Source: Oscillospiraceae bacterium (GTDB lineage Bacteria > Bacillota > Clostridia > Oscillospirales > Acutalibacteraceae). Taken from it: a DNA stretch of 56,405 nucleotides. Every line of letters starts with the position of its first letter. Positions within the stretch are counted from its first letter, which is position 1. A program made the translations under genes and the position numbers. Of the stretch, positions 1 to 56,405 are shown piece by piece. Under the pieces are notes generated by a model, which saw nothing but the letters and a program-made list of their open reading frames with translations, was not told the origin of the DNA and did no database searches. The stretch covers positions 1-56,405 of the forward strand of contig CADBBT010000011.1 of the NCBI GenBank assembly GCA_902792985.1, given 5' to 3'.

Positions 1-855
1 CGTGACTATCCGCATGAGGACGAGCCGAAGTTTCAGTCGCTTGTCATGCTGTATCTGAACACAGGCGATGAGAAGTATTTTCGCTGGATGCTGGCAGCCT
101 GGGAGAAAAAGCTGAACGACATTGCGATGGGCGCTGTGCAGAACTACTCGATGTTCGGTCACTTCATCGACTTCAAGATGACAGCCGTGACCGGCATGCT
201 CCATGCATTGGAGCAGTATGACCCGACCCGGGGCGTTCCGTTTGAAGCGTTCATGCGTCCCTATATGAAAAAAGAGATTCTCGCCTATGTCCGTACCATG
301 CGGCGGGGATTTACCGTACCGAGCGAGGGCAGAGATTACATCCTGCGCAAGGCCATGGCGATTTACAATCAGGAGGACTGCAAGAACGACGCTGCAAAGC
401 TAGAGAAGATTGCCGGCGCGATTGGCCGCAGCGTCAAAACCACGCGCGAGATTCTTGCTGCCGGTCTGCGCAACACGAAGATCGACGACATCAATCAAAC
501 GCTCAAGGACAACGACGGCAACAAAAGGGAAATTGACCTGACACGCGATCTGACTTACCGGCCGGAGAAGGTGTTCTTCTCATCCAATCGCTCCAAAGCG
601 CTCTGGGATGCCTACCGCTCTCTCACATGGAAGGAGCAGGAAATTCTTGGGGAGGCATTCGGTTTTTGCCCGGCGTGTCACGGTCTGCACGAGCTGGAAG
701 ACGGAACCGTACAGCGCCGCCGGCCGCTTGCGCTGTATGAGATCGCAGCCTACCATCAGATTGCCAGCGAAGCTACCGTGCGTCGGACGATCAACAAAGC
801 CCTGGAGAAGATGCGTAAACAGTTGATTGCCTCCGGCTGGTTCACGCCGGAATGA
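1..855 (+). CDS. Sigma-70 family RNA polymerase sigma factor, 5' partial
   Basis: The reading frame is open to the left edge, so the start lies outside the window; the first internal ATG is at 46. The segment around window codons 70-115 (YDPTRGVPFEAFMRPYMKKE, then an R-rich stretch) resembles sigma-70 region 2. The C-terminal 80 residues contain a region 4-like helix-turn-helix (LALYEIAAYHQIASEATVRR). A Cys pair (FCPACHG) sits between the two, which is unusual for housekeeping sigma factors. Sigma-like proteins of this type are common on clostridial conjugative elements and prophages, so I infer a mobile-element regulator. Target promoters cannot be deduced. The family call is fairly safe; the role is not. 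Confidence 0.72.
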   Translation, partial: RDYPHEDEPKFQSLVMLYLNTGDEKYFRWMLAAWEKKLNDIAMGAVQNYSMFGHFIDFKMTAVTGMLHALEQYDPTRGVPFEAFMRPYMKKEILAYVRTMRRGFTVPSEGRDYILRKAMAIYNQEDCKNDAAKLEKIAGAIGRSVKTTREILAAGLRNTKIDDINQTLKDNDGNKREIDLTRDLTYRPEKVFFSSNRSKALWDAYRSLTWKEQEILGEAFGFCPACHGLHELEDGTVQRRRPLALYEIAAYHQIASEATVRRTINKALEKMRKQLIASGWFTPE

Positions 856-956
856 ATGCGCAAAAACAAAAAAGCCGCCGACAGACCCATAAAGGCCAAT
901 CGGCGGCAATGTTCTTCTTCGGCGGGTAGAACAAACGAAGGTATGTTGGGAAAAAG

Positions 957-1010
957 GTGCCACAAGTGCCACAGGTGCCACGGAAACTCGGTTTGTGGCA
1001 GTTGTGGCAG
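957..1010. repeat. GTGCCAC-type repeats forming an imperfect inverted repeat
   Basis: Three direct copies of GTGCCAC(A/G) at 957-981 are followed, after about 10 nt, by two copies of the complement at 991-1010. The whole forms an imperfect hairpin with arms of about 19 nt. It lies downstream of the sigma-like gene. It could be a protein-binding iteron array, a terminator-like structure or an element-end repeat; no poly-T follows. Confidence 0.5.
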
Positions 1011-1063
1011 GGAAATGGACCCATACAGGTTGAGGAATTTTCAACTCATGTTGGGTACTGATT

Positions 1064-1201
1064 TCATTCTACAACGCCTAATTCTGCAAACACATCCTCT
1101 TGCGGAATCCAATCTTTTGGACTGGACGCAGACCGTTCACCTTTTCTTAACTCAGCCATCAACATATTGATTGCCTGCTCCCGGATAGAATAGTTTGACA
1201 T
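1064..1201 (-). CDS. Short antitoxin-like protein (45 aa)
   Basis: I chose the ATG at 1201 because GGAAAGGA sits 8 nt upstream; an earlier in-frame start at 1267 has no convincing ribosome site. The peptide (SIREQAINMLMAELRKGERS..DWIPQEDVFAELGV) resembles only the C-terminal toxin-binding half of RelB/DinJ-type antitoxins (ELxKG...EDV). It lacks the N-terminal ribbon-helix-helix DNA-binding part, which in this family is 40-50 residues long. No toxin gene is adjacent. It is either a truncated remnant or a stand-alone short protein. It lies about 100 nt downstream of the AAA ATPase gene on the same strand. Confidence 0.45.
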   Translation of the reverse strand: MSNYSIREQAINMLMAELRKGERSASSPKDWIPQEDVFAELGVVE

Positions 1202-1302
1202 TTTTGAATCCTTTCCGTTTTCAATACGTGTTTCTGTGCTTGGATAGATAGTTCGTTTTTGTTTCAATGCTTTTTCACGTTATGATTCATTCCGTCTGCG
1301 TT

Positions 1303-2529
1303 TCAAATCATCCAAACAGGAATCACATATGTCTTTCGGTCGATTGCCGTCAGTGTTTCGCGAAGGCAGAGAACGGCCCCGGTTCCGCGCGGTACAGAAC
1401 CTTTATCAAGAAGCTTGAAAGCGGATGCGAGTTCCGATCCGGGATTGGAGGACTTCTTGATCTCAAGCGGGTGCAGTTCGCCGTCGCTTTCGATCACAAG
1501 GTCGATTTCATGAGAATCCTTATCTCTGTAATAGTGGAAATTGCACTCCTTCGCATCGTTGTGGTAGGTCTTAACGATTTCTGCGACCGTATAGTTTTCA
1601 AGAATCGATCCGTTGATAGCGCCGTTCATCAGAATCTCCGGGCTTGAATACTTTGTCAGATATGCGACCAGACCGGTATCAAAGAAATACATTTTCGGGG
1701 TCTTCACCGTTCGCTTCAGGAGATTATTGGAATAAGGACGAAGATAGAAAACGACTTCCGATTTTTCCAGAACCGCCATCCATCGTTTTGCCGTATCATC
1801 GGAAACGCCAACGTCCTGTGCAATATCGTGGATATTTAACATCTGCCCTGCGCGACAGGCCGCTGCACGGATGAAATCGGAATACAGGAGCTTGTCAACA
1901 CCGGGAATCATATCCGAAACATCCCGGTCAATGTAGGTTTGAATATAGGAACTGTAAAAAACGTCGCGGTCTGTATATTTACCGCTCCTGTGTCCTGGCA
2001 GCGCACCATTCCAGATGCGGTGATACATATCGATTGCGGTAGCCGGTGACAGATGGTTCGTCCGCTCCTGAATGGCGGACAAACTAACTGTAAAAGGAAC
2101 TGTCGTTCCGTCTCCGTACAGCTCGCTCTGCGAAAGAGCAGACATATGCAGAATTGCAGTTCGACCGGCCAAGGATTCCTGCGCCAGTTCCATCAGACGA
2201 AAAGACTGAGAACCCGTCAGCCAATAGGAGCCCGGAGCGGCGCCGTTGTCGACTTTGATTTTAATATACGAAAAGAGTTCCGGTGCATACTGGACTTCAT
2301 CAATGAGGACGGGCGCCGGATGCAGTTCCAGGAACAGTTCAGGATCTGAAACGGCAAGTTTTCGTTCTTCCGTATTGTCAAGCGTAACTTTGGTACGATT
2401 ACTTCCTTCCATCAAGTATTCCAGCATCGTTGTCTTCCCGACCTGACGCGGCCCGGTCAAAAGCAGGCACGCATACTCCTTGCTGATTTCAAGAACCTTC
2501 TTTTCAATCGTTCGGTTAATATATGCCAT
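1303..2529 (-). CDS. AAA ATPase with C-terminal DUF4143
   Basis: This is a 408-residue P-loop ATPase of the AAA_14/DUF4143 type. The Walker A motif is GPRQVGKTT (about residues 26-34) and the Walker B-like motif is PVLIDEVQ (about 93-100), followed by a sensor-like TGSQS. The C-terminal third has the DUF4143 pattern, including GSILENYTVAEI and HYYRDKDSHEIDLVIE, which looks like the PD-(D/E)xK nuclease-like core often noted in the family. The start is supported by GGAGG 7 nt upstream, and a good promoter lies at 2569-2597. Family members are common, often horizontally moved, and of unclear function; a defence or nucleic-acid role is only inference. Confidence 0.85.
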   Translation of the reverse strand: MAYINRTIEKKVLEISKEYACLLLTGPRQVGKTTMLEYLMEGSNRTKVTLDNTEERKLAVSDPELFLELHPAPVLIDEVQYAPELFSYIKIKVDNGAAPGSYWLTGSQSFRLMELAQESLAGRTAILHMSALSQSELYGDGTTVPFTVSLSAIQERTNHLSPATAIDMYHRIWNGALPGHRSGKYTDRDVFYSSYIQTYIDRDVSDMIPGVDKLLYSDFIRAAACRAGQMLNIHDIAQDVGVSDDTAKRWMAVLEKSEVVFYLRPYSNNLLKRTVKTPKMYFFDTGLVAYLTKYSSPEILMNGAINGSILENYTVAEIVKTYHNDAKECNFHYYRDKDSHEIDLVIESDGELHPLEIKKSSNPGSELASAFKLLDKGSVPRGTGAVLCLRETLTAIDRKTYVIPVWMI

Positions 2530-2568
2530 AAAGCTACCTCCGTTTCGGCTATTATCGCATCCGATCGT

Positions 2569-2597
2569 ATTATAGCCGTTTTTTTATAAAAAATCAA
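2569..2597 (-). promoter_or_regulatory. Sigma-A type promoter of the AAA ATPase gene, with operator-like repeat
   Basis: Reading the minus strand, TTGATT (2597-2592) and TATAAT (2574-2569) are separated by 17 nt. A 9-bp inverted repeat, GGCTATAAT / ATAATAGCC with a 13-nt spacer, overlaps the -10 and could be an operator. The -35 overlaps the foot of the terminator hairpin at 2595-2632. Confidence 0.7.
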
Positions 2598-2632
2598 GCG
2601 TTTTCAAAAAACCAGTTTTTTGAAAACGCTTG
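2595..2632. terminator. Bidirectional terminator-like hairpin
   Basis: A perfect 17-bp stem (CAAGCGTTTTCAAAAAA and its complement) closes on the 4-nt loop CCAG. The A6/T6 next to the loop make it symmetrical. No gene immediately upstream on the plus strand explains it. It sits at the edge of the structured intergenic region. Confidence 0.6.
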
Positions 2633-2676
2633 TATAGTATATTCCGTTATTGTACTACATCAGGGTGCCAAAAAAC

Positions 2677-2702
2677 CGTTGCAGAAAGGCAGCGTTTTTT
2701 TT
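2677..2702 (+). terminator. Intrinsic terminator directly after a GGGTGCCA end
   Basis: The stem CGTTGC/GCAGCG (2677-2694) is followed by T8. It is preceded by GGGTGCCA (2663-2670), which looks like a tRNA 3' terminus including CCA, but no tRNA body is found upstream. It may be the terminator of a lost tRNA gene, or the left flanking hairpin of the structured repeat that follows. Confidence 0.55.
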
Positions 2703-2712
2703 GTTGCAGCTC

Positions 2713-2835
2713 CGGGAATCGAACAAGGAGGGAGCATCCGCAGGATGCGGAAGAAAACAGTCCGGCGGACTGTTTTCGCCGACGCGGCAACGAGCGCATC
2801 GAGGCGATAGGCGCGGCAGCGCCGGAAAATTCCCG
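2713..2835. repeat. Structured intergenic element A: outer stem enclosing three hairpins
   Basis: The outer arms CGGGAAT (2713-2719) and ATTCCCG (2829-2835) enclose three hairpins: GCATCC/GGATGC (2734-2748), AAAACAGTCC/GGACTGTTTT (2754-2776) and GGCGC/GCGCC (2810-2823). The middle hairpin is flanked by A4 and T4. A further hairpin lies on each side (2677-2694 and 2856-2897). This matches the topology of the elements at 39487-39629 and 44240-44440, though with looser spacing and different stem sequences. No protein is supported here. Confidence 0.55.
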
Positions 2836-2847
2836 CTCGGGGTGCCA
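2829..2847 (+). pseudogene. tRNA-Arg 3'-end fragment (scar)
   Basis: These 19 nt match the last 19 nt of the tRNA-Arg(CCT) gene at 6688-6706, including the encoded CCA, with one difference. Both are followed by a terminator starting with GCCGATAA. No D-arm or anticodon arm is present upstream. It is probably a decayed tRNA gene or an integration footprint. Confidence 0.5.
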
Positions 2848-2855
2848 AAACAACA

Positions 2856-2901
2856 AAATGCCGATAAACCAAAATTTTATAAGGGTTTTCGGCATTTTTG
2901 C
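2856..2901 (+). terminator. Intrinsic terminator after the tRNA 3' fragment
   Basis: A stem of 9 bp plus an extension (AAATGCCGA...TCGGCATTT) is followed by a T run. It resembles the terminator following the intact tRNA-Arg at 6715-6754. Confidence 0.6.
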
Positions 2902-2965
2902 TTTCTAAAAACATGAGCGATGTTTTTCTAAAATCGCATCATTTTTTGTTAGCCCAAAAAGATTG

Positions 2966-2994
2966 TTGACTGACCGTTGAATGTGTGCTATTAT
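2966..2994 (+). promoter_or_regulatory. Sigma-A type promoter for the DUF4832 gene
   Basis: TTGACT (2966-2971), a 17-nt spacer and TATTAT (2989-2994) lie about 57 nt before the chosen start at 3051. The promoter probably serves the two-gene unit 3051-5220. Confidence 0.7.
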
Positions 2995-3050
2995 CATTAA
3001 AAGAGCGGTTGACGCGTTGTGCGCGGCAGCCGGCCGGGGGAGGAAGCATC

Positions 3051-4394
3051 ATGGAAAGAATACCCGACAAAAAAACTATTTTTGAACGTTCGGACAAGCC
3101 CGTAAACAACCCGTTTATCGGCTTTACAAGTTATCAGATGTTCCGGGACGACCCGCTCTTTGACGATCTGATCGTCGACCCGGCAAAAAAAATGATCGAG
3201 ACCGAGGCGACGGAGTGCTATCCCGTCGGCGATGAGATCGGCCGGGGCGGGAATGATCAGGGCTTTTACCCTGCGACTGCCGTGGCGTACATCCGTCTGC
3301 CGTGGAAGGACGTTGAACCGAAGCGCGGGGAATACGACTTCACAGTCATAGAAAACATCCTTGCTAGGGCGAAAGAAAAGGAACAGACGGTCATGCTGCG
3401 CCTTATGCCGCACAGCACGCGGGCGAGGGACGACGTGCCGGCGTGGCTGAAAAAGCTTATGCCTTGCCCGGAGAGACCGGACGGCATGAGGGTGAAGGAC
3501 TCGCCGGCGGATCCGGCTTATCTCCGCCTCTTCGGCGAAGCCGTCGCTGAGCTCGCCCGGCGGTTCGACGGCGACCCGATCCTTGACGTGATGGACATCT
3601 CCATCACCGGAGCGTGGGGCGAGGGACACCGCGTCGGGGATTATCCGCGCGCCGCGCTCGAGGAACTCATGGACGTTTACACCTCCTCGTTCAAAAACAC
3701 TCGCCTTATCGGTCAGGTCGCGGCGCCGTGGCTCATCACCTATGCCTGCGGCAGCACGCCGTGCGGCTGGCGCGGCGACGGCGTCGGGGAGCCGCATCAT
3801 ATGACCGTCAAATATCCGAACGCCGTTGATACGCTCGGGGAGCTCTGGAAAAAGGCGCCGGTCTCGTTCGAGAGCTTCTGGTGGCTCGGCGAATGGGAAC
3901 GCAAGGGCTGGGATATTGACGAGATGATCGAAAAAACTCTGGCCTGGAACGCGAGCACCTTCAACGCCAAGTCCTTCCCGATACCGGAAAAATGGCGGGA
4001 CAAGGTGGAGCGCTGGGTCGGGAAAATGGGATATCATTTTGTTCCGCGTGCGTTTGAGTATCCGTCGAGGGCGCGGGCCGGGGAAACGCTCATGTTCTCC
4101 CTTGAAGCGGAAAACGTCGGGGTGGCGCCGATTTACAACGCCGTGCCGCTTCGCCTCCGGCTGAAAAGCGGCGGGCGTGAGTTCGTCTTTGACACAGGCG
4201 TCGACGTGCGTAAATGGCTGCCGGGACCGGTCAGCGAGACGTTTTGCGTAAAACTGCCGGAAGATGCGCTTCCTGGGGAGTATATCGTCGGTCTGTCGAT
4301 ATCGAATGAGGAAGGTCTGATCGTCCGTTGGGAGGCAAAAGGAGAGTTGGACGGGGCTTTCCTGAATATGGGCAGCCTCAGGATCACCGAATAA
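3051..4394 (+). CDS. DUF4832-type putative glycoside hydrolase, 447 aa
   Basis: I chose ATG 3051 because GGGGGAGG lies 7 nt upstream; an in-frame start at 2985 sits on the -10 element. Residues about 20-330 look like a TIM-barrel glycosidase of the DUF4874/DUF4832 type, with patterns such as AVAYIRLPWKDVEPKRGEYDF, DVMDISITGAWGEGH and WWLGEWE. The last 110 residues (RARAGETLMFSLEAENVGVAPIY...) look like the beta-sandwich DUF4832 domain. No signal peptide is seen, so it is probably cytoplasmic. Substrate is unknown. The glycerophosphodiesterase gene follows after 31 nt and may be co-transcribed. Confidence 0.72.
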   Translation: MERIPDKKTIFERSDKPVNNPFIGFTSYQMFRDDPLFDDLIVDPAKKMIETEATECYPVGDEIGRGGNDQGFYPATAVAYIRLPWKDVEPKRGEYDFTVIENILARAKEKEQTVMLRLMPHSTRARDDVPAWLKKLMPCPERPDGMRVKDSPADPAYLRLFGEAVAELARRFDGDPILDVMDISITGAWGEGHRVGDYPRAALEELMDVYTSSFKNTRLIGQVAAPWLITYACGSTPCGWRGDGVGEPHHMTVKYPNAVDTLGELWKKAPVSFESFWWLGEWERKGWDIDEMIEKTLAWNASTFNAKSFPIPEKWRDKVERWVGKMGYHFVPRAFEYPSRARAGETLMFSLEAENVGVAPIYNAVPLRLRLKSGGREFVFDTGVDVRKWLPGPVSETFCVKLPEDALPGEYIVGLSISNEEGLIVRWEAKGELDGAFLNMGSLRITE

Positions 4395-4425
4395 AGAGAA
4401 TAAAGGGAAAGTGGAGAAATAGAAC

Positions 4426-5220
4426 ATGAAAACAAAAAAGAGAGCTTTCAGAATCATCCTTACCGTCATCTGCATCTTTGCGGCTCTGCTGATCGCCGTC
4501 GGCGCGACAGTCATCCTTGTTCCGAAGTCGGAAGTACGCTATGTCGCGCACCGCGGATACAGCGACCGTTACGTCGACAACACAGCCGAGGCGTTCAAGG
4601 CTGCGGCTAAAATGAGCTTTTACGGTGTTGAAACGGACGTCAGGGAAACGGCGGACGGGATATTCGTCTGCAATCACGACGAATTTGTAAGGTTCGCCGA
4701 TGGGAGCGAAAAAACCGTCTCTTCCGCCACGTTCGAGGAGTTGACGGCCGTGCCCCTTTTAAACAAAAAGACGGACTCCGAGGTCAGAGTCTGCCTTTTT
4801 GAGGATTATCTGAAAATATGCAAAAACGGTGGAAAGACAGCCGTCATCGAACTGAAAGAGACGTTCAGCCGCGAAAACATCCGCCGTATACTTGACCTTG
4901 TGGACAAATACTATGACAGAAAAAACATTTCGATCATTTCATTTTACCTTGAGCCGCTGCTGTTCGTCAGGGAAGCCGACGAGTCGATAGATCTCCAGTA
5001 CCTGTCGGAAAAAAGAAATGACCCTGTTTTTGAACGCTGCCTTGAGGAAAAGATCAACATCGACGTCCGCCAGACGATCCTGACACGCCGCCTCGTCGAT
5101 TCTTTCCACAGAAAAGGCCTGACCGTGAACGTTTGGACCGTAAATAAAATGTTTGACCTCGCCGTGGTTCGCGTAAAACAGGTCGACTACGTGACAAGCA
5201 ATCTTTTTTGCGGTGAATGA
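4426..5220 (+). CDS. Glycerophosphodiester phosphodiesterase, membrane-anchored
   Basis: The 264-residue protein starts with Lys/Arg and one hydrophobic segment (residues about 9-31, IILTVICIFAALLIAVGATV), which suggests a signal anchor with the catalytic domain outside. The GDPD fold is shown by the N-terminal HRGYS motif (about 43-47) and by GVETDVRETADGIFVCNHDE (about 65-84), which holds the metal-binding Glu-x-Asp and the second catalytic His. The C-terminus has the expected NVWTVN. It would hydrolyse glycerophosphodiesters or related lipid or teichoic acid products to glycerol 3-phosphate and an alcohol. The convergent gene at 5288 follows closely. Confidence 0.88.
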   Translation: MKTKKRAFRIILTVICIFAALLIAVGATVILVPKSEVRYVAHRGYSDRYVDNTAEAFKAAAKMSFYGVETDVRETADGIFVCNHDEFVRFADGSEKTVSSATFEELTAVPLLNKKTDSEVRVCLFEDYLKICKNGGKTAVIELKETFSRENIRRILDLVDKYYDRKNISIISFYLEPLLFVREADESIDLQYLSEKRNDPVFERCLEEKINIDVRQTILTRRLVDSFHRKGLTVNVWTVNKMFDLAVVRVKQVDYVTSNLFCGE

Positions 5221-5287
5221 CCTGTTCGATGCCGGTAGAGCCGATGAATGCGCGGTCCCGGTCTTTTTTCGGTCGTTCGCTGTGCGT

Positions 5288-6193
5288 TCAGCGGACGATC
5301 TTTTCCCCGTCAAAGACGATTATCCCGCAGCCGCAGCCGGTTTTTCCGCCGGAGGCGAGCCGGTCAGCGAAGGCTCTGCGCAGCGACGTATCGCGCGGCA
5401 GCTGCCCAGGCGGAAGGTCGGCGTATCTTCCGAAAACGCGCCACGCGTCGTCAAAGCTGTCCTTTTCCACCCATGAGACGATCTCAAAGTCATCCAGAAA
5501 GCGCAGGATGTTCGATCCCTTCGGCAAGAACAGCCGGTGTTCCGGATAGAGCAACCAGGAATGGCATTTGAAAACGATCCTGCCGTCGTCGGACAGGTGA
5601 CGGTAATGAGGCCAGGCCTCTCTGTAGGACGCCAGACGCACGCTGTCGCTGAGCGGTACGCCGGAGGAGGGGATGTGGAAGTTGACGACCGGATCGCTTT
5701 CTTTTATCACCTTTCCGCACGAGGAGGTGAAGGAGAAGCCGCTTTTTGCCACTTCGTACTGAAATCTGCCGTAGGCGAAGCGCCGCATCTTCAGAAAGCC
5801 GTCGTACCAGTCGGCGACGAACGTGCCGGGTACGCCTTTGCATTCCATACACTCCAGCAGCTTGCAGCGCAGGTCGTCCATCGATGCAAAAAAGACGCTG
5901 TCCTCCACGCCCGCCTCCGCGTACCGGTTTTTCAGTATCTCGGTGCATTTCATCACAAAAATGAAGTCCGTCGTATAAGGGCTGACGCTGAGCGATGGCG
6001 ATGTTTTTTCGACCCTTTCCAGCGCCTTGCGCATCGGCAGGGCGCGCGGGCCCATATAGTCCTTCACCGCGCGGCCGAAAATCCCGCGAAGGGACCGGTC
6101 GGCGTCAATCTTTTCCGCCACGGCGGAAAACAGCTCCGCCGCCCCATTGGGAAAAACGCTGATAAGCTCTCTGAAATATGGTGTGTTGAGCAT
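5288..6193 (-). CDS. Acyltransferase domain-containing protein (GNAT-like, DUF5596 type)
   Basis: This 301-residue protein resembles clostridial two-part acyltransferase-like proteins. The N-terminal helical half ends near residue 150 (TFVADWYDGFLKMRRFAYGR). The C-terminal half carries FHIPSSGVPLSDSVRLASYREAW and then FKCHSWLLYPEH. The pattern FHIPxxxxLxxxxV is what I recall for that family; the substrate is not known. The start has GGAG 6 nt upstream. It is preceded on the same strand by an Old Yellow Enzyme remnant with its own promoter, which may now drive this gene. Confidence 0.65.
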   Translation of the reverse strand: MLNTPYFRELISVFPNGAAELFSAVAEKIDADRSLRGIFGRAVKDYMGPRALPMRKALERVEKTSPSLSVSPYTTDFIFVMKCTEILKNRYAEAGVEDSVFFASMDDLRCKLLECMECKGVPGTFVADWYDGFLKMRRFAYGRFQYEVAKSGFSFTSSCGKVIKESDPVVNFHIPSSGVPLSDSVRLASYREAWPHYRHLSDDGRIVFKCHSWLLYPEHRLFLPKGSNILRFLDDFEIVSWVEKDSFDDAWRVFGRYADLPPGQLPRDTSLRRAFADRLASGGKTGCGCGIIVFDGEKIVR

Positions 6194-6297
6194 TGTGTCA
6201 CTCCGTTCGTGTCCTGCCTGTTCGTCTGCATCGGCGGCATGACGAGTCTGTTTTGCGCCGTCAGTCTGCCGATCGATAACGGCTGTTCAAGTTTCAT
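6190..6297 (-). pseudogene. 5' remnant of an Old Yellow Enzyme / NADH:flavin oxidoreductase gene
   Basis: From an ATG at 6297 with a GGTGG ribosome site, the first 36 codons read MKLEQPLSIGRLTAQNRLVM and continue PPMQTNRQDTNGVTQ. This is the typical N-terminus of OYE-family flavoenzymes (LxIGxLTxxNRxVMPPM). The rest, about 300-600 residues in the family, is missing. The frame runs into the start of the acyltransferase gene, so this is a deletion scar. Confidence 0.7.
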
Positions 6298-6409
6298 ATC
6301 CACCCGCTGTATCAAGTTCCTTCCGCGCGATATCGTGATGCCTTTCACACCTTCGGCTGAAGGGAGTCCCGGACAGCTGGTTTATTACGTTCCAGGTGCT
6401 GCTCTTATT

Positions 6410-6438
6410 ATTATATTAAAAAACGATGGATTTTTCAA
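6410..6438 (-). promoter_or_regulatory. Sigma-A type promoter reading into the OYE remnant and acyltransferase
   Basis: On the minus strand, TTGAAA (6438-6433), 17 nt and TATAAT (6415-6410) give a near-consensus promoter. The leader to the remnant ATG is about 110 nt. Confidence 0.75.
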
Positions 6439-6631
6439 TCGTATAAAGAGAAAATGAACTTGCGCCGGCGGGCGGTGCATTCTGAATGATGCCGCTGCCT
6501 GCGGCAATAATGGCTTTTCCCAGGGCTCCGAGGGACAGCTAATATAGCGTTGGACCTCGGCTCCTAAGTGTCACATAAAACACGCAACTTTGGCTAAAAG
6601 TTGCATGTAATTCCCATATTTTTTGGCAAAC

Positions 6632-6706
6632 GCCTCCATAGTTTAATGGATAGAATAAACCCCTCCTAAGGGTTAGATGTGGGTTCGATTCCCGCTGGGG
6701 GTGCCA
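6632..6706 (+). tRNA. tRNA-Arg (anticodon CCT)
   Basis: This is a 75-nt cloverleaf with encoded CCA. The acceptor GCCTCCA pairs with TGGGGGT (G-T and T-G wobbles), the discriminator is G, and CCA follows. The anticodon stem AACCC/GGGTT has loop CTCCTAA, giving anticodon CCT, which reads AGG. The T-arm is GTGGG-TTCGATT-CCCGC. It is followed by a terminator and then by a mobile-looking module, a common integration context for tRNA genes. Confidence 0.95.
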
Positions 6707-6714
6707 TAGTGCGT

Positions 6715-6754
6715 AGCCGATAATCCCTTTGTTTTCAGGGATTGTCGGCTTTTT
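6715..6754 (+). terminator. Intrinsic terminator of tRNA-Arg
   Basis: A 14-bp stem (AGCCGATAATCCCT with AGGGATTGTCGGCT, one wobble) closes an 8-nt loop and is followed by T4. It lies 8 nt after the tRNA. Confidence 0.85.
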
Positions 6755-6790
6755 CTGTCTTGCAAAGCATGTGCTTATCAAAGCCATTTT

Positions 6791-6972
6791 TGTTAGCAAA
6801 TCACCATTTTGCTAACAACTTTTTTGGCATCAGTATGTAAAACCGAACCGCAATGGGAACAACAAGAGTTTTTGTGTCTGCTAACATTTGTTAGCAGATT
6901 TTTTGTTTTTTGCTAACAAAACAGCGCCATTTTCTAACAAACGGAAAAAACTTTCAACAATTCTTGCTAACA
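6791..6972. repeat. Cluster of six TGTTAGCA/TGCTAACA repeats
   Basis: Copies begin at 6791 (TGTTAGCA), 6810, 6879 (TGCTAACA), 6889 (TGTTAGCA), 6911 and 6965 (TGCTAACA). They form two inverted pairs: a hairpin at about 6790-6818 and a hairpin at 6877-6898 followed by a T-rich run on the plus strand. The repeats overlap the last codons of the XRE gene. They may be regulator binding sites, a terminator, or the end of an element. Confidence 0.6.
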
Positions 6973-7249
6973 GACATATGTGTTTGTTTGTAGTACGATC
7001 TTCATAGTCTTCAAGATTGATGGGTTCTCTCGTACAAGACAAATCCAGAGATCCTTCTTCATCTAACAGATAATCGATACTTACATCCAGTACCTTTGCA
7101 ATGAGCTTCAGATTTTCGATATCCGGTATACCCTTGTCCGATTCCCACTTGGTAACGGCTTGTCTGGACACCGTTAGTACGCTTGCCAACTGTTCCTGTG
7201 TCATACCTGCTTTTTTGTGTGCTTCTTTCATTTTTTCTCCGAATGTCAT
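6881..7249 (-). CDS. XRE/Cro-C1 family transcriptional regulator, C-terminally altered
   Basis: The 122-residue protein has an N-terminal HTH_3 domain (residues about 3-62; GMTQEQLASVLTVSRQAVTKWE is the helix-turn-helix), then a DYLLDEE linker and the conserved REPINLEDYE stretch known from clostridial regulators of this group. In relatives that stretch continues into a longer conserved tail; here it stops and the last residues (KNKKSANKC) are encoded inside the TGCTAACA repeat cluster. The gene has probably lost its native 3' end. The start is firm (GGAGG 7 nt upstream), and it has its own promoter at 7290-7318. Confidence 0.8.
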   Translation of the reverse strand: MTFGEKMKEAHKKAGMTQEQLASVLTVSRQAVTKWESDKGIPDIENLKLIAKVLDVSIDYLLDEEGSLDLSCTREPINLEDYEDRTTNKHICLLARIVESFFRLLENGAVLLAKNKKSANKC

Positions 7250-7289
7250 GGTAGTACCTCCTTCATCTTTTCGGTTGCCCGATAGCTAA

Positions 7290-7318
7290 ACTATAGCAGA
7301 AGTCTATCTGGCATTCAA
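7290..7318 (-). promoter_or_regulatory. Promoter of the XRE regulator gene
   Basis: On the minus strand, TTGAAT (7318-7313), 17 nt and TATAGT (7295-7290). The -10 lies in GCTATAGTTTAGC, a short inverted repeat that could allow autoregulation. Confidence 0.65.
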
Positions 7319-7416
7319 GAAATCCTTTGTAGCAGCTATGCAACGCTACGTAGCATCTAATATATGTTTATCCCCAATACGGCAGGAACAGCTGTATCAA
7401 AACTGCTAAATACATA

Positions 7417-7848
7417 TCATTTCAAAGCGTTTGATTCAGTTGCTTTTTGTTCAGATGCTAAAGCTTTCCCGTGCTCCTGTCCAGCTTTCCATTCTTCAAA
7501 CTCACGCTGCCCTTCTTCTGTTTCAAAGAATGCGATGATGTCCGGCAGCATGGTATCCACAATGGCTTCCAGCACATGCTTTGGAATGCCGACCGCGCCT
7601 TTGCGGCTGCGCAATACGTGAACTAAATGCAGATACAACCGCCGAAAAACGTTGTAGCTCTCAAAGTTTTTGATCTCTTCCCAGTCCGCTGAAAGCGCAA
7701 AAGCCAGTTCTTTTTCTATCGCTGGATGCTGGTCTTGAATGTGAAAACAAAGCTCGGATTGGTTCAGCTTCGCGTAGGCAGCATCGTCTTTTGCCAGAAT
7801 CAGATCCAGCGCATCCGCAGCATGACTTTTCAACATAAGTCTGTTCAA
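7417..7848 (-). CDS. Conserved-looking protein of unknown function (about 143 aa)
   Basis: The frame opens at a GTG at 7857, but AGGAAG abuts that codon. The TTG at 7848 has AGGAAG 7 nt upstream and is the better start; an ATG at 7836 is also possible. The protein is mostly helical and acidic (ADWEEIKNFESYNVFRRLYLHLVHVLRS, then MLPDIIAFFETEEGQREFEEWKAGQE). I recognise no domain. It sits between the XRE regulator and the palindrome array of a recombinase module, so accessory mobile-element cargo is likely. Confidence 0.6.
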   Translation of the reverse strand: MNRLMLKSHAADALDLILAKDDAAYAKLNQSELCFHIQDQHPAIEKELAFALSADWEEIKNFESYNVFRRLYLHLVHVLRSRKGAVGIPKHVLEAIVDTMLPDIIAFFETEEGQREFEEWKAGQEHGKALASEQKATESNALK

Positions 7849-7911
7849 AATAATCACTTCCTATTTGGGGGTTCAGGGAAATCCTTCCCCTGACAAGCGC
7901 CGATGTATATA

Positions 7912-7975
7912 CAAAGGCGATGCTTGCTAAGATGATACCGCATCTTGGCAAGCTGAATTGTGATATCACAATTCA
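7912..7975. repeat. Left arm of inverted repeat plus palindrome
   Basis: Positions 7912-7941 are the inverted partner of 8379-8408 (29 of 30 nt). The segment also folds on itself (GCTTGCxAAGATG...CATCTTxGCAAGC, 7922-7953). It is followed by a perfect 22-bp palindrome at 7954-7975 centred on GATATC. It lies between two minus-strand genes. Confidence 0.7.
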
Positions 7976-8001
7976 ATGCTCGGTGAGACAATACTGTGTT
8001 T

Positions 8002-8229
8002 TTAGTTGTTATCTGAAGACGCTTTGTTATCTGGTATTATCTCAACAATATCACTCAAATCACAATCCAAAACCGCACAAATCTTCTCAAGTATTATCAG
8101 CTGGACAGACTCATTTTTGCCCAGTTTTGCCAACGCATTTGTTGAGATCCCGGCTGCTTCCCGCAACTCGGTTCTCATCATTTTTTTATCAATCAGAAGC
8201 TTCCAAAGCTTATCATAAGAACGAGCCAA
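8002..8229 (-). CDS. Small Cro/C1-type HTH regulator (75 aa)
   Basis: The start is TTG 8229, supported by AAGGAG 8 nt upstream. Nearly the whole protein is one HTH domain of the YozG/Cro type: KLLIDKKMMRTELREAAGIS, then TNALAKLGKNESVQLIILEKICAVLDCDLSDIVEI. Such 65-75 residue repressors usually control neighbouring mobile-element genes. It lies between the inverted repeat arms at 7912-7941 and 8379-8408, transcribed away from the recombinase gene, so it may repress recombinase expression. That link is inference. Confidence 0.85.
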   Translation of the reverse strand: MARSYDKLWKLLIDKKMMRTELREAAGISTNALAKLGKNESVQLIILEKICAVLDCDLSDIVEIIPDNKASSDNN

Positions 8230-8378
8230 AACGCATTTCTCCTTACAAATTGATATTATATTTTACCATAAAAAATAAAACAACGCAACTCATGCAGATT
8301 GATTTTTACAAAAAAATATTTAAAAACAAGAATTCCATATAGACAATTCCTTAAGTCTGTGCTATACTTCTTTTGCAA

Positions 8379-8468
8379 GCGGTATCATCTTTGCAAGCAT
8401 CGCCTTTGCATGTGCACGGCAGCCCCAATGCTTGCAGACAATATGCGGTATTGTCTTAACAAGCATTG
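8379..8468. repeat. Right inverted repeat arm and long hairpin upstream of the recombinase
   Basis: Positions 8379-8408 are complementary to 7912-7941. Positions 8426-8468 form a hairpin: CAATGCTTG, C, AGACAATA, loop TGCGG, TATTGTCT, TAA, CAAGCATTG, with 17 paired bases. It ends about 80 nt before the recombinase start. It could be a recombinase binding or recombination site, or an attenuator. Confidence 0.65.
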
Positions 8469-8548
8469 AATAGTGTCACCACGATTCCGCTGAAGGGACA
8501 CCCTTCGACCCGTAAAGAAAAGAATCTGATATTGAAAGCGGTGAGAAC

Positions 8549-10222
8549 ATGAACGGCGTCATTTACGCGAGATACTCTTCCGAAAAGCAAAAAGAAGAAT
8601 CCATTGAGGGTCAGCTTCGGGAATGCAAAGCGTTTGCAAAACGAAACGATATTCACATCGTTGATACCTATATTGACCGTGCGCTTTCTGCGAAAACGGA
8701 TAACCGCCCCAGCTTTCAGAAGATGATCAAAGACAGCGCGAAGAGACCCTTTGACGTCATTCTTGTCTGGAAACTTGACCGCTTTGCCCGCAACCGATAT
8801 GATTCTGCTCATTACAAAAGTGTACTTCGCAAGAATGGCGTGAAGGTGGTTTCCGTAACGGAAAGTATCTCTGAAGGCGCAGAAGGAATCCTTTTGGAAT
8901 CTTTGTTGGAAGGTATGGCTGAATACTATTCCGCAGAGCTTTCTGAAAAAGTTGTACGAGGCTTGACAGAGAACGCATTGAAGTGTTTGTACAACGGTGG
9001 AACACTGCCAATCGGGTATGTTGTCGATGCCAATCAGCAGTATCAAATCGATCCTGTGACAGCGCCCGCCGTACTGGAAGCGTTTCAGCTTTATGCAAGT
9101 GGAACATCCATGCAGAAGCTCGCGGACAAATTCAATCTTGCCGGCATCCGCACTACGCGAGGCGGGAAACTGGACACAGATAATATCACCAGAATGCTGC
9201 ATAATCGGAAGTACATCGGCGAGTACCGTTATCGTGATATTGTTGTTCCAAACGGTATTCCCGCCATCGTGCCGGAAGAGCTTTTCAACCGGGTGCAGGA
9301 ACGCATGGCGGCGAACAAAAAAGCCCCTGCAAAACACAAAGCAGAGGACGAATATCTGTTGACAACCAAACTGTATTGCGGAAAGTGCAAATGCTTCATG
9401 GTTGGAGAAAGCGGCACCGGAAAATCAGGACTGGTTCACCGATATTACAAATGCGTAAACGTAAAGCATCACAAAGGCTGCAACAAAAAATCGGTCAAAA
9501 AGGATTGGATCGAAAACATTATCATTGACCAAATCCAAAAAATTATTTTTGATGATGAACTTTTGGAATATCTTGCCGATATGGCATTTGAACGTCAAGG
9601 CACCAACACAATGTTGCCGATCCTGCACCAGCAATACGCGGAAACAGAACGTGCGATCAACAACTTCCTGAACGCGATACAGCAGGGCATTATTACAGAA
9701 TCCACCAAACAGCGGATGGAAGAACTAGAACAAAAGAAAAGTGAACTTTCCGTAGAGATTTCCAGAGAAGAGATCAAGCACCCGACGCTTACAAAAGAGC
9801 AGATGCTTTTCTGGTTTCACCGGCTGCGAAAAATGGATGTTAAAAGGCTTGACCATCGCCGCAGATTGATTGACAGCTTTATCAATTCCATTTATCTCTT
9901 TGATGACCGTATGGTGATTACATTCAACTATAAGGACGGCAGCAAAACTATCACTTTTGAAGAAATTGAAAACACAGTGAATGGTTCGGATTTGACCGCA
10001 TTCGGCGCACCAAAATTTGACGCAGATTTTGATACAATCTGCGTCTTTTTTTGTCCCCCTCTGGGACGAGAAAGCCCTTGTCACAACAGGGTGGACGGCT
10101 TCTTTCACACGATTCTGATTGCATTTCATCCCCGGGAAATAAAGCGTTTTGTGATTTCCTCATCATGTATTCTGTTATGTGCAGTTTTCTGCTGTTCTGT
10201 AAAACTAAACGCATGTTTGTAA
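8549..10222 (+). CDS. Large serine recombinase (site-specific integrase)
   Basis: This 557-residue serine recombinase catalyses integration or excision through a 5'-phosphoserine link. Domains in order: a resolvase catalytic domain at residues 3-150 (YARYSSEKQ with the catalytic Ser about 10; LDRFARNR), a recombinase domain at about 160-260 (PIGYVVDANQQYQIDPVTAP), a zinc ribbon at about 273-320 (CGKCKCFM...YYKCVNVKHHKGC), a coiled coil at about 360-415, and a C-terminal tail. A terminator hairpin (10019-10052) lies inside the last 70 codons. The tail after about residue 490 (CVFFCPPLGRESPCHNR) does not look like family sequence and probably results from loss of the native stop. Activity is plausible because all core motifs are present. 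Confidence 0.92.
   Translation: MNGVIYARYSSEKQKEESIEGQLRECKAFAKRNDIHIVDTYIDRALSAKTDNRPSFQKMIKDSAKRPFDVILVWKLDRFARNRYDSAHYKSVLRKNGVKVVSVTESISEGAEGILLESLLEGMAEYYSAELSEKVVRGLTENALKCLYNGGTLPIGYVVDANQQYQIDPVTAPAVLEAFQLYASGTSMQKLADKFNLAGIRTTRGGKLDTDNITRMLHNRKYIGEYRYRDIVVPNGIPAIVPEELFNRVQERMAANKKAPAKHKAEDEYLLTTKLYCGKCKCFMVGESGTGKSGLVHRYYKCVNVKHHKGCNKKSVKKDWIENIIIDQIQKIIFDDELLEYLADMAFERQGTNTMLPILHQQYAETERAINNFLNAIQQGIITESTKQRMEELEQKKSELSVEISREEIKHPTLTKEQMLFWFHRLRKMDVKRLDHRRRLIDSFINSIYLFDDRMVITFNYKDGSKTITFEEIENTVNGSDLTAFGAPKFDADFDTICVFFCPPLGRESPCHNRVDGFFHTILIAFHPREIKRFVISSSCILLCAVFCCSVKLNACL
10019..10052 (+). terminator. Terminator hairpin inside the recombinase 3' end
   Basis: A perfect 10-bp stem GACGCAGATT/AATCTGCGTC with a 7-nt loop is followed by T7. 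It is within the open frame, about 170 nt before the stop, which suggests that the original gene ended upstream of it. Confidence 0.8.
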
Positions 10223-10333
10223 AAGCAAAACAGACCTTTATTCGCATTTAGCTTTACAAATGACAAACAGCATGTGGCCATACATGTGCGGCACGGCAGC
10301 TGCCACTCAACAGAAGCCGGCAAATCAAAAAGC

Positions 10334-10347
10334 GAAATCGCGATTTC
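10334..10347. promoter_or_regulatory. Palindrome upstream of the mannosidase promoter (possible operator)
   Basis: GAAATCGCGATTTC is a perfect 14-bp palindrome 20 nt upstream of the -35. It could be the site for a regulator of the sugar genes. No regulator gene is adjacent on this side. Confidence 0.45.
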
Positions 10348-10367
10348 CGTTTCATACGGTCCGCGTC

Positions 10368-10396
10368 TTGTAATTGGTTCCGCTTTGGTGTATAAT
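10368..10396 (+). promoter_or_regulatory. Sigma-A type promoter of the mannosidase operon
   Basis: TTGTAA (10368-10373), a 17-nt spacer and a consensus TATAAT (10391-10396) lie 24 nt before ATG 10420. Confidence 0.78.
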
Positions 10397-10419
10397 GATA
10401 CAAAAAAGGAGGGTCGGTC

Positions 10420-13293
10420 ATGAAAAAACAATGGAAAAACGGTTATCCGCCGATATGCCTGCTGCATCTGGAAACACTGAGAAAAATGGCGGAGCGCAAG
10501 CTCTCGAACCTTTCTGTCAGTGTTGCCGTCACGCGCGAACCGGTGCCGTTGGAGAACAAAGACGGTCTGACCTATCGGAAGCTCAGACCGGGTGAAATCT
10601 GGGCAAAGCATATTTATGACTGCGGTTGGTTTCATATTGAGGGTGAGTTGCCCTCCAAAGCAGTTCATAACGAGAATTGTGTGCTGCGTCTGAAAATCGG
10701 CGGCGAAGGTCTGGTCTATGCGAATGATGGCACGCCGTATGAAACGATCTCAGCCAAGCTGCTGCCGGTGGATGCAATGACGATCGAGCGCGGCAAAAGC
10801 CTTGTGAAACTGAGTGATTCGATCTTGCGCGATGGCTGCGTTGATTTTTATATGGACGCCGGGTTCAACGGTGCGCTTTTTATCATGCCATACGGTGTCG
10901 GCGTTTTTCACGACGCTTCTGTTGTGGAGATCGATCCTGACTTTTACAGCTTTTATTATGATTATCTGGCTGTGCTTTCGCTCTATGCATCCTTGCCGAA
11001 AGGAGAGGGTGCAGATTATCTGAAGGCGATGGAAGAGGCTTATCAAGCTGCTGTTGCAGGCGATGCTTCAGCGGCGCAAAGCATGATTGCGCCGATCCTT
11101 CATGCCGGTGCGGCAGATTTTACCCTGTACGCCGTCGGCCATTCCCATCTGGATCTTGCGTGGCTCTGGCCGATCCGTGAAACCAAACGCAAGTCTATGC
11201 GCACCTTTACAAAGCAGCTGAACAATATGGAACGCTTTCCCGGTTACATCTACGGTGCGTCACAGCCTTGGCAGTTTGAATTCCTGCGCGACCATCAGCC
11301 TGCCCTTTGGCAGCGGATTAAGGCGCAGGTCGATGCGGGCAGGATCGAACCGCAGGGCGGTATGTATGTGGAAGCCGACACGAATCTCTCCGGCGGCGAA
11401 GCGCTCATTCGTCAGTGCTATTACGGCAAGCAGTTTTTCCGCGAGGCCTTCGGACAGGATATGCGTATCTGCTGGCTGCCGGATGTATTCGGCTACAACG
11501 GCAACCTGCCTCAGATTCTGCACGGCTGCGGGATCGACTATTTCTTTACCATCAAGCTGTCATGGAACGAGCACAACAAATTCCCGTACCGTTCGTTCAA
11601 CTGGGCGGGCATTGACGGCAGCGAAGTGCTGGTACACATGGCGCCTGACGAGACCTATAATTCCGACGCTCTGCCCGCTTCTGCCCGGCACGCATGGGAG
11701 AACTATCCCGAGAAGGACGTTTCAAACGAAGCGCTCTATGTTTACGGCGTGGGCGACGGCGGCGGCGGCCCTGGCGAAGCATTTTTGGAACTGCTGAACC
11801 GTCAGACCGCGTTGGCGCAAACGCCGAAGGTGCGCTTTTCAACCGCGCTGGACTATTTTAAAAAGCTGGAAACCTATAAAGAAAAACTTCCCTCCTATCG
11901 GGGCGAATTGTATTTGGAAAAGCATCAGGGCACCTATACAAGTCAGGCGCGCAACAAACGCTTCAACCGCCAGATGGAGTTCGCGCTGGAAGACCTTGAA
12001 TCTCTTTGTGCCGCCGCATGGCTCAAGGGGAGGGCTTATCCGCAGGAAAAGCTGGATGCCTGGTGGAAGGAAACGCTGCTTTATCAATTCCACGACATCA
12101 TTCCCGGCAGCTCCATCGGCCGCGTCTATCGGGAATCGACCGAACGGTATGCGGCAATGCTGCGGGAGATCGAAGAAGAAAGGGCGGACGTTCTGCGCTT
12201 TCTTTGCGGTGACGGAGAGAATGCGCTGGTCTACGACCCGCTGTCCTTCTCTGCCGCTGAACCTGCCGGCGCACCGGAGGATCCGCAATTGTTCCTTGCC
12301 GGCGATCTGATGCGCAACAAGCATCTGACGGTTCGTTTTACCGCAGACGGGGAAATCTGCTCGTTGAAGGACGCAGCCGGAATCGAGTATGCGGCAGGCT
12401 GTCTCAACCGTCTGAAGCTGTTCTTCGACAGACCGTTATTCTATAACGCCTGGGACATCGACTGGAACTATCACAAACTCCCCGGGAAAACGCTCAAAGC
12501 ATATAAATCCGAACGTAAAACGGAAAAGGATCAGGTGACGTGGGTCAACTACTATCGCCACGGAAAGACCGAACTGCGTCAGGAGATCTCTCTGAAAGCA
12601 GGGGACGATGTTCTAACGGTGCGCACCTTTGCCGACTGGCACGAGACCTTCCGGATGCTGCGCGCAGAGTTTAACCCCGCGGTTGTTTCCGATACGGTTG
12701 CCTGCGATATCCAATACGGAACGATCCGCCGTTCCACCGGCGATCAGACGCCGGAAGAAAAAGCGCAGTTTGAAATCTGCGCGCACAAATATGTGGATGT
12801 TTCCGACGGGAACAAAGGCTTCTCTCTGCTCAACGACTGCAAATACGGCCACCGGGTCAAGGAGGGTCTGATCTCGCTGAACCTTTTGCGTTCGCCGGTC
12901 TTCCCGGACCCGCACGCAGATCAAGGTACCCACGAGTTTACCTATGCGCTCTATCCGCACAAAGGCAAGCTTTGCAAAGAGACCCTGCAGCGCGCTTATC
13001 GGCTCAACAAGCCGGAGATCCGCTTCAGCGGCAAACACGGTTTCCCCCCGCTCGCTCACGTTGACAATGAAAACATTGTGATCGCGCTTGTAAAAAAAGC
13101 ATATCGGGAAGATGCAATCGTTGTCCGCCTGTATGAATCGCAGGGGACTGCGGCTTCCGCAGCGTTGACAGTAAACTTCAAATATCAAAGCGCTGCACAG
13201 ACCGATCTTCTGGAAGAAAACGAAACGCCCGCCGCCCCTGCAAAGCTGAAGTTCCATCCGTTTGAGATCAAAACCATAAAATTCAAGTTGTAA
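10420..13293 (+). CDS. Alpha-mannosidase, glycoside hydrolase family 38
   Basis: The 957-residue protein has the class II GH38 layout: an N-terminal beta domain, a catalytic domain with the zinc-binding HSHLDLAWLWPIRETKRK near residue 243, and the nucleophile Asp in CWLPDVFGYNGNLPQIL near residue 354. The three-helix middle domain starts near 500 and a large C-terminal beta-sandwich follows. There is no signal peptide, so it acts on imported mannosides or N-glycan fragments in the cytoplasm. AGGAGGG precedes the ATG by 7 nt. The GPH symporter starts 11 nt downstream, so uptake and hydrolysis appear coupled. Exact linkage specificity cannot be read from sequence. Confidence 0.95.
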   Translation: MKKQWKNGYPPICLLHLETLRKMAERKLSNLSVSVAVTREPVPLENKDGLTYRKLRPGEIWAKHIYDCGWFHIEGELPSKAVHNENCVLRLKIGGEGLVYANDGTPYETISAKLLPVDAMTIERGKSLVKLSDSILRDGCVDFYMDAGFNGALFIMPYGVGVFHDASVVEIDPDFYSFYYDYLAVLSLYASLPKGEGADYLKAMEEAYQAAVAGDASAAQSMIAPILHAGAADFTLYAVGHSHLDLAWLWPIRETKRKSMRTFTKQLNNMERFPGYIYGASQPWQFEFLRDHQPALWQRIKAQVDAGRIEPQGGMYVEADTNLSGGEALIRQCYYGKQFFREAFGQDMRICWLPDVFGYNGNLPQILHGCGIDYFFTIKLSWNEHNKFPYRSFNWAGIDGSEVLVHMAPDETYNSDALPASARHAWENYPEKDVSNEALYVYGVGDGGGGPGEAFLELLNRQTALAQTPKVRFSTALDYFKKLETYKEKLPSYRGELYLEKHQGTYTSQARNKRFNRQMEFALEDLESLCAAAWLKGRAYPQEKLDAWWKETLLYQFHDIIPGSSIGRVYRESTERYAAMLREIEEERADVLRFLCGDGENALVYDPLSFSAAEPAGAPEDPQLFLAGDLMRNKHLTVRFTADGEICSLKDAAGIEYAAGCLNRLKLFFDRPLFYNAWDIDWNYHKLPGKTLKAYKSERKTEKDQVTWVNYYRHGKTELRQEISLKAGDDVLTVRTFADWHETFRMLRAEFNPAVVSDTVACDIQYGTIRRSTGDQTPEEKAQFEICAHKYVDVSDGNKGFSLLNDCKYGHRVKEGLISLNLLRSPVFPDPHADQGTHEFTYALYPHKGKLCKETLQRAYRLNKPEIRFSGKHGFPPLAHVDNENIVIALVKKAYREDAIVVRLYESQGTAASAALTVNFKYQSAAQTDLLEENETPAAPAKLKFHPFEIKTIKFKL

Positions 13294-13303
13294 GGAGGCC
13301 GTT

Positions 13304-14626
13304 ATGGATATCACAAGAAAAGAACGTGCCGCGTTTGCAATTGCAGGCGCAGGCCAGAACATGGTCAACACACTGGTCGGCACATTTTTGCTCACTTATA
13401 TGTATTCCTCGGCCGTTGGACTTTCCGCCAAAGGCGTTGCTGCCCTCGGCGTGTTCATGACCGTGTCCAAGATCTGGGACGCTGTCAACGATCCCATCAT
13501 GGGCGTTGTTGTTGACAAAACACATACGAAGTTCGGCAAGCTGCGGCCGTATATTCTCATCACTGCACTGCCCATTGCTGTGCTCACCACGCTGATCTTT
13601 TCGATCCCCGCCTCTTTCGGCGAGGCGATGAAGCTGGTCTATTTCGGCGTTGTCTATCTCATCTGGGAGACGTTCTATACCCTTTGCGATGTTCCTTACT
13701 GGGGCTTGGCGTCGCGGTTGTCCAACGATCCGAACGAGCGCACAAAAGCCATCGGCGTGACCCGCGCGGCCCAGATGCTGACGCTCGGGCTCGTTACGTT
13801 GTTCGGTTATCAGCTTGCAAAGATCTTCAGCGGCAGTGAAGCTGAGGAGGCAACGAACAGCGGGTGGACACTGGCGGCACTGTGCATCTCTGCGGTCGGT
13901 ATGGGGCTGTTCCTGCTGGCGTTCTTCTTCACCAAAGAGAAGAACGACCATATGGATGAAAACGTCACGCTGCGCGATATTTTCAAAACAACGGTTACTT
14001 GCCGGCCGTTGCTCATCGTTTTGTTCGGCAGTTTTCTCGCTTTCGGAAAGAACATGATCCAGGTGGCCGGATCGGTTTTCGCCATCATCGTGATGAACGA
14101 CGAAGCCCTGTATATGTATCTCGGCGCCATGATCATCGTCGGCATGCTGGTTTCGTCGCTGGTCACACCCCTGATCACAAAAAAGCTCGGCAATAAAAAA
14201 GTGATGATCGGTTCCAATCTGCTTTCCGCAGTCGTATTCGTTGCGATGTATTTCATCGGCTATAACAGCTTGATCGGCTTGATGATCATGGTGCTTTTGA
14301 ACGGACTGCTCGGCGGCGTTTTCATGGTCACGCAGACGGCAATGATTGCTGATTCCGTGGATGAGATCAAGTACCGCACCGGTCAGAACCGCGAAGGGGT
14401 CTGTTTCTCCGGCCTTACGTTTTCCAGTAAAATCATGACTGCGATTGCCACCGGTGTGTTTTCGCTGATCATTGTTGCGGTGGGCTATGAATCAGGCGTG
14501 GAGATCACGCAGCACATGAAAGATACGGTGTTCATGTCGATCTCGCTGATTCCGGCAGCAAGTTCTCTGATCGCCTGCATTCCATTCTTCTTCTATCCGA
14601 ACGAGATCCCTGCGCAAGAGGCATGA
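13304..14626 (+). CDS. GPH (MelB-type) glycoside:cation symporter
   Basis: The 440-residue membrane protein of the glycoside-pentoside-hexuronide family (MFS fold) has 12 predicted helices. The first cytoplasmic loop carries the family pattern DAVNDPIMGVVVDKTHTKFGKLRPY (about residues 59-83), where MelB binds cation and sugar; the second half has GGVFMVTQTAMIADSVDEIKYRTGQNREG. It has an AAGGAGG site 5 nt before the ATG and is co-transcribed with the alpha-mannosidase. I infer import of mannose-containing oligosaccharides with Na+ or H+. A terminator at 14745-14773 closes the operon. Confidence 0.93.
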   Translation: MDITRKERAAFAIAGAGQNMVNTLVGTFLLTYMYSSAVGLSAKGVAALGVFMTVSKIWDAVNDPIMGVVVDKTHTKFGKLRPYILITALPIAVLTTLIFSIPASFGEAMKLVYFGVVYLIWETFYTLCDVPYWGLASRLSNDPNERTKAIGVTRAAQMLTLGLVTLFGYQLAKIFSGSEAEEATNSGWTLAALCISAVGMGLFLLAFFFTKEKNDHMDENVTLRDIFKTTVTCRPLLIVLFGSFLAFGKNMIQVAGSVFAIIVMNDEALYMYLGAMIIVGMLVSSLVTPLITKKLGNKKVMIGSNLLSAVVFVAMYFIGYNSLIGLMIMVLLNGLLGGVFMVTQTAMIADSVDEIKYRTGQNREGVCFSGLTFSSKIMTAIATGVFSLIIVAVGYESGVEITQHMKDTVFMSISLIPAASSLIACIPFFFYPNEIPAQEA

Positions 14627-14670
14627 TGTGGCGGCAGTCCGTTTTGTTCGTCGTAGATGTGTTCTTTCAT
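14593..14670 (-). pseudogene. TnpV-like 5' remnant
   Basis: On the minus strand, GAGGAGG precedes an ATG at 14670, giving MKEHIYDEQNGLPPHH and about nine more residues before a stop. The start resembles the N-terminus of small TnpV transposon proteins (MxxxIYDExxGLxY), which normally run to about 110-130 residues. The rest is lost and the fragment overlaps the end of the symporter gene. It is weak but consistent with past transposon activity. Confidence 0.4.
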
Positions 14671-14744
14671 AAAGGATGCCTCCTCGTTTGATTTCGTGCA
14701 AAGTTTAGCGTGAAAACGGCAAGGAGGCAAATGTACAACGCAGC

Positions 14745-14773
14745 AGCCGCGACCTTTTCCGGGTCGCGGCTGT
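14745..14773 (+). terminator. Terminator of the mannosidase-symporter operon
   Basis: An 11-bp GC stem (CAGCCGCGACC with GGTCGCGGCTG) and a 7-nt loop are followed by TCTTATATTTTT. From here to 15097 I see no supported gene: one minus-strand open frame (14775-15104) lacks a start signal and known motifs. Confidence 0.8.
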
Positions 14774-15097
14774 CTTATATTTTTGTAAACACGCTTCCCG
14801 AAGGAGCCGTGAACGTATTGCTCCAACCGCTATAGAAACTATCAATCTGATGAGCTTCTTTATCCGCGATCAGAGTAATGTCGTCTTTGGAAAAATTGCC
14901 TTTACCGCTGCTGAACAGTGTGGAAGAATCCCATGTGACGGTGGTGGTTGCTGCGTTTGTCAGGTTGCAAGGGTTGTTTTGCGAATGCAAAAGCGTTTGC
15001 CTGCTGACCGCATATTGCCGAAGAGGAATATCAGGCGAATCAAGTCCAAATACAAGATGTATCGTTGAACAGAACGATTCTGAAATACATATAGTGT

Positions 15098-15127
15098 TTG
15101 ACAAAAGAATCCTTATATTGTTATAAT
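15098..15127 (+). promoter_or_regulatory. Consensus promoter upstream of the TetR gene
   Basis: TTGACA (15098-15103), an 18-nt spacer and TATAAT (15122-15127) match the consensus at both hexamers. An imperfect inverted repeat (TTGAAATGTCAA) just downstream could be an autoregulatory site. Confidence 0.8.
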
Positions 15128-15235
15128 ATAGACGTCATGTTGAAATGTCAATCAGCAAATCATTTTGAATCTGCCTTTATGCCATCACAGTTTCATAAAG
15201 TGTTGATTTAAAAATCTATTTTATGGAGAATGACG

Positions 15236-15852
15236 ATGAATTCAAAAAATAATCGCCGCGCGAAAATGACAAAAAAATGTTTCAAGACGCCCTGATTGCG
15301 CTGATGCAGGAAAAACCGTTTTCCGCCATCACGATCAAAGAACTCTGCGCACAAGCCGACATGAACCGTTCCACATTTTATCTGCATTATACAGATCCCC
15401 GGATGCTGCTGCAGGAGACCGAGCAGAACGTGCGCGCAAGCCTGCTGGATTATTTGAAACAGAGCGCCGATACAGACGATCAGATCGAAACGCTGACATC
15501 GTTTCTCTCCTATGTCAAGCAAAACCGCGACGTCTTTGCGCTGTTCTTCAACGACGAAGAAAGGCATTTTTATTTCGAGCTGATGTGGGATGTATGGAAA
15601 ATCGCACACCACAGGGATGCGCCTGTACCTGCTCAAATGCGTGAGGATTATATCGTCATCTACACCATGGTCGGCAGCAGCATGCTCGTCAGGGAATGGA
15701 TCGCGCGAAAATGCGACCTGCCCGAACGGGAGCTTGCCCTCATCATTCGGGCTTTCGGGTTAAAACGTGAGGATGTCAATCAAGAGGTGGAAGCGCTTTT
15801 GCGTGCCGAAGCGGCAGCGCAGCCAAACACGCAGCGGGAAACCGACGGCTGA
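15236..15852 (+). CDS. TetR/AcrR family regulator with a frameshift near the N-terminus
   Basis: The start with a ribosome site (GGAG before ATG 15236) reads MNSKNNRRAKMTKK and then leaves frame in a run of seven A (15271-15277). The main frame begins at ATG 15277 (MFQDALIALMQEKPFSAITI) and runs 191 residues. One more A would join them into a normal TetR N-terminus. The HTH (TIKELCAQADMNRSTFYLHY, about residues 20-39 of the main frame) is intact, and the C-terminal part resembles the ligand-binding domain of the TetR group with a FFNDE motif. Without the first 14 residues helix 1 is shortened. This could be a real mutation, slippage at the A run, or a sequencing error. Confidence 0.75.
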
Positions 15853-15982
15853 GGGCTCGAGTCCCCGCGCCCCAATATTTTTTTTCTTTGCAAAGCGAAA
15901 GATTTTTTCACATGCTTTTGTCCGGGACTGCCGCTCCGGCGCCCGGGTCCGATATATAATCGTTCATGAGAGAGGTGGTTCT

Positions 15983-16897
15983 ATGAACAGACTTCAGGCG
16001 AACCTGTGCCTGGTTTGCGTTACGTTGTGCTGGTCAACAGAAGTGATCATTTTTGCCTGCATCCCGGACGACATTCTGCCGTTTGCAACGACGGTCATCA
16101 CATCCGGGCTCGCGGCGCTGATCCTTTTTGCCTGTTTTTTCAAAAGGATTCGACAGGAAACGGCGAAATACGGCAAAAAGCTTTTGCTGCGCTGTCTGCT
16201 GCTCGGCGTTCTGAAGACCGCTTACGACGTCCTTTTTCTGTACGGCCTGGATTACTTTGACGTTTCAACCGGAGCGTTCACCTTTTCCATCACGGTCGTG
16301 GTGATTCCGGTCATTTTGCTGACCCTGAAGAAAAAAGTGAACAAAAAGACCTGGGTGTCCGTCATCCTCGTTCTGAGCGGGATCGTCTGCGCGCTGGGCT
16401 CCTCGCTTTACAACACACAGATCACCGGTCTGCTGATCATGTTCATCGGCTGCACCGTGCGCGCTTTCTTCATTGTAAAGCTGAACGAATATGCGAAAGA
16501 GCACGACCCCGTGACGATCTCCGCGTGGATCAGCGTCATCGTCACTGCGATAGCGTTCGGGATATGGGTCGCCCTTCAGCCTGCGACCTTCGCGACGATC
16601 CCGTGGTCCGGCACTGTGATCGCGAGTCTTTTCATTTACTCTTATTTCATTGTCGCTTTTGCGCAGACGCTGAACATTTTCGCGCAGAAGCGCGCGACGG
16701 CGACAGGCGCTACGATTATCTATTCCCTTGAGATCGTGTTCTCGCTTATATGGAGCTACACGCTTCCGGAAACGCTGATCGACCGCGCGGAGCCTTCGCT
16801 GCCCCATGTGATCGGCGCGCTGTTCATCGTGGCGGGGAGCCTGATCGAGATTCTGGAATTCAAAGGCGGGAGGGGCAAAAATGAGATCAGAGCGTAG
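15983..16897 (+). CDS. EamA/DMT-type drug/metabolite transporter
   Basis: I chose ATG 15983 (AGAGAGGTGG upstream). It gives 304 residues with about ten hydrophobic helices in two EamA-like halves, the first opening with NLCLVCVTLCWSTEVIIFAC and ending at IVCALGSSLYN (about residue 140). The C-terminal half ends with the typical HVIGALFIVAGSLIEILE. The substrate is unknown; the family exports or imports small metabolites. The next gene overlaps its end by 17 nt, so the two proteins are made from one transcript. Confidence 0.82.
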   Translation: MNRLQANLCLVCVTLCWSTEVIIFACIPDDILPFATTVITSGLAALILFACFFKRIRQETAKYGKKLLLRCLLLGVLKTAYDVLFLYGLDYFDVSTGAFTFSITVVVIPVILLTLKKKVNKKTWVSVILVLSGIVCALGSSLYNTQITGLLIMFIGCTVRAFFIVKLNEYAKEHDPVTISAWISVIVTAIAFGIWVALQPATFATIPWSGTVIASLFIYSYFIVAFAQTLNIFAQKRATATGATIIYSLEIVFSLIWSYTLPETLIDRAEPSLPHVIGALFIVAGSLIEILEFKGGRGKNEIRA

Positions 16898-17450
16898 CCG
16901 CAGCAAAGGCCTCCGGACCGCGGGGACGTTTCTCGCGCTGGTATTCGTATATCTGCTAATGGCAATCCCGTTCAAAGTCATGGTCGTGATCCCCGGCTTT
17001 ACCGAGATACGGCCCGTTTTGCTGCTGAAGCCCGTGTACGGTGTTTTCTTCGGCATACCGGGATGTCTTGCGTTCGCGGTCGGAAACTTTATCGGCGATC
17101 TGATCGGCGACAGCCTCAGGTGGTCGTCTATCGCGGGCTTCGCGGCAAATTTCGCCGGGCCGTTCGTTTACTGGCTGTACTGGAGCAGATTCTCCCGGAC
17201 AGCGTTTTCTCTGCGAACGGGGAAAGACCTGCTCAGGCAACTCGCCGTGACCGTTGTGTCGGCGGCGCTGGAATCTCTGCTGATCACGCCTGTTGTCATG
17301 CTGGCTTACTCCGACGTTGACGGGATGCTGTTCGCCGCGACCGTATTCCTGAACGGCACCGTATTTCCACTGCTTCTCGGCATCCCGCTGATGATCCTGA
17401 TGCAGGAGGAATTCGGATTCCGTCCGATGCACTCACCCTTACGCCGCTGA
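16881..17450 (+). CDS. Membrane protein resembling an ECF transporter S component
   Basis: The 189-residue protein has five or six hydrophobic segments. Segment FTEIRPVLLLKPVYGVFFGI and the following GNFIGDLIGDSL resemble S components of energy-coupling-factor transporters (QueT-like), which bind a vitamin or precursor in the membrane. No ECF ATPase or T component is encoded nearby, but these are commonly shared and encoded elsewhere. GGGAGGGG precedes the ATG inside the end of the EamA gene. The assignment is by general pattern only; an unrelated membrane protein is possible. Confidence 0.5.
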   Translation: MRSERSRSKGLRTAGTFLALVFVYLLMAIPFKVMVVIPGFTEIRPVLLLKPVYGVFFGIPGCLAFAVGNFIGDLIGDSLRWSSIAGFAANFAGPFVYWLYWSRFSRTAFSLRTGKDLLRQLAVTVVSAALESLLITPVVMLAYSDVDGMLFAATVFLNGTVFPLLLGIPLMILMQEEFGFRPMHSPLRR

Positions 17451-18100
17451 ACGGAGCGGGGGAGACCTAAAAACGGAAAACAGTCCCCCGGACTTCGGCG
17501 CCGCTGTTCGCTACTTCATGCAGGTGGTGCGCTGATGAAAGACCTCGGTGTTTCTTTGGGTGTCACCCATGACAATCACGATGCCGAGGCATAGTCCTGC
17601 TTTGACAGAAATGCCGGTGCTTTGCAAAAACTTTTGAAGTCGTTGAAATGGAGGTTTGCAGGCTGTGCGGTGTCGGCATCTGTTCTCAAAGCTCCGTAAT
17701 TCAAAGTACGTATTGGACACATCTCTTCTGACAAATCAAAAAGCTGCCGAAACGCTTCACAAAAAAAGGTCAGGTACGATTTCGTCGATCGTATCTGACC
17801 TTTAAAGCATTTCGCAGACGATTGTTTCAATCTGTGTGTTTTTTGGCATCTTCATCCAACCCGTGACTTTTTTCAACGCTTGTTTCTTTTTGGAATTCGA
17901 TTCTGTTCATGTGAGGGATTCCTCATTTGACCCCGGAGTTTCGGCAACGCCTTTTGCATTCAGCCGCTTCACCGGCCGATCCTTCCTCCCGCGGCAAAAG
18001 CCTTGGAACAGCGTCGTGCTTCTGAAGCGACAAACAAGCGTCGGACTGAGGGTATAGAACTCAGGCAGGCTGCGGCCCTTTTGCCAGTTCGCACACTCCA
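17451..18100. other. Intergenic stretch without a supported gene
   Basis: About 650 nt. The only clear signal is a minus-strand terminator at 17767-17801. Short open frames on both strands lack ribosome sites and known motifs. It may contain decayed sequence. Confidence 0.5.
17767..17801 (-). terminator. Minus-strand intrinsic terminator
   Basis: A 14-bp stem (AGGTCAGGTACGAT and partner, one wobble) with a 7-nt loop is followed on the minus strand by T7. It lies 300 nt beyond the MBL-fold gene, so either that transcript has a long 3' UTR or an unrecognised short RNA or gene lies between. Confidence 0.75.
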
Positions 18101-18829
18101 TTACAGTTCAATTTCCAGGCCATCATAAGCAGCACCGTATTCATATGGATGCGGCCTGTTCAACTGTGCCGAAAGAGCATCACGCCAACGACCCTCGTTG
18201 ATATGCGTATGCAAAACACGCTTTGCCTTTGTCCGATCAAAGGCAGCAACACAGGCGTTCGGCGAAAAGTGCGCCAGTTCGCAGACAATCAGATCGAGCT
18301 CCGTTTCAAAAGCGACAGCCGGAAAGTCCACGTCCGGACGGCACAAATCGCCTGTGAACAGCAGTTTTTTTCCTTCTGCTTCCATCAGGAACGCATAGGA
18401 GTTAACACAATGCTGCGTCGGGATCGCAGTGATGCGCAGTTGCTTGTCTTCATAGGCGACGCCTGCTGAAAAAGCGGAAAGGAACAGATCCTTACGGAAT
18501 GGCTTTCCGTTGCTGCTGATCTGCGCCCATTCCTTCAGCAGCGGGATCAGCCGCTCGTCCGGCACAAGGATCTTCGTCTGCACCTGTTTATAATACCAGT
18601 TGAGCAGATTCACAAAAGAGACTAGGCCGTCGGTATGATCGCCGTGCGGATGCGTACAGATCACAAGGCGCACGTTTTCGATTGCGATCTCCCGCCGACA
18701 CAGGTCTTCGATCGTCTGTGTGCCCATGTCGATGATATAATAGCTGCCGTCAATCTCCAAAATGTAGGACGAGCAGCGGCGGTCCTTTTCAGGCACACCA
18801 TGCGACGTGCCGACAAAAATCAGCCTCAT
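18101..18829 (-). CDS. MBL-fold metallohydrolase (RNase Z/PhnP-like)
   Basis: I chose ATG 18829 (AAGGAGATAACAAC upstream), giving 242 residues. The protein begins MRLIFVGTSHGVPEKDRRCSS, the typical opening of RNase Z/PhnP-like lactamase-fold enzymes. It carries the zinc motif THPHGDHTDG (about residues 69-78), a later His in TQHCVNSY, Asp in FTGDLCRPD and His in LHTHINEG. The dinuclear zinc site therefore looks complete. The long RNase Z exosite arm is absent, so a small-molecule phosphodiesterase role is more likely than tRNA 3' processing. Substrate is unknown. The gene is monocistronic or follows the beta-glucosidase on the same strand. Confidence 0.85.
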   Translation of the reverse strand: MRLIFVGTSHGVPEKDRRCSSYILEIDGSYYIIDMGTQTIEDLCRREIAIENVRLVICTHPHGDHTDGLVSFVNLLNWYYKQVQTKILVPDERLIPLLKEWAQISSNGKPFRKDLFLSAFSAGVAYEDKQLRITAIPTQHCVNSYAFLMEAEGKKLLFTGDLCRPDVDFPAVAFETELDLIVCELAHFSPNACVAAFDRTKAKRVLHTHINEGRWRDALSAQLNRPHPYEYGAAYDGLEIEL

Positions 18830-19059
18830 GTTGTTATCTCCTTTGTCAGATAGTTTCACAATCTTTTGTGTTTTTTCAACCTCAATCCTGGAAATAGATC
18901 CCGATCTGTATGCGCAGCCACTGGCCGCGCTTTTCTTTTGCATTGATGCGCCCGAACAGCTTGCCGACGTCCGTCAGTCGATGCTTCCAATGTGCGCCGC
19001 GCCGGCGACATGGGAACCGAACATAATCTTATGCTCAAAGTTCGGTTAGCGGGTTCTCC

Positions 19060-21141
19060 TTACGCTTTTTTCACGCTCAAAACAATGCGTTTTACATCTT
19101 CCGCGTTCTTGCCCACATAAACTGTGACATCTTCGGGAATCACCATGGAATCCGCAGCTTTATCATACAGGCGCAGGTCTTCTTTTAGGATCGTGACCGT
19201 GCAGACCTTTTCTTCGCCGGGGTCCAGCACGATTCTTCTGAAGCCCTTCAAAAGCTTGCGGGGCTTGCCGGAAAGATTGGAGCCGACAAAGACAAGCATT
19301 GTTTCTTCACCGGCACGGCTGCCGGTGTTTTTGATCTTGCAGCTGACGGTGATTTCATCGCCTTCGTCATTTGCGCTTGCGTCACAGTAGTCGAAGGAGG
19401 TGTAGGACAGGCCGAAGCCGAAGGGGTATTCCGCTTTTTTGTCCTCTTTGTCGAACAGAGCATAGCCGTGATAATAGCCGTAGCTCACATGCTGGTTCTT
19501 CTCGTCGGAATTCGGGAACGGAGGATAGTCCGCTTCTGTCTGCGCCACAGTGAACGGAAGTTTGCCGGAGGGGTTCACCTTGCCGCGGACGATGTCCGCC
19601 AGCGCGTTCGCACCCTCCATGCCCGGATAACCGGCATAGAGAATGGCGTCTGCATCGTTTGCCCAGTCAGTCGTAATGATCGCCGAGCCGGAATAAAAGA
19701 TCACGACCAGCGGCTTGCCCAGCTTTTTCAGTGTGTGGATCAGCGCCGCGTCCTCCTTGTGCAGCCGCAGTGATCTGCGGTCACCGCCGGTCACGAGCTT
19801 CGGATTGGAATTGGTCACAAACTCGCCCTCATCGCGGTAATCGTTGCCCACGACCGCCACGATCACGTCGGCGTCTCTGCAGTCTGCAAGGTGGTCTTCC
19901 GTGATGAGAACGGTGTTTTTGAAAACCTTTGAGAATCCTTCATAGGGCGTTGTGACATAGGGCGGATGCACGGAAGATGAGCCGTGATCGCCGATCACTT
20001 TTTCGTTTGCGAACCGGCCGATCAGCGCGATTTTGCCCGATGTATCCGCAAGCGGCAGCACGCCGTTGTTTTTGAGTAGCACCGCGCCCTTTTCCATAGC
20101 TTTTCTTGCAAGGTCGGTATGCGCTTTGCAGCAGACGACCTCCTTGGAAAAGTTCTGTGCACGGTAGACATTCTGGAACCGCAGCATGGTGGCGATGATG
20201 GCTTCACAGCGTGCGTCGAGCAGCGCTTCGTCCAGCTTGCCGCGCTTGACGGCGACGATCAGGCTGAGGCCGCGTTTGAGCGTCATCGGCATTTCCACAT
20301 CCAGCCCGGCACGTACGCTCTCCGGCCCATCGTGGACGCCCCAGACGAAATCGGAGATGGAGAATCCCTCAAAGCCGAGCGTTTTCAGGTGGTCAAAGAC
20401 CGCCTTGCTCTCGCCGCAGTAGGTGCCGTTGACCTTGTTGTACGCCGACATCACAGAACCTGCGCCGGATTTGAAACATTCCTCAAAATGATAAAGATAA
20501 ACGTCGCGCAGGGTCTCCTCGTCTGCATCGGCGGAAACGGAGAACCGCAGGTTTTCGATGGAGTTCATGTAAAAATGCTTCGGGCAGGAGATCACGCCGT
20601 ATTTTTGCAATCCCTTTGTCAGCGCCGCGCCGTATTTCCCGGTTAGAAACTGGTCTTCACCGTAGGCTTCCTGCGCCCGGCCCCAGGCGGGATGACGCAG
20701 CAGGTTGACACAGACACCGGCGAAGTAGTTCGCGCCCAAAGCGATACACTCCTTTGCAATGGCTTCGCCGATCTCTTCTTCCAGTGACGTGTCGAACGCC
20801 GCCGCCCGCAGGTTCGATGTGGGAAAGCAGGTGGCGCTTTTCATCACGACGCCCCGCGGCCCGTCGGAAAACAGCAGCGGCGGAATGCCCAACCGTTTGC
20901 AACCGCCGCCCGCAATCGGGTCATAGTTATACACGCGCCCGTGCAGCAGGCCGTTCAGCATGGCCCAGTGGCCGCTGAGCATGTGGACCTTTTCAAGCAG
21001 GGTCATTTTTTCGATCAAGTCTTTTGCAAGTGCGTGCGCCAGTGCCGGATGGTTTGCGTCCGGGGAATGCAGAAGCTCCACCCCTGCGTCTTTCATGATC
21101 TTCAGTGCTTCGTCAAAATGACGGACATGGTATTCACTCAT
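19060..21141 (-). CDS. Beta-glucosidase, glycoside hydrolase family 3
   Basis: Start ATG 21141 has AAAGGA 8 nt upstream; the 693-residue product fits a GH3 enzyme with the usual three parts. The N-terminal TIM barrel contains DGPRGV and the nucleophile Asp in GFSISDFVW (about residue 263). The alpha/beta sandwich follows (KIALIGRFANEKVIGDHGSS, VVGNDYRDEGE) and then a C-terminal fibronectin III-like domain (FGFGLSYTSFDY...AGEETMLVFVG). There is no signal peptide, so it cleaves imported beta-glucosides or beta-xylosides in the cytoplasm. In some GH3 enzymes the nucleophile motif is SDW; here it is SDF, which is tolerated in the family. Confidence 0.93.
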   Translation of the reverse strand: MSEYHVRHFDEALKIMKDAGVELLHSPDANHPALAHALAKDLIEKMTLLEKVHMLSGHWAMLNGLLHGRVYNYDPIAGGGCKRLGIPPLLFSDGPRGVVMKSATCFPTSNLRAAAFDTSLEEEIGEAIAKECIALGANYFAGVCVNLLRHPAWGRAQEAYGEDQFLTGKYGAALTKGLQKYGVISCPKHFYMNSIENLRFSVSADADEETLRDVYLYHFEECFKSGAGSVMSAYNKVNGTYCGESKAVFDHLKTLGFEGFSISDFVWGVHDGPESVRAGLDVEMPMTLKRGLSLIVAVKRGKLDEALLDARCEAIIATMLRFQNVYRAQNFSKEVVCCKAHTDLARKAMEKGAVLLKNNGVLPLADTSGKIALIGRFANEKVIGDHGSSSVHPPYVTTPYEGFSKVFKNTVLITEDHLADCRDADVIVAVVGNDYRDEGEFVTNSNPKLVTGGDRRSLRLHKEDAALIHTLKKLGKPLVVIFYSGSAIITTDWANDADAILYAGYPGMEGANALADIVRGKVNPSGKLPFTVAQTEADYPPFPNSDEKNQHVSYGYYHGYALFDKEDKKAEYPFGFGLSYTSFDYCDASANDEGDEITVSCKIKNTGSRAGEETMLVFVGSNLSGKPRKLLKGFRRIVLDPGEEKVCTVTILKEDLRLYDKAADSMVIPEDVTVYVGKNAEDVKRIVLSVKKA

Positions 21142-21843
21142 AAGTTTATTCCTTTCTTTACTAACGCTCTGTTTTGAAAACGATCTGACGGGAACCGTTT
21201 TGGAGAGGACGGCTGTTCCCTTTGCATTCGTTGCGGCTATCTCTTTTTTGTTCGTAACATCAGTATGGGCAGCGCACCGTCCGTGAAATTTGCCTCGTGG
21301 AAATGACCTGAGACTTGAAAAGCAAACTCCATCTTTCGGGAAGGCACGCCCGGTCCCGGCCGAACAGATAATGAATCCCGAGGATATGGGCAAAAACGAG
21401 TTTGTGTCTTCCGTCGAGCTCTTCGGCCTGAAGATAATTTATCCACTGCTGTTTCTGTGCGCGCTGTCGACTGTTTTTATCACGCCGGGTTCCTTGTCTC
21501 AAACCGTCTTTTCCTCGCCGTTGATACTGTGCTTTACATAGCCGGTGCGTTTTTGTTGTTCCCCACATGATGCAGTAGTTGCCTTTGCCATATTCGAAAA
21601 CTGCCGGGCAACGCGGGTTTTGTTTTCTTTGAAGAAAACGGTGATACGGAGCAGAGCAGTCACTGCAGCCAGGGCAAGGCTGGCCGCGGTTTGAAAGAAG
21701 CCTGAGTTTATAGTCGTTTCTTCCTTTTACCGTGTGATCCATAATATTTGCTGAGCTGTCAGCCGTTCTTTCAGGTGCTTTTTCTGCGCTTAAGTCTGCC
21801 CATATTGCGTAAAAGCCGGCAAAACGGGGAGGGGATTGAAGTT
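21142..21843. other. Intergenic stretch with possible decayed coding sequence
   Basis: About 700 nt between two minus-strand genes. Several overlapping open frames exist, but none has a ribosome site plus recognisable motif. One minus-strand stretch (about 21720-21490) reads as a plausible hydrophobic segment followed by a basic tail and lacks a start codon at its 5' end. I treat the region as non-coding or pseudogene material. Confidence 0.4.
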
Positions 21844-22638
21844 TTACCTCAAATGAAGGCTTTCAAAAGCTGTTAGGAGCTCAAGCTGTCTTTCGTCCAA
21901 AAACGTCAGAGCCAGTTGTCGGATCTCTGCCGGAATGCCGTAATATGCTTCCGCGATTCCTCCGGTAATGGCAGCGATTGTGTCGCTGTCTCCGCCAATG
22001 GAGATTGCGTTACGGATCGCATCCTCAAATCCTGTTGATTCAAAAAATGCTTCGAGCGCCTGGGGTACGGAACCCTGGCAGGAAACGTCAAACGTATAGT
22101 TCGCGCGGATTTCCGCGAGCTTAAACTCAATTTTATAATAATGCGCTACAATGTGATCTTTGATTTCCGCCATGCTTTTACCCTTGCGGGCAAGATAAAT
22201 CGCAACTGCCGTTGCTTCTGCGCCCTTGATTCCTTCGGGATGATTGTGGGTGACCTCTGTTACGGCTCTTGAAAGCATAATAGCTTCGTCAAGGGAACCT
22301 GCCGCAAAACCGCAGGCGCTGACGCGCATCGCCGATCCATTGCCCCAGCTGTTATAAGGATGGGGGTCATCGGCATAAATCCACTTATGAAATCTTCCGC
22401 CGTAGCCCGCGTTCGGATATCTGCGGCCAAGTTCCTGCATGCGCGAGACCGCATGGCGCTCCAGTTCGTTATACTCGCCGTTGCAATCCAGAATCGCCTG
22501 CGCAACAGCAAGAGACATGATACTGTCGTCTGTCGGTCTGCAGCCTTTACTGTGAGACAGCAATTCAAAATCTTTGCACTTGATATTGTTCCATTCGAAT
22601 CTTGAACCGGCAATATCGCCGATAATTGCACCTAACAT
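21844..22638 (-). CDS. ADP-ribosylglycohydrolase family protein
   Basis: The 264-residue protein matches the ARH/DraG fold. The N-terminal MLGAIIGDIAGSRFE is followed by TDDSIMSLAV (about residues 36-45), which binds one magnesium, and by the C-terminal GGDSDTIAAITGGIAEAYYG (about 215-234), which supplies the second metal ligands. Such enzymes remove ADP-ribose from arginine or other acceptors, or act on free ADP-ribosyl compounds. The target here is not deducible. AAGGAAGGG precedes the ATG. It lies downstream of the metallophosphoesterase gene on the same strand with a 169-nt gap in which I see no gene. Confidence 0.92.
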   Translation of the reverse strand: MLGAIIGDIAGSRFEWNNIKCKDFELLSHSKGCRPTDDSIMSLAVAQAILDCNGEYNELERHAVSRMQELGRRYPNAGYGGRFHKWIYADDPHPYNSWGNGSAMRVSACGFAAGSLDEAIMLSRAVTEVTHNHPEGIKGAEATAVAIYLARKGKSMAEIKDHIVAHYYKIEFKLAEIRANYTFDVSCQGSVPQALEAFFESTGFEDAIRNAISIGGDSDTIAAITGGIAEAYYGIPAEIRQLALTFLDERQLELLTAFESLHLR

Positions 22639-22807
22639 GGGTTTCCCTTCCTTTTCCGACGATTTTCAACAACGATTGGGCGGGCGGCGTGTCTGTCGTG
22701 TTTTGTTCCAGAAGATTATTATCAAAAGAAAACGCTGATGCTAAAAGAATATCAACTACGCTTTTGTCGGGTTCCGCTTCTTTCGCTTTTACGGTCACCG
22801 GTTCTCA

Positions 22808-24460
22808 TCAACGAAACCGCCTTGTGAAAAACTCCGTCAGCAGCCGAATCAGCCGCAGCAGCGGATGCACCGTAACTGTGTTGGCCTGCGGCTCCCACCG
22901 AAGCGTGACGTTCAGATCCGCCGGTGCGCTGTAATCGTCAACGATGCCGCCTGCCAGCGTTTCCAGCAGCGCCAGCGCCCACTGTTCGGACCATTTGCGC
23001 AGGGACTGCTTCGAAAGCGCTCTTCCGGTCACGGCTGTGACAAGCGCGTCCAGCGTCTTTGGCGTCGGCATATGCTGCGCCGCCGCAAGGAGCGCTCCCT
23101 GCAGGCAGACCAGCAAAAGCTCCGTGTCCGCCCGGCTGCTGATCGTCGCCTCATCACCGTGGAACAGTCCGTACATCAGCGTTGCAGCAACTTCATAGGG
23201 CTTTTGATACGCGCTTTGCGGCACCGAAATACCGTATGGCCGCAGTACACTTTCAATGCTTTTCCCTTTGCCGGTGTCATATATATCAAGTCCCACCGCA
23301 TCGCCGAGAACGCCGGTCAGCTCTTTCGCCGCCGTGTAAGCCCCGGTGCCCTCTTTGAGCTTGAACCAGCGCACCAGTCGGTCGGCAGACCCCACGTTGC
23401 GGTTGAGCCACTTGCCAACGCCGCTCACAAAATAGGTGTGTGCATAGGACGGAAAGTCTGCCTTTATCAGTGCTTTTTGCCGGTTCGTCAACATCGGCGG
23501 CAAGAGCGCGGTGTCGATCTGTGTGATAAACCGGCTTTCCACATGCAGCTCGTCGGGCAAAAACGTCAGAAGCCGCCAGGTGTTCGGCGAAGCGATCAGC
23601 GCGCCGGTCTGGATGTCAAACAGCGTGTTCTTGCGGTCGGACGCCGTGGAGGAAATATCGTTGGCGTGGATGTGACCGGTCAGCACCGTCCGGATCCCGT
23701 GATCCGCAAACCACGACGCAAAGAACTGCCAGTTATCGATCATCGGCTGCAGCTCATAATGTGGCAGGATGCTGTGGTGCATCATGGCGATCAGGGTTTT
23801 CCCGTCCTTTGAAGCCTGCCTGGTCTGCGCTTTGATCCAGCGGAAGACCGATGTGCCGATACGGCCTTCATCTTCGCCGTAGATACAGGTATCGATCGCA
23901 AGCAGACGATAGGTGTCGTTCAGATCGACCGCATAAGACGCCGAATCGCCGTGGCAGGAGATCGCCTCGTTATAGCCAAAGTCTGCGTAAATTTCGCGGA
24001 AGGTCTGCATGGAAATCCCTTTGTCACTGTCCTCGGCGTCGCAGTCATGGTTGCCGTTGATGACAAAAACGGGCTTTCCGGCTGCGGCTTCCGCTTTTTT
24101 GAGATATTGTGCAAAGGCACGGTGGGACTGCGGTTTGCCGCAGGTCAGATCGCCCGCGATCAGCAGACACGAAGCGTCGGAAGAAGCAAATTCCGTGAGC
24201 ATCTGCGCGAGGATCGCCTCGGATTCATAAGGCATCTGTCCCTGCGTGGAGGCGTAGCCGTACACCGCCGGCTCGAGCAGGTGCTCGGTATAGTCATCGG
24301 AGAACGCACCGAGATCCGCCGCGCACTGAAAATGGGTATCCGCCGCAACCATGAGCTGCAGCGGATCCGACGCGGCGAAACTGAGGCCGCACGGAAGAAT
24401 GCCGCACAGCAGGCAGCAGGTCAAAAACAAAGCCAGAGTTGTTTTGAAGAGTTTGTGCAC
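22808..24460 (-). CDS. Secreted calcineurin-like metallophosphoesterase
   Basis: The 550-residue protein starts at GTG 24460. It has a signal peptide (HKLFKTTLALFLTCCLLCGI...LSFA, cleavage near residue 30), so it is exported. The phosphoesterase domain spans about 33-300 with the metal motifs DTH, GDLT, NGNHDCDAE, MMHHS and GHIHAND. The C-terminal 250 residues are helical and unassigned and end in an Arg-rich stretch. The long C-terminal part is a common addition in clostridial secreted phosphoesterases. It starts 2 nt after the small helical gene upstream, which suggests translational coupling. Confidence 0.88.
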   Translation of the reverse strand: MHKLFKTTLALFLTCCLLCGILPCGLSFAASDPLQLMVAADTHFQCAADLGAFSDDYTEHLLEPAVYGYASTQGQMPYESEAILAQMLTEFASSDASCLLIAGDLTCGKPQSHRAFAQYLKKAEAAAGKPVFVINGNHDCDAEDSDKGISMQTFREIYADFGYNEAISCHGDSASYAVDLNDTYRLLAIDTCIYGEDEGRIGTSVFRWIKAQTRQASKDGKTLIAMMHHSILPHYELQPMIDNWQFFASWFADHGIRTVLTGHIHANDISSTASDRKNTLFDIQTGALIASPNTWRLLTFLPDELHVESRFITQIDTALLPPMLTNRQKALIKADFPSYAHTYFVSGVGKWLNRNVGSADRLVRWFKLKEGTGAYTAAKELTGVLGDAVGLDIYDTGKGKSIESVLRPYGISVPQSAYQKPYEVAATLMYGLFHGDEATISSRADTELLLVCLQGALLAAAQHMPTPKTLDALVTAVTGRALSKQSLRKWSEQWALALLETLAGGIVDDYSAPADLNVTLRWEPQANTVTVHPLLRLIRLLTEFFTRRFR

Positions 24461-24462
24461 CG

Positions 24463-24654
24463 TTAGAACACATCCTTTCGGGATGCAAGCTCCTGCATCC
24501 CCATTTTTTCAGTCAAATCGTGAAAGCTCTTGTCATACTGTGCCTGCGAGATTGCGTGACGTTCCAAAAATGTCTGCAGCAGGCGCACCTGACGCAGGTA
24601 CAGCTCTTTTTTCTTTTCTTCGGGAGACAATTGCTCCCATGCTTGCAGGGTCAT
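24463..24654 (-). CDS. Small helical protein (63 aa), unknown function
   Basis: I chose ATG 24654, with GAGGGAGG 5 nt upstream; an upstream in-frame ATG at 24720 is less well supported. The protein is charged and helical: TLQAWEQLSPEEKKKELYLR, then QVRLLQTFLERHAISQAQYD and KSFHDLTEKMGM. I recall similar short proteins in clostridial genomes without known function. It overlaps neither neighbour but ends 2 nt before the metallophosphoesterase start, so the two are likely expressed together. It is a candidate partner or regulator of that enzyme only by position. Confidence 0.7.
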   Translation of the reverse strand: MTLQAWEQLSPEEKKKELYLRQVRLLQTFLERHAISQAQYDKSFHDLTEKMGMQELASRKDVF

Positions 24655-24908
24655 GGTGACCTCCCTCATGTCGCACGGTTTTGTTTTCTTCATCATACCA
24701 CGCCGCATCTTTGTTTGCAACTGTTTTCTTGATCGAACAAAGCAAAACCCTTTCTTGCAGCTGTTGCGGGAATCGCCCTGCTTACAAAGAAAGATTTTGA
24801 CCGGTACAAAGATGCTGCATAAAAAACGAAGAGTTCCGGAAATTTTTCGTTTACGACTGAACCGGAGCGTGCAGGACCGGACGAGATAAAAAGGAAAATC
24901 CCAATAAT

Positions 24909-24946
24909 AAAACGCCGCCGATGGGAAAGCTCATCGGCGGTTTTTA
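24909..24946. terminator. Bidirectional terminator downstream of the Gfo/Idh/MocA gene
   Basis: A 9-bp stem (CCGCCGATG/CATCGGCGG, 24915-24940) is flanked by A-rich sequence on the left and T5 on the right. It would end the minus-strand operon 24956-26744. Confidence 0.85.
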
Positions 24947-24955
24947 TCGTGCAGG

Positions 24956-25903
24956 TCACTTTGTTTTCAGCAGCCCGATCACGGTCTCAAGCTCGGCCGG
25001 TTTGACCTTGTCGGGCGTTCTGTGCGCTTTCACACAGTCGGTAAAATAGCGGATCTCGTTCGCATAGGCGTCGCTTTGCGGCAAACCGATGCTGCCCGTG
25101 TCGTTTTGTGCGTCTGCGCCAATCGGGTTCCATATTTTGCCGTTTTGCTCATAGATCGTCATTTCGCCGTTTTCCCACGCGACAACGGCGTGCGCAAACT
25201 GAAAGCGGAACTGCGCCCGGAACGGATAGGGCGAGGCATACCATGACGCTTCGCTCGTGATGAAAAAGCCGTCATATTCATAAACAGCGTTCAAATAATC
25301 CTGTTCCGGCCGACGGGCACGGCGGCAATCGACGCGGTTCGGTTTGCCGAAGGCATAGACCATGAAATCGAGATCGTGGATGTGCAGATCAAACGGCACA
25401 AGACCGCTGCGCGCTTCGTCCATCATCCAGCCGTCCCAGCTCCATTTCGGATAGCAGCCAAGGCGCGTCATGGAGCCGGAAAGCAAATCGCCGTAGGTCT
25501 TTTTGTCAAAAATCTCTTTCACGATCTCATATTCCGGCCAAAAGCGCAAAACCTGTGCGACCATGAAACTTACGCCGTTTTCTTCTGCCGTGCGGTATAC
25601 ACGCTGCACGTCCGCCTGCTTGAGTGAGATCGGCTTTTCACAAAGAACGTGGATGCCCTTTTGCAGCGCTTTGATCGCGCAGTCCGCATGCAGATAGGTC
25701 GGCAGGCAGATGTCGAGAATGTCGATCTGCTCGTTTGCAAGCATCGCGTCAAGATCCGTATAGTGCCGCTGCGCCGGATAGCGCTCCATCTGTGCTTCGC
25801 GGATGTCACACAGTGCGACAAGCTCGGCGTCTTCCATATTGTTCCATGCCGGAATGTGGGCGCCGCTGATGCCGCCGACGCCGACCAATGCAACTTTCAA
25901 CAT
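24956..25903 (-). CDS. Gfo/Idh/MocA family NAD(P)-dependent sugar oxidoreductase
   Basis: ATG 25903 has GGAGGAG 7 nt upstream and gives 315 residues. The N-terminal Rossmann fold opens with KVALVGVGGISGAHIPAW (residues 3-20). The signature CEKPISLKQADVQRVY lies near residue 90 and its Lys is the expected catalytic residue. The C-terminal alpha/beta domain has DLHIHDLDFMVYAFG. Family members oxidise or reduce sugars, inositols or amino sugars. It is translationally coupled to the TIM-barrel isomerase just upstream (start and stop nearly touch), a pairing typical of inositol or rare-sugar routes. Substrate is unknown. Confidence 0.92.
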   Translation of the reverse strand: MLKVALVGVGGISGAHIPAWNNMEDAELVALCDIREAQMERYPAQRHYTDLDAMLANEQIDILDICLPTYLHADCAIKALQKGIHVLCEKPISLKQADVQRVYRTAEENGVSFMVAQVLRFWPEYEIVKEIFDKKTYGDLLSGSMTRLGCYPKWSWDGWMMDEARSGLVPFDLHIHDLDFMVYAFGKPNRVDCRRARRPEQDYLNAVYEYDGFFITSEASWYASPYPFRAQFRFQFAHAVVAWENGEMTIYEQNGKIWNPIGADAQNDTGSIGLPQSDAYANEIRYFTDCVKAHRTPDKVKPAELETVIGLLKTK

Positions 25904-25904
25904 C

Positions 25905-26744
25905 TTATGCTCCTCCATAAACGCGATCAATGATCGCTTGCAGATATGCCTTTGATTCAAGAATGTCTTTGACCTGCTGTTCACCGCTGATCTCACGCTC
26001 GATCGTCACAAAACCGTTATAGCCGAGATCGTGCAGCTTTTGAAACAGCGCCGGGAAATCGACCTTTCCCCGGCCGATCGGCGTTTCCGCGCCGAGGTCG
26101 TGTCCGTTCGTCGGGTAGCAGCCGTCCTTTGCGTGCAGATTCATCACATAGGTTCCGAACACGTCCAGCGCGTCGACCGGGTTGGCTTTGCCGTAAAGGA
26201 TCAGGTTCGCCGTGTCGAGGTTGACGCCAAGATTGTCCGTGCCGACCTGCTCAAAGCAGCGCAGCATCGTCACCGGCGTTTCCTGCCCGGTTTCAAAGAG
26301 CAGGCACTGCCCGTTTTGTTTGCAGTGCTCCGCCACCGTGCGTACCGCGTCGCAAAACGGCAAAAACTGCGGATCGTTCGGGTTTTCCGGGATGAACCCC
26401 ATGTGCGTGACAACGTTTTTCACGCCGAGCTTCTTTGCAAAATCCGCGCCGTCACAAAGGTTCTTGATGCGCATTTCGCGAAATTGCGGCGGCACAAGGC
26501 CGAGTGTCTGCTGGCCTTCATAAAAGTTCCATACACACGGTCCCTCCCAGCCGCACCAGAACGCGGAAATTTCAACGCCGAACCGGGCGGTCAGTTCGTT
26601 CAGCGCTGCAGCGTTCTCCGTTGTCCACAGGGAGGGGTCCCATGAGATCAGTTGGCAGTTATCGAAGCCCTGCGCAAGCAGGTCCTCAAATTTTTTTGAC
26701 ATTTCTTCCATGGCGTTCAGATAAACGCATACACCGATTTTCAA
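25905..26744 (-). CDS. Sugar phosphate isomerase/epimerase (TIM barrel)
   Basis: The best start is TTG 26744 with GGTGG 7 nt upstream. It gives 279 residues beginning LKIGVCVYLNAMEEM. The xylose isomerase-like (AP endonuclease 2) fold is shown by FDNCQLISWD, NVVTHMGFIPENP, LLFETGQETPVTML, GVNLDTANLILYGK, MNLHAKDGCYP and FVTIEREISGEQQ, which supply the usual Glu/Asp/His metal ligands. It is the first gene of a two-gene operon with a Gfo/Idh/MocA dehydrogenase. Together they probably convert an unusual sugar or polyol; the substrate cannot be read. Confidence 0.9.
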   Translation of the reverse strand: MKIGVCVYLNAMEEMSKKFEDLLAQGFDNCQLISWDPSLWTTENAAALNELTARFGVEISAFWCGWEGPCVWNFYEGQQTLGLVPPQFREMRIKNLCDGADFAKKLGVKNVVTHMGFIPENPNDPQFLPFCDAVRTVAEHCKQNGQCLLFETGQETPVTMLRCFEQVGTDNLGVNLDTANLILYGKANPVDALDVFGTYVMNLHAKDGCYPTNGHDLGAETPIGRGKVDFPALFQKLHDLGYNGFVTIEREISGEQQVKDILESKAYLQAIIDRVYGGA

Positions 26745-26831
26745 AGCGATCACCACCGTTTTTGATTTCCTGTTTATCGTATCACAAATGAGGGCAAATA
26801 ACAAGCCCTGTGGAGCGAAAAAAAGAAAAAA

Positions 26832-26852
26832 CAGCGCCCAAAGCGGACGCTG
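26832..26852 (-). terminator. Terminator of the aor operon
   Basis: On the minus strand, CAGCGTCC, a 5-nt loop and GGGCGCTG are followed by TTTTTTCTTTTTTT. It lies 33 nt past the ferredoxin stop. Confidence 0.85.
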
Positions 26853-26884
26853 GCATATAAATGAAATGTTTTTGGCTTGTGGTG

Positions 26885-27265
26885 TCAAACATACTCCACT
26901 TCGATTGCGCCGAAGCGGCATTTTTTTGCGCAGGCGCCGCACTGGAAGCACTTGCTCTGATCGATCTCAAACGGCTGCTTCACTTCGCCGAACGGCGCAT
27001 CGGCAGCGCAGACCCGGCGGCACAAGGTGCAGCCCTTGCATTTTTCCGGGAGGATGGTCACTTTTTTGATCTTGCGCCAGCCCTCAGGCGCAGTGATGGC
27101 GCTGTTGGGACAGATGTGGCTGCACTGGCCGCATTCGACACACTTTTTCTCGTCGATCTCATAGATGCTGGCAATGTCGTCCGCCGCACCGGCGGCGTTG
27201 TATAAACAGATATAGGCGCAGGCGCCGCAGCCGACGCAGCGTTCTTTATCGATGGAATAAGCCAT
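26885..27265 (-). CDS. Polyferredoxin with four [4Fe-4S] motifs
   Basis: The 126-residue protein carries four Cys clusters: CVGCGACAYIC (about 10-20), CVECGQCSHICP (about 42-53), CKGCTLCRRVC (about 75-85) and CFQCGACAKKC (about 106-116). Each motif is CxxCxxC plus a fourth Cys. It is the last gene of the aor operon, 12 nt after the MoaD-like gene, with AAGGAGG before the ATG. The obvious role is electron acceptor or donor for the aldehyde:ferredoxin oxidoreductase, as in other bacterial AOR loci with dedicated polyferredoxins. It is cytoplasmic, with no signal peptide. Confidence 0.92.
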   Translation of the reverse strand: MAYSIDKERCVGCGACAYICLYNAAGAADDIASIYEIDEKKCVECGQCSHICPNSAITAPEGWRKIKKVTILPEKCKGCTLCRRVCAADAPFGEVKQPFEIDQSKCFQCGACAKKCRFGAIEVEYV

Positions 27266-27277
27266 AGCGTTTCCTCC

Positions 27278-27565
27278 TTAGCCGCCGGAAGCGGGGGACA
27301 GCACCCAGATTTCGTCGCCGTCCGCGAGCTTGCGGCTTTTTCTGGTGCAGCGTTCGCCGTTGACGAACAGCACCACATGTTTGAACGCGAGTTTTTCCGG
27401 CTTTTCAAGCGCCGGGTTTTCCGCGTGGTTTTTTGCATATCGTTCGTCGATCGTCCGGTTGATGGAATCAAACAGATCGCCGACTTTTTCAATGTTCAGC
27501 GTCTCGCTTGCAAGATGGGTGTCCATGCGCAGCACGCCGAACAGTTTGACTGTGACGTTTGCCAT
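27278..27565 (-). CDS. moaD: MoaD/ThiS-family sulfur carrier-like protein
   Basis: ATG 27565 with GAGGAGGG gives 95 residues. The protein begins MANVTVKLFGVLRMDTH, has FKHVVLFVNGERCTRKSRKL and ends in a ubiquitin-like SPASGG. The C-terminal Gly-Gly is what an E1-type enzyme adenylates and converts to thiocarboxylate for sulfur transfer to the pterin dithiolene. It lies 13 nt after aor and shares the operon with a HesA/MoeB-like E1. An internal insert (about residues 35-60) makes it slightly longer than the usual 80-residue MoaD, as seen in AOR-linked versions. The large MPT synthase subunit MoaE is not present in the window. Confidence 0.85.
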   Translation of the reverse strand: MANVTVKLFGVLRMDTHLASETLNIEKVGDLFDSINRTIDERYAKNHAENPALEKPEKLAFKHVVLFVNGERCTRKSRKLADGDEIWVLSPASGG

Positions 27566-27578
27566 CCTTGAACCCTCC

Positions 27579-29516
27579 TCAGTCTTTGCGCATGGCGCGT
27601 GCCACGGCTTCGTCATAATACTTTTTGTCGAGCACGATGCCCAGCGTTTTCAGCCGGTGATAGGTCGGAATACCGTGTTTCCAGCCGCGGCCGCGGTAAT
27701 AGACCTTGCGCATCTTGTCCAGCGGCACCTTTGTGCGCGGATTGTTTGGGTCCTGCAGCTCGTCGGTCAGCCGTTTGGGCAGCGTGTCGGCGTCGGCCTT
27801 CTGTCCGAGAATGACGTTGGAAATGCGCTCGGCGTTGTAGCCGTAGGCGCCCCAGGTCAGCATGGATGCGACCGTGGTGCGCATACCGGTGGCAAGGTGC
27901 ACCGCCTTGATGTGCGGCAGCAGCGGCAGCGGAATTTGCGCGACTTTTGTGAAATGCGAAAGCAGATTGACGATCGGGCCGACATAGGGGAACACGGCGA
28001 GGATGGCCTTTGTCACAAACCAGTTCGGTTTGTCGACCAAAAAGCCGGGGAAGACCGCGTAGCTTGTGAACAGGCAGCTTCCGCAGCCGGAGACGGCCTC
28101 CATCAGATTTTGCAGCATAATGGCGAGGGCGGCCTTGCCGTGATGGGTCAGGGAATCCACGTCCAGACCCAGACCCTCAAGCACAACGAGATAGCCCGCG
28201 TTCAAATGGCAGCCGCCGCGGTTGGCTGTGGCGTAGCCGAGACCGTGGCCGACGGCGTGACGCGGCTCATACGCCGCAAGCTCCATGCCTTTTGCGTGAA
28301 TGGCGTATTCCTTGCCGCCGAACTGCTGCGACATCCGACGGCTGCCGTCGGCAAGAATGTTTCCTTCGCCGCGGCGGTAGGCGATGTCTTCAAACATCTG
28401 CGACAGGTTGTCGATCTCGCCGAAATGCACGCCGAAGTCGTGCACGCCCTTTTCCGCAAGTTCCATGGCGAACGCGACGGAGCCGGCGCAGGAGATCGTG
28501 TCCATGCCGAGTTCGTCCAGTTCATAGTTCCAGCGCAGGATCGCCTCGATGTTGTCATTGAGAATGTTCGGACCGAGCAGACCGAGCGTTTCCAGCTCCG
28601 GCCCTTTGACGATCTTTTCGCCCACCTTGCACATGCGCGCGCAGCGAATGACACAGGTGGTACAGGCAGCGTTGGAAACGAGGTGATTTTCTGCAAGTTC
28701 TTCGCCCGACACCTTTTCAAAGCCTTCATAGCGCCCGGCGGAGAAGTTTTTCGTTGCAAGAATGGAGTGCGCCTGCATCTGCGAAACAAGGCCCGCCGTG
28801 CCGAGCTTTGGAAGCTGCCGTCCGGTCAGCGGATGGTTGCGCAGCGTTTTGATCCATTTGACGTTCAGCTCGCGCAGCGCCTGCTCGTCAAAGATCTCCG
28901 GCAGCTTTGTGCCGAAGGCGGTGACGGCTTTCAGGTTTTTGCTGCCGAAGACCGCGCCGACGCCGCCGCGCCCTGCGGTGCGGTCGTTGCTGAATACACA
29001 GGCATACAGCACTTTGTTTTCGCCGGCGGGACCGATCACCAGCCGGCCGGGGTAGTGATTGAGCTTTTCCTGCGCTTCGCCGGTTTTGGTGCCCCACAGC
29101 TCGCTCGCATCCAGAAACTCCACGTTGTCCGCCGTGATATGGACATGTACGGGCGTTTCGCTTTTGCCTGTGATGATAGCGGCGTCATAGCCGGCGCGCT
29201 TGAGCGTCAAGCCGAAATCGCCGCCGCAGTTGGACGATGTGAGGATGTTCGTCAGGGGCGAGATTGTTGAAATGTTGAACCGCGAGGTGTTCGGGCAGCC
29301 GGTGCCGGTCAACGGACCGGTCGTGATGACGAGCCAGTTGTCCTCATCGAACGCTTTCATCTCGGGTGTGATGTGATGCAGCAGAATGTCCGCCGCCATG
29401 ATCTTTCCGCCGAGCGTGCGCTTGCGGTCCTTGTCGGTCCAGGGAAATTCGCTGAATTCCCGTTTCGTCAGATCGACAAACAAAACCCTTCCCATATAGC
29501 CTTTGAAATTGGTCAA
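27579..29516 (-). CDS. aor: Aldehyde:ferredoxin oxidoreductase (tungsten/molybdenum pterin enzyme)
   Basis: The 645-residue protein starts at TTG 29516, overlapping the stop of the E1-like gene (TTGA). The N-terminal AFOR domain has GYMGRVLFVDLT, GPLTGTGCPNTSRF and GRGGVGAVFGSKNLKAV. The [4Fe-4S] ligands are C285, C288 and C292 (CTTCVIRC) plus a later Cys, C478 or C481, in SGCGSC. It would bind a bis-pterin tungsten (or molybdenum) cofactor and oxidise aldehydes to acids, passing electrons to ferredoxin, or the reverse. Its operon also encodes cofactor assembly proteins and a polyferredoxin. Substrate range is unknown. Confidence 0.95.
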   Translation of the reverse strand: MTNFKGYMGRVLFVDLTKREFSEFPWTDKDRKRTLGGKIMAADILLHHITPEMKAFDEDNWLVITTGPLTGTGCPNTSRFNISTISPLTNILTSSNCGGDFGLTLKRAGYDAAIITGKSETPVHVHITADNVEFLDASELWGTKTGEAQEKLNHYPGRLVIGPAGENKVLYACVFSNDRTAGRGGVGAVFGSKNLKAVTAFGTKLPEIFDEQALRELNVKWIKTLRNHPLTGRQLPKLGTAGLVSQMQAHSILATKNFSAGRYEGFEKVSGEELAENHLVSNAACTTCVIRCARMCKVGEKIVKGPELETLGLLGPNILNDNIEAILRWNYELDELGMDTISCAGSVAFAMELAEKGVHDFGVHFGEIDNLSQMFEDIAYRRGEGNILADGSRRMSQQFGGKEYAIHAKGMELAAYEPRHAVGHGLGYATANRGGCHLNAGYLVVLEGLGLDVDSLTHHGKAALAIMLQNLMEAVSGCGSCLFTSYAVFPGFLVDKPNWFVTKAILAVFPYVGPIVNLLSHFTKVAQIPLPLLPHIKAVHLATGMRTTVASMLTWGAYGYNAERISNVILGQKADADTLPKRLTDELQDPNNPRTKVPLDKMRKVYYRGRGWKHGIPTYHRLKTLGIVLDKKYYDEAVARAMRKD

Positions 29517-30181
29517 GTTGCCTCATCTCCTCTTCTGGGTTGAATCTGTAATGCCCGGGTTTCTATCCCGTCAAAGCAGAGCAATCTGCCCTGCGCATCG
29601 GTGTTTTTCAAAAAGTGATCGACCGCGAGCTTTGCTTCCAGTGCGCCGATGACACCGACGACCGGACTTTGCGACTGCGGCCTGCGGTTCGTCTTCAGCA
29701 GCAGCCCCGCTTCCTCCAGATCGGCGCACATGCCGGGCACATAGAGATACGCCGTGCCGAACGTGCCGTCCACACCGCCGTTTATCAGCGGCTTGTTTTG
29801 CTGTTTGCAGTAATCATTGACGATCCTGCGCGCTTCGATATTGTCCACGGCCAGGATCACAAGCTCTGCTTCGTCCGCAAAGGAAAGGTCGCTGACGCAC
29901 ATGATTTGCCGGGACACGGACGAGATCGCAACGTCCGGCGCATAAAGGCGCAGACGGCTTGCGAGCAGTTCGCATTTTTGCTTTCCGACGTCTGCCGGTG
30001 TATAAAAGAACTGGCGATTGAGGTTGCGCATCTGCACGGTGTCAAAATCGCACAGGCAGAGCTTGCCGATCCCGGCGCCCGCCAGATGCACCGCCACATT
30101 CGTGCCGAGACCGCCGCAGCCGATCACCACTGCGGAGTGATCGGAGATATCGTATCCCTGCACAAGGACTTTTTCGTTCAT
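29513..30181 (-). CDS. HesA/MoeB/ThiF-type E1 adenylyltransferase
   Basis: ATG 30181 overlaps the mogA stop (ATGA) and has GGAGG upstream. The 222 residues show the E1 nucleotide site (VVIGCGGLGTNVAVHLAGAG, about residues 18-37), an Asp in LCDFDTVQMRNLNRQF, and VDNIEARRIVNDYCK. A Cys in VPGMCADLEEA is a candidate catalytic residue. The CxxC zinc pairs of classical MoeB are not seen. It probably activates the C-terminal Gly-Gly of the MoaD-like protein two genes downstream. I cannot tell whether it is a true MoeB or an AOR-specific variant. Confidence 0.88.
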   Translation of the reverse strand: MNEKVLVQGYDISDHSAVVIGCGGLGTNVAVHLAGAGIGKLCLCDFDTVQMRNLNRQFFYTPADVGKQKCELLASRLRLYAPDVAISSVSRQIMCVSDLSFADEAELVILAVDNIEARRIVNDYCKQQNKPLINGGVDGTFGTAYLYVPGMCADLEEAGLLLKTNRRPQSQSPVVGVIGALEAKLAVDHFLKNTDAQGRLLCFDGIETRALQIQPRRGDEAT

Positions 30182-30672
30182 TTTCCGTAGTTTCCTCCGC
30201 ACGACTGGGTGTTTCCCGACAGCGTTTCGACTGCATGGCGGAAGATCGGCGCAATCACTTCAAACGATTCCTGCACCGCCTTCGGGCTGCCGGGCAGGTT
30301 GATGATGAGCGTCTTGCCGCGAATGCCGGACACGGCGCGCGAAAGCATGGCGTGCGGTGTGATGGCAAGGCTTTTCATGCGGATCGCTTCGCTGATGCCG
30401 GGCGAAAGCCGGTCGATCACCGCCAGTGTCGCTTCGGGCGTCACATCGCGCGGGGCAAAGCCTGTGCCGCCGGTGGTCAGAATGATGTCGGCGTGCGCGT
30501 CGTCCGAAAGCGAGATCAGCGCCTTTTCGATCTGTGCGCGATCATCCGGCACAAGACAATAGTCCGTCTGCGCAGAAAACGGCGCAACAAGCGATTGCAG
30601 CAACGCGCCGCTTTTGTCTTCGCAAACGCCGGCGCTGCAGCGGTCGCTGGCGCACAAAATACCGAATTTCAT
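30178..30672 (-). CDS. mogA: Molybdopterin adenylyltransferase (MogA/MoaB family)
   Basis: The ATG at 30672 has AGGTGG 6 nt upstream; a GTG at 30678 is possible. The 164 residues carry the MoCF domain: KFGILCASDRCSAGVCEDKSG, DIILTTGGTGFAPRDVTPEA (about 83-102) with the TGGTG loop that binds the pterin, and IINLPGSPKAVQESF. It adenylates molybdopterin ahead of metal insertion by MoeA. It is the first gene of the minus-strand aor operon and has a promoter at 30699-30727, with the moeA operon diverging on the other side. Confidence 0.92.
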   Translation of the reverse strand: MKFGILCASDRCSAGVCEDKSGALLQSLVAPFSAQTDYCLVPDDRAQIEKALISLSDDAHADIILTTGGTGFAPRDVTPEATLAVIDRLSPGISEAIRMKSLAITPHAMLSRAVSGIRGKTLIINLPGSPKAVQESFEVIAPIFRHAVETLSGNTQSCGGNYGK

Positions 30673-30698
30673 TTTCACCCACCTCTTTTTCTAAAAAT

Positions 30699-30727
30699 AT
30701 CTTACATGATTTTGCGCCGATTTGCAA
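30699..30727 (-). promoter_or_regulatory. Promoter of the mogA-E1-aor-moaD-fdx operon
   Basis: On the minus strand, TTGCAA (30727-30722), 17 nt and TAAGAT (30704-30699). Confidence 0.65.
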
Positions 30728-30761
30728 GGTGTTTGTGCAAAATAATGGGTGATCCCGGACT

Positions 30762-30816
30762 GTTAGAAGAAACTAACCGAAAAAATGGGGGAAAACACTT
30801 TTCAATTATTTGAAAA
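30762..30816. promoter_or_regulatory. Inverted repeats in the divergent moeA/mogA intergenic region (possible operators)
   Basis: Two perfect inverted repeats lie between the divergent operons: GTTAG-6-CTAAC (30762-30777) and TTTTCAA-4-TTGAAAA (30799-30816). The second sits just upstream of ATGATAAACT, a possible -10 region for moeA. They could bind a shared regulator of both operons; no regulator gene is seen nearby. Confidence 0.4.
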
Positions 30817-30893
30817 TATGATAAACTGAATGCATTGAATGTATGCAAGAGGAAATCTTTTGTATCTTGCTGTTTTGAAACGGAGAATGAATC

Positions 30894-32090
30894 ATGCTCA
30901 ATGTCATTGCGAGAGAAGACGCCGTGCAAATCGTCCGGCAATTTGCCGCGCTGCAGGTGCCGGAGGTGCAGTGTTTGCCGCTGCGTAAGGCTGTCGGCCG
31001 CGTTTTGGCGCAGGACATTGTCAGCGAAAGCGATGTGCCGCCGTTTGACCGCTCCACGATGGACGGTTTTGCCGTGCGCGCGGCGGACACCTTCGGCGCA
31101 GGGGCGTCCATCCCGGCGGAGCTGACCGTTGCGGGCGAGATCAAAATGGGCGAAGCGGCAGCGGTTTCACTTTTGGGCGGACAGTGTGCGCGCATTTCCA
31201 CCGGCGGGATGCTGCCAACGGGCGCAGACGCGGTGGTCATGGTTGAACAAACAGAAGACCTCGGCGACCTCTGCCTTTGCTACGGTGCGGTCGCACCCGG
31301 CCAAAATGTGACAAAAAAGGGCGACGATATCGCCGCGGGCAGCGTGGTGCTGCAGCGCGGCTGTGTGCTCTGCGCAGGGCAGATCGGCGCGCTGGCCTCG
31401 CTTGGCATCCGCAGCGTTCCTGTGTTTCAAAAGCCGCGCGTGGCGGTGATCTCCACCGGCGACGAGCTGGTGCAAAGCGGCCCGACGGGCGGACAGATCT
31501 GCGATTGCAACAGCGATCTGCTGTTTGCTGCGGCAACAAACGATGGCTGCGATGTGTTTTGCTTCGGCGCTGTAAAGGATGACCGCGCCGCCATTCAGGC
31601 GGCTGTGGAGGCGTGTCTTGCGCGCGCGGATCTCGTGCTCATTTCCGGCGGCTCCTCTGCCGGGGCAAAGGACATGACCGTCGGCATCCTGCGTGCACTC
31701 GGCGAAGTGCATTTTCACGGCATTGCCATGAAGCCGGGCAAACCGACCATCTTCGGCACTGTGGGCGAAAAACTCGTCTTTGGGCTGCCCGGGCATCCGC
31801 TGGCTGCGTATTTCGTTTATCGCACCGTTGTGTATGAAGCGCTGCGAACAATGCTGTGTCTGCCAAAAGAAACGCCGCTTTTGCGCGGAAAACTGCTTGA
31901 AAACATTCCGTCCAACCACGGCAGAGAGGAGCTGCTCTGCGTGCGGGTGGACGAAAACGGCGGCGTTACGCCGCTGCATACAAAGTCCGGCGTTCTTTCG
32001 GTGCTCACGCACGCGCAGGGATATCTGCGCATTGACCGCAACACCGAAGGGCTGCCAAAGGGCGCGGAAATTGATATTTACAGGTTGTGA
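30894..32090 (+). CDS. moeA: Molybdopterin molybdenumtransferase MoeA (first copy)
   Basis: The 398-residue protein has the full MoeA layout: domain I/II with VPPFDRSTMDGFAVRA (about 44-59) and GQCARISTGGMLPTGADAVVMVEQ, the MoCF domain III with VAVISTGDELV, LISGGSSAGAKDMT and KPGKPTIFG plus GLPGHP, and beta domain IV at the end (about 330-398). It inserts molybdate or tungstate into adenylylated pterin. It starts the plus-strand cofactor operon; the second MoeA begins 4 nt downstream. Confidence 0.95.
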   Translation: MLNVIAREDAVQIVRQFAALQVPEVQCLPLRKAVGRVLAQDIVSESDVPPFDRSTMDGFAVRAADTFGAGASIPAELTVAGEIKMGEAAAVSLLGGQCARISTGGMLPTGADAVVMVEQTEDLGDLCLCYGAVAPGQNVTKKGDDIAAGSVVLQRGCVLCAGQIGALASLGIRSVPVFQKPRVAVISTGDELVQSGPTGGQICDCNSDLLFAAATNDGCDVFCFGAVKDDRAAIQAAVEACLARADLVLISGGSSAGAKDMTVGILRALGEVHFHGIAMKPGKPTIFGTVGEKLVFGLPGHPLAAYFVYRTVVYEALRTMLCLPKETPLLRGKLLENIPSNHGREELLCVRVDENGGVTPLHTKSGVLSVLTHAQGYLRIDRNTEGLPKGAEIDIYRL

Positions 32091-32094
32091 GCTT

Positions 32095-33987
32095 ATGAAA
32101 CATCGCTATTTGGACAATCTCCCGCTGCCGCAGGCGAAGGAGCGCTTTTTTCAGCATCTGAAAAGCTGCGGCTTTGCATCAAAAACCGAAACCGTGAACA
32201 CTGTGCAGGCATGCGGACGCATCACCGCCGGTGCGGTCTATGCCGCCATCTGCGCGCCGCATTACAACGCGAGCGCAATGGACGGTGTGGCGGTGCGCGC
32301 TGCGGCCACGTTCGGCGCGAGCGAAAAAACACCCGTGACACTGACGCCGGCGGATTACACGGTGGTCGATACCGGCGATCCTTTGCCGGACGGCACAGAC
32401 GCCGTGATCATGGTTGAGGATCTGATCGACCTGCCGGACGGTTGCTGCCGCATCCTTTCCGCCGTACGCCCGTGGCAGAATGTGCGTCAGGTCGGCGAAG
32501 ACATCTGCATGGGCGACATGATCGCGCCGCGCGGAACGGTTTTGACGCCTGCGCTGTGCGGTGCGCTGCTTGCCGGCGGCGTCACAGAAATCGAGGTTCT
32601 GCGCCGTCCCGTGGTCGGCGTCATCCCGACCGGCGATGAGATCGTTGCACCGACCGCAGACCCCGCAAAGGGCGACATCATCGAATTCAACTCGACCGTT
32701 TTTCGCGGCATGCTGGAGCGCTGGGACGCAGACGTGCAGGTGTTCCCGATCACGAAAGACAATAAAACGCTGCTGCGTGCGGTGCTGGAGGATGCGCTGC
32801 GGCAGTGCGATATCGTTCTTGTATCCGCCGGATCCTCTGCCGGACGGGACGATTACACTTCTGAGATCATCCGCGCGCTCGGCACGGTGCTGGTCCACGG
32901 CATCGCCATCAAACCCGGCAAGCCCGCGGTACTCGGAGAAGCGCAGGGCAAGCCCGTGATCGGTCTGCCGGGCTATCCCGTGTCTGCGATCGTGGTCATG
33001 GACGAGATCGTGCGCGAGACGGTCGATCTTTATTTCGGCAGAGCGCCGAAAGCGCCGCAAACAGTGGAGGGTGTGCTGGCAAAGCAGATCGTTTCGTCAC
33101 TGAAATATACCGAATATGTGCGCGTGTCGGTCGGACAGATCGGCGGCAAAGTATCTGTGTCGCCGCTGCCGCGCGGCGCCGGGGTCATCAGCAGCTTTAC
33201 AAAGGCTGACGGGATGCTGGTCGTGGATCAGAACTGCGAGGGTATTGCGGCAGGGGAGCGCGTGAGCGTGCGATTGCTTTGCGCGCCGGAAATGATCGAC
33301 AAAACGCTCATCGTCACCGGCAGCCACGATCCGCTGATCGATGAGGTGCGCGATCTGCTGCAGCAAAACGGCGAACCCTTCCGCGTAAATTCGACCCACG
33401 TCGGCTCCATGGGCGCGATCTATGCGATCAAAAGCGGCCTTGCGCATCTCGGCGGCATCCATCTGCTCGATACCGAGAGCGGCGTGTATAACGAAAGCTA
33501 TGTCAAAAAGTATTTTCCCGACGGCGGTGCGGTGATCGTCAGGGGAATCGGCCGCGTGCAGGGGCTGATGGTCAAAAAAGGCAATCCCTGCGGCATTCAA
33601 TCGTTTGCCGATGTGGCGCGGGTGCGCTATGTCAACCGGCAGCGCGGTGCGGGCACACGGATCCTTTGCGATTATCTGCTCGAACAAAACGGCATTTTGC
33701 CGCAGGACGTGGACGGCTATGACAACGAGGAGTTCACCCATACCGGCGTGGCGGCGCTGATCGCCGCAGGCAACGCGGACACCGGACTCGGCATTCTTTC
33801 CGCCGCAAAGATCTATGACCTTGATTTTATTCCGGTCTGCACGGAGACATACGATTTTCTGGTGGACGCGCAATATCTTGACGATCCGATGGTGCGCGCG
33901 TTCTTTGCGGCGCTGCGCTCTGACGCGTGCCGCGCACGGCTGCAAAAGTTGGGCGGTTATCTGCCGGAGGAGGAAACGCCATGCTGA
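32095..33987 (+). CDS. moeA: MoeA fused to a PBP-like (LysR substrate-binding type) domain
   Basis: ATG 32095 gives 630 residues. Residues 1-400 are a second MoeA ([77 protein letters not shown]). Residues about 408-630 are a periplasmic-binding-protein-like domain without signal peptide ([55 protein letters not shown]). This fusion is known in clostridia and archaea and may sense or deliver oxyanion or a cofactor intermediate. With the separate MoeA just upstream, the pair may divide tungsten and molybdenum work; that is inference. It overlaps moaC by 7 nt. Confidence 0.93.
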
Positions 33988-34445
33988 CACATCTCAACGA
34001 ACAGGGTGAAGCGAACATGGTCGATGTGGGCGCAAAAGACGTCACGGTCCGCACAGCAAAGGCCGCCGGACGCATTCGTATGCAAAAAGAAACGCTGCAG
34101 GCGCTTTTGAACGCTTCACTTAAAAAAGGAGACGGCCTTGCCGCGGCAAGGCTTGCCGGCATCATGGGCGCAAAGCGAACATGGGAGTTGATCCCGCTGT
34201 GTCACAACATCCCGATCGACAAGGTGGATGTGACGTTTGAAACGCTTGCGGATGATGTGCTTGAAATCATTGCAACGGCAAAATGCAGTTATAAAACAGG
34301 CATCGAAATGGAGGCGCTGACAGCGGTGAGCGTGGCGGCGCTGACGGTTTACGATATGTGCAAAGCCATGGACCGCAGCATGGTGATCGAAGAGATCAGG
34401 CTGTTAGAAAAAACGGGCGGAAAGAGCGATTATCATGCTGACTGA
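33981..34445 (+). CDS. moaC: Cyclic pyranopterin monophosphate synthase MoaC
   Basis: ATG 33981 (GGAGGAGG 7 nt upstream) lies inside the end of the MoeA-PBP gene. The 154 residues contain the MoaC landmarks: [40 protein letters not shown] (about 53-76), [26 protein letters not shown] (about 102-127) and the C-terminal [12 protein letters not shown]. The enzyme converts the MoaA product to cyclic pyranopterin monophosphate. Length is normal. It overlaps moaA by 11 nt, so the order moaC-moaA matches the order of a coupled two-step reaction. Confidence 0.96.
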
Positions 34446-35376
34446 CGCTTTCGGACGCACCATCGACTATCTGCGCGTGTCTGTCACAACACGCTGCAAC
34501 CTCAACTGTGTTTACTGCGGCAAACAGGACTGCGAAAAAAAAGACGCGGAGCTGACTGTAGCGCAGATCGAAACACTGGTGCGCGCCTTTGCGCGCTGCG
34601 GGATCAAAAAGGTGCGTGTTACAGGCGGGGAACCGCTGGTGCGTAGTGACATTCGGGATATCGTTGCGGCGATCGCGCACACGCCCGGGATCGAAACGGT
34701 GGGTCTTACCACAAACGGCGTTTTGCTTGCGCCGTTGGCAAAGACGCTTGCTGACGCAGGGCTGCAAAGCGTCAATGTCAGCTTGGACAGCACCGACGGC
34801 AGCACCTATCGCCATCTGACCGGCGCCGATGTGCTGCAGCGCGTGCTGGACGGCATTGCCGCCGCACAAACAGCGGGGCTTTCGCCCATCAAGCTCAACG
34901 CCGTTTTGATGAAGGGCGTGAACGCCGACGGCGCCGGTGCGCTGATCGCGCTTGCAAAAAACGCGCCGATCGACGTGCGTTTCATTGAGCTGATGCCGTT
35001 TTCCGATGCGGGCGAAAGCGATACGCTGCGCGTGACCGGCGACGAGCTGCTGCGGCAGTTTCCGTTTTTGACGCCGCTGGATGGCGAAGAGAAGGAGACC
35101 GCACGCTATTACACCGCGCCGGGCTATCTCGGCAGGATCGGCTTTATCAGCCCGGTCAGCCATAAGTTTTGCGAACGCTGCAACCGGGTGCGCCTTTTGG
35201 CAAACGGCAGCGTGCGGCTTTGCCTTGCGGCACAGGAAACGTATGATCTGACAGCGTATTTGAACGACGAAGCTGCTCTTGAAAAAGAGATTCGTCGCCT
35301 GATTTTAAAGAAGCCTGCTGCGCATCTCTTCGGCAGCAGCGCACCGCAACACGGACTGAACAGAACAGGAGGCTGA
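34435..35376 (+). CDS. moaA: GTP 3',8-cyclase MoaA (radical SAM)
   Basis: The 313-residue protein has the N-terminal radical SAM cluster CNLNCVYC (about 22-29), the [11 protein letters not shown] glycine-rich motif (about 63-73), the C-terminal second cluster [18 protein letters not shown] (about 246-263) and the terminal Gly-Gly needed for activity in MoaA. It rearranges GTP to 3',8-cyclo-GTP, the first step of the pterin route. No ribosome site stands out because the start lies inside moaC, so it is probably translated by coupling. Confidence 0.96.
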
Positions 35377-35377
35377 C

Positions 35378-35827
35378 ATGGCAACGGTACTTTCCATCAA
35401 CATCAGTGAAAAAAAAGGAACGCCGAAAACAACGATCGAAGCGGGAACGCTGGTTGAAGATTTCGGCTTTGCAGGCGACGCGCATGCCGGAAAATGGCAT
35501 CGGCAGGTCAGTCTGCTTGCCAAAGAGAGCATTGAAAAGGCGCAGGGGATGCGCACAGACGGCTTGTGTCACGGCATGTTTGCCGAAAACATCACCACCG
35601 AGGGCATCGTTTTGCACACACTGCCGGTCGGCACACGCCTGCAGATCGGCGATACGGCCGTGATCGAGATTTCACAGATCGGCAAGGAATGCCACGACGG
35701 CTGCGCCATTCGTCAGCTTGTCGGCCAGTGCATTATGCCGAAGGAGGGCGTGTTTGCCCGGGTCATCACCGGCGGCACTGTGCGGCAGGGTGATCCGATC
35801 ATTGTTTGCGGCTCTGAAGAAAAATAA
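35378..35827 (+). CDS. MOSC domain protein
   Basis: The 149-residue protein consists of a single MOSC domain: NISEKKGTPKTTIEAGTLVE, GDAHAGKWHRQVSLLAKESI, GMFAENITTEGI, GTRLQIGDTAVIEISQIGKEC and the conserved Cys in CHDGCAI. MOSC domains handle sulfur or molybdenum cofactor transfer; the small stand-alone bacterial type is often found with moa and moe genes. GGAGG precedes the ATG, which starts directly after moaA. It is the last gene of the plus-strand cofactor operon, and a terminator follows. Confidence 0.9.
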   Translation: MATVLSINISEKKGTPKTTIEAGTLVEDFGFAGDAHAGKWHRQVSLLAKESIEKAQGMRTDGLCHGMFAENITTEGIVLHTLPVGTRLQIGDTAVIEISQIGKECHDGCAIRQLVGQCIMPKEGVFARVITGGTVRQGDPIIVCGSEEK

Positions 35828-35856
35828 GCAGAATGCGCGGTCAATTCCGCATAAAA

Positions 35857-35887
35857 ACGCCGGCGGCATCACCGTCGGCGTTTTTTT
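35857..35887. terminator. Terminator between the MOSC and beta-propeller genes
   Basis: A stem of 10 bp with one wobble (ACGCCGGCGG and partner) is followed by T7. A-rich sequence upstream lets it work for the convergent minus-strand gene as well. Confidence 0.85.
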
Positions 35888-35901
35888 GTACAGTTTTGTT
35901 T

Positions 35902-38139
35902 TTATGGCGCTTGTGTGGTCGGCAGAGCGGTCGTTGTTTCGTCAATGAGCACCGGGCTTGCGCTTTGCGCGGGGTCAAAGGGGATCGCTTCGGCTGTTTG
36001 CGAAGTGAGCGTTTCGTCGTCCAGTTCCTCCTCCGCGATCCAATCGTCTTTGAGCGCCGTTTCGCTTTCTTCTTCTGCGCGCGCATCATAGACCAGTGTG
36101 CGCAGCTTTTTGCAGCTTTCCATATCAAATTCTTTTACGGTGCTTTCCGTGAGCGTGTAAACTTTGTTTTCAATATACGTTCCTCGGAAAAATGTGTCGT
36201 AATGGTAACCGTCCACACTGCCGCGCAAATAGGCCTTTTCGCCGGCGAATTTTCCATTCTTTACGGCAAAGGTTTTGTAAACATAGTTCGTGCCGCGCCA
36301 GTTACGGTTGCTGTCAAAAATGCTGTAGCTCACCGGCATGCCGAACACGCTGCGCTCGCTGTCAAACACAAAAGCGCGGGGGTCAAAATTCACGTCGGAC
36401 TGTGCCTGCTTGATGATGTGACTGTCTGTCTCTTTCGGGGCTTTCGGGTCGCTGATGTCAAAAAGCGAAAGCTTCACGCAATCGTAATTTGCGTTTTGTT
36501 CGTCGCCGGCGTAGCCCACACCGAGCAGCAGCGTATCGGAGATCGGGTGCAGATATTCGGAAAAGCCGGGCAGCTTGACTTCTCCGAGGATCGCCGGTTT
36601 TGCCGGGTCGGACAGGTCGATGGCAAACAGCGGATCGGTGTTGCGGAAGGTGACAACATAGGCGGTGTTGCCGAGAAAGCGCGTGGATTTGACCTGCTCG
36701 TCCGGTGCAAAGTCTTTCAGCGCGCCGACGATCTCAAGGTTTTTGTTCAGCACGTAAAGCGAACTGACATCCACGTCTTTTTTGTAGTCATAGTCCGTGC
36801 TCGTCACACGCAGAAAATCACCGGAGCGGTCGATCGCGTACTGGTCCTCCACGATGCCGGGGACCGTGCCGCTGCTTTGCAGGGCGAGGTCGGTGCCCTG
36901 CAGGGAGAATGCGTAAATCTCCGTGGCGCGAACCTGATCGTCATCCTCCCAGTATTGGTGACGCAGCACATAGAGCGTGTCGGTGGTGCAATAGATGCAG
37001 TCGCTGCTGCCGAGCAGGCTGAGCGTTTCAATCTCCTTTTTCGGCTGCGCGGTGTCAAGCGCGGTGAGCACGATGTAGCCCGTTGCATCGCCCTTCGGGT
37101 CTTCCACATAAATACGGTCGCAGGGGATCTCCTGTCCGTTGACAGAGGGCACATAGGTGCTTTTTTTGTTTTCGTTTGCGTAATAGGTCGTCACGGTGTA
37201 AAGCACGTCGCCCACCATGCGGGAGCTTTCCATCCCGCCGTCCTGAACTGCGGCACGCAGCAGCGCCGGACGGCTGCGGTCGGCAATGTCATACACAAGG
37301 GTGACGGTGGCGCTTGCCATCACATCATAATAGGGAAAGGCATAATCGCGCACGCCGAAGTATACGTCGTCGATTGGTTCCCGGCCGTCATACAGCGTTC
37401 CGCTGACCACCAGACGGTCGCCCTGAACATAGAGCGAAGAAAAGGCGTACATCTGATCCTTCTTTTCCGGCTCCGGTTCGCCCTGATAGACGCACTGCAT
37501 GGTCTGTGTGTCGATGATGGAAAACTTGCCGCCGGACGCGGTATAGAGATAGCGGCCGTCGTTTTTGATCACATCGCCCTCGTCCACATCCGCCGAGCGC
37601 GTGTTGGTTTTGCCGTAATTGCCGGTCGCGGCGAAAAAGTCTTTTTCTGTGGCATATGCAGTGAGCGCACCGTTTGTTACGGCGGCGCTGTCTGCAACAC
37701 TTTCCGCTGCAAAACCGTCAGCGCTTTTTTTACGCAATACGCCGAACACCCCGTCAATGCGGTCATCGGCCTCGTTGCGTGCGGCAATGTTTTTGAAATA
37801 GGCGTCCAGATCCGAACGGGAATCAAACTGCGAAAGCGGCGCGGCTGTTTTGGAAATCGACAGCGGTTCCGGTGTTTCGCTCTGCGTAATCTCCGGCTTC
37901 ACCGTCGAGGTGTGGACTTTTTTCTGCCAGGGGATCATCTGTACGGCGGTGATGGCGATTGCCGCGGCGGCTGCTGCTGCCACGATGCGCGGGAAGAGTT
38001 TGATCTTTTTCTTCTCCTGCTGCGGTTTTGCATCTTCAAGCATTTGCACGATGCTGCTTTCGGACAGTTTCTCCGGCAGCGGTGGAACTTCGTTATTCAA
38101 AATCTTTTTATATTCGACAAAAGAGGGGTCTTTTTTCAC
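35902..38139 (-). CDS. Membrane-anchored beta-propeller domain protein, probable anti-sigma partner
   Basis: The best start is GTG 38139, with AAGGAG 8 nt upstream inside the end of the ECF sigma gene. It gives 745 residues. Residues 1-48 are cytoplasmic (PSFVEYKKILNNEVPPLPEK..), residues about 49-70 form one membrane helix (RIVAAAAAAAIAITAVQMIPW), and the rest faces outward. From about 145 the protein matches the C-terminal Beta_propel family, with repeated blades such as VYDIADRSRPALL, LFDISDPKAPKET and AIDLSDPAKPAIL. Position and topology suggest that the short N-terminal part inhibits the sigma factor and that the propeller senses an extracellular or cell-wall signal. Confidence 0.85.
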   Translation of the reverse strand: MKKDPSFVEYKKILNNEVPPLPEKLSESSIVQMLEDAKPQQEKKKIKLFPRIVAAAAAAAIAITAVQMIPWQKKVHTSTVKPEITQSETPEPLSISKTAAPLSQFDSRSDLDAYFKNIAARNEADDRIDGVFGVLRKKSADGFAAESVADSAAVTNGALTAYATEKDFFAATGNYGKTNTRSADVDEGDVIKNDGRYLYTASGGKFSIIDTQTMQCVYQGEPEPEKKDQMYAFSSLYVQGDRLVVSGTLYDGREPIDDVYFGVRDYAFPYYDVMASATVTLVYDIADRSRPALLRAAVQDGGMESSRMVGDVLYTVTTYYANENKKSTYVPSVNGQEIPCDRIYVEDPKGDATGYIVLTALDTAQPKKEIETLSLLGSSDCIYCTTDTLYVLRHQYWEDDDQVRATEIYAFSLQGTDLALQSSGTVPGIVEDQYAIDRSGDFLRVTSTDYDYKKDVDVSSLYVLNKNLEIVGALKDFAPDEQVKSTRFLGNTAYVVTFRNTDPLFAIDLSDPAKPAILGEVKLPGFSEYLHPISDTLLLGVGYAGDEQNANYDCVKLSLFDISDPKAPKETDSHIIKQAQSDVNFDPRAFVFDSERSVFGMPVSYSIFDSNRNWRGTNYVYKTFAVKNGKFAGEKAYLRGSVDGYHYDTFFRGTYIENKVYTLTESTVKEFDMESCKKLRTLVYDARAEEESETALKDDWIAEEELDDETLTSQTAEAIPFDPAQSASPVLIDETTTALPTTQAP

Positions 38140-38144
38140 AGGTA

Positions 38145-38663
38145 TCACTCCTTGAGCAATGAACGCAGTTTTTCTTTTGTGCGGAACAGTTTTGCGCGTA
38201 CCGTGCCGGGTTTGCTGTGTGTCAGTTCGGCAAGCTCTTTGCTGTTATAGCCGAAGAGCACCGCGCCCAAAAACAGTTCGCGCTCGTCCGTTTCCAGTTG
38301 CAGCAACGCCTGCTTGAGCGCGGCGTTTTCGCTCAGATCAACCGGGACGGCAGGGATGTCTGCATCCTCCGGCGAAACGGTTTGCAACTGCGCTTTCTTT
38401 TCACGCAGTTCCCTGCGGCAGCAGTTCAAAAGGATGGAAAACATCCACGAGCGGAACGCCTGCGGCTTTTCCAAATTGCGGATCTTTTGAAACGCGAGCA
38501 GCACCGCTTCGCTGACCGCGTCTTCGGCGCGGGAGGGCGATCCGGTTTGAAATACTGCAAACCGGTACAGATCGGCGGCGACGGTGGTATACAGCGCGCC
38601 GAACGCGGCTGTGTCGCCATCCTTGGCTTTTTTGACCAGATCTTTGATCACATTCGAGCTCAT
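38145..38663 (-). CDS. ECF-type RNA polymerase sigma factor
   Basis: I chose ATG 38663 (a GTG at 38672 is possible), giving 172 residues. Region 2 covers about 10-75 (AFGALYTTVAADLYRFAVFQ, DAVSEAVLLAFQKIRN, RSWMFSILLNCCRRE) and region 4 covers about 120-165 (ELFLGAVLFGYNSKELAELT, THSKPGTVRAKLFRTKEKLR). The stop codon overlaps the start region of the beta-propeller gene, a typical layout for an ECF sigma with its membrane regulator. Its target promoters are unknown; self-activation is likely by analogy. Confidence 0.92.
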   Translation of the reverse strand: MSSNVIKDLVKKAKDGDTAAFGALYTTVAADLYRFAVFQTGSPSRAEDAVSEAVLLAFQKIRNLEKPQAFRSWMFSILLNCCRRELREKKAQLQTVSPEDADIPAVPVDLSENAALKQALLQLETDERELFLGAVLFGYNSKELAELTHSKPGTVRAKLFRTKEKLRSLLKE

Positions 38664-38784
38664 ATGTATCACATCCGTTCACTGTATTAGATGCCGAAAA
38701 AGGGCGAAGTGTTGCATAAAAAGCGAAAAAATTTTCCGTGTATCGCAGTGGAGAAAACGAAAAAGCTAACTGCGAGGTGATGTT

Positions 38785-38943
38785 ATGAAGGAGAAAAAGA
38801 AGAAAAAGGCAGAAAACATCGAGATCACGGCGGCGCAGCCGGACCGCATTCCGAGCGAGATGGGCAGCAACTTTGAAGTGTTGCCGCCGGTGCGGCCGAG
38901 CGAGAATCCTCAGCAGCGCATTCTGCCGCGGGACATGGAGTAA
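38785..38943 (+). CDS. Small Lys-rich protein (52 aa), divergent from the ECF sigma gene
   Basis: An ATG at 38785 with GAGGTGAT upstream opens 52 codons ending at TAA 38943, followed 12 nt later by a perfect terminator. The peptide starts MKEKKKKKAENIEITAAQPD, continues RIPSEMGSNFEVLPPVRPSE and ends NPQQRILPRDME. It is highly charged and Pro-rich, probably disordered, with no membrane segment. It has a ribosome site, coding frame and terminator of its own, so I consider it a real gene. Being divergent from the sigma factor, it may belong to its regulon. No family is recognised. Confidence 0.65.
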   Translation: MKEKKKKKAENIEITAAQPDRIPSEMGSNFEVLPPVRPSENPQQRILPRDME

Positions 38944-38955
38944 AAGCAGGGCGGG

Positions 38956-38980
38956 AAAAGCAGGGCAGCGCCCTGCTTTT
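38956..38980. terminator. Terminator of the 52-aa gene
   Basis: A perfect 11-bp stem AAAAGCAGGGC/GCCCTGCTTTT closes the loop AGC. It is symmetrical, so it can act in both directions. Confidence 0.9.
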
Positions 38981-39174
38981 CAATTAGAAATTAGGAATTC
39001 GGAATTCGGAATGAAGGTCGCGGGGTATGTAGGCAAGGAAAGAACGCATGCGCCGCGTCGATCAGTGCGGCGATACGGTACGTTCGTCGATTACAATAGA
39101 AGCCGCAGGGCGGCCACTTTTGCTTATCCGTTTCAAAGCCTCCGGCGGGTCCATTCTTTCTCTTTCTCTTGCTA

Positions 39175-39334
39175 GATGCTGAATTGCAATGGGCAGCAGA
39201 CAAAGATTTGCGAGGATGATTTTTGTCAGGCAAGGCAGAGGACGCAGCCAGGCTGACGCCTGGCAAGGACGATAACGCAGCATGACGGAAATCAGACAGC
39301 AAAGATTGTTTGTCTTCCATTGCAATTCAGCATC
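39175..39334. repeat. 160-bp imperfect palindrome
   Basis: Perfect 18-bp ends (39175-39192 and 39317-39334, GATGCTGAATTGCAATGG and its complement) and a central hairpin CCAGGC-TGAC-GCCTGG (39248-39263) share the same centre. Imperfect pairing (AGACAAA, TTTGC, TGATTT blocks) runs between them. It could be a MITE-like unit or a cruciform-forming repeat. Confidence 0.7.
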
Positions 39335-39486
39335 AAAGAAAGAAAAGACGAAGAAAGAGAAAACGCTAAGTTGGGACGTTGACGTGGAACCGAACGAAAT
39401 GGGGAAGGTTCGCGTTACATGCTCTTGATGTTTCGGCTTTTATCTGCGAAAAAAATGTTTTGCAACAAGCACTTTTTGCAACGCTT

Positions 39487-39629
39487 TGCGCACGGCGTTC
39501 GCCGTGCGCAGACCGGCGGCGGGATCGCGCGGCAGATTGCCGCGCGAAAAACGAAGCGATGCTTCGTTTTTGAGCCGTGCCAAGCACGGCTCATCCCGCC
39601 GCCTCGTGCGCGCAGCGAAGCTGCGCGCA
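39487..39629. repeat. Structured element B: hairpin, four-way cloverleaf, hairpin
   Basis: A left hairpin (39487-39510, 10 bp) is followed by an outer stem GGCGGCGGGAT (39515-39525) with ATCCCGCCGCC (39593-39603). Inside it, three hairpins abut with no unpaired base between: 39526-39546 (9 bp), 39547-39571 (11 bp, AAAAACGAAGC/GCTTCGTTTTT) and 39572-39592 (9 bp). A right hairpin follows (39607-39629, 10 bp, TGCGCGCAGC). All stems are perfect. The central hairpin resembles a bidirectional terminator. It lies about 150 nt beyond the 3' end of the alpha/beta hydrolase gene. Confidence 0.85.
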
Positions 39630-39775
39630 AAATGAGCCGTCAGGCGAATGATATACAATCGATGAACGTACCCATTTGCCGTGCTTTTCGGCCGCGGAAG
39701 AAGCTTTGGCAGTTTGAATTATTACCCTGTGACCGCAATTCCGAGTTCCACATTCCGAATTATCCTGACAGTGTC

Positions 39776-40450
39776 TCATGCGGTCAAAAACCGCAGCACT
39801 TCTGCGTTGAACGCTTCGGCGTTTTTGGCAGCGATAAAATGGTCGCCGTCAAGCAACACCAGCTTTGCGTGCGGCAAAGAGGACGCGATCAGCTTTGTGT
39901 GCGATGTGCGGATCATGTCGTGCGTGCCGGCGATGACCAGCGTTTCGGCGGTGATGTGCCGCAAATCGGCGGGGTCGATCTGCGGTTCGTTGACCATCAG
40001 CCCGAGCAGCGCGGCTTTTTGCTTTGCCTCTTCAGAGCGGAACAGCTTCGCCGTGCGGTAGCCGAGCACGATGGGGATCTGTACGGAAGGCCGCACGCCT
40101 GCCGGAAACAGGTTCGCGCCGTTGAGCACAAGCTTGTCCACCATCTCCGGATAGCGCAGCGCAAACAGCAGCGCGATGTTGCCGCCGTCGGAAAAGCCGA
40201 GGATGTGCGCTTTTTCAATGCCGCGAGCCTGCAGAAAATCATGCAGATCGTCCGCAAACTGGCGCAGCGTGAACGGCGCTGTGCCGCGCGGCGACTGCCC
40301 GTGTCCGCGTGTGTCCACGGCGAACACATGAAAATGCTTTGCAAAAACGGGCAGTTGCTTTTCAAAATATGCGCTGCTTTCGCCGTTGCCGTGCAGCAAA
40401 ATCAGCGGTTTTCCGCTGCCGCGCGCTTCATAGTGCAGATCGATGTCCAT
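39776..40450 (-). CDS. Alpha/beta hydrolase
   Basis: The 224-residue protein shows a complete alpha/beta hydrolase layout: the oxyanion HGNGES after ILL (about 19-24), DTRGHGQSP (about 45-53), the nucleophile elbow GFSDGG (about 85-90), the acid Asp in AGTHDM (about 175-180) and the catalytic His in DGDHF (about 200-204). There is no signal peptide. AGGAG precedes the ATG. It lies downstream of typA but behind a strong terminator, so it is probably separately expressed. Substrate is unknown; small esters are typical. Confidence 0.9.
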   Translation of the reverse strand: MDIDLHYEARGSGKPLILLHGNGESSAYFEKQLPVFAKHFHVFAVDTRGHGQSPRGTAPFTLRQFADDLHDFLQARGIEKAHILGFSDGGNIALLFALRYPEMVDKLVLNGANLFPAGVRPSVQIPIVLGYRTAKLFRSEEAKQKAALLGLMVNEPQIDPADLRHITAETLVIAGTHDMIRTSHTKLIASSLPHAKLVLLDGDHFIAAKNAEAFNAEVLRFLTA

Positions 40451-40465
40451 AGTTGCTCCTTTTGT

Positions 40466-40502
40466 AAAACATCGGATGTGCAGCTTGGGTACACATCCGA
40501 TG
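40466..40502 (-). terminator. Terminator of typA
   Basis: On the minus strand, an 11-bp stem CATCGGATGTG/CACATCCGATG (40502-40470) is followed by TTTTAC, 10 nt after the typA stop. Confidence 0.8.
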
Positions 40503-40512
40503 CGGTGTTTGT

Positions 40513-42330
40513 TTATTTGCGGAACTGCTGTTTGAGACGCTGCTCCTTGGAAAGCACGACCTTGCGCAGACGCAGGGAGGTCGGCGTAACTTCGAGCAGC
40601 TCGTCATCCTTGATGAATTCCATGCACTGCTCCAGACTGAGCGTGGTCGGCGGCACCAGCCGCAGCGCGTCGTCGGAGCCGGAGGCACGGGTGTTTGTCA
40701 AATGCTTCTGACGGCAGACGTTGCAGACCACGTCTTCGTTTTTGGCGCATTCACCGACGATCATGCCTTCATAGACCTGCACGCCCGGGCCGATGAACAG
40801 CCGTCCGCGGTCCTGCGTGTTGAACAGACCGTAGGCAGAGGTTTCGCCGGTTTCGTGCACGACGATGGAGCCGCGTTCGCGGGTGTGGATGTCGCCCTTG
40901 TAGGGCTCATAGCCGGCAAAGAGCTGATTCATGATGCCGTTGCCGTTGGTGTCGGTCATGAATTCGCTGCGGTAGCCGATCAGTCCGCGGGAGGGAATCT
41001 TGAATTCAAGGTGGGTCGCGCCGCCGTCGCGTGCGCCCATGTTTTCCAGCTCACCCTTGCGCGAGCCGAGCTTTTCAATCACGGCGCCGACATACTGTTC
41101 CGGCACCTCAACGATCAGCAACTCCATCGGCTCGAGCGTCTGGCCGTTTTCTTTTTTGAGAATGACCTTCGGGCGCGAAACCTGAAACTCATAGCCCTGG
41201 CGGCGCATGGTTTCGATCAGGATCGAAAGGTGCAGCTCGCCGCGGCCGCTGACTTTGAACGTGTCGGTGGAATCGGTCTCTTCCACGCGCATGGAGACGT
41301 TTGTTTCAACTTCCTTGAACAACCGGTCGCGGATGTTGCGCGAGGTGACGAATTTGCCTTCCTGCCCGGCAAAGGGGGAGTTGTTGACGATGAAATTCAT
41401 CGAAATGGTCGGCTCGTCGATCTTGATGAACGGCAGCGGCTCAATGTGTTCCGGGTCGCAGGCCGTTTCGCCGATATTCAGGTCGGCGATGCCGGAAACG
41501 CACACAAGGTCGCCCAGCGCAGCCTCCTCCACCTCCACGCGTTTAAGTCCCTCAAACTGATAGAGCTTGGAGATGCGCACATTATGGGTAGTGCCGTCCT
41601 GCTTGCAAAGCGTCACGGTCTGGTTGCGCTTGATATGTCCGCGCTCCACGCGTCCCACGCCGATGCGGCCGACATAGTCATCGTAATCCAGCGAGGAAAA
41701 GAGGATTTGCAGCGGGCCGTTCAGATCACCCTTGGGCGGATCAATGTTTTCGAGGATGGAATCAAACAGCGGACGCATATCGCCGTCGCGCGCGTCGGGG
41801 TCCAGCGAGGAGTAGCCGTCGCGTGCGGAAGCATAGACCACGGGGAATTCGATCTGATCCTCCTGCGCGCCCAGCTCGATGAACAGATCGAGCACTTCAT
41901 CCACCACTTCGACCGGACGGGCGCCGGGACGGTCAACTTTGTTGACGACCACAACGACTTTCTTTTTCAGACCGAGCGCCTTTTTGAGTACAAAGCGTGT
42001 CTGCGGCATGCAGCCCTCAAATGCGTCCACAAGCAGCAGAACGCCGTCCACCATCATGAGGATGCGTTCCACCTCGCCGCCGAAATCGGCGTGCCCCGGG
42101 GTGTCCACGATGTTGATTTTTGTGTTTTTGTAATGCACCGCCGTGTTCTTGGAAAGAATGGTGATGCCGCGTTCACGCTCCAGATCGTTGGAGTCCATGA
42201 CGCGTTCGGCAACCTGTTCGTTGTCGCGGAAAATGCCGCTTTGCTTAAGCAGCTCGTCCACGAGGGTCGTTTTGCCGTGGTCAACGTGCGCAATGATGGC
42301 AACATTGCGCACATCGGAACGAATATCCAT
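40513..42330 (-). CDS. typA: Ribosome-associated translational GTPase TypA/BipA
   Basis: The 605-residue protein has the expected GTPase motifs: [14 protein letters not shown] (G1, about 15-28), RGITILSK (G2), [12 protein letters not shown] (G3, about 77-88) and NKVDRPGA (G4, about 130-137). EF-G-like domains II, III and V follow, then the TypA-specific C-terminus with [18 protein letters not shown] and [17 protein letters not shown]. It binds ribosomes at the EF-G site and aids 50S assembly and stress adaptation. AAGGTG precedes the ATG. The length is typical and no motif is altered. Confidence 0.97.
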
Positions 42331-42366
42331 AGAAATTCACCTTAATTTTGCTGTAAACTTTGCTTG

Positions 42367-44112
42367 TTATGCTTCATCCGCCTCTGCGTTCAGCACACGG
42401 CCGACCACCTCGCTGTCGGTGGCGACGTGCGAGAAGAAGAACTGTTCGCGTTCGGGTGTGTTGACAACGGTAACAGGCTTGATCTGGTTGAGAATGACGC
42501 CCTTGGCGCGCAGAGATTCGCGGTAATCCCAGTAGGTTTTTTCTTTGAGGATCAGAATTTCCGGGCGGTTGAGCATGCCCCAACGGCGGTATTTGAAGTA
42601 TTTTTCGTTGACTTCCTTCAGCTCTTCGTCCAGAATGTCGATGAACTTCTGACGGTCCTCTTCGGAAAGGTTTTCGCCGCCCTTGAGTTCGGTGAGCATC
42701 ACATAGCGCGGCGGCTTTGTGCCGAGATCTGGCCAGAAGCTGTGGCCGACAAGCTCCACACCCATCTTGGCGGCGGATTCCTTGGCGGCAAAGTCGATCA
42801 TCTGCGTGGTCGTCTTTTCGTTGGCGACGTTCATGCTCAGATTCTGTCTGTACAGCAGCTCCACGCGCGGGGTGTTGTTATACATGCCGGTGACTTTATA
42901 GATGTCGAACGTGCGGTAACGGTACAGGCCGGAGTAGTTCGTGACGATCATTTCATAGCACTTGCCGACTTCGAGCTGGTGCGCCAGCAGCGGTGTAACG
43001 TCTTCACGCGGCTTTTCCTCGCCCTCTTCCAGCGGCAAAAACTCAAAGAAGATGCAGTGCGGCAGCAGCACGGCGTCGGAGACGTTCAGCTCTGTCGGAA
43101 CGGCAAAGAAGCCTTCTGCGGCGGCGTAGCCCATGTTATGCAGCGGCAGATCGCCGACGGATTTGCGCAGCTTGTCAATATACAGCGCAAGGTTCGAACC
43201 CATCATGCCGTAGCCCCAGGTCAGTTTCGGCCAGATGCGCGGCGCGATCGGGGTGTCGAAGCCCTTTTCAAACTCTTTGCGCAAGAACGCGGCGCGCGTC
43301 GGGTTGGGCTTGAACTTCTTTTCATATTCCTTGCGCAGCTCGGGTGTGATGCGCACGTTGGGGTTCAGTGTGCCTTTTTCAATGTCATCGCAAAGCTCCT
43401 GCCAGTGCTCTTCAAGGTAGTCGAACATCTGCGTGAGCAGCGTGACGACCATCGAGCCGAGGTAGCTGACTTCTTCGTTTTCCAGCGCAAAGCGCAGCTG
43501 CAGATAGGATGTATCGAGCTGTTCTTCGTGCTCAGGGATCAGCAGGGAAACGGGGGAGGTGCTGAAAAACGGGGTGATCTGCTTGAGGTAATCCAACGGG
43601 ATCTGACCAGCGCCGTTGCACTTTTTGCCGTCTTCCAGCCGGTGACCGGTGAGCACCATGACCAGCGGACCCATCTGCGGCGGAAGTTTGATATTTTTCT
43701 TTTCCTTGAGCCAGTGCGCCGCGGTGGAAACGGAGACGGAGAACCCGATGCACTGCATTTTCCAAAGGTCGTTTGCGGATTTCGGCAGGATCTTCGGTTT
43801 GCCGACAGAGCCGGAGGACGAGCAGTAGCGGATATTCGGGCCGGTGAACATAAGGTTCTTTTCCTTACCGTGGATCATGCGCTCTACCATCGGTTCATAG
43901 TCCTCATAGGTGCTCAACGGAACCAGACGCTGAAAATCTTCAATGCTGTGCACGTCGGCAAAATGATATTTTTTGCCGTATTCGCAGGTTCTGTTCAGCA
44001 GCATGATTTTGCGCAAGACATTCTTTTGTGCTTTTTTGGGGTCTTTGGTGTAGTGGTCGATCTCCCAGCGTGAAACGTCGCCCAGGAAGATGCCGAGATC
44101 GGAAAAAGCCAT
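42367..44112 (-). CDS. GH3 auxin-responsive promoter family acyl-adenylating enzyme
   Basis: I chose ATG 44112 (AAAGG about 9 nt upstream); an ATG at 44121 abuts that site. The 581-residue protein has the GH3 layout: helical N-terminus, ATP motif [10 protein letters not shown] (about 98-107), [25 protein letters not shown] (second ATP motif), [11 protein letters not shown] and [17 protein letters not shown] (third motif). In plants GH3 enzymes join amino acids to jasmonate, auxin or benzoates by acyl-AMP chemistry. Bacterial members have unknown acyl and amine partners. It lies upstream of typA on the same strand with a 36-nt gap. Confidence 0.88.
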
Positions 44113-44239
44113 GAAAGACATCCTTTCGTTTAAAATTCAATGATTCAGACTATTGTATCACGTTTTTAATGGGTTTGCAAGCACAAGCGACATTTATTTT
44201 TGTATGAGAAACAATAATTTTACCTTTTGGATGAAAAAG

Positions 44240-44440
44240 TGCCGGCCTGCAACGCAGGCCGGCAAGGCCCGGCGGCGAAACGCATCGCGCGCCGCGCGAT
44301 GCGATCCCGGGGCGCGGCGGAGCCGCCTTTTTGGAAAACAGAGCTTTTGCCTGCCGCGTCCCGGGTCCGCGCTTCGCTGTGCGAAGCGCGGCTTCGCCGC
44401 CGGGTGGCAGCAGCGCACGGCCAGGGCCGTGCGCTGCTGC
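44240..44440. repeat. Structured element C: hairpin, four-way cloverleaf, hairpin
   Basis: A left hairpin TGCCGGCCTGC and partner (44240-44264, 11 bp) is followed by an outer stem CCCGGCGGCGAA (44268-44279) with TTCGCCGCCGGG (44393-44404). Inside are three helices: 44281-44303 (10 bp), 44306-44365 (13 bp with one G-T) enclosing an A4/T4-flanked loop, and 44367-44391 (11 bp). A right hairpin follows at 44407-44440 (16 bp). The arrangement mirrors the element at 39487-39629 although stems differ in sequence. It lies 34 nt past the pth stop. No gene is supported in 44113-44473. Confidence 0.85.
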
Positions 44441-44473
44441 AGTGAAAAACAACGTAAACTTAACAATCAGCCG

Positions 44474-45076
44474 TCAACTGTTATGCCGATTCATCGCCTC
44501 GTCGATGTTGCCGCCGACGATCAGCTCGATCGCGTCGCAGCAGTGCTCTGCGGTGTCGCGCAAGGTGACGAGCTGCTCCTTTGAAAACGGCGTGAGCACC
44601 CAGTCCGCAAGGTCATAATCGGGGTGCGGCTTTGCGCCGATGCCGATCTTGATGCGCGGAAAACCGTCTGCGGAGAGCTGATAAATGATGCTTTTGATCC
44701 CGTTGTGGCCGCCGTCGGTGCCTTTGCGGCGGATGCGCAGCTTGCCCACGTCAAGGCTGATGTCGTCAAAGAGCACGAGAATGTGCTCCGGCGCAATTTT
44801 ATAAAACGCCGCCGCCTCGCGGACAGCTTCGCCGCTGAGGTTCATGAACGTCTGCGGTTTCATCAAAAGGCAGCGTTTGCCGCCGATGCGCACATCGCCG
44901 ATGAGCGCCTTAAATTTGAGCCGGTCGATCTTCACGTTTTTGCTTTGTGCAAAATAATCCAGGCACAAAAAGCCGGCGTTGTGCCTTGTGAATTCATATT
45001 TCTTGCCCGGGTTTCCAAGGCCTACGATCATGAAATCATAGGCGCCGGAGGATGCGGGCTCTTTTTTAAACAGCAC
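44474..45076 (-). CDS. pth: Peptidyl-tRNA hydrolase
   Basis: The 200-residue product starts at GTG 45076. A short extension of about 15 residues precedes the conserved MIVGLGNPGKKYEFTRHNAGF (about 16-36), where the His of RHNAGF is the catalytic base. QTFMNLSGEAV, VLFDDISLDVGKLRIRRKGT and DGGHNGIKSI follow as in bacterial Pth. It frees tRNA from stalled peptidyl-tRNA. The GlmU-like gene lies just upstream on the same strand (27-nt gap). In many Firmicutes glmU, prs and pth are neighbours, which supports the relationship of the pair. Confidence 0.96.
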   Translation of the reverse strand: MLFKKEPASSGAYDFMIVGLGNPGKKYEFTRHNAGFLCLDYFAQSKNVKIDRLKFKALIGDVRIGGKRCLLMKPQTFMNLSGEAVREAAAFYKIAPEHILVLFDDISLDVGKLRIRRKGTDGGHNGIKSIIYQLSADGFPRIKIGIGAKPHPDYDLADWVLTPFSKEQLVTLRDTAEHCCDAIELIVGGNIDEAMNRHNS

Positions 45077-45103
45077 GGTTCTTCACGCTCCACTCTTCAC
45101 AGT

Positions 45104-45808
45104 TCACTCTTTATACGGTTTTTTCTTTGTGACCCAATCCTCTTTGTTGACCTGTTTTGCGCGGGCAATGGCGAGCGCGGAGGCGGGCACGCTGTCTGTG
45201 ATGGTGGAGCCTGCGGCAGTGTAGGCAAAATCGCCCAGGGAAACGGGCGCGATCAGGTTGGTGTTGCAGCCGATGAAGCAGTGCTCGCCGATGGTGCAGC
45301 GCGCCTTGTTTTTGCCGTCGTAGTTGACTGTCACGGTGCCGCAGCCGAAGTTGCAGTTTTTGCCCACGTCGCTGTCGCCGACATAGGTCAGGTGCGACAC
45401 CTTGGTGCCGCTGTCGATCGTGGAGTTCTTGACCTCAACAAAGTTGCCGAGATGCACCTTGTCCGCAAGACGGCTGTTCGGGCGGATGTGTACGAACGGA
45501 CCGATGTCGCAGTTTTTGCCGATTTCGGCGTCTTCCGCCTCCACGTTGTTCAGCACAGTGCCGCTGCCGACGCGGGTGTCAAAAAGCATGGTGTTCGGAC
45601 CGATCACACAGTCTTCGCCGACACTGCTGGCGCCAAAGAGCATGGAGCCGCCGAGAATGACAGCGCCGGGCGCAATCGTGACGGTCGATTCAATGAAGAC
45701 CGTGTCGGGAAAGGGGATGACAACGCCGCCTGCGATGTACGAAGCAACGATCGACTTGCGGGTTTGGGCATCGGTGCAGGCCAGCGCGGTGAGTTGTTCT
45801 TTTTTCAT
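45104..45808 (-). CDS. GlmU-like acetyltransferase domain protein (left-handed beta helix only)
   Basis: ATG 45808 with GAGAGGAG gives 234 residues. They correspond to the C-terminal acetyltransferase half of GlmU: hexapeptide repeats (VTIAPGAVILGGSMLFG, VIGPNTMLFD), FVEVKNSTIDSGTKVSHLTYVGD with the His used as catalytic base, GTVTVNYDGKNKARC, and the end AGSTITDSVPASALAIARAK then QVNKEDW. The roughly 220-residue N-terminal uridylyltransferase domain is absent, so full GlmU (about 455 residues) activity cannot come from this protein alone. Either a separate UTP-dependent enzyme exists elsewhere or this acetylates another amino sugar. Confidence 0.88.
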   Translation of the reverse strand: MKKEQLTALACTDAQTRKSIVASYIAGGVVIPFPDTVFIESTVTIAPGAVILGGSMLFGASSVGEDCVIGPNTMLFDTRVGSGTVLNNVEAEDAEIGKNCDIGPFVHIRPNSRLADKVHLGNFVEVKNSTIDSGTKVSHLTYVGDSDVGKNCNFGCGTVTVNYDGKNKARCTIGEHCFIGCNTNLIAPVSLGDFAYTAAGSTITDSVPASALAIARAKQVNKEDWVTKKKPYKE

Positions 45809-46017
45809 GGGAACGCTCCTCTCGATAAATCTACCTTTCATTATGCCAAGAAAACCGAAAAGTTGCAAGTGGATTCTTTGATTTTCTTAAAAATAAAGGC
45901 AAATCTGTTTATATATTCTATTATAGAAAAATAAAGAACGAGGATTATGCTATACTAACTCTAATTATATAACAAAAAACGCAACCATTTCCGCCGTGGG
46001 CGGAGCAAGGAGCCTAT

Positions 46018-46755
46018 ATGCAGGAAAATGAAGAACTGATCGTCGGCAGAAACGCGGTGCTTGAAGCGCTCAAAAGCGGGCGCGAGATCAACAGTCTGCT
46101 TGTCGCAAAGGGAGAGCGCAACGGCTCGGTCGGCAGAATCCTGGCCGACTGCCGCGAAAAGAAGATCGTCATCAAGGAAGTGGATAAGCGCAAGCTCGAT
46201 TTTCTTTGCGGACAGGGCAACCACCAGGGCGTTGCAGCCTATGCGGCCGCGCACGCCTATGCTGAACTGGACGATCTGTTTGCCCTTGCCGAAGAGAGAG
46301 GGGAACCGCCGTTCTTCATCTTGTGCGACGATCTTGAAGATCCGCACAATCTCGGCGCGATCATCCGCACAGCGGAGGCAGCGGGTGCACACGGCGTCAT
46401 TATTCCGAAACGGCACGGTGCAGCGCTGACCTGGGCGGTGGCAAAGGCGGCGGCGGGCGCGCTGGAATATGTACCTGTGGTGCGTGTGACGAACCTTGCC
46501 GCAACAGCCGAAACGCTCAAGGAGCGCGGCGTGTGGCTCTACAGCGCAGACATGGACGGCAAGCCCTGGTGCAAAACGGATTTTTCCGGCGCGGTGGGGT
46601 TGATCATCGGCGCGGAAGGGCGCGGCGTGAGCCGGCTGATGCGCGAAAAAAGCGATTTTATCGTGTCGCTGCCGATGAAGGGCAAAATCAATTCGCTCAA
46701 CGCCTCCGTGGCTGCGGGCATTCTGATGTATGAAATCGCGCGTCAGCGCGGGTGA
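46018..46755 (+). CDS. rlmB: 23S rRNA (guanosine-2'-O-)-methyltransferase RlmB (TrmH family)
   Basis: The 245-residue SpoU-type methyltransferase has a substrate-binding N-terminal part (ELIVGRNAVLEALKSGREIN) and a SPOUT domain with motifs DDLEDPHNLGAIIRTAEAAG (about 99-118), VGLIIGAEGRGVSRLM (about 196-211) and VSLPMKGKINSLNASVAAGI (about 219-238). It methylates G2251 of 23S rRNA or a related site. GGAG is present upstream of the ATG. It is the first gene of a dense plus-strand series reaching rlmD. Confidence 0.93.
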   Translation: MQENEELIVGRNAVLEALKSGREINSLLVAKGERNGSVGRILADCREKKIVIKEVDKRKLDFLCGQGNHQGVAAYAAAHAYAELDDLFALAEERGEPPFFILCDDLEDPHNLGAIIRTAEAAGAHGVIIPKRHGAALTWAVAKAAAGALEYVPVVRVTNLAATAETLKERGVWLYSADMDGKPWCKTDFSGAVGLIIGAEGRGVSRLMREKSDFIVSLPMKGKINSLNASVAAGILMYEIARQRG

Positions 46756-46815
46756 TGAATAGGCGAAACCTGTTTGATTCAATGCAGAAAGATAGGATAG
46801 AGTGAGGAAGTATTT

Positions 46816-49143
46816 ATGGATGATTTAAAACTGGAAGCTGAACACGGCGCCGAATTCTCTGCGCCGAGCATGGACGACATCAACGCGCTGCTGGCAAAAG
46901 CCGGTCTTTCCCCCATCGGTGAGGACAGCACAGATGCCCCGTCTGCCCCGGCAGCTCCCGCTGCGGAAAAAACGCGCCATTTCGCGCTGCCGAAAGAGGA
47001 AACGCAGACCGACACGCAACAGGAAAAAACGCGTGTGATCCCGACGCAGCCGAAAGCTGCTCCTGTACCCGAAAAGGCGGAAAACCCCGAAAAGAAGAAC
47101 GACAGCCAGCTTTTGCTGGACGGCTTTGACGAAACGGAAGGCCCGCGCCATGTCAGCGAGGCGGAGGTGGAAGCGCATTTGCGCCACAGCCGCAAAAACC
47201 TTGTGGAAAACTTCCGTGTGTTCTCCACCGAGGAGGACGACCAGACCCTGCTTGAAAAAGAGACGGCCGGCGACGGCGCAAACAGCGTTTTTGATTCGCT
47301 TGACGTCAAACAGGGCGAACCGCTCTTTGATGCGGTCGCGCAGGCAAAGCAGGAGAAAAAAACCACACGGCGCATCTATTTTGACCGCACGAAGCTCACA
47401 CAGCATCTCACGCCGCAAGAGGAACAGCAGCAGTTCGTCGATATCCAAACGCGGCGGGAAGCGCTTGGCAAAATCAGAAAAAAAGCAAAGGTCACCCTGA
47501 TTGCGCAGGCGGCGTGTTTTGCCGCTTCGCTGCTGCTGATGATCTGTTCGTCCTTTTATCTGCCCGGCGGCGCGCTGGAGTTTTTGTTCGGTCACGGCGC
47601 ACGTCCGTTCACGCTTTGCAATCTTTGTCTTGTGTTGATCGCGGCGGGATTTTCCATTCAAACGGTCTTTTCCGCTGTGCGCGATATCAAAAGCCGCAGA
47701 GTCTCGTCTGCGGTCTGCGTGAGTGTCCTTGCGGCGCTGAGCGTACTGCACAGCATCTGGATGCTCATTTCGTCGATGGATGAAAACACCGGCTACGTCA
47801 GTTTTGCGGTCTGCGGCATTTTTGCGCTGCTTGTGCAGTCTGCCGTGCGCTTCATCGGCGCTGTCACCGAAGACAACGATCTGACCGTGGTGCAAAACAG
47901 CGAAACGCTCACCGAGCTGCAAAGCGTGCAGCACGCGGCGGACGCCACGGCGCTCGGTCACGGGATCAGTACCAAGAAAACGCCCAACATCTTTTACGCC
48001 TCTCCCGTCAGCGGCAGCGAGCGCGTGATGCCTGTGCCGAAGGAATCGCTGCATGAAACGACCTACCTTTACGGCACGCTGATCGCTGCAGGACTCAGTT
48101 TTCTGTTCGCTCTGGTGCGTGCCATCAGCGAGCGCAGCGCGGCGATGTTCATCAACGCGTTTGTCTCCTGCGCCTTTTTGTGCGTGCCGTTCATGCGGCT
48201 GCTGCTCACGGCGGTTTTGAAAACAAGAAACGACGCAGCGCTTTCCACAAGCGGCGTGGTGGTCGGTTCGCTTGAGGCGGCGGGAGAATTTGCCGAAGCG
48301 GACGCCGTTGTGGCGGAGGCCGCGGATCTGTTTGACGCAAAGGTGTCGAATTTCCGCGCGGTGCCCGGCGGACGGATGAGCAAACAGGACGCTGCAATCT
48401 ATGCGGCGGCTGCGCTGCAAGACAGCGGAAGCCTCCTGGCGGCCTCGTTCGCGTCCCTCGCCGAAGAGCTCGGCCGCCGCATCCCACTGGCGGAGGACCT
48501 GCAATATGAAGAAAAGCTCGGCTACGGCTGCTGGGTTGCCGGCCGCCGTGTGTTGGTGGGCAAACGCGAGATGCTTGTGCAGCACAGTGTGCCCGCGCCG
48601 AGCGCCGAAGAGGAAAAAGCCTATGCGGGCAAGCGCGAAGTGCTCTATGTCGCTGTGGAGGGCATCGTGGCTGCGACATTCACGGTCAACTACCGTGTGC
48701 GGCCGGAAGCCAGACGCGCTGCGCGGGTGTTCGATAAAGCCGGCATCGTGTTGATGCTCTCGTCCGGCGATCCGAGTCTGAGCGAAGAGTTTGTTGCGCA
48801 AAAGCTTGCGCTGGGTATGGCGGCGATCAAACTGATGAGCACAAAGAATACACAGCTTGTTGCCGAGCTGCGGCAGTCCGATACCGACGCGCCGGCCCGC
48901 GCGCTGGTAAGCAGCGGCAAGCACCGCCATCTGCTGCTGTTGGTGAGCGCGGCGCACCGGTTGTTTGAAGCGGACAAACTCGGTGGAATCGTACAGACGG
49001 CCGGGCAGGGGTTCTGCTTTGTTTTGCTGCTGCTGTGCGTGATCTTCAAGATCTCTTCGTTCTTTATGCCGCTGACGGTCATCTTCCTGCAGCTTCTGTG
49101 GAGCTTTGCGGCTTATTATGTCGGCACAAGACGTATGAAATAA
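46816..49143 (+). CDS. Eight-TM protein resembling a degenerate P-type ATPase
   Basis: The 775-residue protein has a disordered acidic N-terminus (1-200). Hydrophobic helices lie at about 226-248, 266-288, 297-318, 326-347, 418-438, 443-467, 725-750 and 752-770. The 4+2+2 grouping with a 250-residue cytoplasmic part between helices 6 and 8 is the layout of P1B-type ATPases. Residues about 479-510 align with the segment before the phosphorylation site, but DKTGT is replaced by EAADL. RRVLVGKREML (about 577-587) and VEGIVAATFTVNYRVRPEAR, then FDKAGIVLMLSSGDP (about 639-653) recall the N and P domains, with TGDN replaced by SGDP. It therefore cannot be a canonical pump and looks like a pseudoenzyme. 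The assignment rests on pattern, not a search. Confidence 0.6.
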   Translation: MDDLKLEAEHGAEFSAPSMDDINALLAKAGLSPIGEDSTDAPSAPAAPAAEKTRHFALPKEETQTDTQQEKTRVIPTQPKAAPVPEKAENPEKKNDSQLLLDGFDETEGPRHVSEAEVEAHLRHSRKNLVENFRVFSTEEDDQTLLEKETAGDGANSVFDSLDVKQGEPLFDAVAQAKQEKKTTRRIYFDRTKLTQHLTPQEEQQQFVDIQTRREALGKIRKKAKVTLIAQAACFAASLLLMICSSFYLPGGALEFLFGHGARPFTLCNLCLVLIAAGFSIQTVFSAVRDIKSRRVSSAVCVSVLAALSVLHSIWMLISSMDENTGYVSFAVCGIFALLVQSAVRFIGAVTEDNDLTVVQNSETLTELQSVQHAADATALGHGISTKKTPNIFYASPVSGSERVMPVPKESLHETTYLYGTLIAAGLSFLFALVRAISERSAAMFINAFVSCAFLCVPFMRLLLTAVLKTRNDAALSTSGVVVGSLEAAGEFAEADAVVAEAADLFDAKVSNFRAVPGGRMSKQDAAIYAAAALQDSGSLLAASFASLAEELGRRIPLAEDLQYEEKLGYGCWVAGRRVLVGKREMLVQHSVPAPSAEEEKAYAGKREVLYVAVEGIVAATFTVNYRVRPEARRAARVFDKAGIVLMLSSGDPSLSEEFVAQKLALGMAAIKLMSTKNTQLVAELRQSDTDAPARALVSSGKHRHLLLLVSAAHRLFEADKLGGIVQTAGQGFCFVLLLLCVIFKISSFFMPLTVIFLQLLWSFAAYYVGTRRMK

Positions 49144-49169
49144 CAATTTACCTGCAAAGGAGTTTCAAT

Positions 49170-49871
49170 ATGGAAAACATCATTACCGTGGAGAATCTGA
49201 AAAAGTCCTACGGGCGCCATGTGGTGCTTGACGGCGTCACCTTCTCCGCTGAACACGGACAGATCATCGGTCTGCTCGGCCCGAACGGCTGCGGCAAGAC
49301 AACGCTGATCAAAATTCTGACCGGGCTGATCAAGGACCAGACCGGCGTGGTGCGCATCAACAACGAGGAACCGGGCGCGTATACGAAAAGCGTGATCGCT
49401 TATTTGCCCGAAAAGACCTATCTGCCCGGCTGGATGCGTCCGGTCGACGCGATCGATTATTTCGCAGATTTTTATAAGGATTTCGACCGGGAAAAGGCGA
49501 TGCAGATGATCTCGCGCTTCGGTCTTGACGCGAAGCAGCGTACCAAAACGATGTCCAAGGGCCAGCAGGAAAAGCTGCGTCTGGCGCTCGTTTTGTGCCG
49601 CAACGCGGAGCTGTATATCCTTGACGAGCCGCTCGGCGGTGTGGACCCGGCAGCGCGCGCAAAGATCCTTGAGCTTATCATGGAGAATCATGCCGAGAAT
49701 TCGACCGTGCTGATCTCCACCCATCTGATCTCCGACGTGGAATATATCTTTGACCGCGTGCTGATGATCAAAGAGGGGCATGTGATCGTGGATTCTCACG
49801 TCAACGCCCTGCGCGAAAACGGAAAAACCGTGGAAGAAGTGTTCAAGGAGGTCTTCAGCTATGCTTGGTAA
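49170..49871 (+). CDS. ABC transporter ATP-binding protein
   Basis: ATG 49170 with AAAGGAG gives 233 residues. Walker A is GPNGCGKTT (about 37-45), the signature is MSKGQQEKLRLALVL (about 127-141, SKGQQ instead of SGGQ), Walker B is LYILDEPLGGVD (about 146-157), and the H-loop is STHLI. The GQQ variant is common in bacitracin/lantibiotic-export or YtrB-like ATPases of Firmicutes. It overlaps the permease gene by 11 nt. Together they form a minimal exporter-type ABC unit; substrate is unknown. Confidence 0.92.
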   Translation: MENIITVENLKKSYGRHVVLDGVTFSAEHGQIIGLLGPNGCGKTTLIKILTGLIKDQTGVVRINNEEPGAYTKSVIAYLPEKTYLPGWMRPVDAIDYFADFYKDFDREKAMQMISRFGLDAKQRTKTMSKGQQEKLRLALVLCRNAELYILDEPLGGVDPAARAKILELIMENHAENSTVLISTHLISDVEYIFDRVLMIKEGHVIVDSHVNALRENGKTVEEVFKEVFSYAW

Positions 49872-50685
49872 GCTGCTCAAAAACGAACTGAAACATTCCG
49901 GCCGCTATGTTGCGACCATCTATGCCGTAACGGCTGCCGTGATCGCGTTTATGGCCATCGGCATTCTGACAAAGATCACCTGGATCGGCGTGCTGTGCTC
50001 GGTACTGCTGAACTTCGTCGCCATCGGTGTGCTGCTGATCACCCTGATCTCCGTGGTCAAAAACTTTTACGATACGCTTTATGGCACGCAGGGCTATCTC
50101 TCCTTCACCCTGCCGGTGAAATGCTCGACGCTGCTGCTGTCAAAGGTGCTCATCTCCTTTTTCTGGATCATCCTGAGCTACCTGATCGCCGGCCTTTGCA
50201 TCGTCATGGTCGGTCTGAACGCCAAAGCGCAGGCGGGCGAACAGATCTCCGGCCTGTTCGATATGCTCGACGTGTCGGGTCTGCGCGAAATGATTCCCTC
50301 CGGCGCAACGATCACAGAGGTCATCGTGCTGCTTGTGGTGTTTGTGCTGCTGCACATCCTCACCCTTGTGGGCTTCATCTATTTTTCTGTTACGATCGCC
50401 AATACCCGCCCGCTGCAGGCGCATCCGCTGCTGTTTGGGCTGCTGACCTTTTTGGGCTCCTACGGCGTCGGCTATGCCATTTCCGGCAAGCTGACCTATT
50501 CGCTGCCGCTTTCGATCTATGTTTCAACGGAAAAGATCGGTCTCGTCTTTGAAAAAATGGGGACCGACAGCGAAGAGTATCTGTTTGCGTTCGGCATCGG
50601 CGGCACAATCTTTATTGCGCTCATGGCGCTGTGCCTGCTGTTTTTGACCGGCTGGATCATGGAACACAAGGTCAATATCAAATAA
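49861..50685 (+). CDS. ABC transporter membrane protein
   Basis: The 274-residue protein has about six hydrophobic helices. The N-terminal LGKLLKNELKHSGRYVATIY is typical of ABC-2 type permeases of Firmicutes, and it continues with TLYGTQGYLSFTLPVKCSTLLLSKVLISFFW, the recurrent core of this permease group. It pairs with the ATPase just upstream. Whether it exports a peptide, lipid or drug cannot be said. GGAGG lies just before the ATG. Confidence 0.85.
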   Translation: MLGKLLKNELKHSGRYVATIYAVTAAVIAFMAIGILTKITWIGVLCSVLLNFVAIGVLLITLISVVKNFYDTLYGTQGYLSFTLPVKCSTLLLSKVLISFFWIILSYLIAGLCIVMVGLNAKAQAGEQISGLFDMLDVSGLREMIPSGATITEVIVLLVVFVLLHILTLVGFIYFSVTIANTRPLQAHPLLFGLLTFLGSYGVGYAISGKLTYSLPLSIYVSTEKIGLVFEKMGTDSEEYLFAFGIGGTIFIALMALCLLFLTGWIMEHKVNIK

Positions 50686-53733
<3,048 letters not shown>

Positions 53734-53748
53734 CAGGAGAGTGACGAA

Positions 53749-53853
53749 ATGAAAAATCAAAAAAGCAACCCTGTCGCCGCTTTCGGCGCGGTGACGACGC
53801 TCATCATTCTGCAGTTCGCCATCCGGCGCTGCATGAAAAAATACGGCAGATAA
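53749..53853 (+). CDS. Small membrane peptide (34 aa) between lacZ and rlmD
   Basis: An ATG at 53749, with GGAGAGTGACGAA upstream, opens a 34-residue ORF ending at TAA 53853. The peptide has a basic start (KNQKSN), a hydrophobic helix (AAFGAVTTLIILQFAI) and a basic tail (RRCMKKYGR). The ribosome site, the 15-nt gap after lacZ and the 3-nt gap before rlmD suggest a real, coupled gene. Its function is unknown; single-span peptides like this may bind a membrane complex. Confidence 0.6.
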   Translation: MKNQKSNPVAAFGAVTTLIILQFAIRRCMKKYGR

Positions 53854-53856
53854 CAC

Positions 53857-55308
53857 ATGAACAAAGAGATCAGCAAAACCAAAGCGGGCAGAGGCAACGG
53901 CTGTCCGCTTTATAAAAAGTGCGGCGGCTGCCAGCTGCAGAACATGACCTATGACGAGCAGCTCTCCTTCAAGCAGGCAAAGTGCATCCGCCATCTCAAG
54001 CGTTTCGGCCATGTGGAAGAGATCCTCGGCATGGCGCGGCCGCTGCATTACCGGAACAAGGTGCAGGCGGCGTTCGGCGTCACGCGCGGAGGAAAGATCA
54101 TTTCCGGCGTCTATCAATCGTCGAGCCATAACATCGTCTGTGTGGACGACTGTATGCTTGAGGACGAGACCGCGGACAAGATCATCGTTTCGATCCGTGC
54201 GCTGCTGCCGCGGTTCAAGCTGCGCCCCTATGACGAGGACAAGGGCACGGGCTTTTTGCGCCATGTGCTTGTGCGGCGCGGCTTTGCAACGGGTGAGGTG
54301 ATGGTCGTGCTCGTCACGCCGACCGCGCTGTTCCCGGGCAAAAAGGAGTTTTTAAAGCAGCTTTTGCATCTGCACCCCGAGATCACAACCGTCATCCAGA
54401 GCGTCAACGGTGCAAAAACGAGCCTTGTGCTCGGCAAACAGGAGATCACGCTCTTTGGCAAAGGCCACATCGAAGATATCCTGTGCGGCAAGCGCTTTCG
54501 CATTTCGGCGCGCTCGTTTTATCAGATCAACCCCGTGCAGACCGAAGTGCTCTACGGCAAGGCGATGGAGTTTGCTGCGCTGACGGGCGAAGAGACGGTG
54601 CTGGACGCCTACTGCGGCATCGGCACGATCGGGCTTGTGGCGGCGGACAAGGCGAAGCAGGTCATCGGCGTGGAACTCAACGCCGACGCAGTGCGCGACG
54701 CAAAGCAGAACGCCAAGCGCAACGGCATTGCCAACGCGCGCTTTATTTGTGCAGACGCGGGGAAATTCATGACCGAAGCGGCCAAAGCGGGCGACAGGGC
54801 AGACGTGGTGTTCATGGATCCGCCCCGTGCCGGCAGCGATCTGCCGTTTTTGCGCGCACTGGTGACGCTTGCGCCCAAAAAGATCGTTTACATCTCCTGC
54901 AATGTGGAGACGCAAGCGCGCGACCTCGGTTTTCTTGTCAAAAACGGCTACCGGGTCGAAAAGATCCAGCCCGTGGATATGTTCCCGCACACGGGCCATG
55001 TCGAGACGGTTGTTTCTTTGGTCAGAAAAAATCCGGATATGTACGTGGACTTCAAAATAGACCTTGACGAACAGGATCTGACCGCGTCCGAAGCACATCC
55101 GACCTATGAGGAGATCAAGGCGTATATCCAAAAAGAATACGGCGTAAAGGTTTCTTCGCTTTACATATCGCAGGTGAAACGCAAGCTCGGTCTGGAAGTC
55201 GGCGAGAGCTTCAATAAACCGAAATCCGAGAATGCGAAACAACCCCAATGCCCGCCGGATAAAGAAAAGATTATAACAGCGGCATTGGTTCAGTATAAGA
55301 TGATTTGA
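53857..55308 (+). CDS. rlmD: 23S rRNA (uracil1939-C5)-methyltransferase RlmD with C-terminal extension
   Basis: The 483-residue RumA-type enzyme has an N-terminal Fe-S Cys set (NGCPLYKKCGGCQLQN, about 11-26) but no TRAM domain in front. The SAM-binding core has VLDAYCGIGTIGLVAADKA (about 249-267), FMDPPRAGSD, and the nucleophile Cys in VYISCNVETQARDL (about 346-359). Residues about 394-483 are an extra part not found in E. coli RlmD (TYEEIKAYIQKEYGVKVSSL, then YISQVKRKLGLE and KPQ/QCPPDKEKI) that I recall from other clostridial RlmD-like proteins. Its role is unknown. Confidence 0.93.
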   Translation: MNKEISKTKAGRGNGCPLYKKCGGCQLQNMTYDEQLSFKQAKCIRHLKRFGHVEEILGMARPLHYRNKVQAAFGVTRGGKIISGVYQSSSHNIVCVDDCMLEDETADKIIVSIRALLPRFKLRPYDEDKGTGFLRHVLVRRGFATGEVMVVLVTPTALFPGKKEFLKQLLHLHPEITTVIQSVNGAKTSLVLGKQEITLFGKGHIEDILCGKRFRISARSFYQINPVQTEVLYGKAMEFAALTGEETVLDAYCGIGTIGLVAADKAKQVIGVELNADAVRDAKQNAKRNGIANARFICADAGKFMTEAAKAGDRADVVFMDPPRAGSDLPFLRALVTLAPKKIVYISCNVETQARDLGFLVKNGYRVEKIQPVDMFPHTGHVETVVSLVRKNPDMYVDFKIDLDEQDLTASEAHPTYEEIKAYIQKEYGVKVSSLYISQVKRKLGLEVGESFNKPKSENAKQPQCPPDKEKIITAALVQYKMI

Positions 55309-55425
55309 CAGAGTGTTAAGTATCCTAAATCTACAAAAACCTCAAAATTATTAATAATACTCTTTAATGCAAACGCCAGATGGACTAATCTGTAATTTTT
55401 GTCACCTAAAATAGAGGGAATCAAT

Positions 55426-56175
55426 ATGCCAAGGAAAAGTAAAAATAGCTTTTCAGTTAACGGAGATACTATCTTTATTGGAAGACCCGAATGGGAAACG
55501 CTCGCAATGTGTACTTACAGAGATGATTACTATTCAGAGCTTTCATCTCACACTTGGGGGCTAAATAATGGGTATCCGTCAAACAATTCACTTGGCGGAG
55601 GGCTTCACAGGTATATGATGGCTAAATGGTATGGCAAAGATGTATTGGAAGATATGACAGCAAAAGGTTATGTTGTTGATCATATGAATAATAATCATAT
55701 GGATTGCCGTATATGTAATCTTGAGTTTTATAAAAACAATAGAAATGTTGCAAAAGGACAGTATTTAGATAAAGAAGTTCCTTTACAATATGGAATTGCT
55801 CTTAGTATGTTTAAAGATTTTACCACCGGATGTTATCAAATAACGATTGGTTGTAACGATACAATAAAAACCGATACTGGTTCGATAGTAAATAGTATTA
55901 AGTTGTTGTATGATTCAAAATACCCTATGGTTGTTCTTGATGCAGAAAAAATACTTACAGAGTATACGGATGAACATACTATTACGCTGTCAAATCTTAG
56001 CTCTTGTAGGATGCACTTGGATTATGCCCCTAACCTTGATCTTACAGATGAAGAAAAAGATCAAGCATTTGTTATACGAAATGGTGAGTTGTTTCTTGTC
56101 GTTGGGAATGGAAAAACATATATAAATTCTGTCAATTATGATGAAGGATGGACTCCACCTCAGAAAAAAAGATGA
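55426..56175 (+). CDS. HNH-type homing-endonuclease-like protein
   Basis: ATG 55426 with AGAGGGAATCAAT gives 249 residues. Residues about 73-95 (GYVVDHMNNNHMDCRICNLE) resemble the HNH_3 pattern seen in phage homing enzymes, in which a His precedes NxxxxDxRxxNL. The N-terminal GLNNGYPSNNSLGGGLHRYM fits the usual strand before it. The rest is unassigned. Codon use is AT-rich and unlike the GC-rich genes before it, suggesting transfer. It sits directly before the transposase start at the window end, with a 117-nt AT-rich gap upstream that holds no gene. Confidence 0.6.
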   Translation: MPRKSKNSFSVNGDTIFIGRPEWETLAMCTYRDDYYSELSSHTWGLNNGYPSNNSLGGGLHRYMMAKWYGKDVLEDMTAKGYVVDHMNNNHMDCRICNLEFYKNNRNVAKGQYLDKEVPLQYGIALSMFKDFTTGCYQITIGCNDTIKTDTGSIVNSIKLLYDSKYPMVVLDAEKILTEYTDEHTITLSNLSSCRMHLDYAPNLDLTDEEKDQAFVIRNGELFLVVGNGKTYINSVNYDEGWTPPQKKR

Positions 56176-56238
56176 TTCTTTCTTTGTTGATAAGTGTATT
56201 ATCGAAAAAAAGAATGGATTAGTTCGCACATTCGACAG

Positions 56239-56283
56239 ACCTCCGGTTCTTTGGTATGATGGAATCACCAAAGAAACGGAGGT
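56239..56283 (+). promoter_or_regulatory. Hairpin that sequesters a ribosome binding site
   Basis: ACCTCCG-G-TTCTTTGGT (56239-56255), an 11-nt loop and ACCAAAGAA-A-CGGAGGT (56267-56283) pair over 16 bp with one mismatch. The 3' arm contains the GGAGG site of the ATG at 56291. It would limit translation of that start. It may also be part of the terminal inverted repeat of an insertion sequence. Confidence 0.6.
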
Positions 56284-56290
56284 TTTCATT

Positions 56291-56405
56291 ATGAGAGAAA
56301 AAAGTCATACTAAACACTAATTAAAAACAGACAACAACCAATTTCTACCCGTGATGCTTTTTATCGTATCTTTTGTCAGGTTTTGTATCGTCTCACACAG
56401 TCTGT
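56291..56405 (+). mobile_element. Probable transposase gene start, frameshifted, cut by window end
   Basis: ATG 56291 gives only MREKSHTKH before TAA at 56318. A frame open from 56314 to the end reads TLIKNRQQPISTRDAFYRIF and then CQVLYRLTQS, which could continue the same protein after a shift. The look (basic, STRDAFYR) is of a transposase, but the window ends here. Confidence is low. Confidence 0.35.

Follow-up and report, generated by a model that had tools for sequence, protein, structure and literature searches.

The window, the whole stretch of DNA that was analysed, comprises 56,405 nucleotides of contig CADBBT010000011.1 from an Oscillospiraceae bacterium (assembly GCA_902792985.1). 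An intergenic palindromic element lies at 39487-39629, 3' of a minus-strand alpha/beta-hydrolase gene. The features of this locus, and of a second one described below, are as follows.

39380-39480, no strand: flanking repeat module M, outside the cloverleaf and common to several copies of the same subfamily
39487-39510, no strand: F1, the 5' flanking hairpin, 10 bp, loop GTTC
39511-39514, no strand: linker, 4 nt
39515-39525, no strand: 5' strand of the outer stem, GGCGGCGGGAT, 11 bp, partner 39593-39603 (helix 2 of the covariance model, 98.8% of cells paired)
39526-39546, no strand: arm P, 9 bp, loop GAT
39547-39571, no strand: central arm C, 11 bp, A5/T5 base, loop GAT
39572-39592, no strand: arm Q, 9 bp, loop CAA
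39593-39603, no strand: 3' strand of the outer stem, ATCCCGCCGCC
39604-39606, no strand: linker, 3 nt
39607-39629, no strand: F2, the 3' flanking hairpin, 10 bp, loop GAA
39776-40450, minus strand: alpha/beta-fold hydrolase gene, its 3' end facing the window copy
44237-44440, minus strand: second family member, of the long-loop class (central loop 30 nt), 3' of pth (44474-45076, minus strand)

The copy at 39487-39629 (the window copy) has an 11-bp outer stem, enclosing three abutting hairpins, between two 10-bp hairpins, from which it is separated by linkers of 4 nt (5') and 3 nt (3'). A first-pass annotation had described this hairpin / cloverleaf / hairpin plan, and its coordinates and stem lengths held on folding and parsing, the DNA fold moving the arm borders by one pair relative to those listed. 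The gene-free position that it reported just past a hydrolase 3' end was also confirmed, the gene in question being that at 39776-40450 on the minus strand. The plan had further been judged far more regular than chance, and this was supported by two measures. Folded as DNA, the window copy reached -79.2 kcal/mol, compared with -42.3 kcal/mol (sd 2.95) for shuffled sequences (z -12.5); folded as RNA, it reached -112.1 kcal/mol, compared with -68.5 kcal/mol (sd 3.4; z -12.85), and in both cases 0 of 200 shuffles attained the native value. In contigs C5 and C8, of which 296,136 bases were scanned, a strict detector of perfect abutting cloverleaves returned three sites; five Markov shuffles of these stretches yielded none. 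The remark that the element matched no class the annotation could name was in keeping with a search of Rfam, in which the window's tRNA was the only match at gathering score and the window copy was assigned to no family; with E values up to 1 there were six matches, every one far below the gathering scores.

The element belongs to a dispersed family. In the genome of the window (G000; 2.60 Mb, 90 contigs), blastn with the window copy found 12 other copies on both strands, aligned over 134-153 of the 153 query bases at 83-91% identity, and two further copies cut by contig ends (85% and 96%). A covariance model (R1) built from 12 copies gave 100 strand-wise matches in G000 at E values up to 10, the near self-complementarity of the element causing most copies to be matched twice, once per strand; the matches represent at least 50 sites. 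Since further copies with the cloverleaf topology exist, in this genome and in some of the relatives searched with the model, the topology is not peculiar to one locus. The first-pass annotation had named two companion copies in the window, of which that at 44240 stood (model E value 2.1e-10, fold z -13.1, long-loop central arm). The other, at 2713, was rejected as a family copy: the model did not match it at E values up to 10, and it folds differently, with a z of -3.2. The intergenic DNA at 2690-2850 is structured in its own right, containing two perfect hairpins (z -3.2), and lies outside the family.

After both-strand duplicates had been merged, and fragments at contig ends (C31, C63) set aside together with a few matches that were weak or overlapped, 56 G000 sites were carried forward; two of these (C21:24224 and the window's 44240) came from searches other than the main R1 scan, and one (C9:10965) is a weak match that lacks the cloverleaf topology. 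Two other genomes were used for comparison: the goat-rumen metagenome-assembled genome (MAG) RGIG3704 (G041), with 49 sites carried forward and 48 whose sequence was used, and the Ruminococcaceae MAG RUG11928 (G004), with about 56 sites among the matches listed, of which 24 were fetched and folded. When 83 covariance-model sites (56 from G000, 24 from G004 and three others) were folded freely, 78 adopted a three-arm multiloop and five did not; two of the 78 were wrongly parsed because the fold extended into the flanks. The junction contained no unpaired base at 48 of the 75 parsed sites (26/51 in G000 and 22/24 in G004). Both flanking hairpins were recovered by a strict search in 23/51 parsed copies from G000 and 19/24 from G004, and the full plan is therefore absent from some copies. 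In a full copy, about 143 nt or more in length (~143-200 nt), inverted repeats follow one another as F1, outer stem enclosing P, C and Q, then F2, and a single strand of such a copy can form a four-way junction that is often fully paired.

Two classes were distinguished by the central arm, with a loop of 3-4 nt or of mostly 30-36 nt. The long-loop class occurs in both G000 and G041 (L075, L111, L118, L123 and others); its central loop, about 33 nt, is kept in length and free to vary in sequence. A role for the 30-36 nt loops as guides was considered and rejected, as among the matches listed those beyond a loop's own locus were only short and chance-like, and no common motif was seen by eye. 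Unusually long central stems (18-19 bp) were observed at three G000 sites, C12:37146 (L112), C5:117560 (L099) and C37:99 (L120).

The fold is retained while its sequence drifts. From 68 loci an alignment of 126 rows was obtained, representing 70 distinct elements, most of them in both orientations. Standard pairs occupied 97.7% of the 7189 cells of these rows, compared with 68.3% in shuffled rows, double changes were found at 59/59 model pairs, and the covariation score was 0.67, compared with 0.05-0.11 when the partners were slid; these pair counts lean towards the model, to whose structure the alignment had been fitted. The free folds of the 83 sites agree with the aligned pair counts. All 59 model pairs covary. 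Among the 70 elements, arm P occurred in 30 distinct sequences, arm C in 40 and arm Q in 30, with 30-40 for each of the five hairpin arms, and motifs and the arm order F1-P-C-Q-F2 were common to copies despite this drift in the stems. Self-complementarity and arm order are what is conserved; stem sequences drift and vary from copy to copy.

Covariation as strong as this usually marks a structured RNA, and the RNA fold of the window copy is very stable. It was therefore considered whether each copy is transcribed as a structured non-coding RNA (of riboswitch, sRNA or 3'UTR type) and selected for its fold. Stems selected as RNA usually tolerate G.U pairs. When each of the 70 elements was counted in one orientation, set by model polarity and not by known transcription, 3813 of 3955 cells were Watson-Crick pairs, 46 were G.U, 49 were A.C and 47 were other combinations, so that tolerance of G.U was no greater than that of A.C. 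At sites between tandem genes, the model polarity ran with and against transcription in ratios of 8:9 (G000), 7:8 (G041) and 4:6 (G004), giving no preferred strand relative to the neighbouring genes. Nor was a preference for a replication strand, as judged by local GC skew, detected in the three genomes (same:opposite 19:24, 16:12 and 4:5).

Orthologous copies allowed the changes to be followed directly. At the window locus, G041 carries an orthologous copy with flanks that are 88-91% identical. By eye, at least two stem pairs are altered on both sides, one in arm P and one in arm Q; the central loop GAT is replaced by its exact reverse complement, ATC; and the F2 hairpin has been lost from the G041 copy. 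The comparison was extended to 31 G000/G041 ortholog pairs, 23 identified by both flanking proteins and eight added by hand from flank alignments, some of these eight resting on one flank with the other cut by a contig end. Substitutions per site amounted to 0.067 in stems and 0.32 in unpaired bases. Double changes that remained Watson-Crick were seen at 56 of 1692 pairs, compared with 2.6 expected by chance, while non-pairing double changes were seen at nine; there were 98 single-sided changes (21 G.U, 26 A.C and 51 other). At least one compensated pair was present in 21/31 orthologous elements.

Of 98 comparable hairpin loops, 40 were the same, nine were exactly inverted, 35 were otherwise changed at equal length and 14 had changed in length, two pairs with inverted cores being aligned directly for these loop counts while the stem counts take the inversion into account; 25 further loops had no comparable partner. 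Exact inversion of nine of the 84 same-length loops exceeded two nulls, one by permutation (mean 1.87, nine reached in 0 of 10,000) and one by substitution (mean 0.95, at most 5 in 2000). In two of the nine (C46 and C5:117560) the stems differ too. Overall, changed loops showed no shift towards the reverse complement (18 vs 21, P 0.45). At C5:50691 the whole core is inverted in place relative to C46:5365 of G041, between collinear flanking genes, with an alignment score of 56 when compared directly and 191 when inverted. A second core, C5:19197, is probably inverted in place as well: its scores were 73 direct and 87 inverted, and the arms match by eye, although identity over the whole region was no better inverted.

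The equal rarity of G.U and A.C pairs, a polarity that is blind to transcription, the compensatory changes and the inverted loops and core are all strand-symmetric, and the maintenance of the stems therefore looks like a process acting on DNA rather than on one RNA. With G.U no commoner than A.C in either count (46 vs 49 in the family, 21 vs 26 in the orthologs), one whole core and some loops inverted, no strand preference relative to genes and no Rfam match, a structured RNA is considered very unlikely. RNA-style covariation, even at 59/59 pairs, need not imply a functional RNA.

The likeliest means of upkeep may be sought among processes that copy one arm of a hairpin from the other. Template switching in replication gives double changes and rare loop inversions in rRNA hairpins, according to one study (PMC8794818). 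The compensatory double changes (56 vs 2.6) and the nine loop inversions described here resemble these products. The present hairpins differ from those of that study in forming a repeat family, in which a whole multi-arm core has been inverted, and in the distribution of their changes: clustering of compensatory changes is significant in the rRNA hairpins (PMC8794818), but compensated pairs were not significantly clustered within stems here (nine stems with two or more, compared with 6.8 expected; P 0.19), although clusters would be expected from template switches that copy several bases at once. A strand-symmetric process at the DNA level, most likely template switching in replication and/or cruciform processing, would keep the stems perfect by transferring a change in one arm to the other, and would now and then flip a loop or a whole core in place. 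Cutting and rejoining of a cruciform could yield both the double changes and the inversions, and the two processes would be indistinguishable in these comparisons.

A different emphasis would place selection on the junction itself. The DNA would be selected for a four-way (Holliday-like) junction, and a structure-specific protein (a resolvase, an HUH nuclease or a junction binder) would recognise, flip and spread the cloverleaf as it is extruded at a supercoiled convergent gap; we regard this as a possibility, but a rather doubtful one. In the inverted terminal repeat of AAV and in other folded HUH substrates, an outer stem likewise surrounds abutting hairpins. The element described here differs from the AAV repeat in having three internal arms and in being chromosomal and multi-copy, and the pattern of one arm plus the outer stem is absent from viral contigs, for which reason a viral origin was rejected.

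The position of the copies relative to genes was examined with gene calls from a purpose-made hexamer scorer, not a published gene finder. Of 52 G000 copies with two called neighbours, 35 lie in convergent gaps, 17 in tandem gaps and none in divergent gaps, the 35 including the window copy, which has a doubtful 159-bp ORF on its left and a G041 ortholog that was counted as tandem. The background, G000 gaps of more than 150 nt including those that contain copies (n=108), comprised 19 convergent, 61 tandem and 28 divergent gaps, so that convergent gaps are in excess among the copies (P 1e-9) and divergent gaps are lacking (P 8e-6). Similar distributions were found in G041 (22 convergent, 15 tandem, 1 divergent; n=38) and G004 (13, 10 and 1; n=24).

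The first-pass annotation had likened the A5/T5-flanked central hairpin to a bidirectional terminator, and as a motif the likeness is strengthened by the rest of the family. A base with at least three A's on the 5' side and at least three T's on the 3' side was found in 48/70 C arms, compared with 0/65 for F1, 0/70 for P, 3/70 for Q and 0/63 for F2, making it almost specific to the central arm of an element that sits at gene 3' ends. The 22/70 C arms that failed this test include the window's second copy, and in a few the A-run is shifted. Such a base is what a bidirectional intrinsic terminator needs, and the C arm may accordingly be a candidate for one. An ordinary intrinsic terminator is a GC-rich hairpin followed by a T-run, whereas the T-run of the C arm (48/70) is paired with the A-run; the window element was not called by a standard terminator scan, we suspect because its T's are paired with A's. 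The arm also resembles a bidirectional intrinsic terminator in its A-run/hairpin/T-run layout and its frequent location in convergent gaps, but differs in being part of a multi-hairpin repeat with conserved arm order and in having, in some copies, a central loop of 30-36 nt. Strict terminators were found at 15/90, 15/69 and 3/36 of the 3' sides, compared with 4/101 control ends, and at 0/18, 2/17 and 0/12 of the 5' sides. No targeting of a standing terminator beside each copy is claimed from these counts, because the test window overlaps the element's own T's.

These observations could be explained if the copies were elaborate bidirectional terminators that had been selected independently at convergent gene ends, with no spread of a repeat. 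Their location at 3' ends and the near confinement of the A/T base to the central arm are as expected for such terminators, as is the retention of position in G041 (31 pairs) and at four flank-orthologous positions shared by G000 and G004. However, arm sequences and arm order are common to unrelated loci, each lineage contains similar subfamily copies, and two flanking hairpins and two GC-rich arms would be superfluous to termination. Moreover, only three of 34 congeners are loaded with the element, though all need terminators. Independent selection is consequently held to be unlikely. Read as a spreading repeat, the copies persist almost only at gene 3' ends, as their positions show. Bidirectional intrinsic termination could there be a role of the central A-run/T-run arm, and protection of mRNA 3' ends a role of the flanking hairpins; the repeat would be tolerated, and might be of use, at these sites.

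The distribution of the family was examined by searching the 34 congeners, G000 included, with R1 (cut-off E 0.01 in one search round and 0.001 in the other). Three genomes were loaded (G000, G041 and G004), three contained one or two matches (G002, best E 6e-10; G019, 3e-10; G046, 1.6e-4) and 28 contained none; a genome of another family gave one match (E 0.0025). The hydrolase protein of G000 is 92% identical to that of G041 and 80% identical to that of G004, the next relatives being at 68%. The loaded genomes are therefore the closest by this protein, and from these searches the family looks like a trait of one clade of Clostridia. The pattern of one arm plus the outer stem was found in only two species of GTDB r220, those of RUG11928 and RGIG3704, the records of the window's own genome possibly having been excluded. 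A search of 196 further genomes of the order was negative, but weakly so, because only 15 candidates were scored per genome and merely 14 matches were recovered in G000 itself.

For 16 of the 17 G004 copies of the AAAACRAAGC subfamily, the most similar copy is another from G004, and the positional ortholog of the window copy is closer to some other copy than to the window copy itself. Copies therefore appear to multiply or to be homogenised within lineages. Between G000 and G004, both neighbours are in common at four of the 24 G004 sites fetched, with 70-81% identity over aligned columns.

Many of the copies are located at contig ends (C31, C66, C19, C24, C17, C29, C58, C90 and C7 of G041; C31, C63 and C46 of G000); the repeats are thus a probable cause of breaks in the assemblies, and the copy numbers given are minimum values. 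Such clustering at contig ends, and the fact that at least G041 and G004 are MAGs, could point to an artefact of assembly or binning. Yet the same family is present in separate assemblies of different accession series, with orthologous flanks that are ~83-98% identical, and an artefact is extremely improbable.

Among known repeats, the closest comparison is with REPs, which are dispersed extragenic palindromes often located between convergent genes (PMC1525189) and whose families comprise tens to thousands of units (PMC3733652). The element resembles REPs and BIMEs in being multi-copy and extragenic and in preferring 3' ends and convergent gaps. A REP or BIME, however, is a short (21-65 nt) palindrome of conserved sequence, whereas the present unit is ~143-200 nt, with five hairpins and an outer stem that form a four-way junction, and each of its hairpin arms occurs in 30-40 distinct sequences (n=70). 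The palindromes of REPs, BIMEs and REPINs are tagged with GTAG/CGTC, and some are accompanied by RAYT transposases; here that tag or its complement was found within 6 nt of the foot of only 1/109 flank hairpins (one GACG). As both the short conserved sequence and the tag are missing, the element was not classed as a REP. It also occurs in Clostridia, and neither 'clostridi' nor 'firmicutes' appears in the main text of PMC3733652.

A REP/RAYT-type system, in which an IS200/IS605-like tyrosine (Y1) transposase mobilises folded single strands, would suit the architecture, and the position at 3' ends and in convergent gaps is typical of REPs (PMC1525189). Y1_Tnp matches are indeed present in all three loaded genomes, weakly in G041. 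They are also present in 21/34 congeners, most of which lack the repeats, and Y1_Tnp (RAYT) was rejected as the cause of the distribution since it shows no correlation with repeat load. Together with the seven tested neighbouring proteins, all of them ordinary enzymes, the near absence of the tag (no GTAG or CGTC) and stems whose sequence is not kept, this makes such a system distinctly unlikely. No mobiliser was found among the candidates examined (Y1_Tnp and the seven neighbouring proteins), and the proposal that copies form the ends of a composite transposon was rejected because the seven proteins beside or between them are ordinary enzymes.

MITEs are characterised by terminal inverted repeats, target-site duplication and clean empty sites. 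The ends of the copies resemble inverted repeats by eye, but neither a target-site duplication nor a clean empty site was seen at the one locus compared in full for presence and absence (G041 C39), where the difference is ~860 bp of mixed repeats and not the element alone. Mobile double-hairpin elements (DHE) of fungal and algal mitochondria are GC-rich mobile hairpin modules in intergenic DNA; the present element differs in belonging to a bacterial chromosome, in placing a three-arm cloverleaf between two hairpins and in lying at gene 3' ends.

The explanation that we favour, and judge moderately probable, is that the family is a dispersed non-coding REP/BIME-like repeat with a four-way plan, kept up symmetrically on both strands at the level of DNA, persisting at gene 3' ends and possibly acting as a terminator. 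Its copies would multiply or be homogenised in each lineage as a non-autonomous repeat served by a putative mobiliser. On the best reading, the four-way architecture is new for REP/BIME-like palindromic repeats. No description of the element was found among the papers listed by searches of the open-access PMC literature, most subscription papers being outside that coverage, and the main text of a recent survey that covered the perfect inverted repeats of 118,019 genomes (PMC13155455) contains neither 'clover' nor 'multi-branch'. Three related species, each with dozens of copies in its genome, provide a natural set in which a fold is kept while its letters drift and in which strand-symmetric mismatches and in-place inversions are recorded. 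Two questions can thereby be put to natural data: whether template switching or cruciform resolution, as opposed to selection, keeps inverted repeats perfect, and whether DNA able to form junctions serves a function where convergent genes end.

The DNA around the copies is itself rich in repeats. The gap occupied by G041:C39:19657 comprises ~990 bp of mixed repeats, compared with ~129 bp for the same intergenic gap in G000 C8 (L104); the intergenic DNA of the clade therefore seems to be a fast-changing repeat mosaic. Module M (~75-100 bp) adjoins several copies (at 39380-39480 in the window, and at L002, L004, L005, L003 and L009), either on the left side or inverted on the right, and L001 and L005 have 518 bp in common at 86%. 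Within the window, the 50-nt segments 39154-39203 and 39306-39355 are imperfect inverted repeats of each other (74%) with ~100 nt between them, an arrangement that resembles an insertion into a pyrimidine-rich palindrome; the same palindrome is unbroken in L004.
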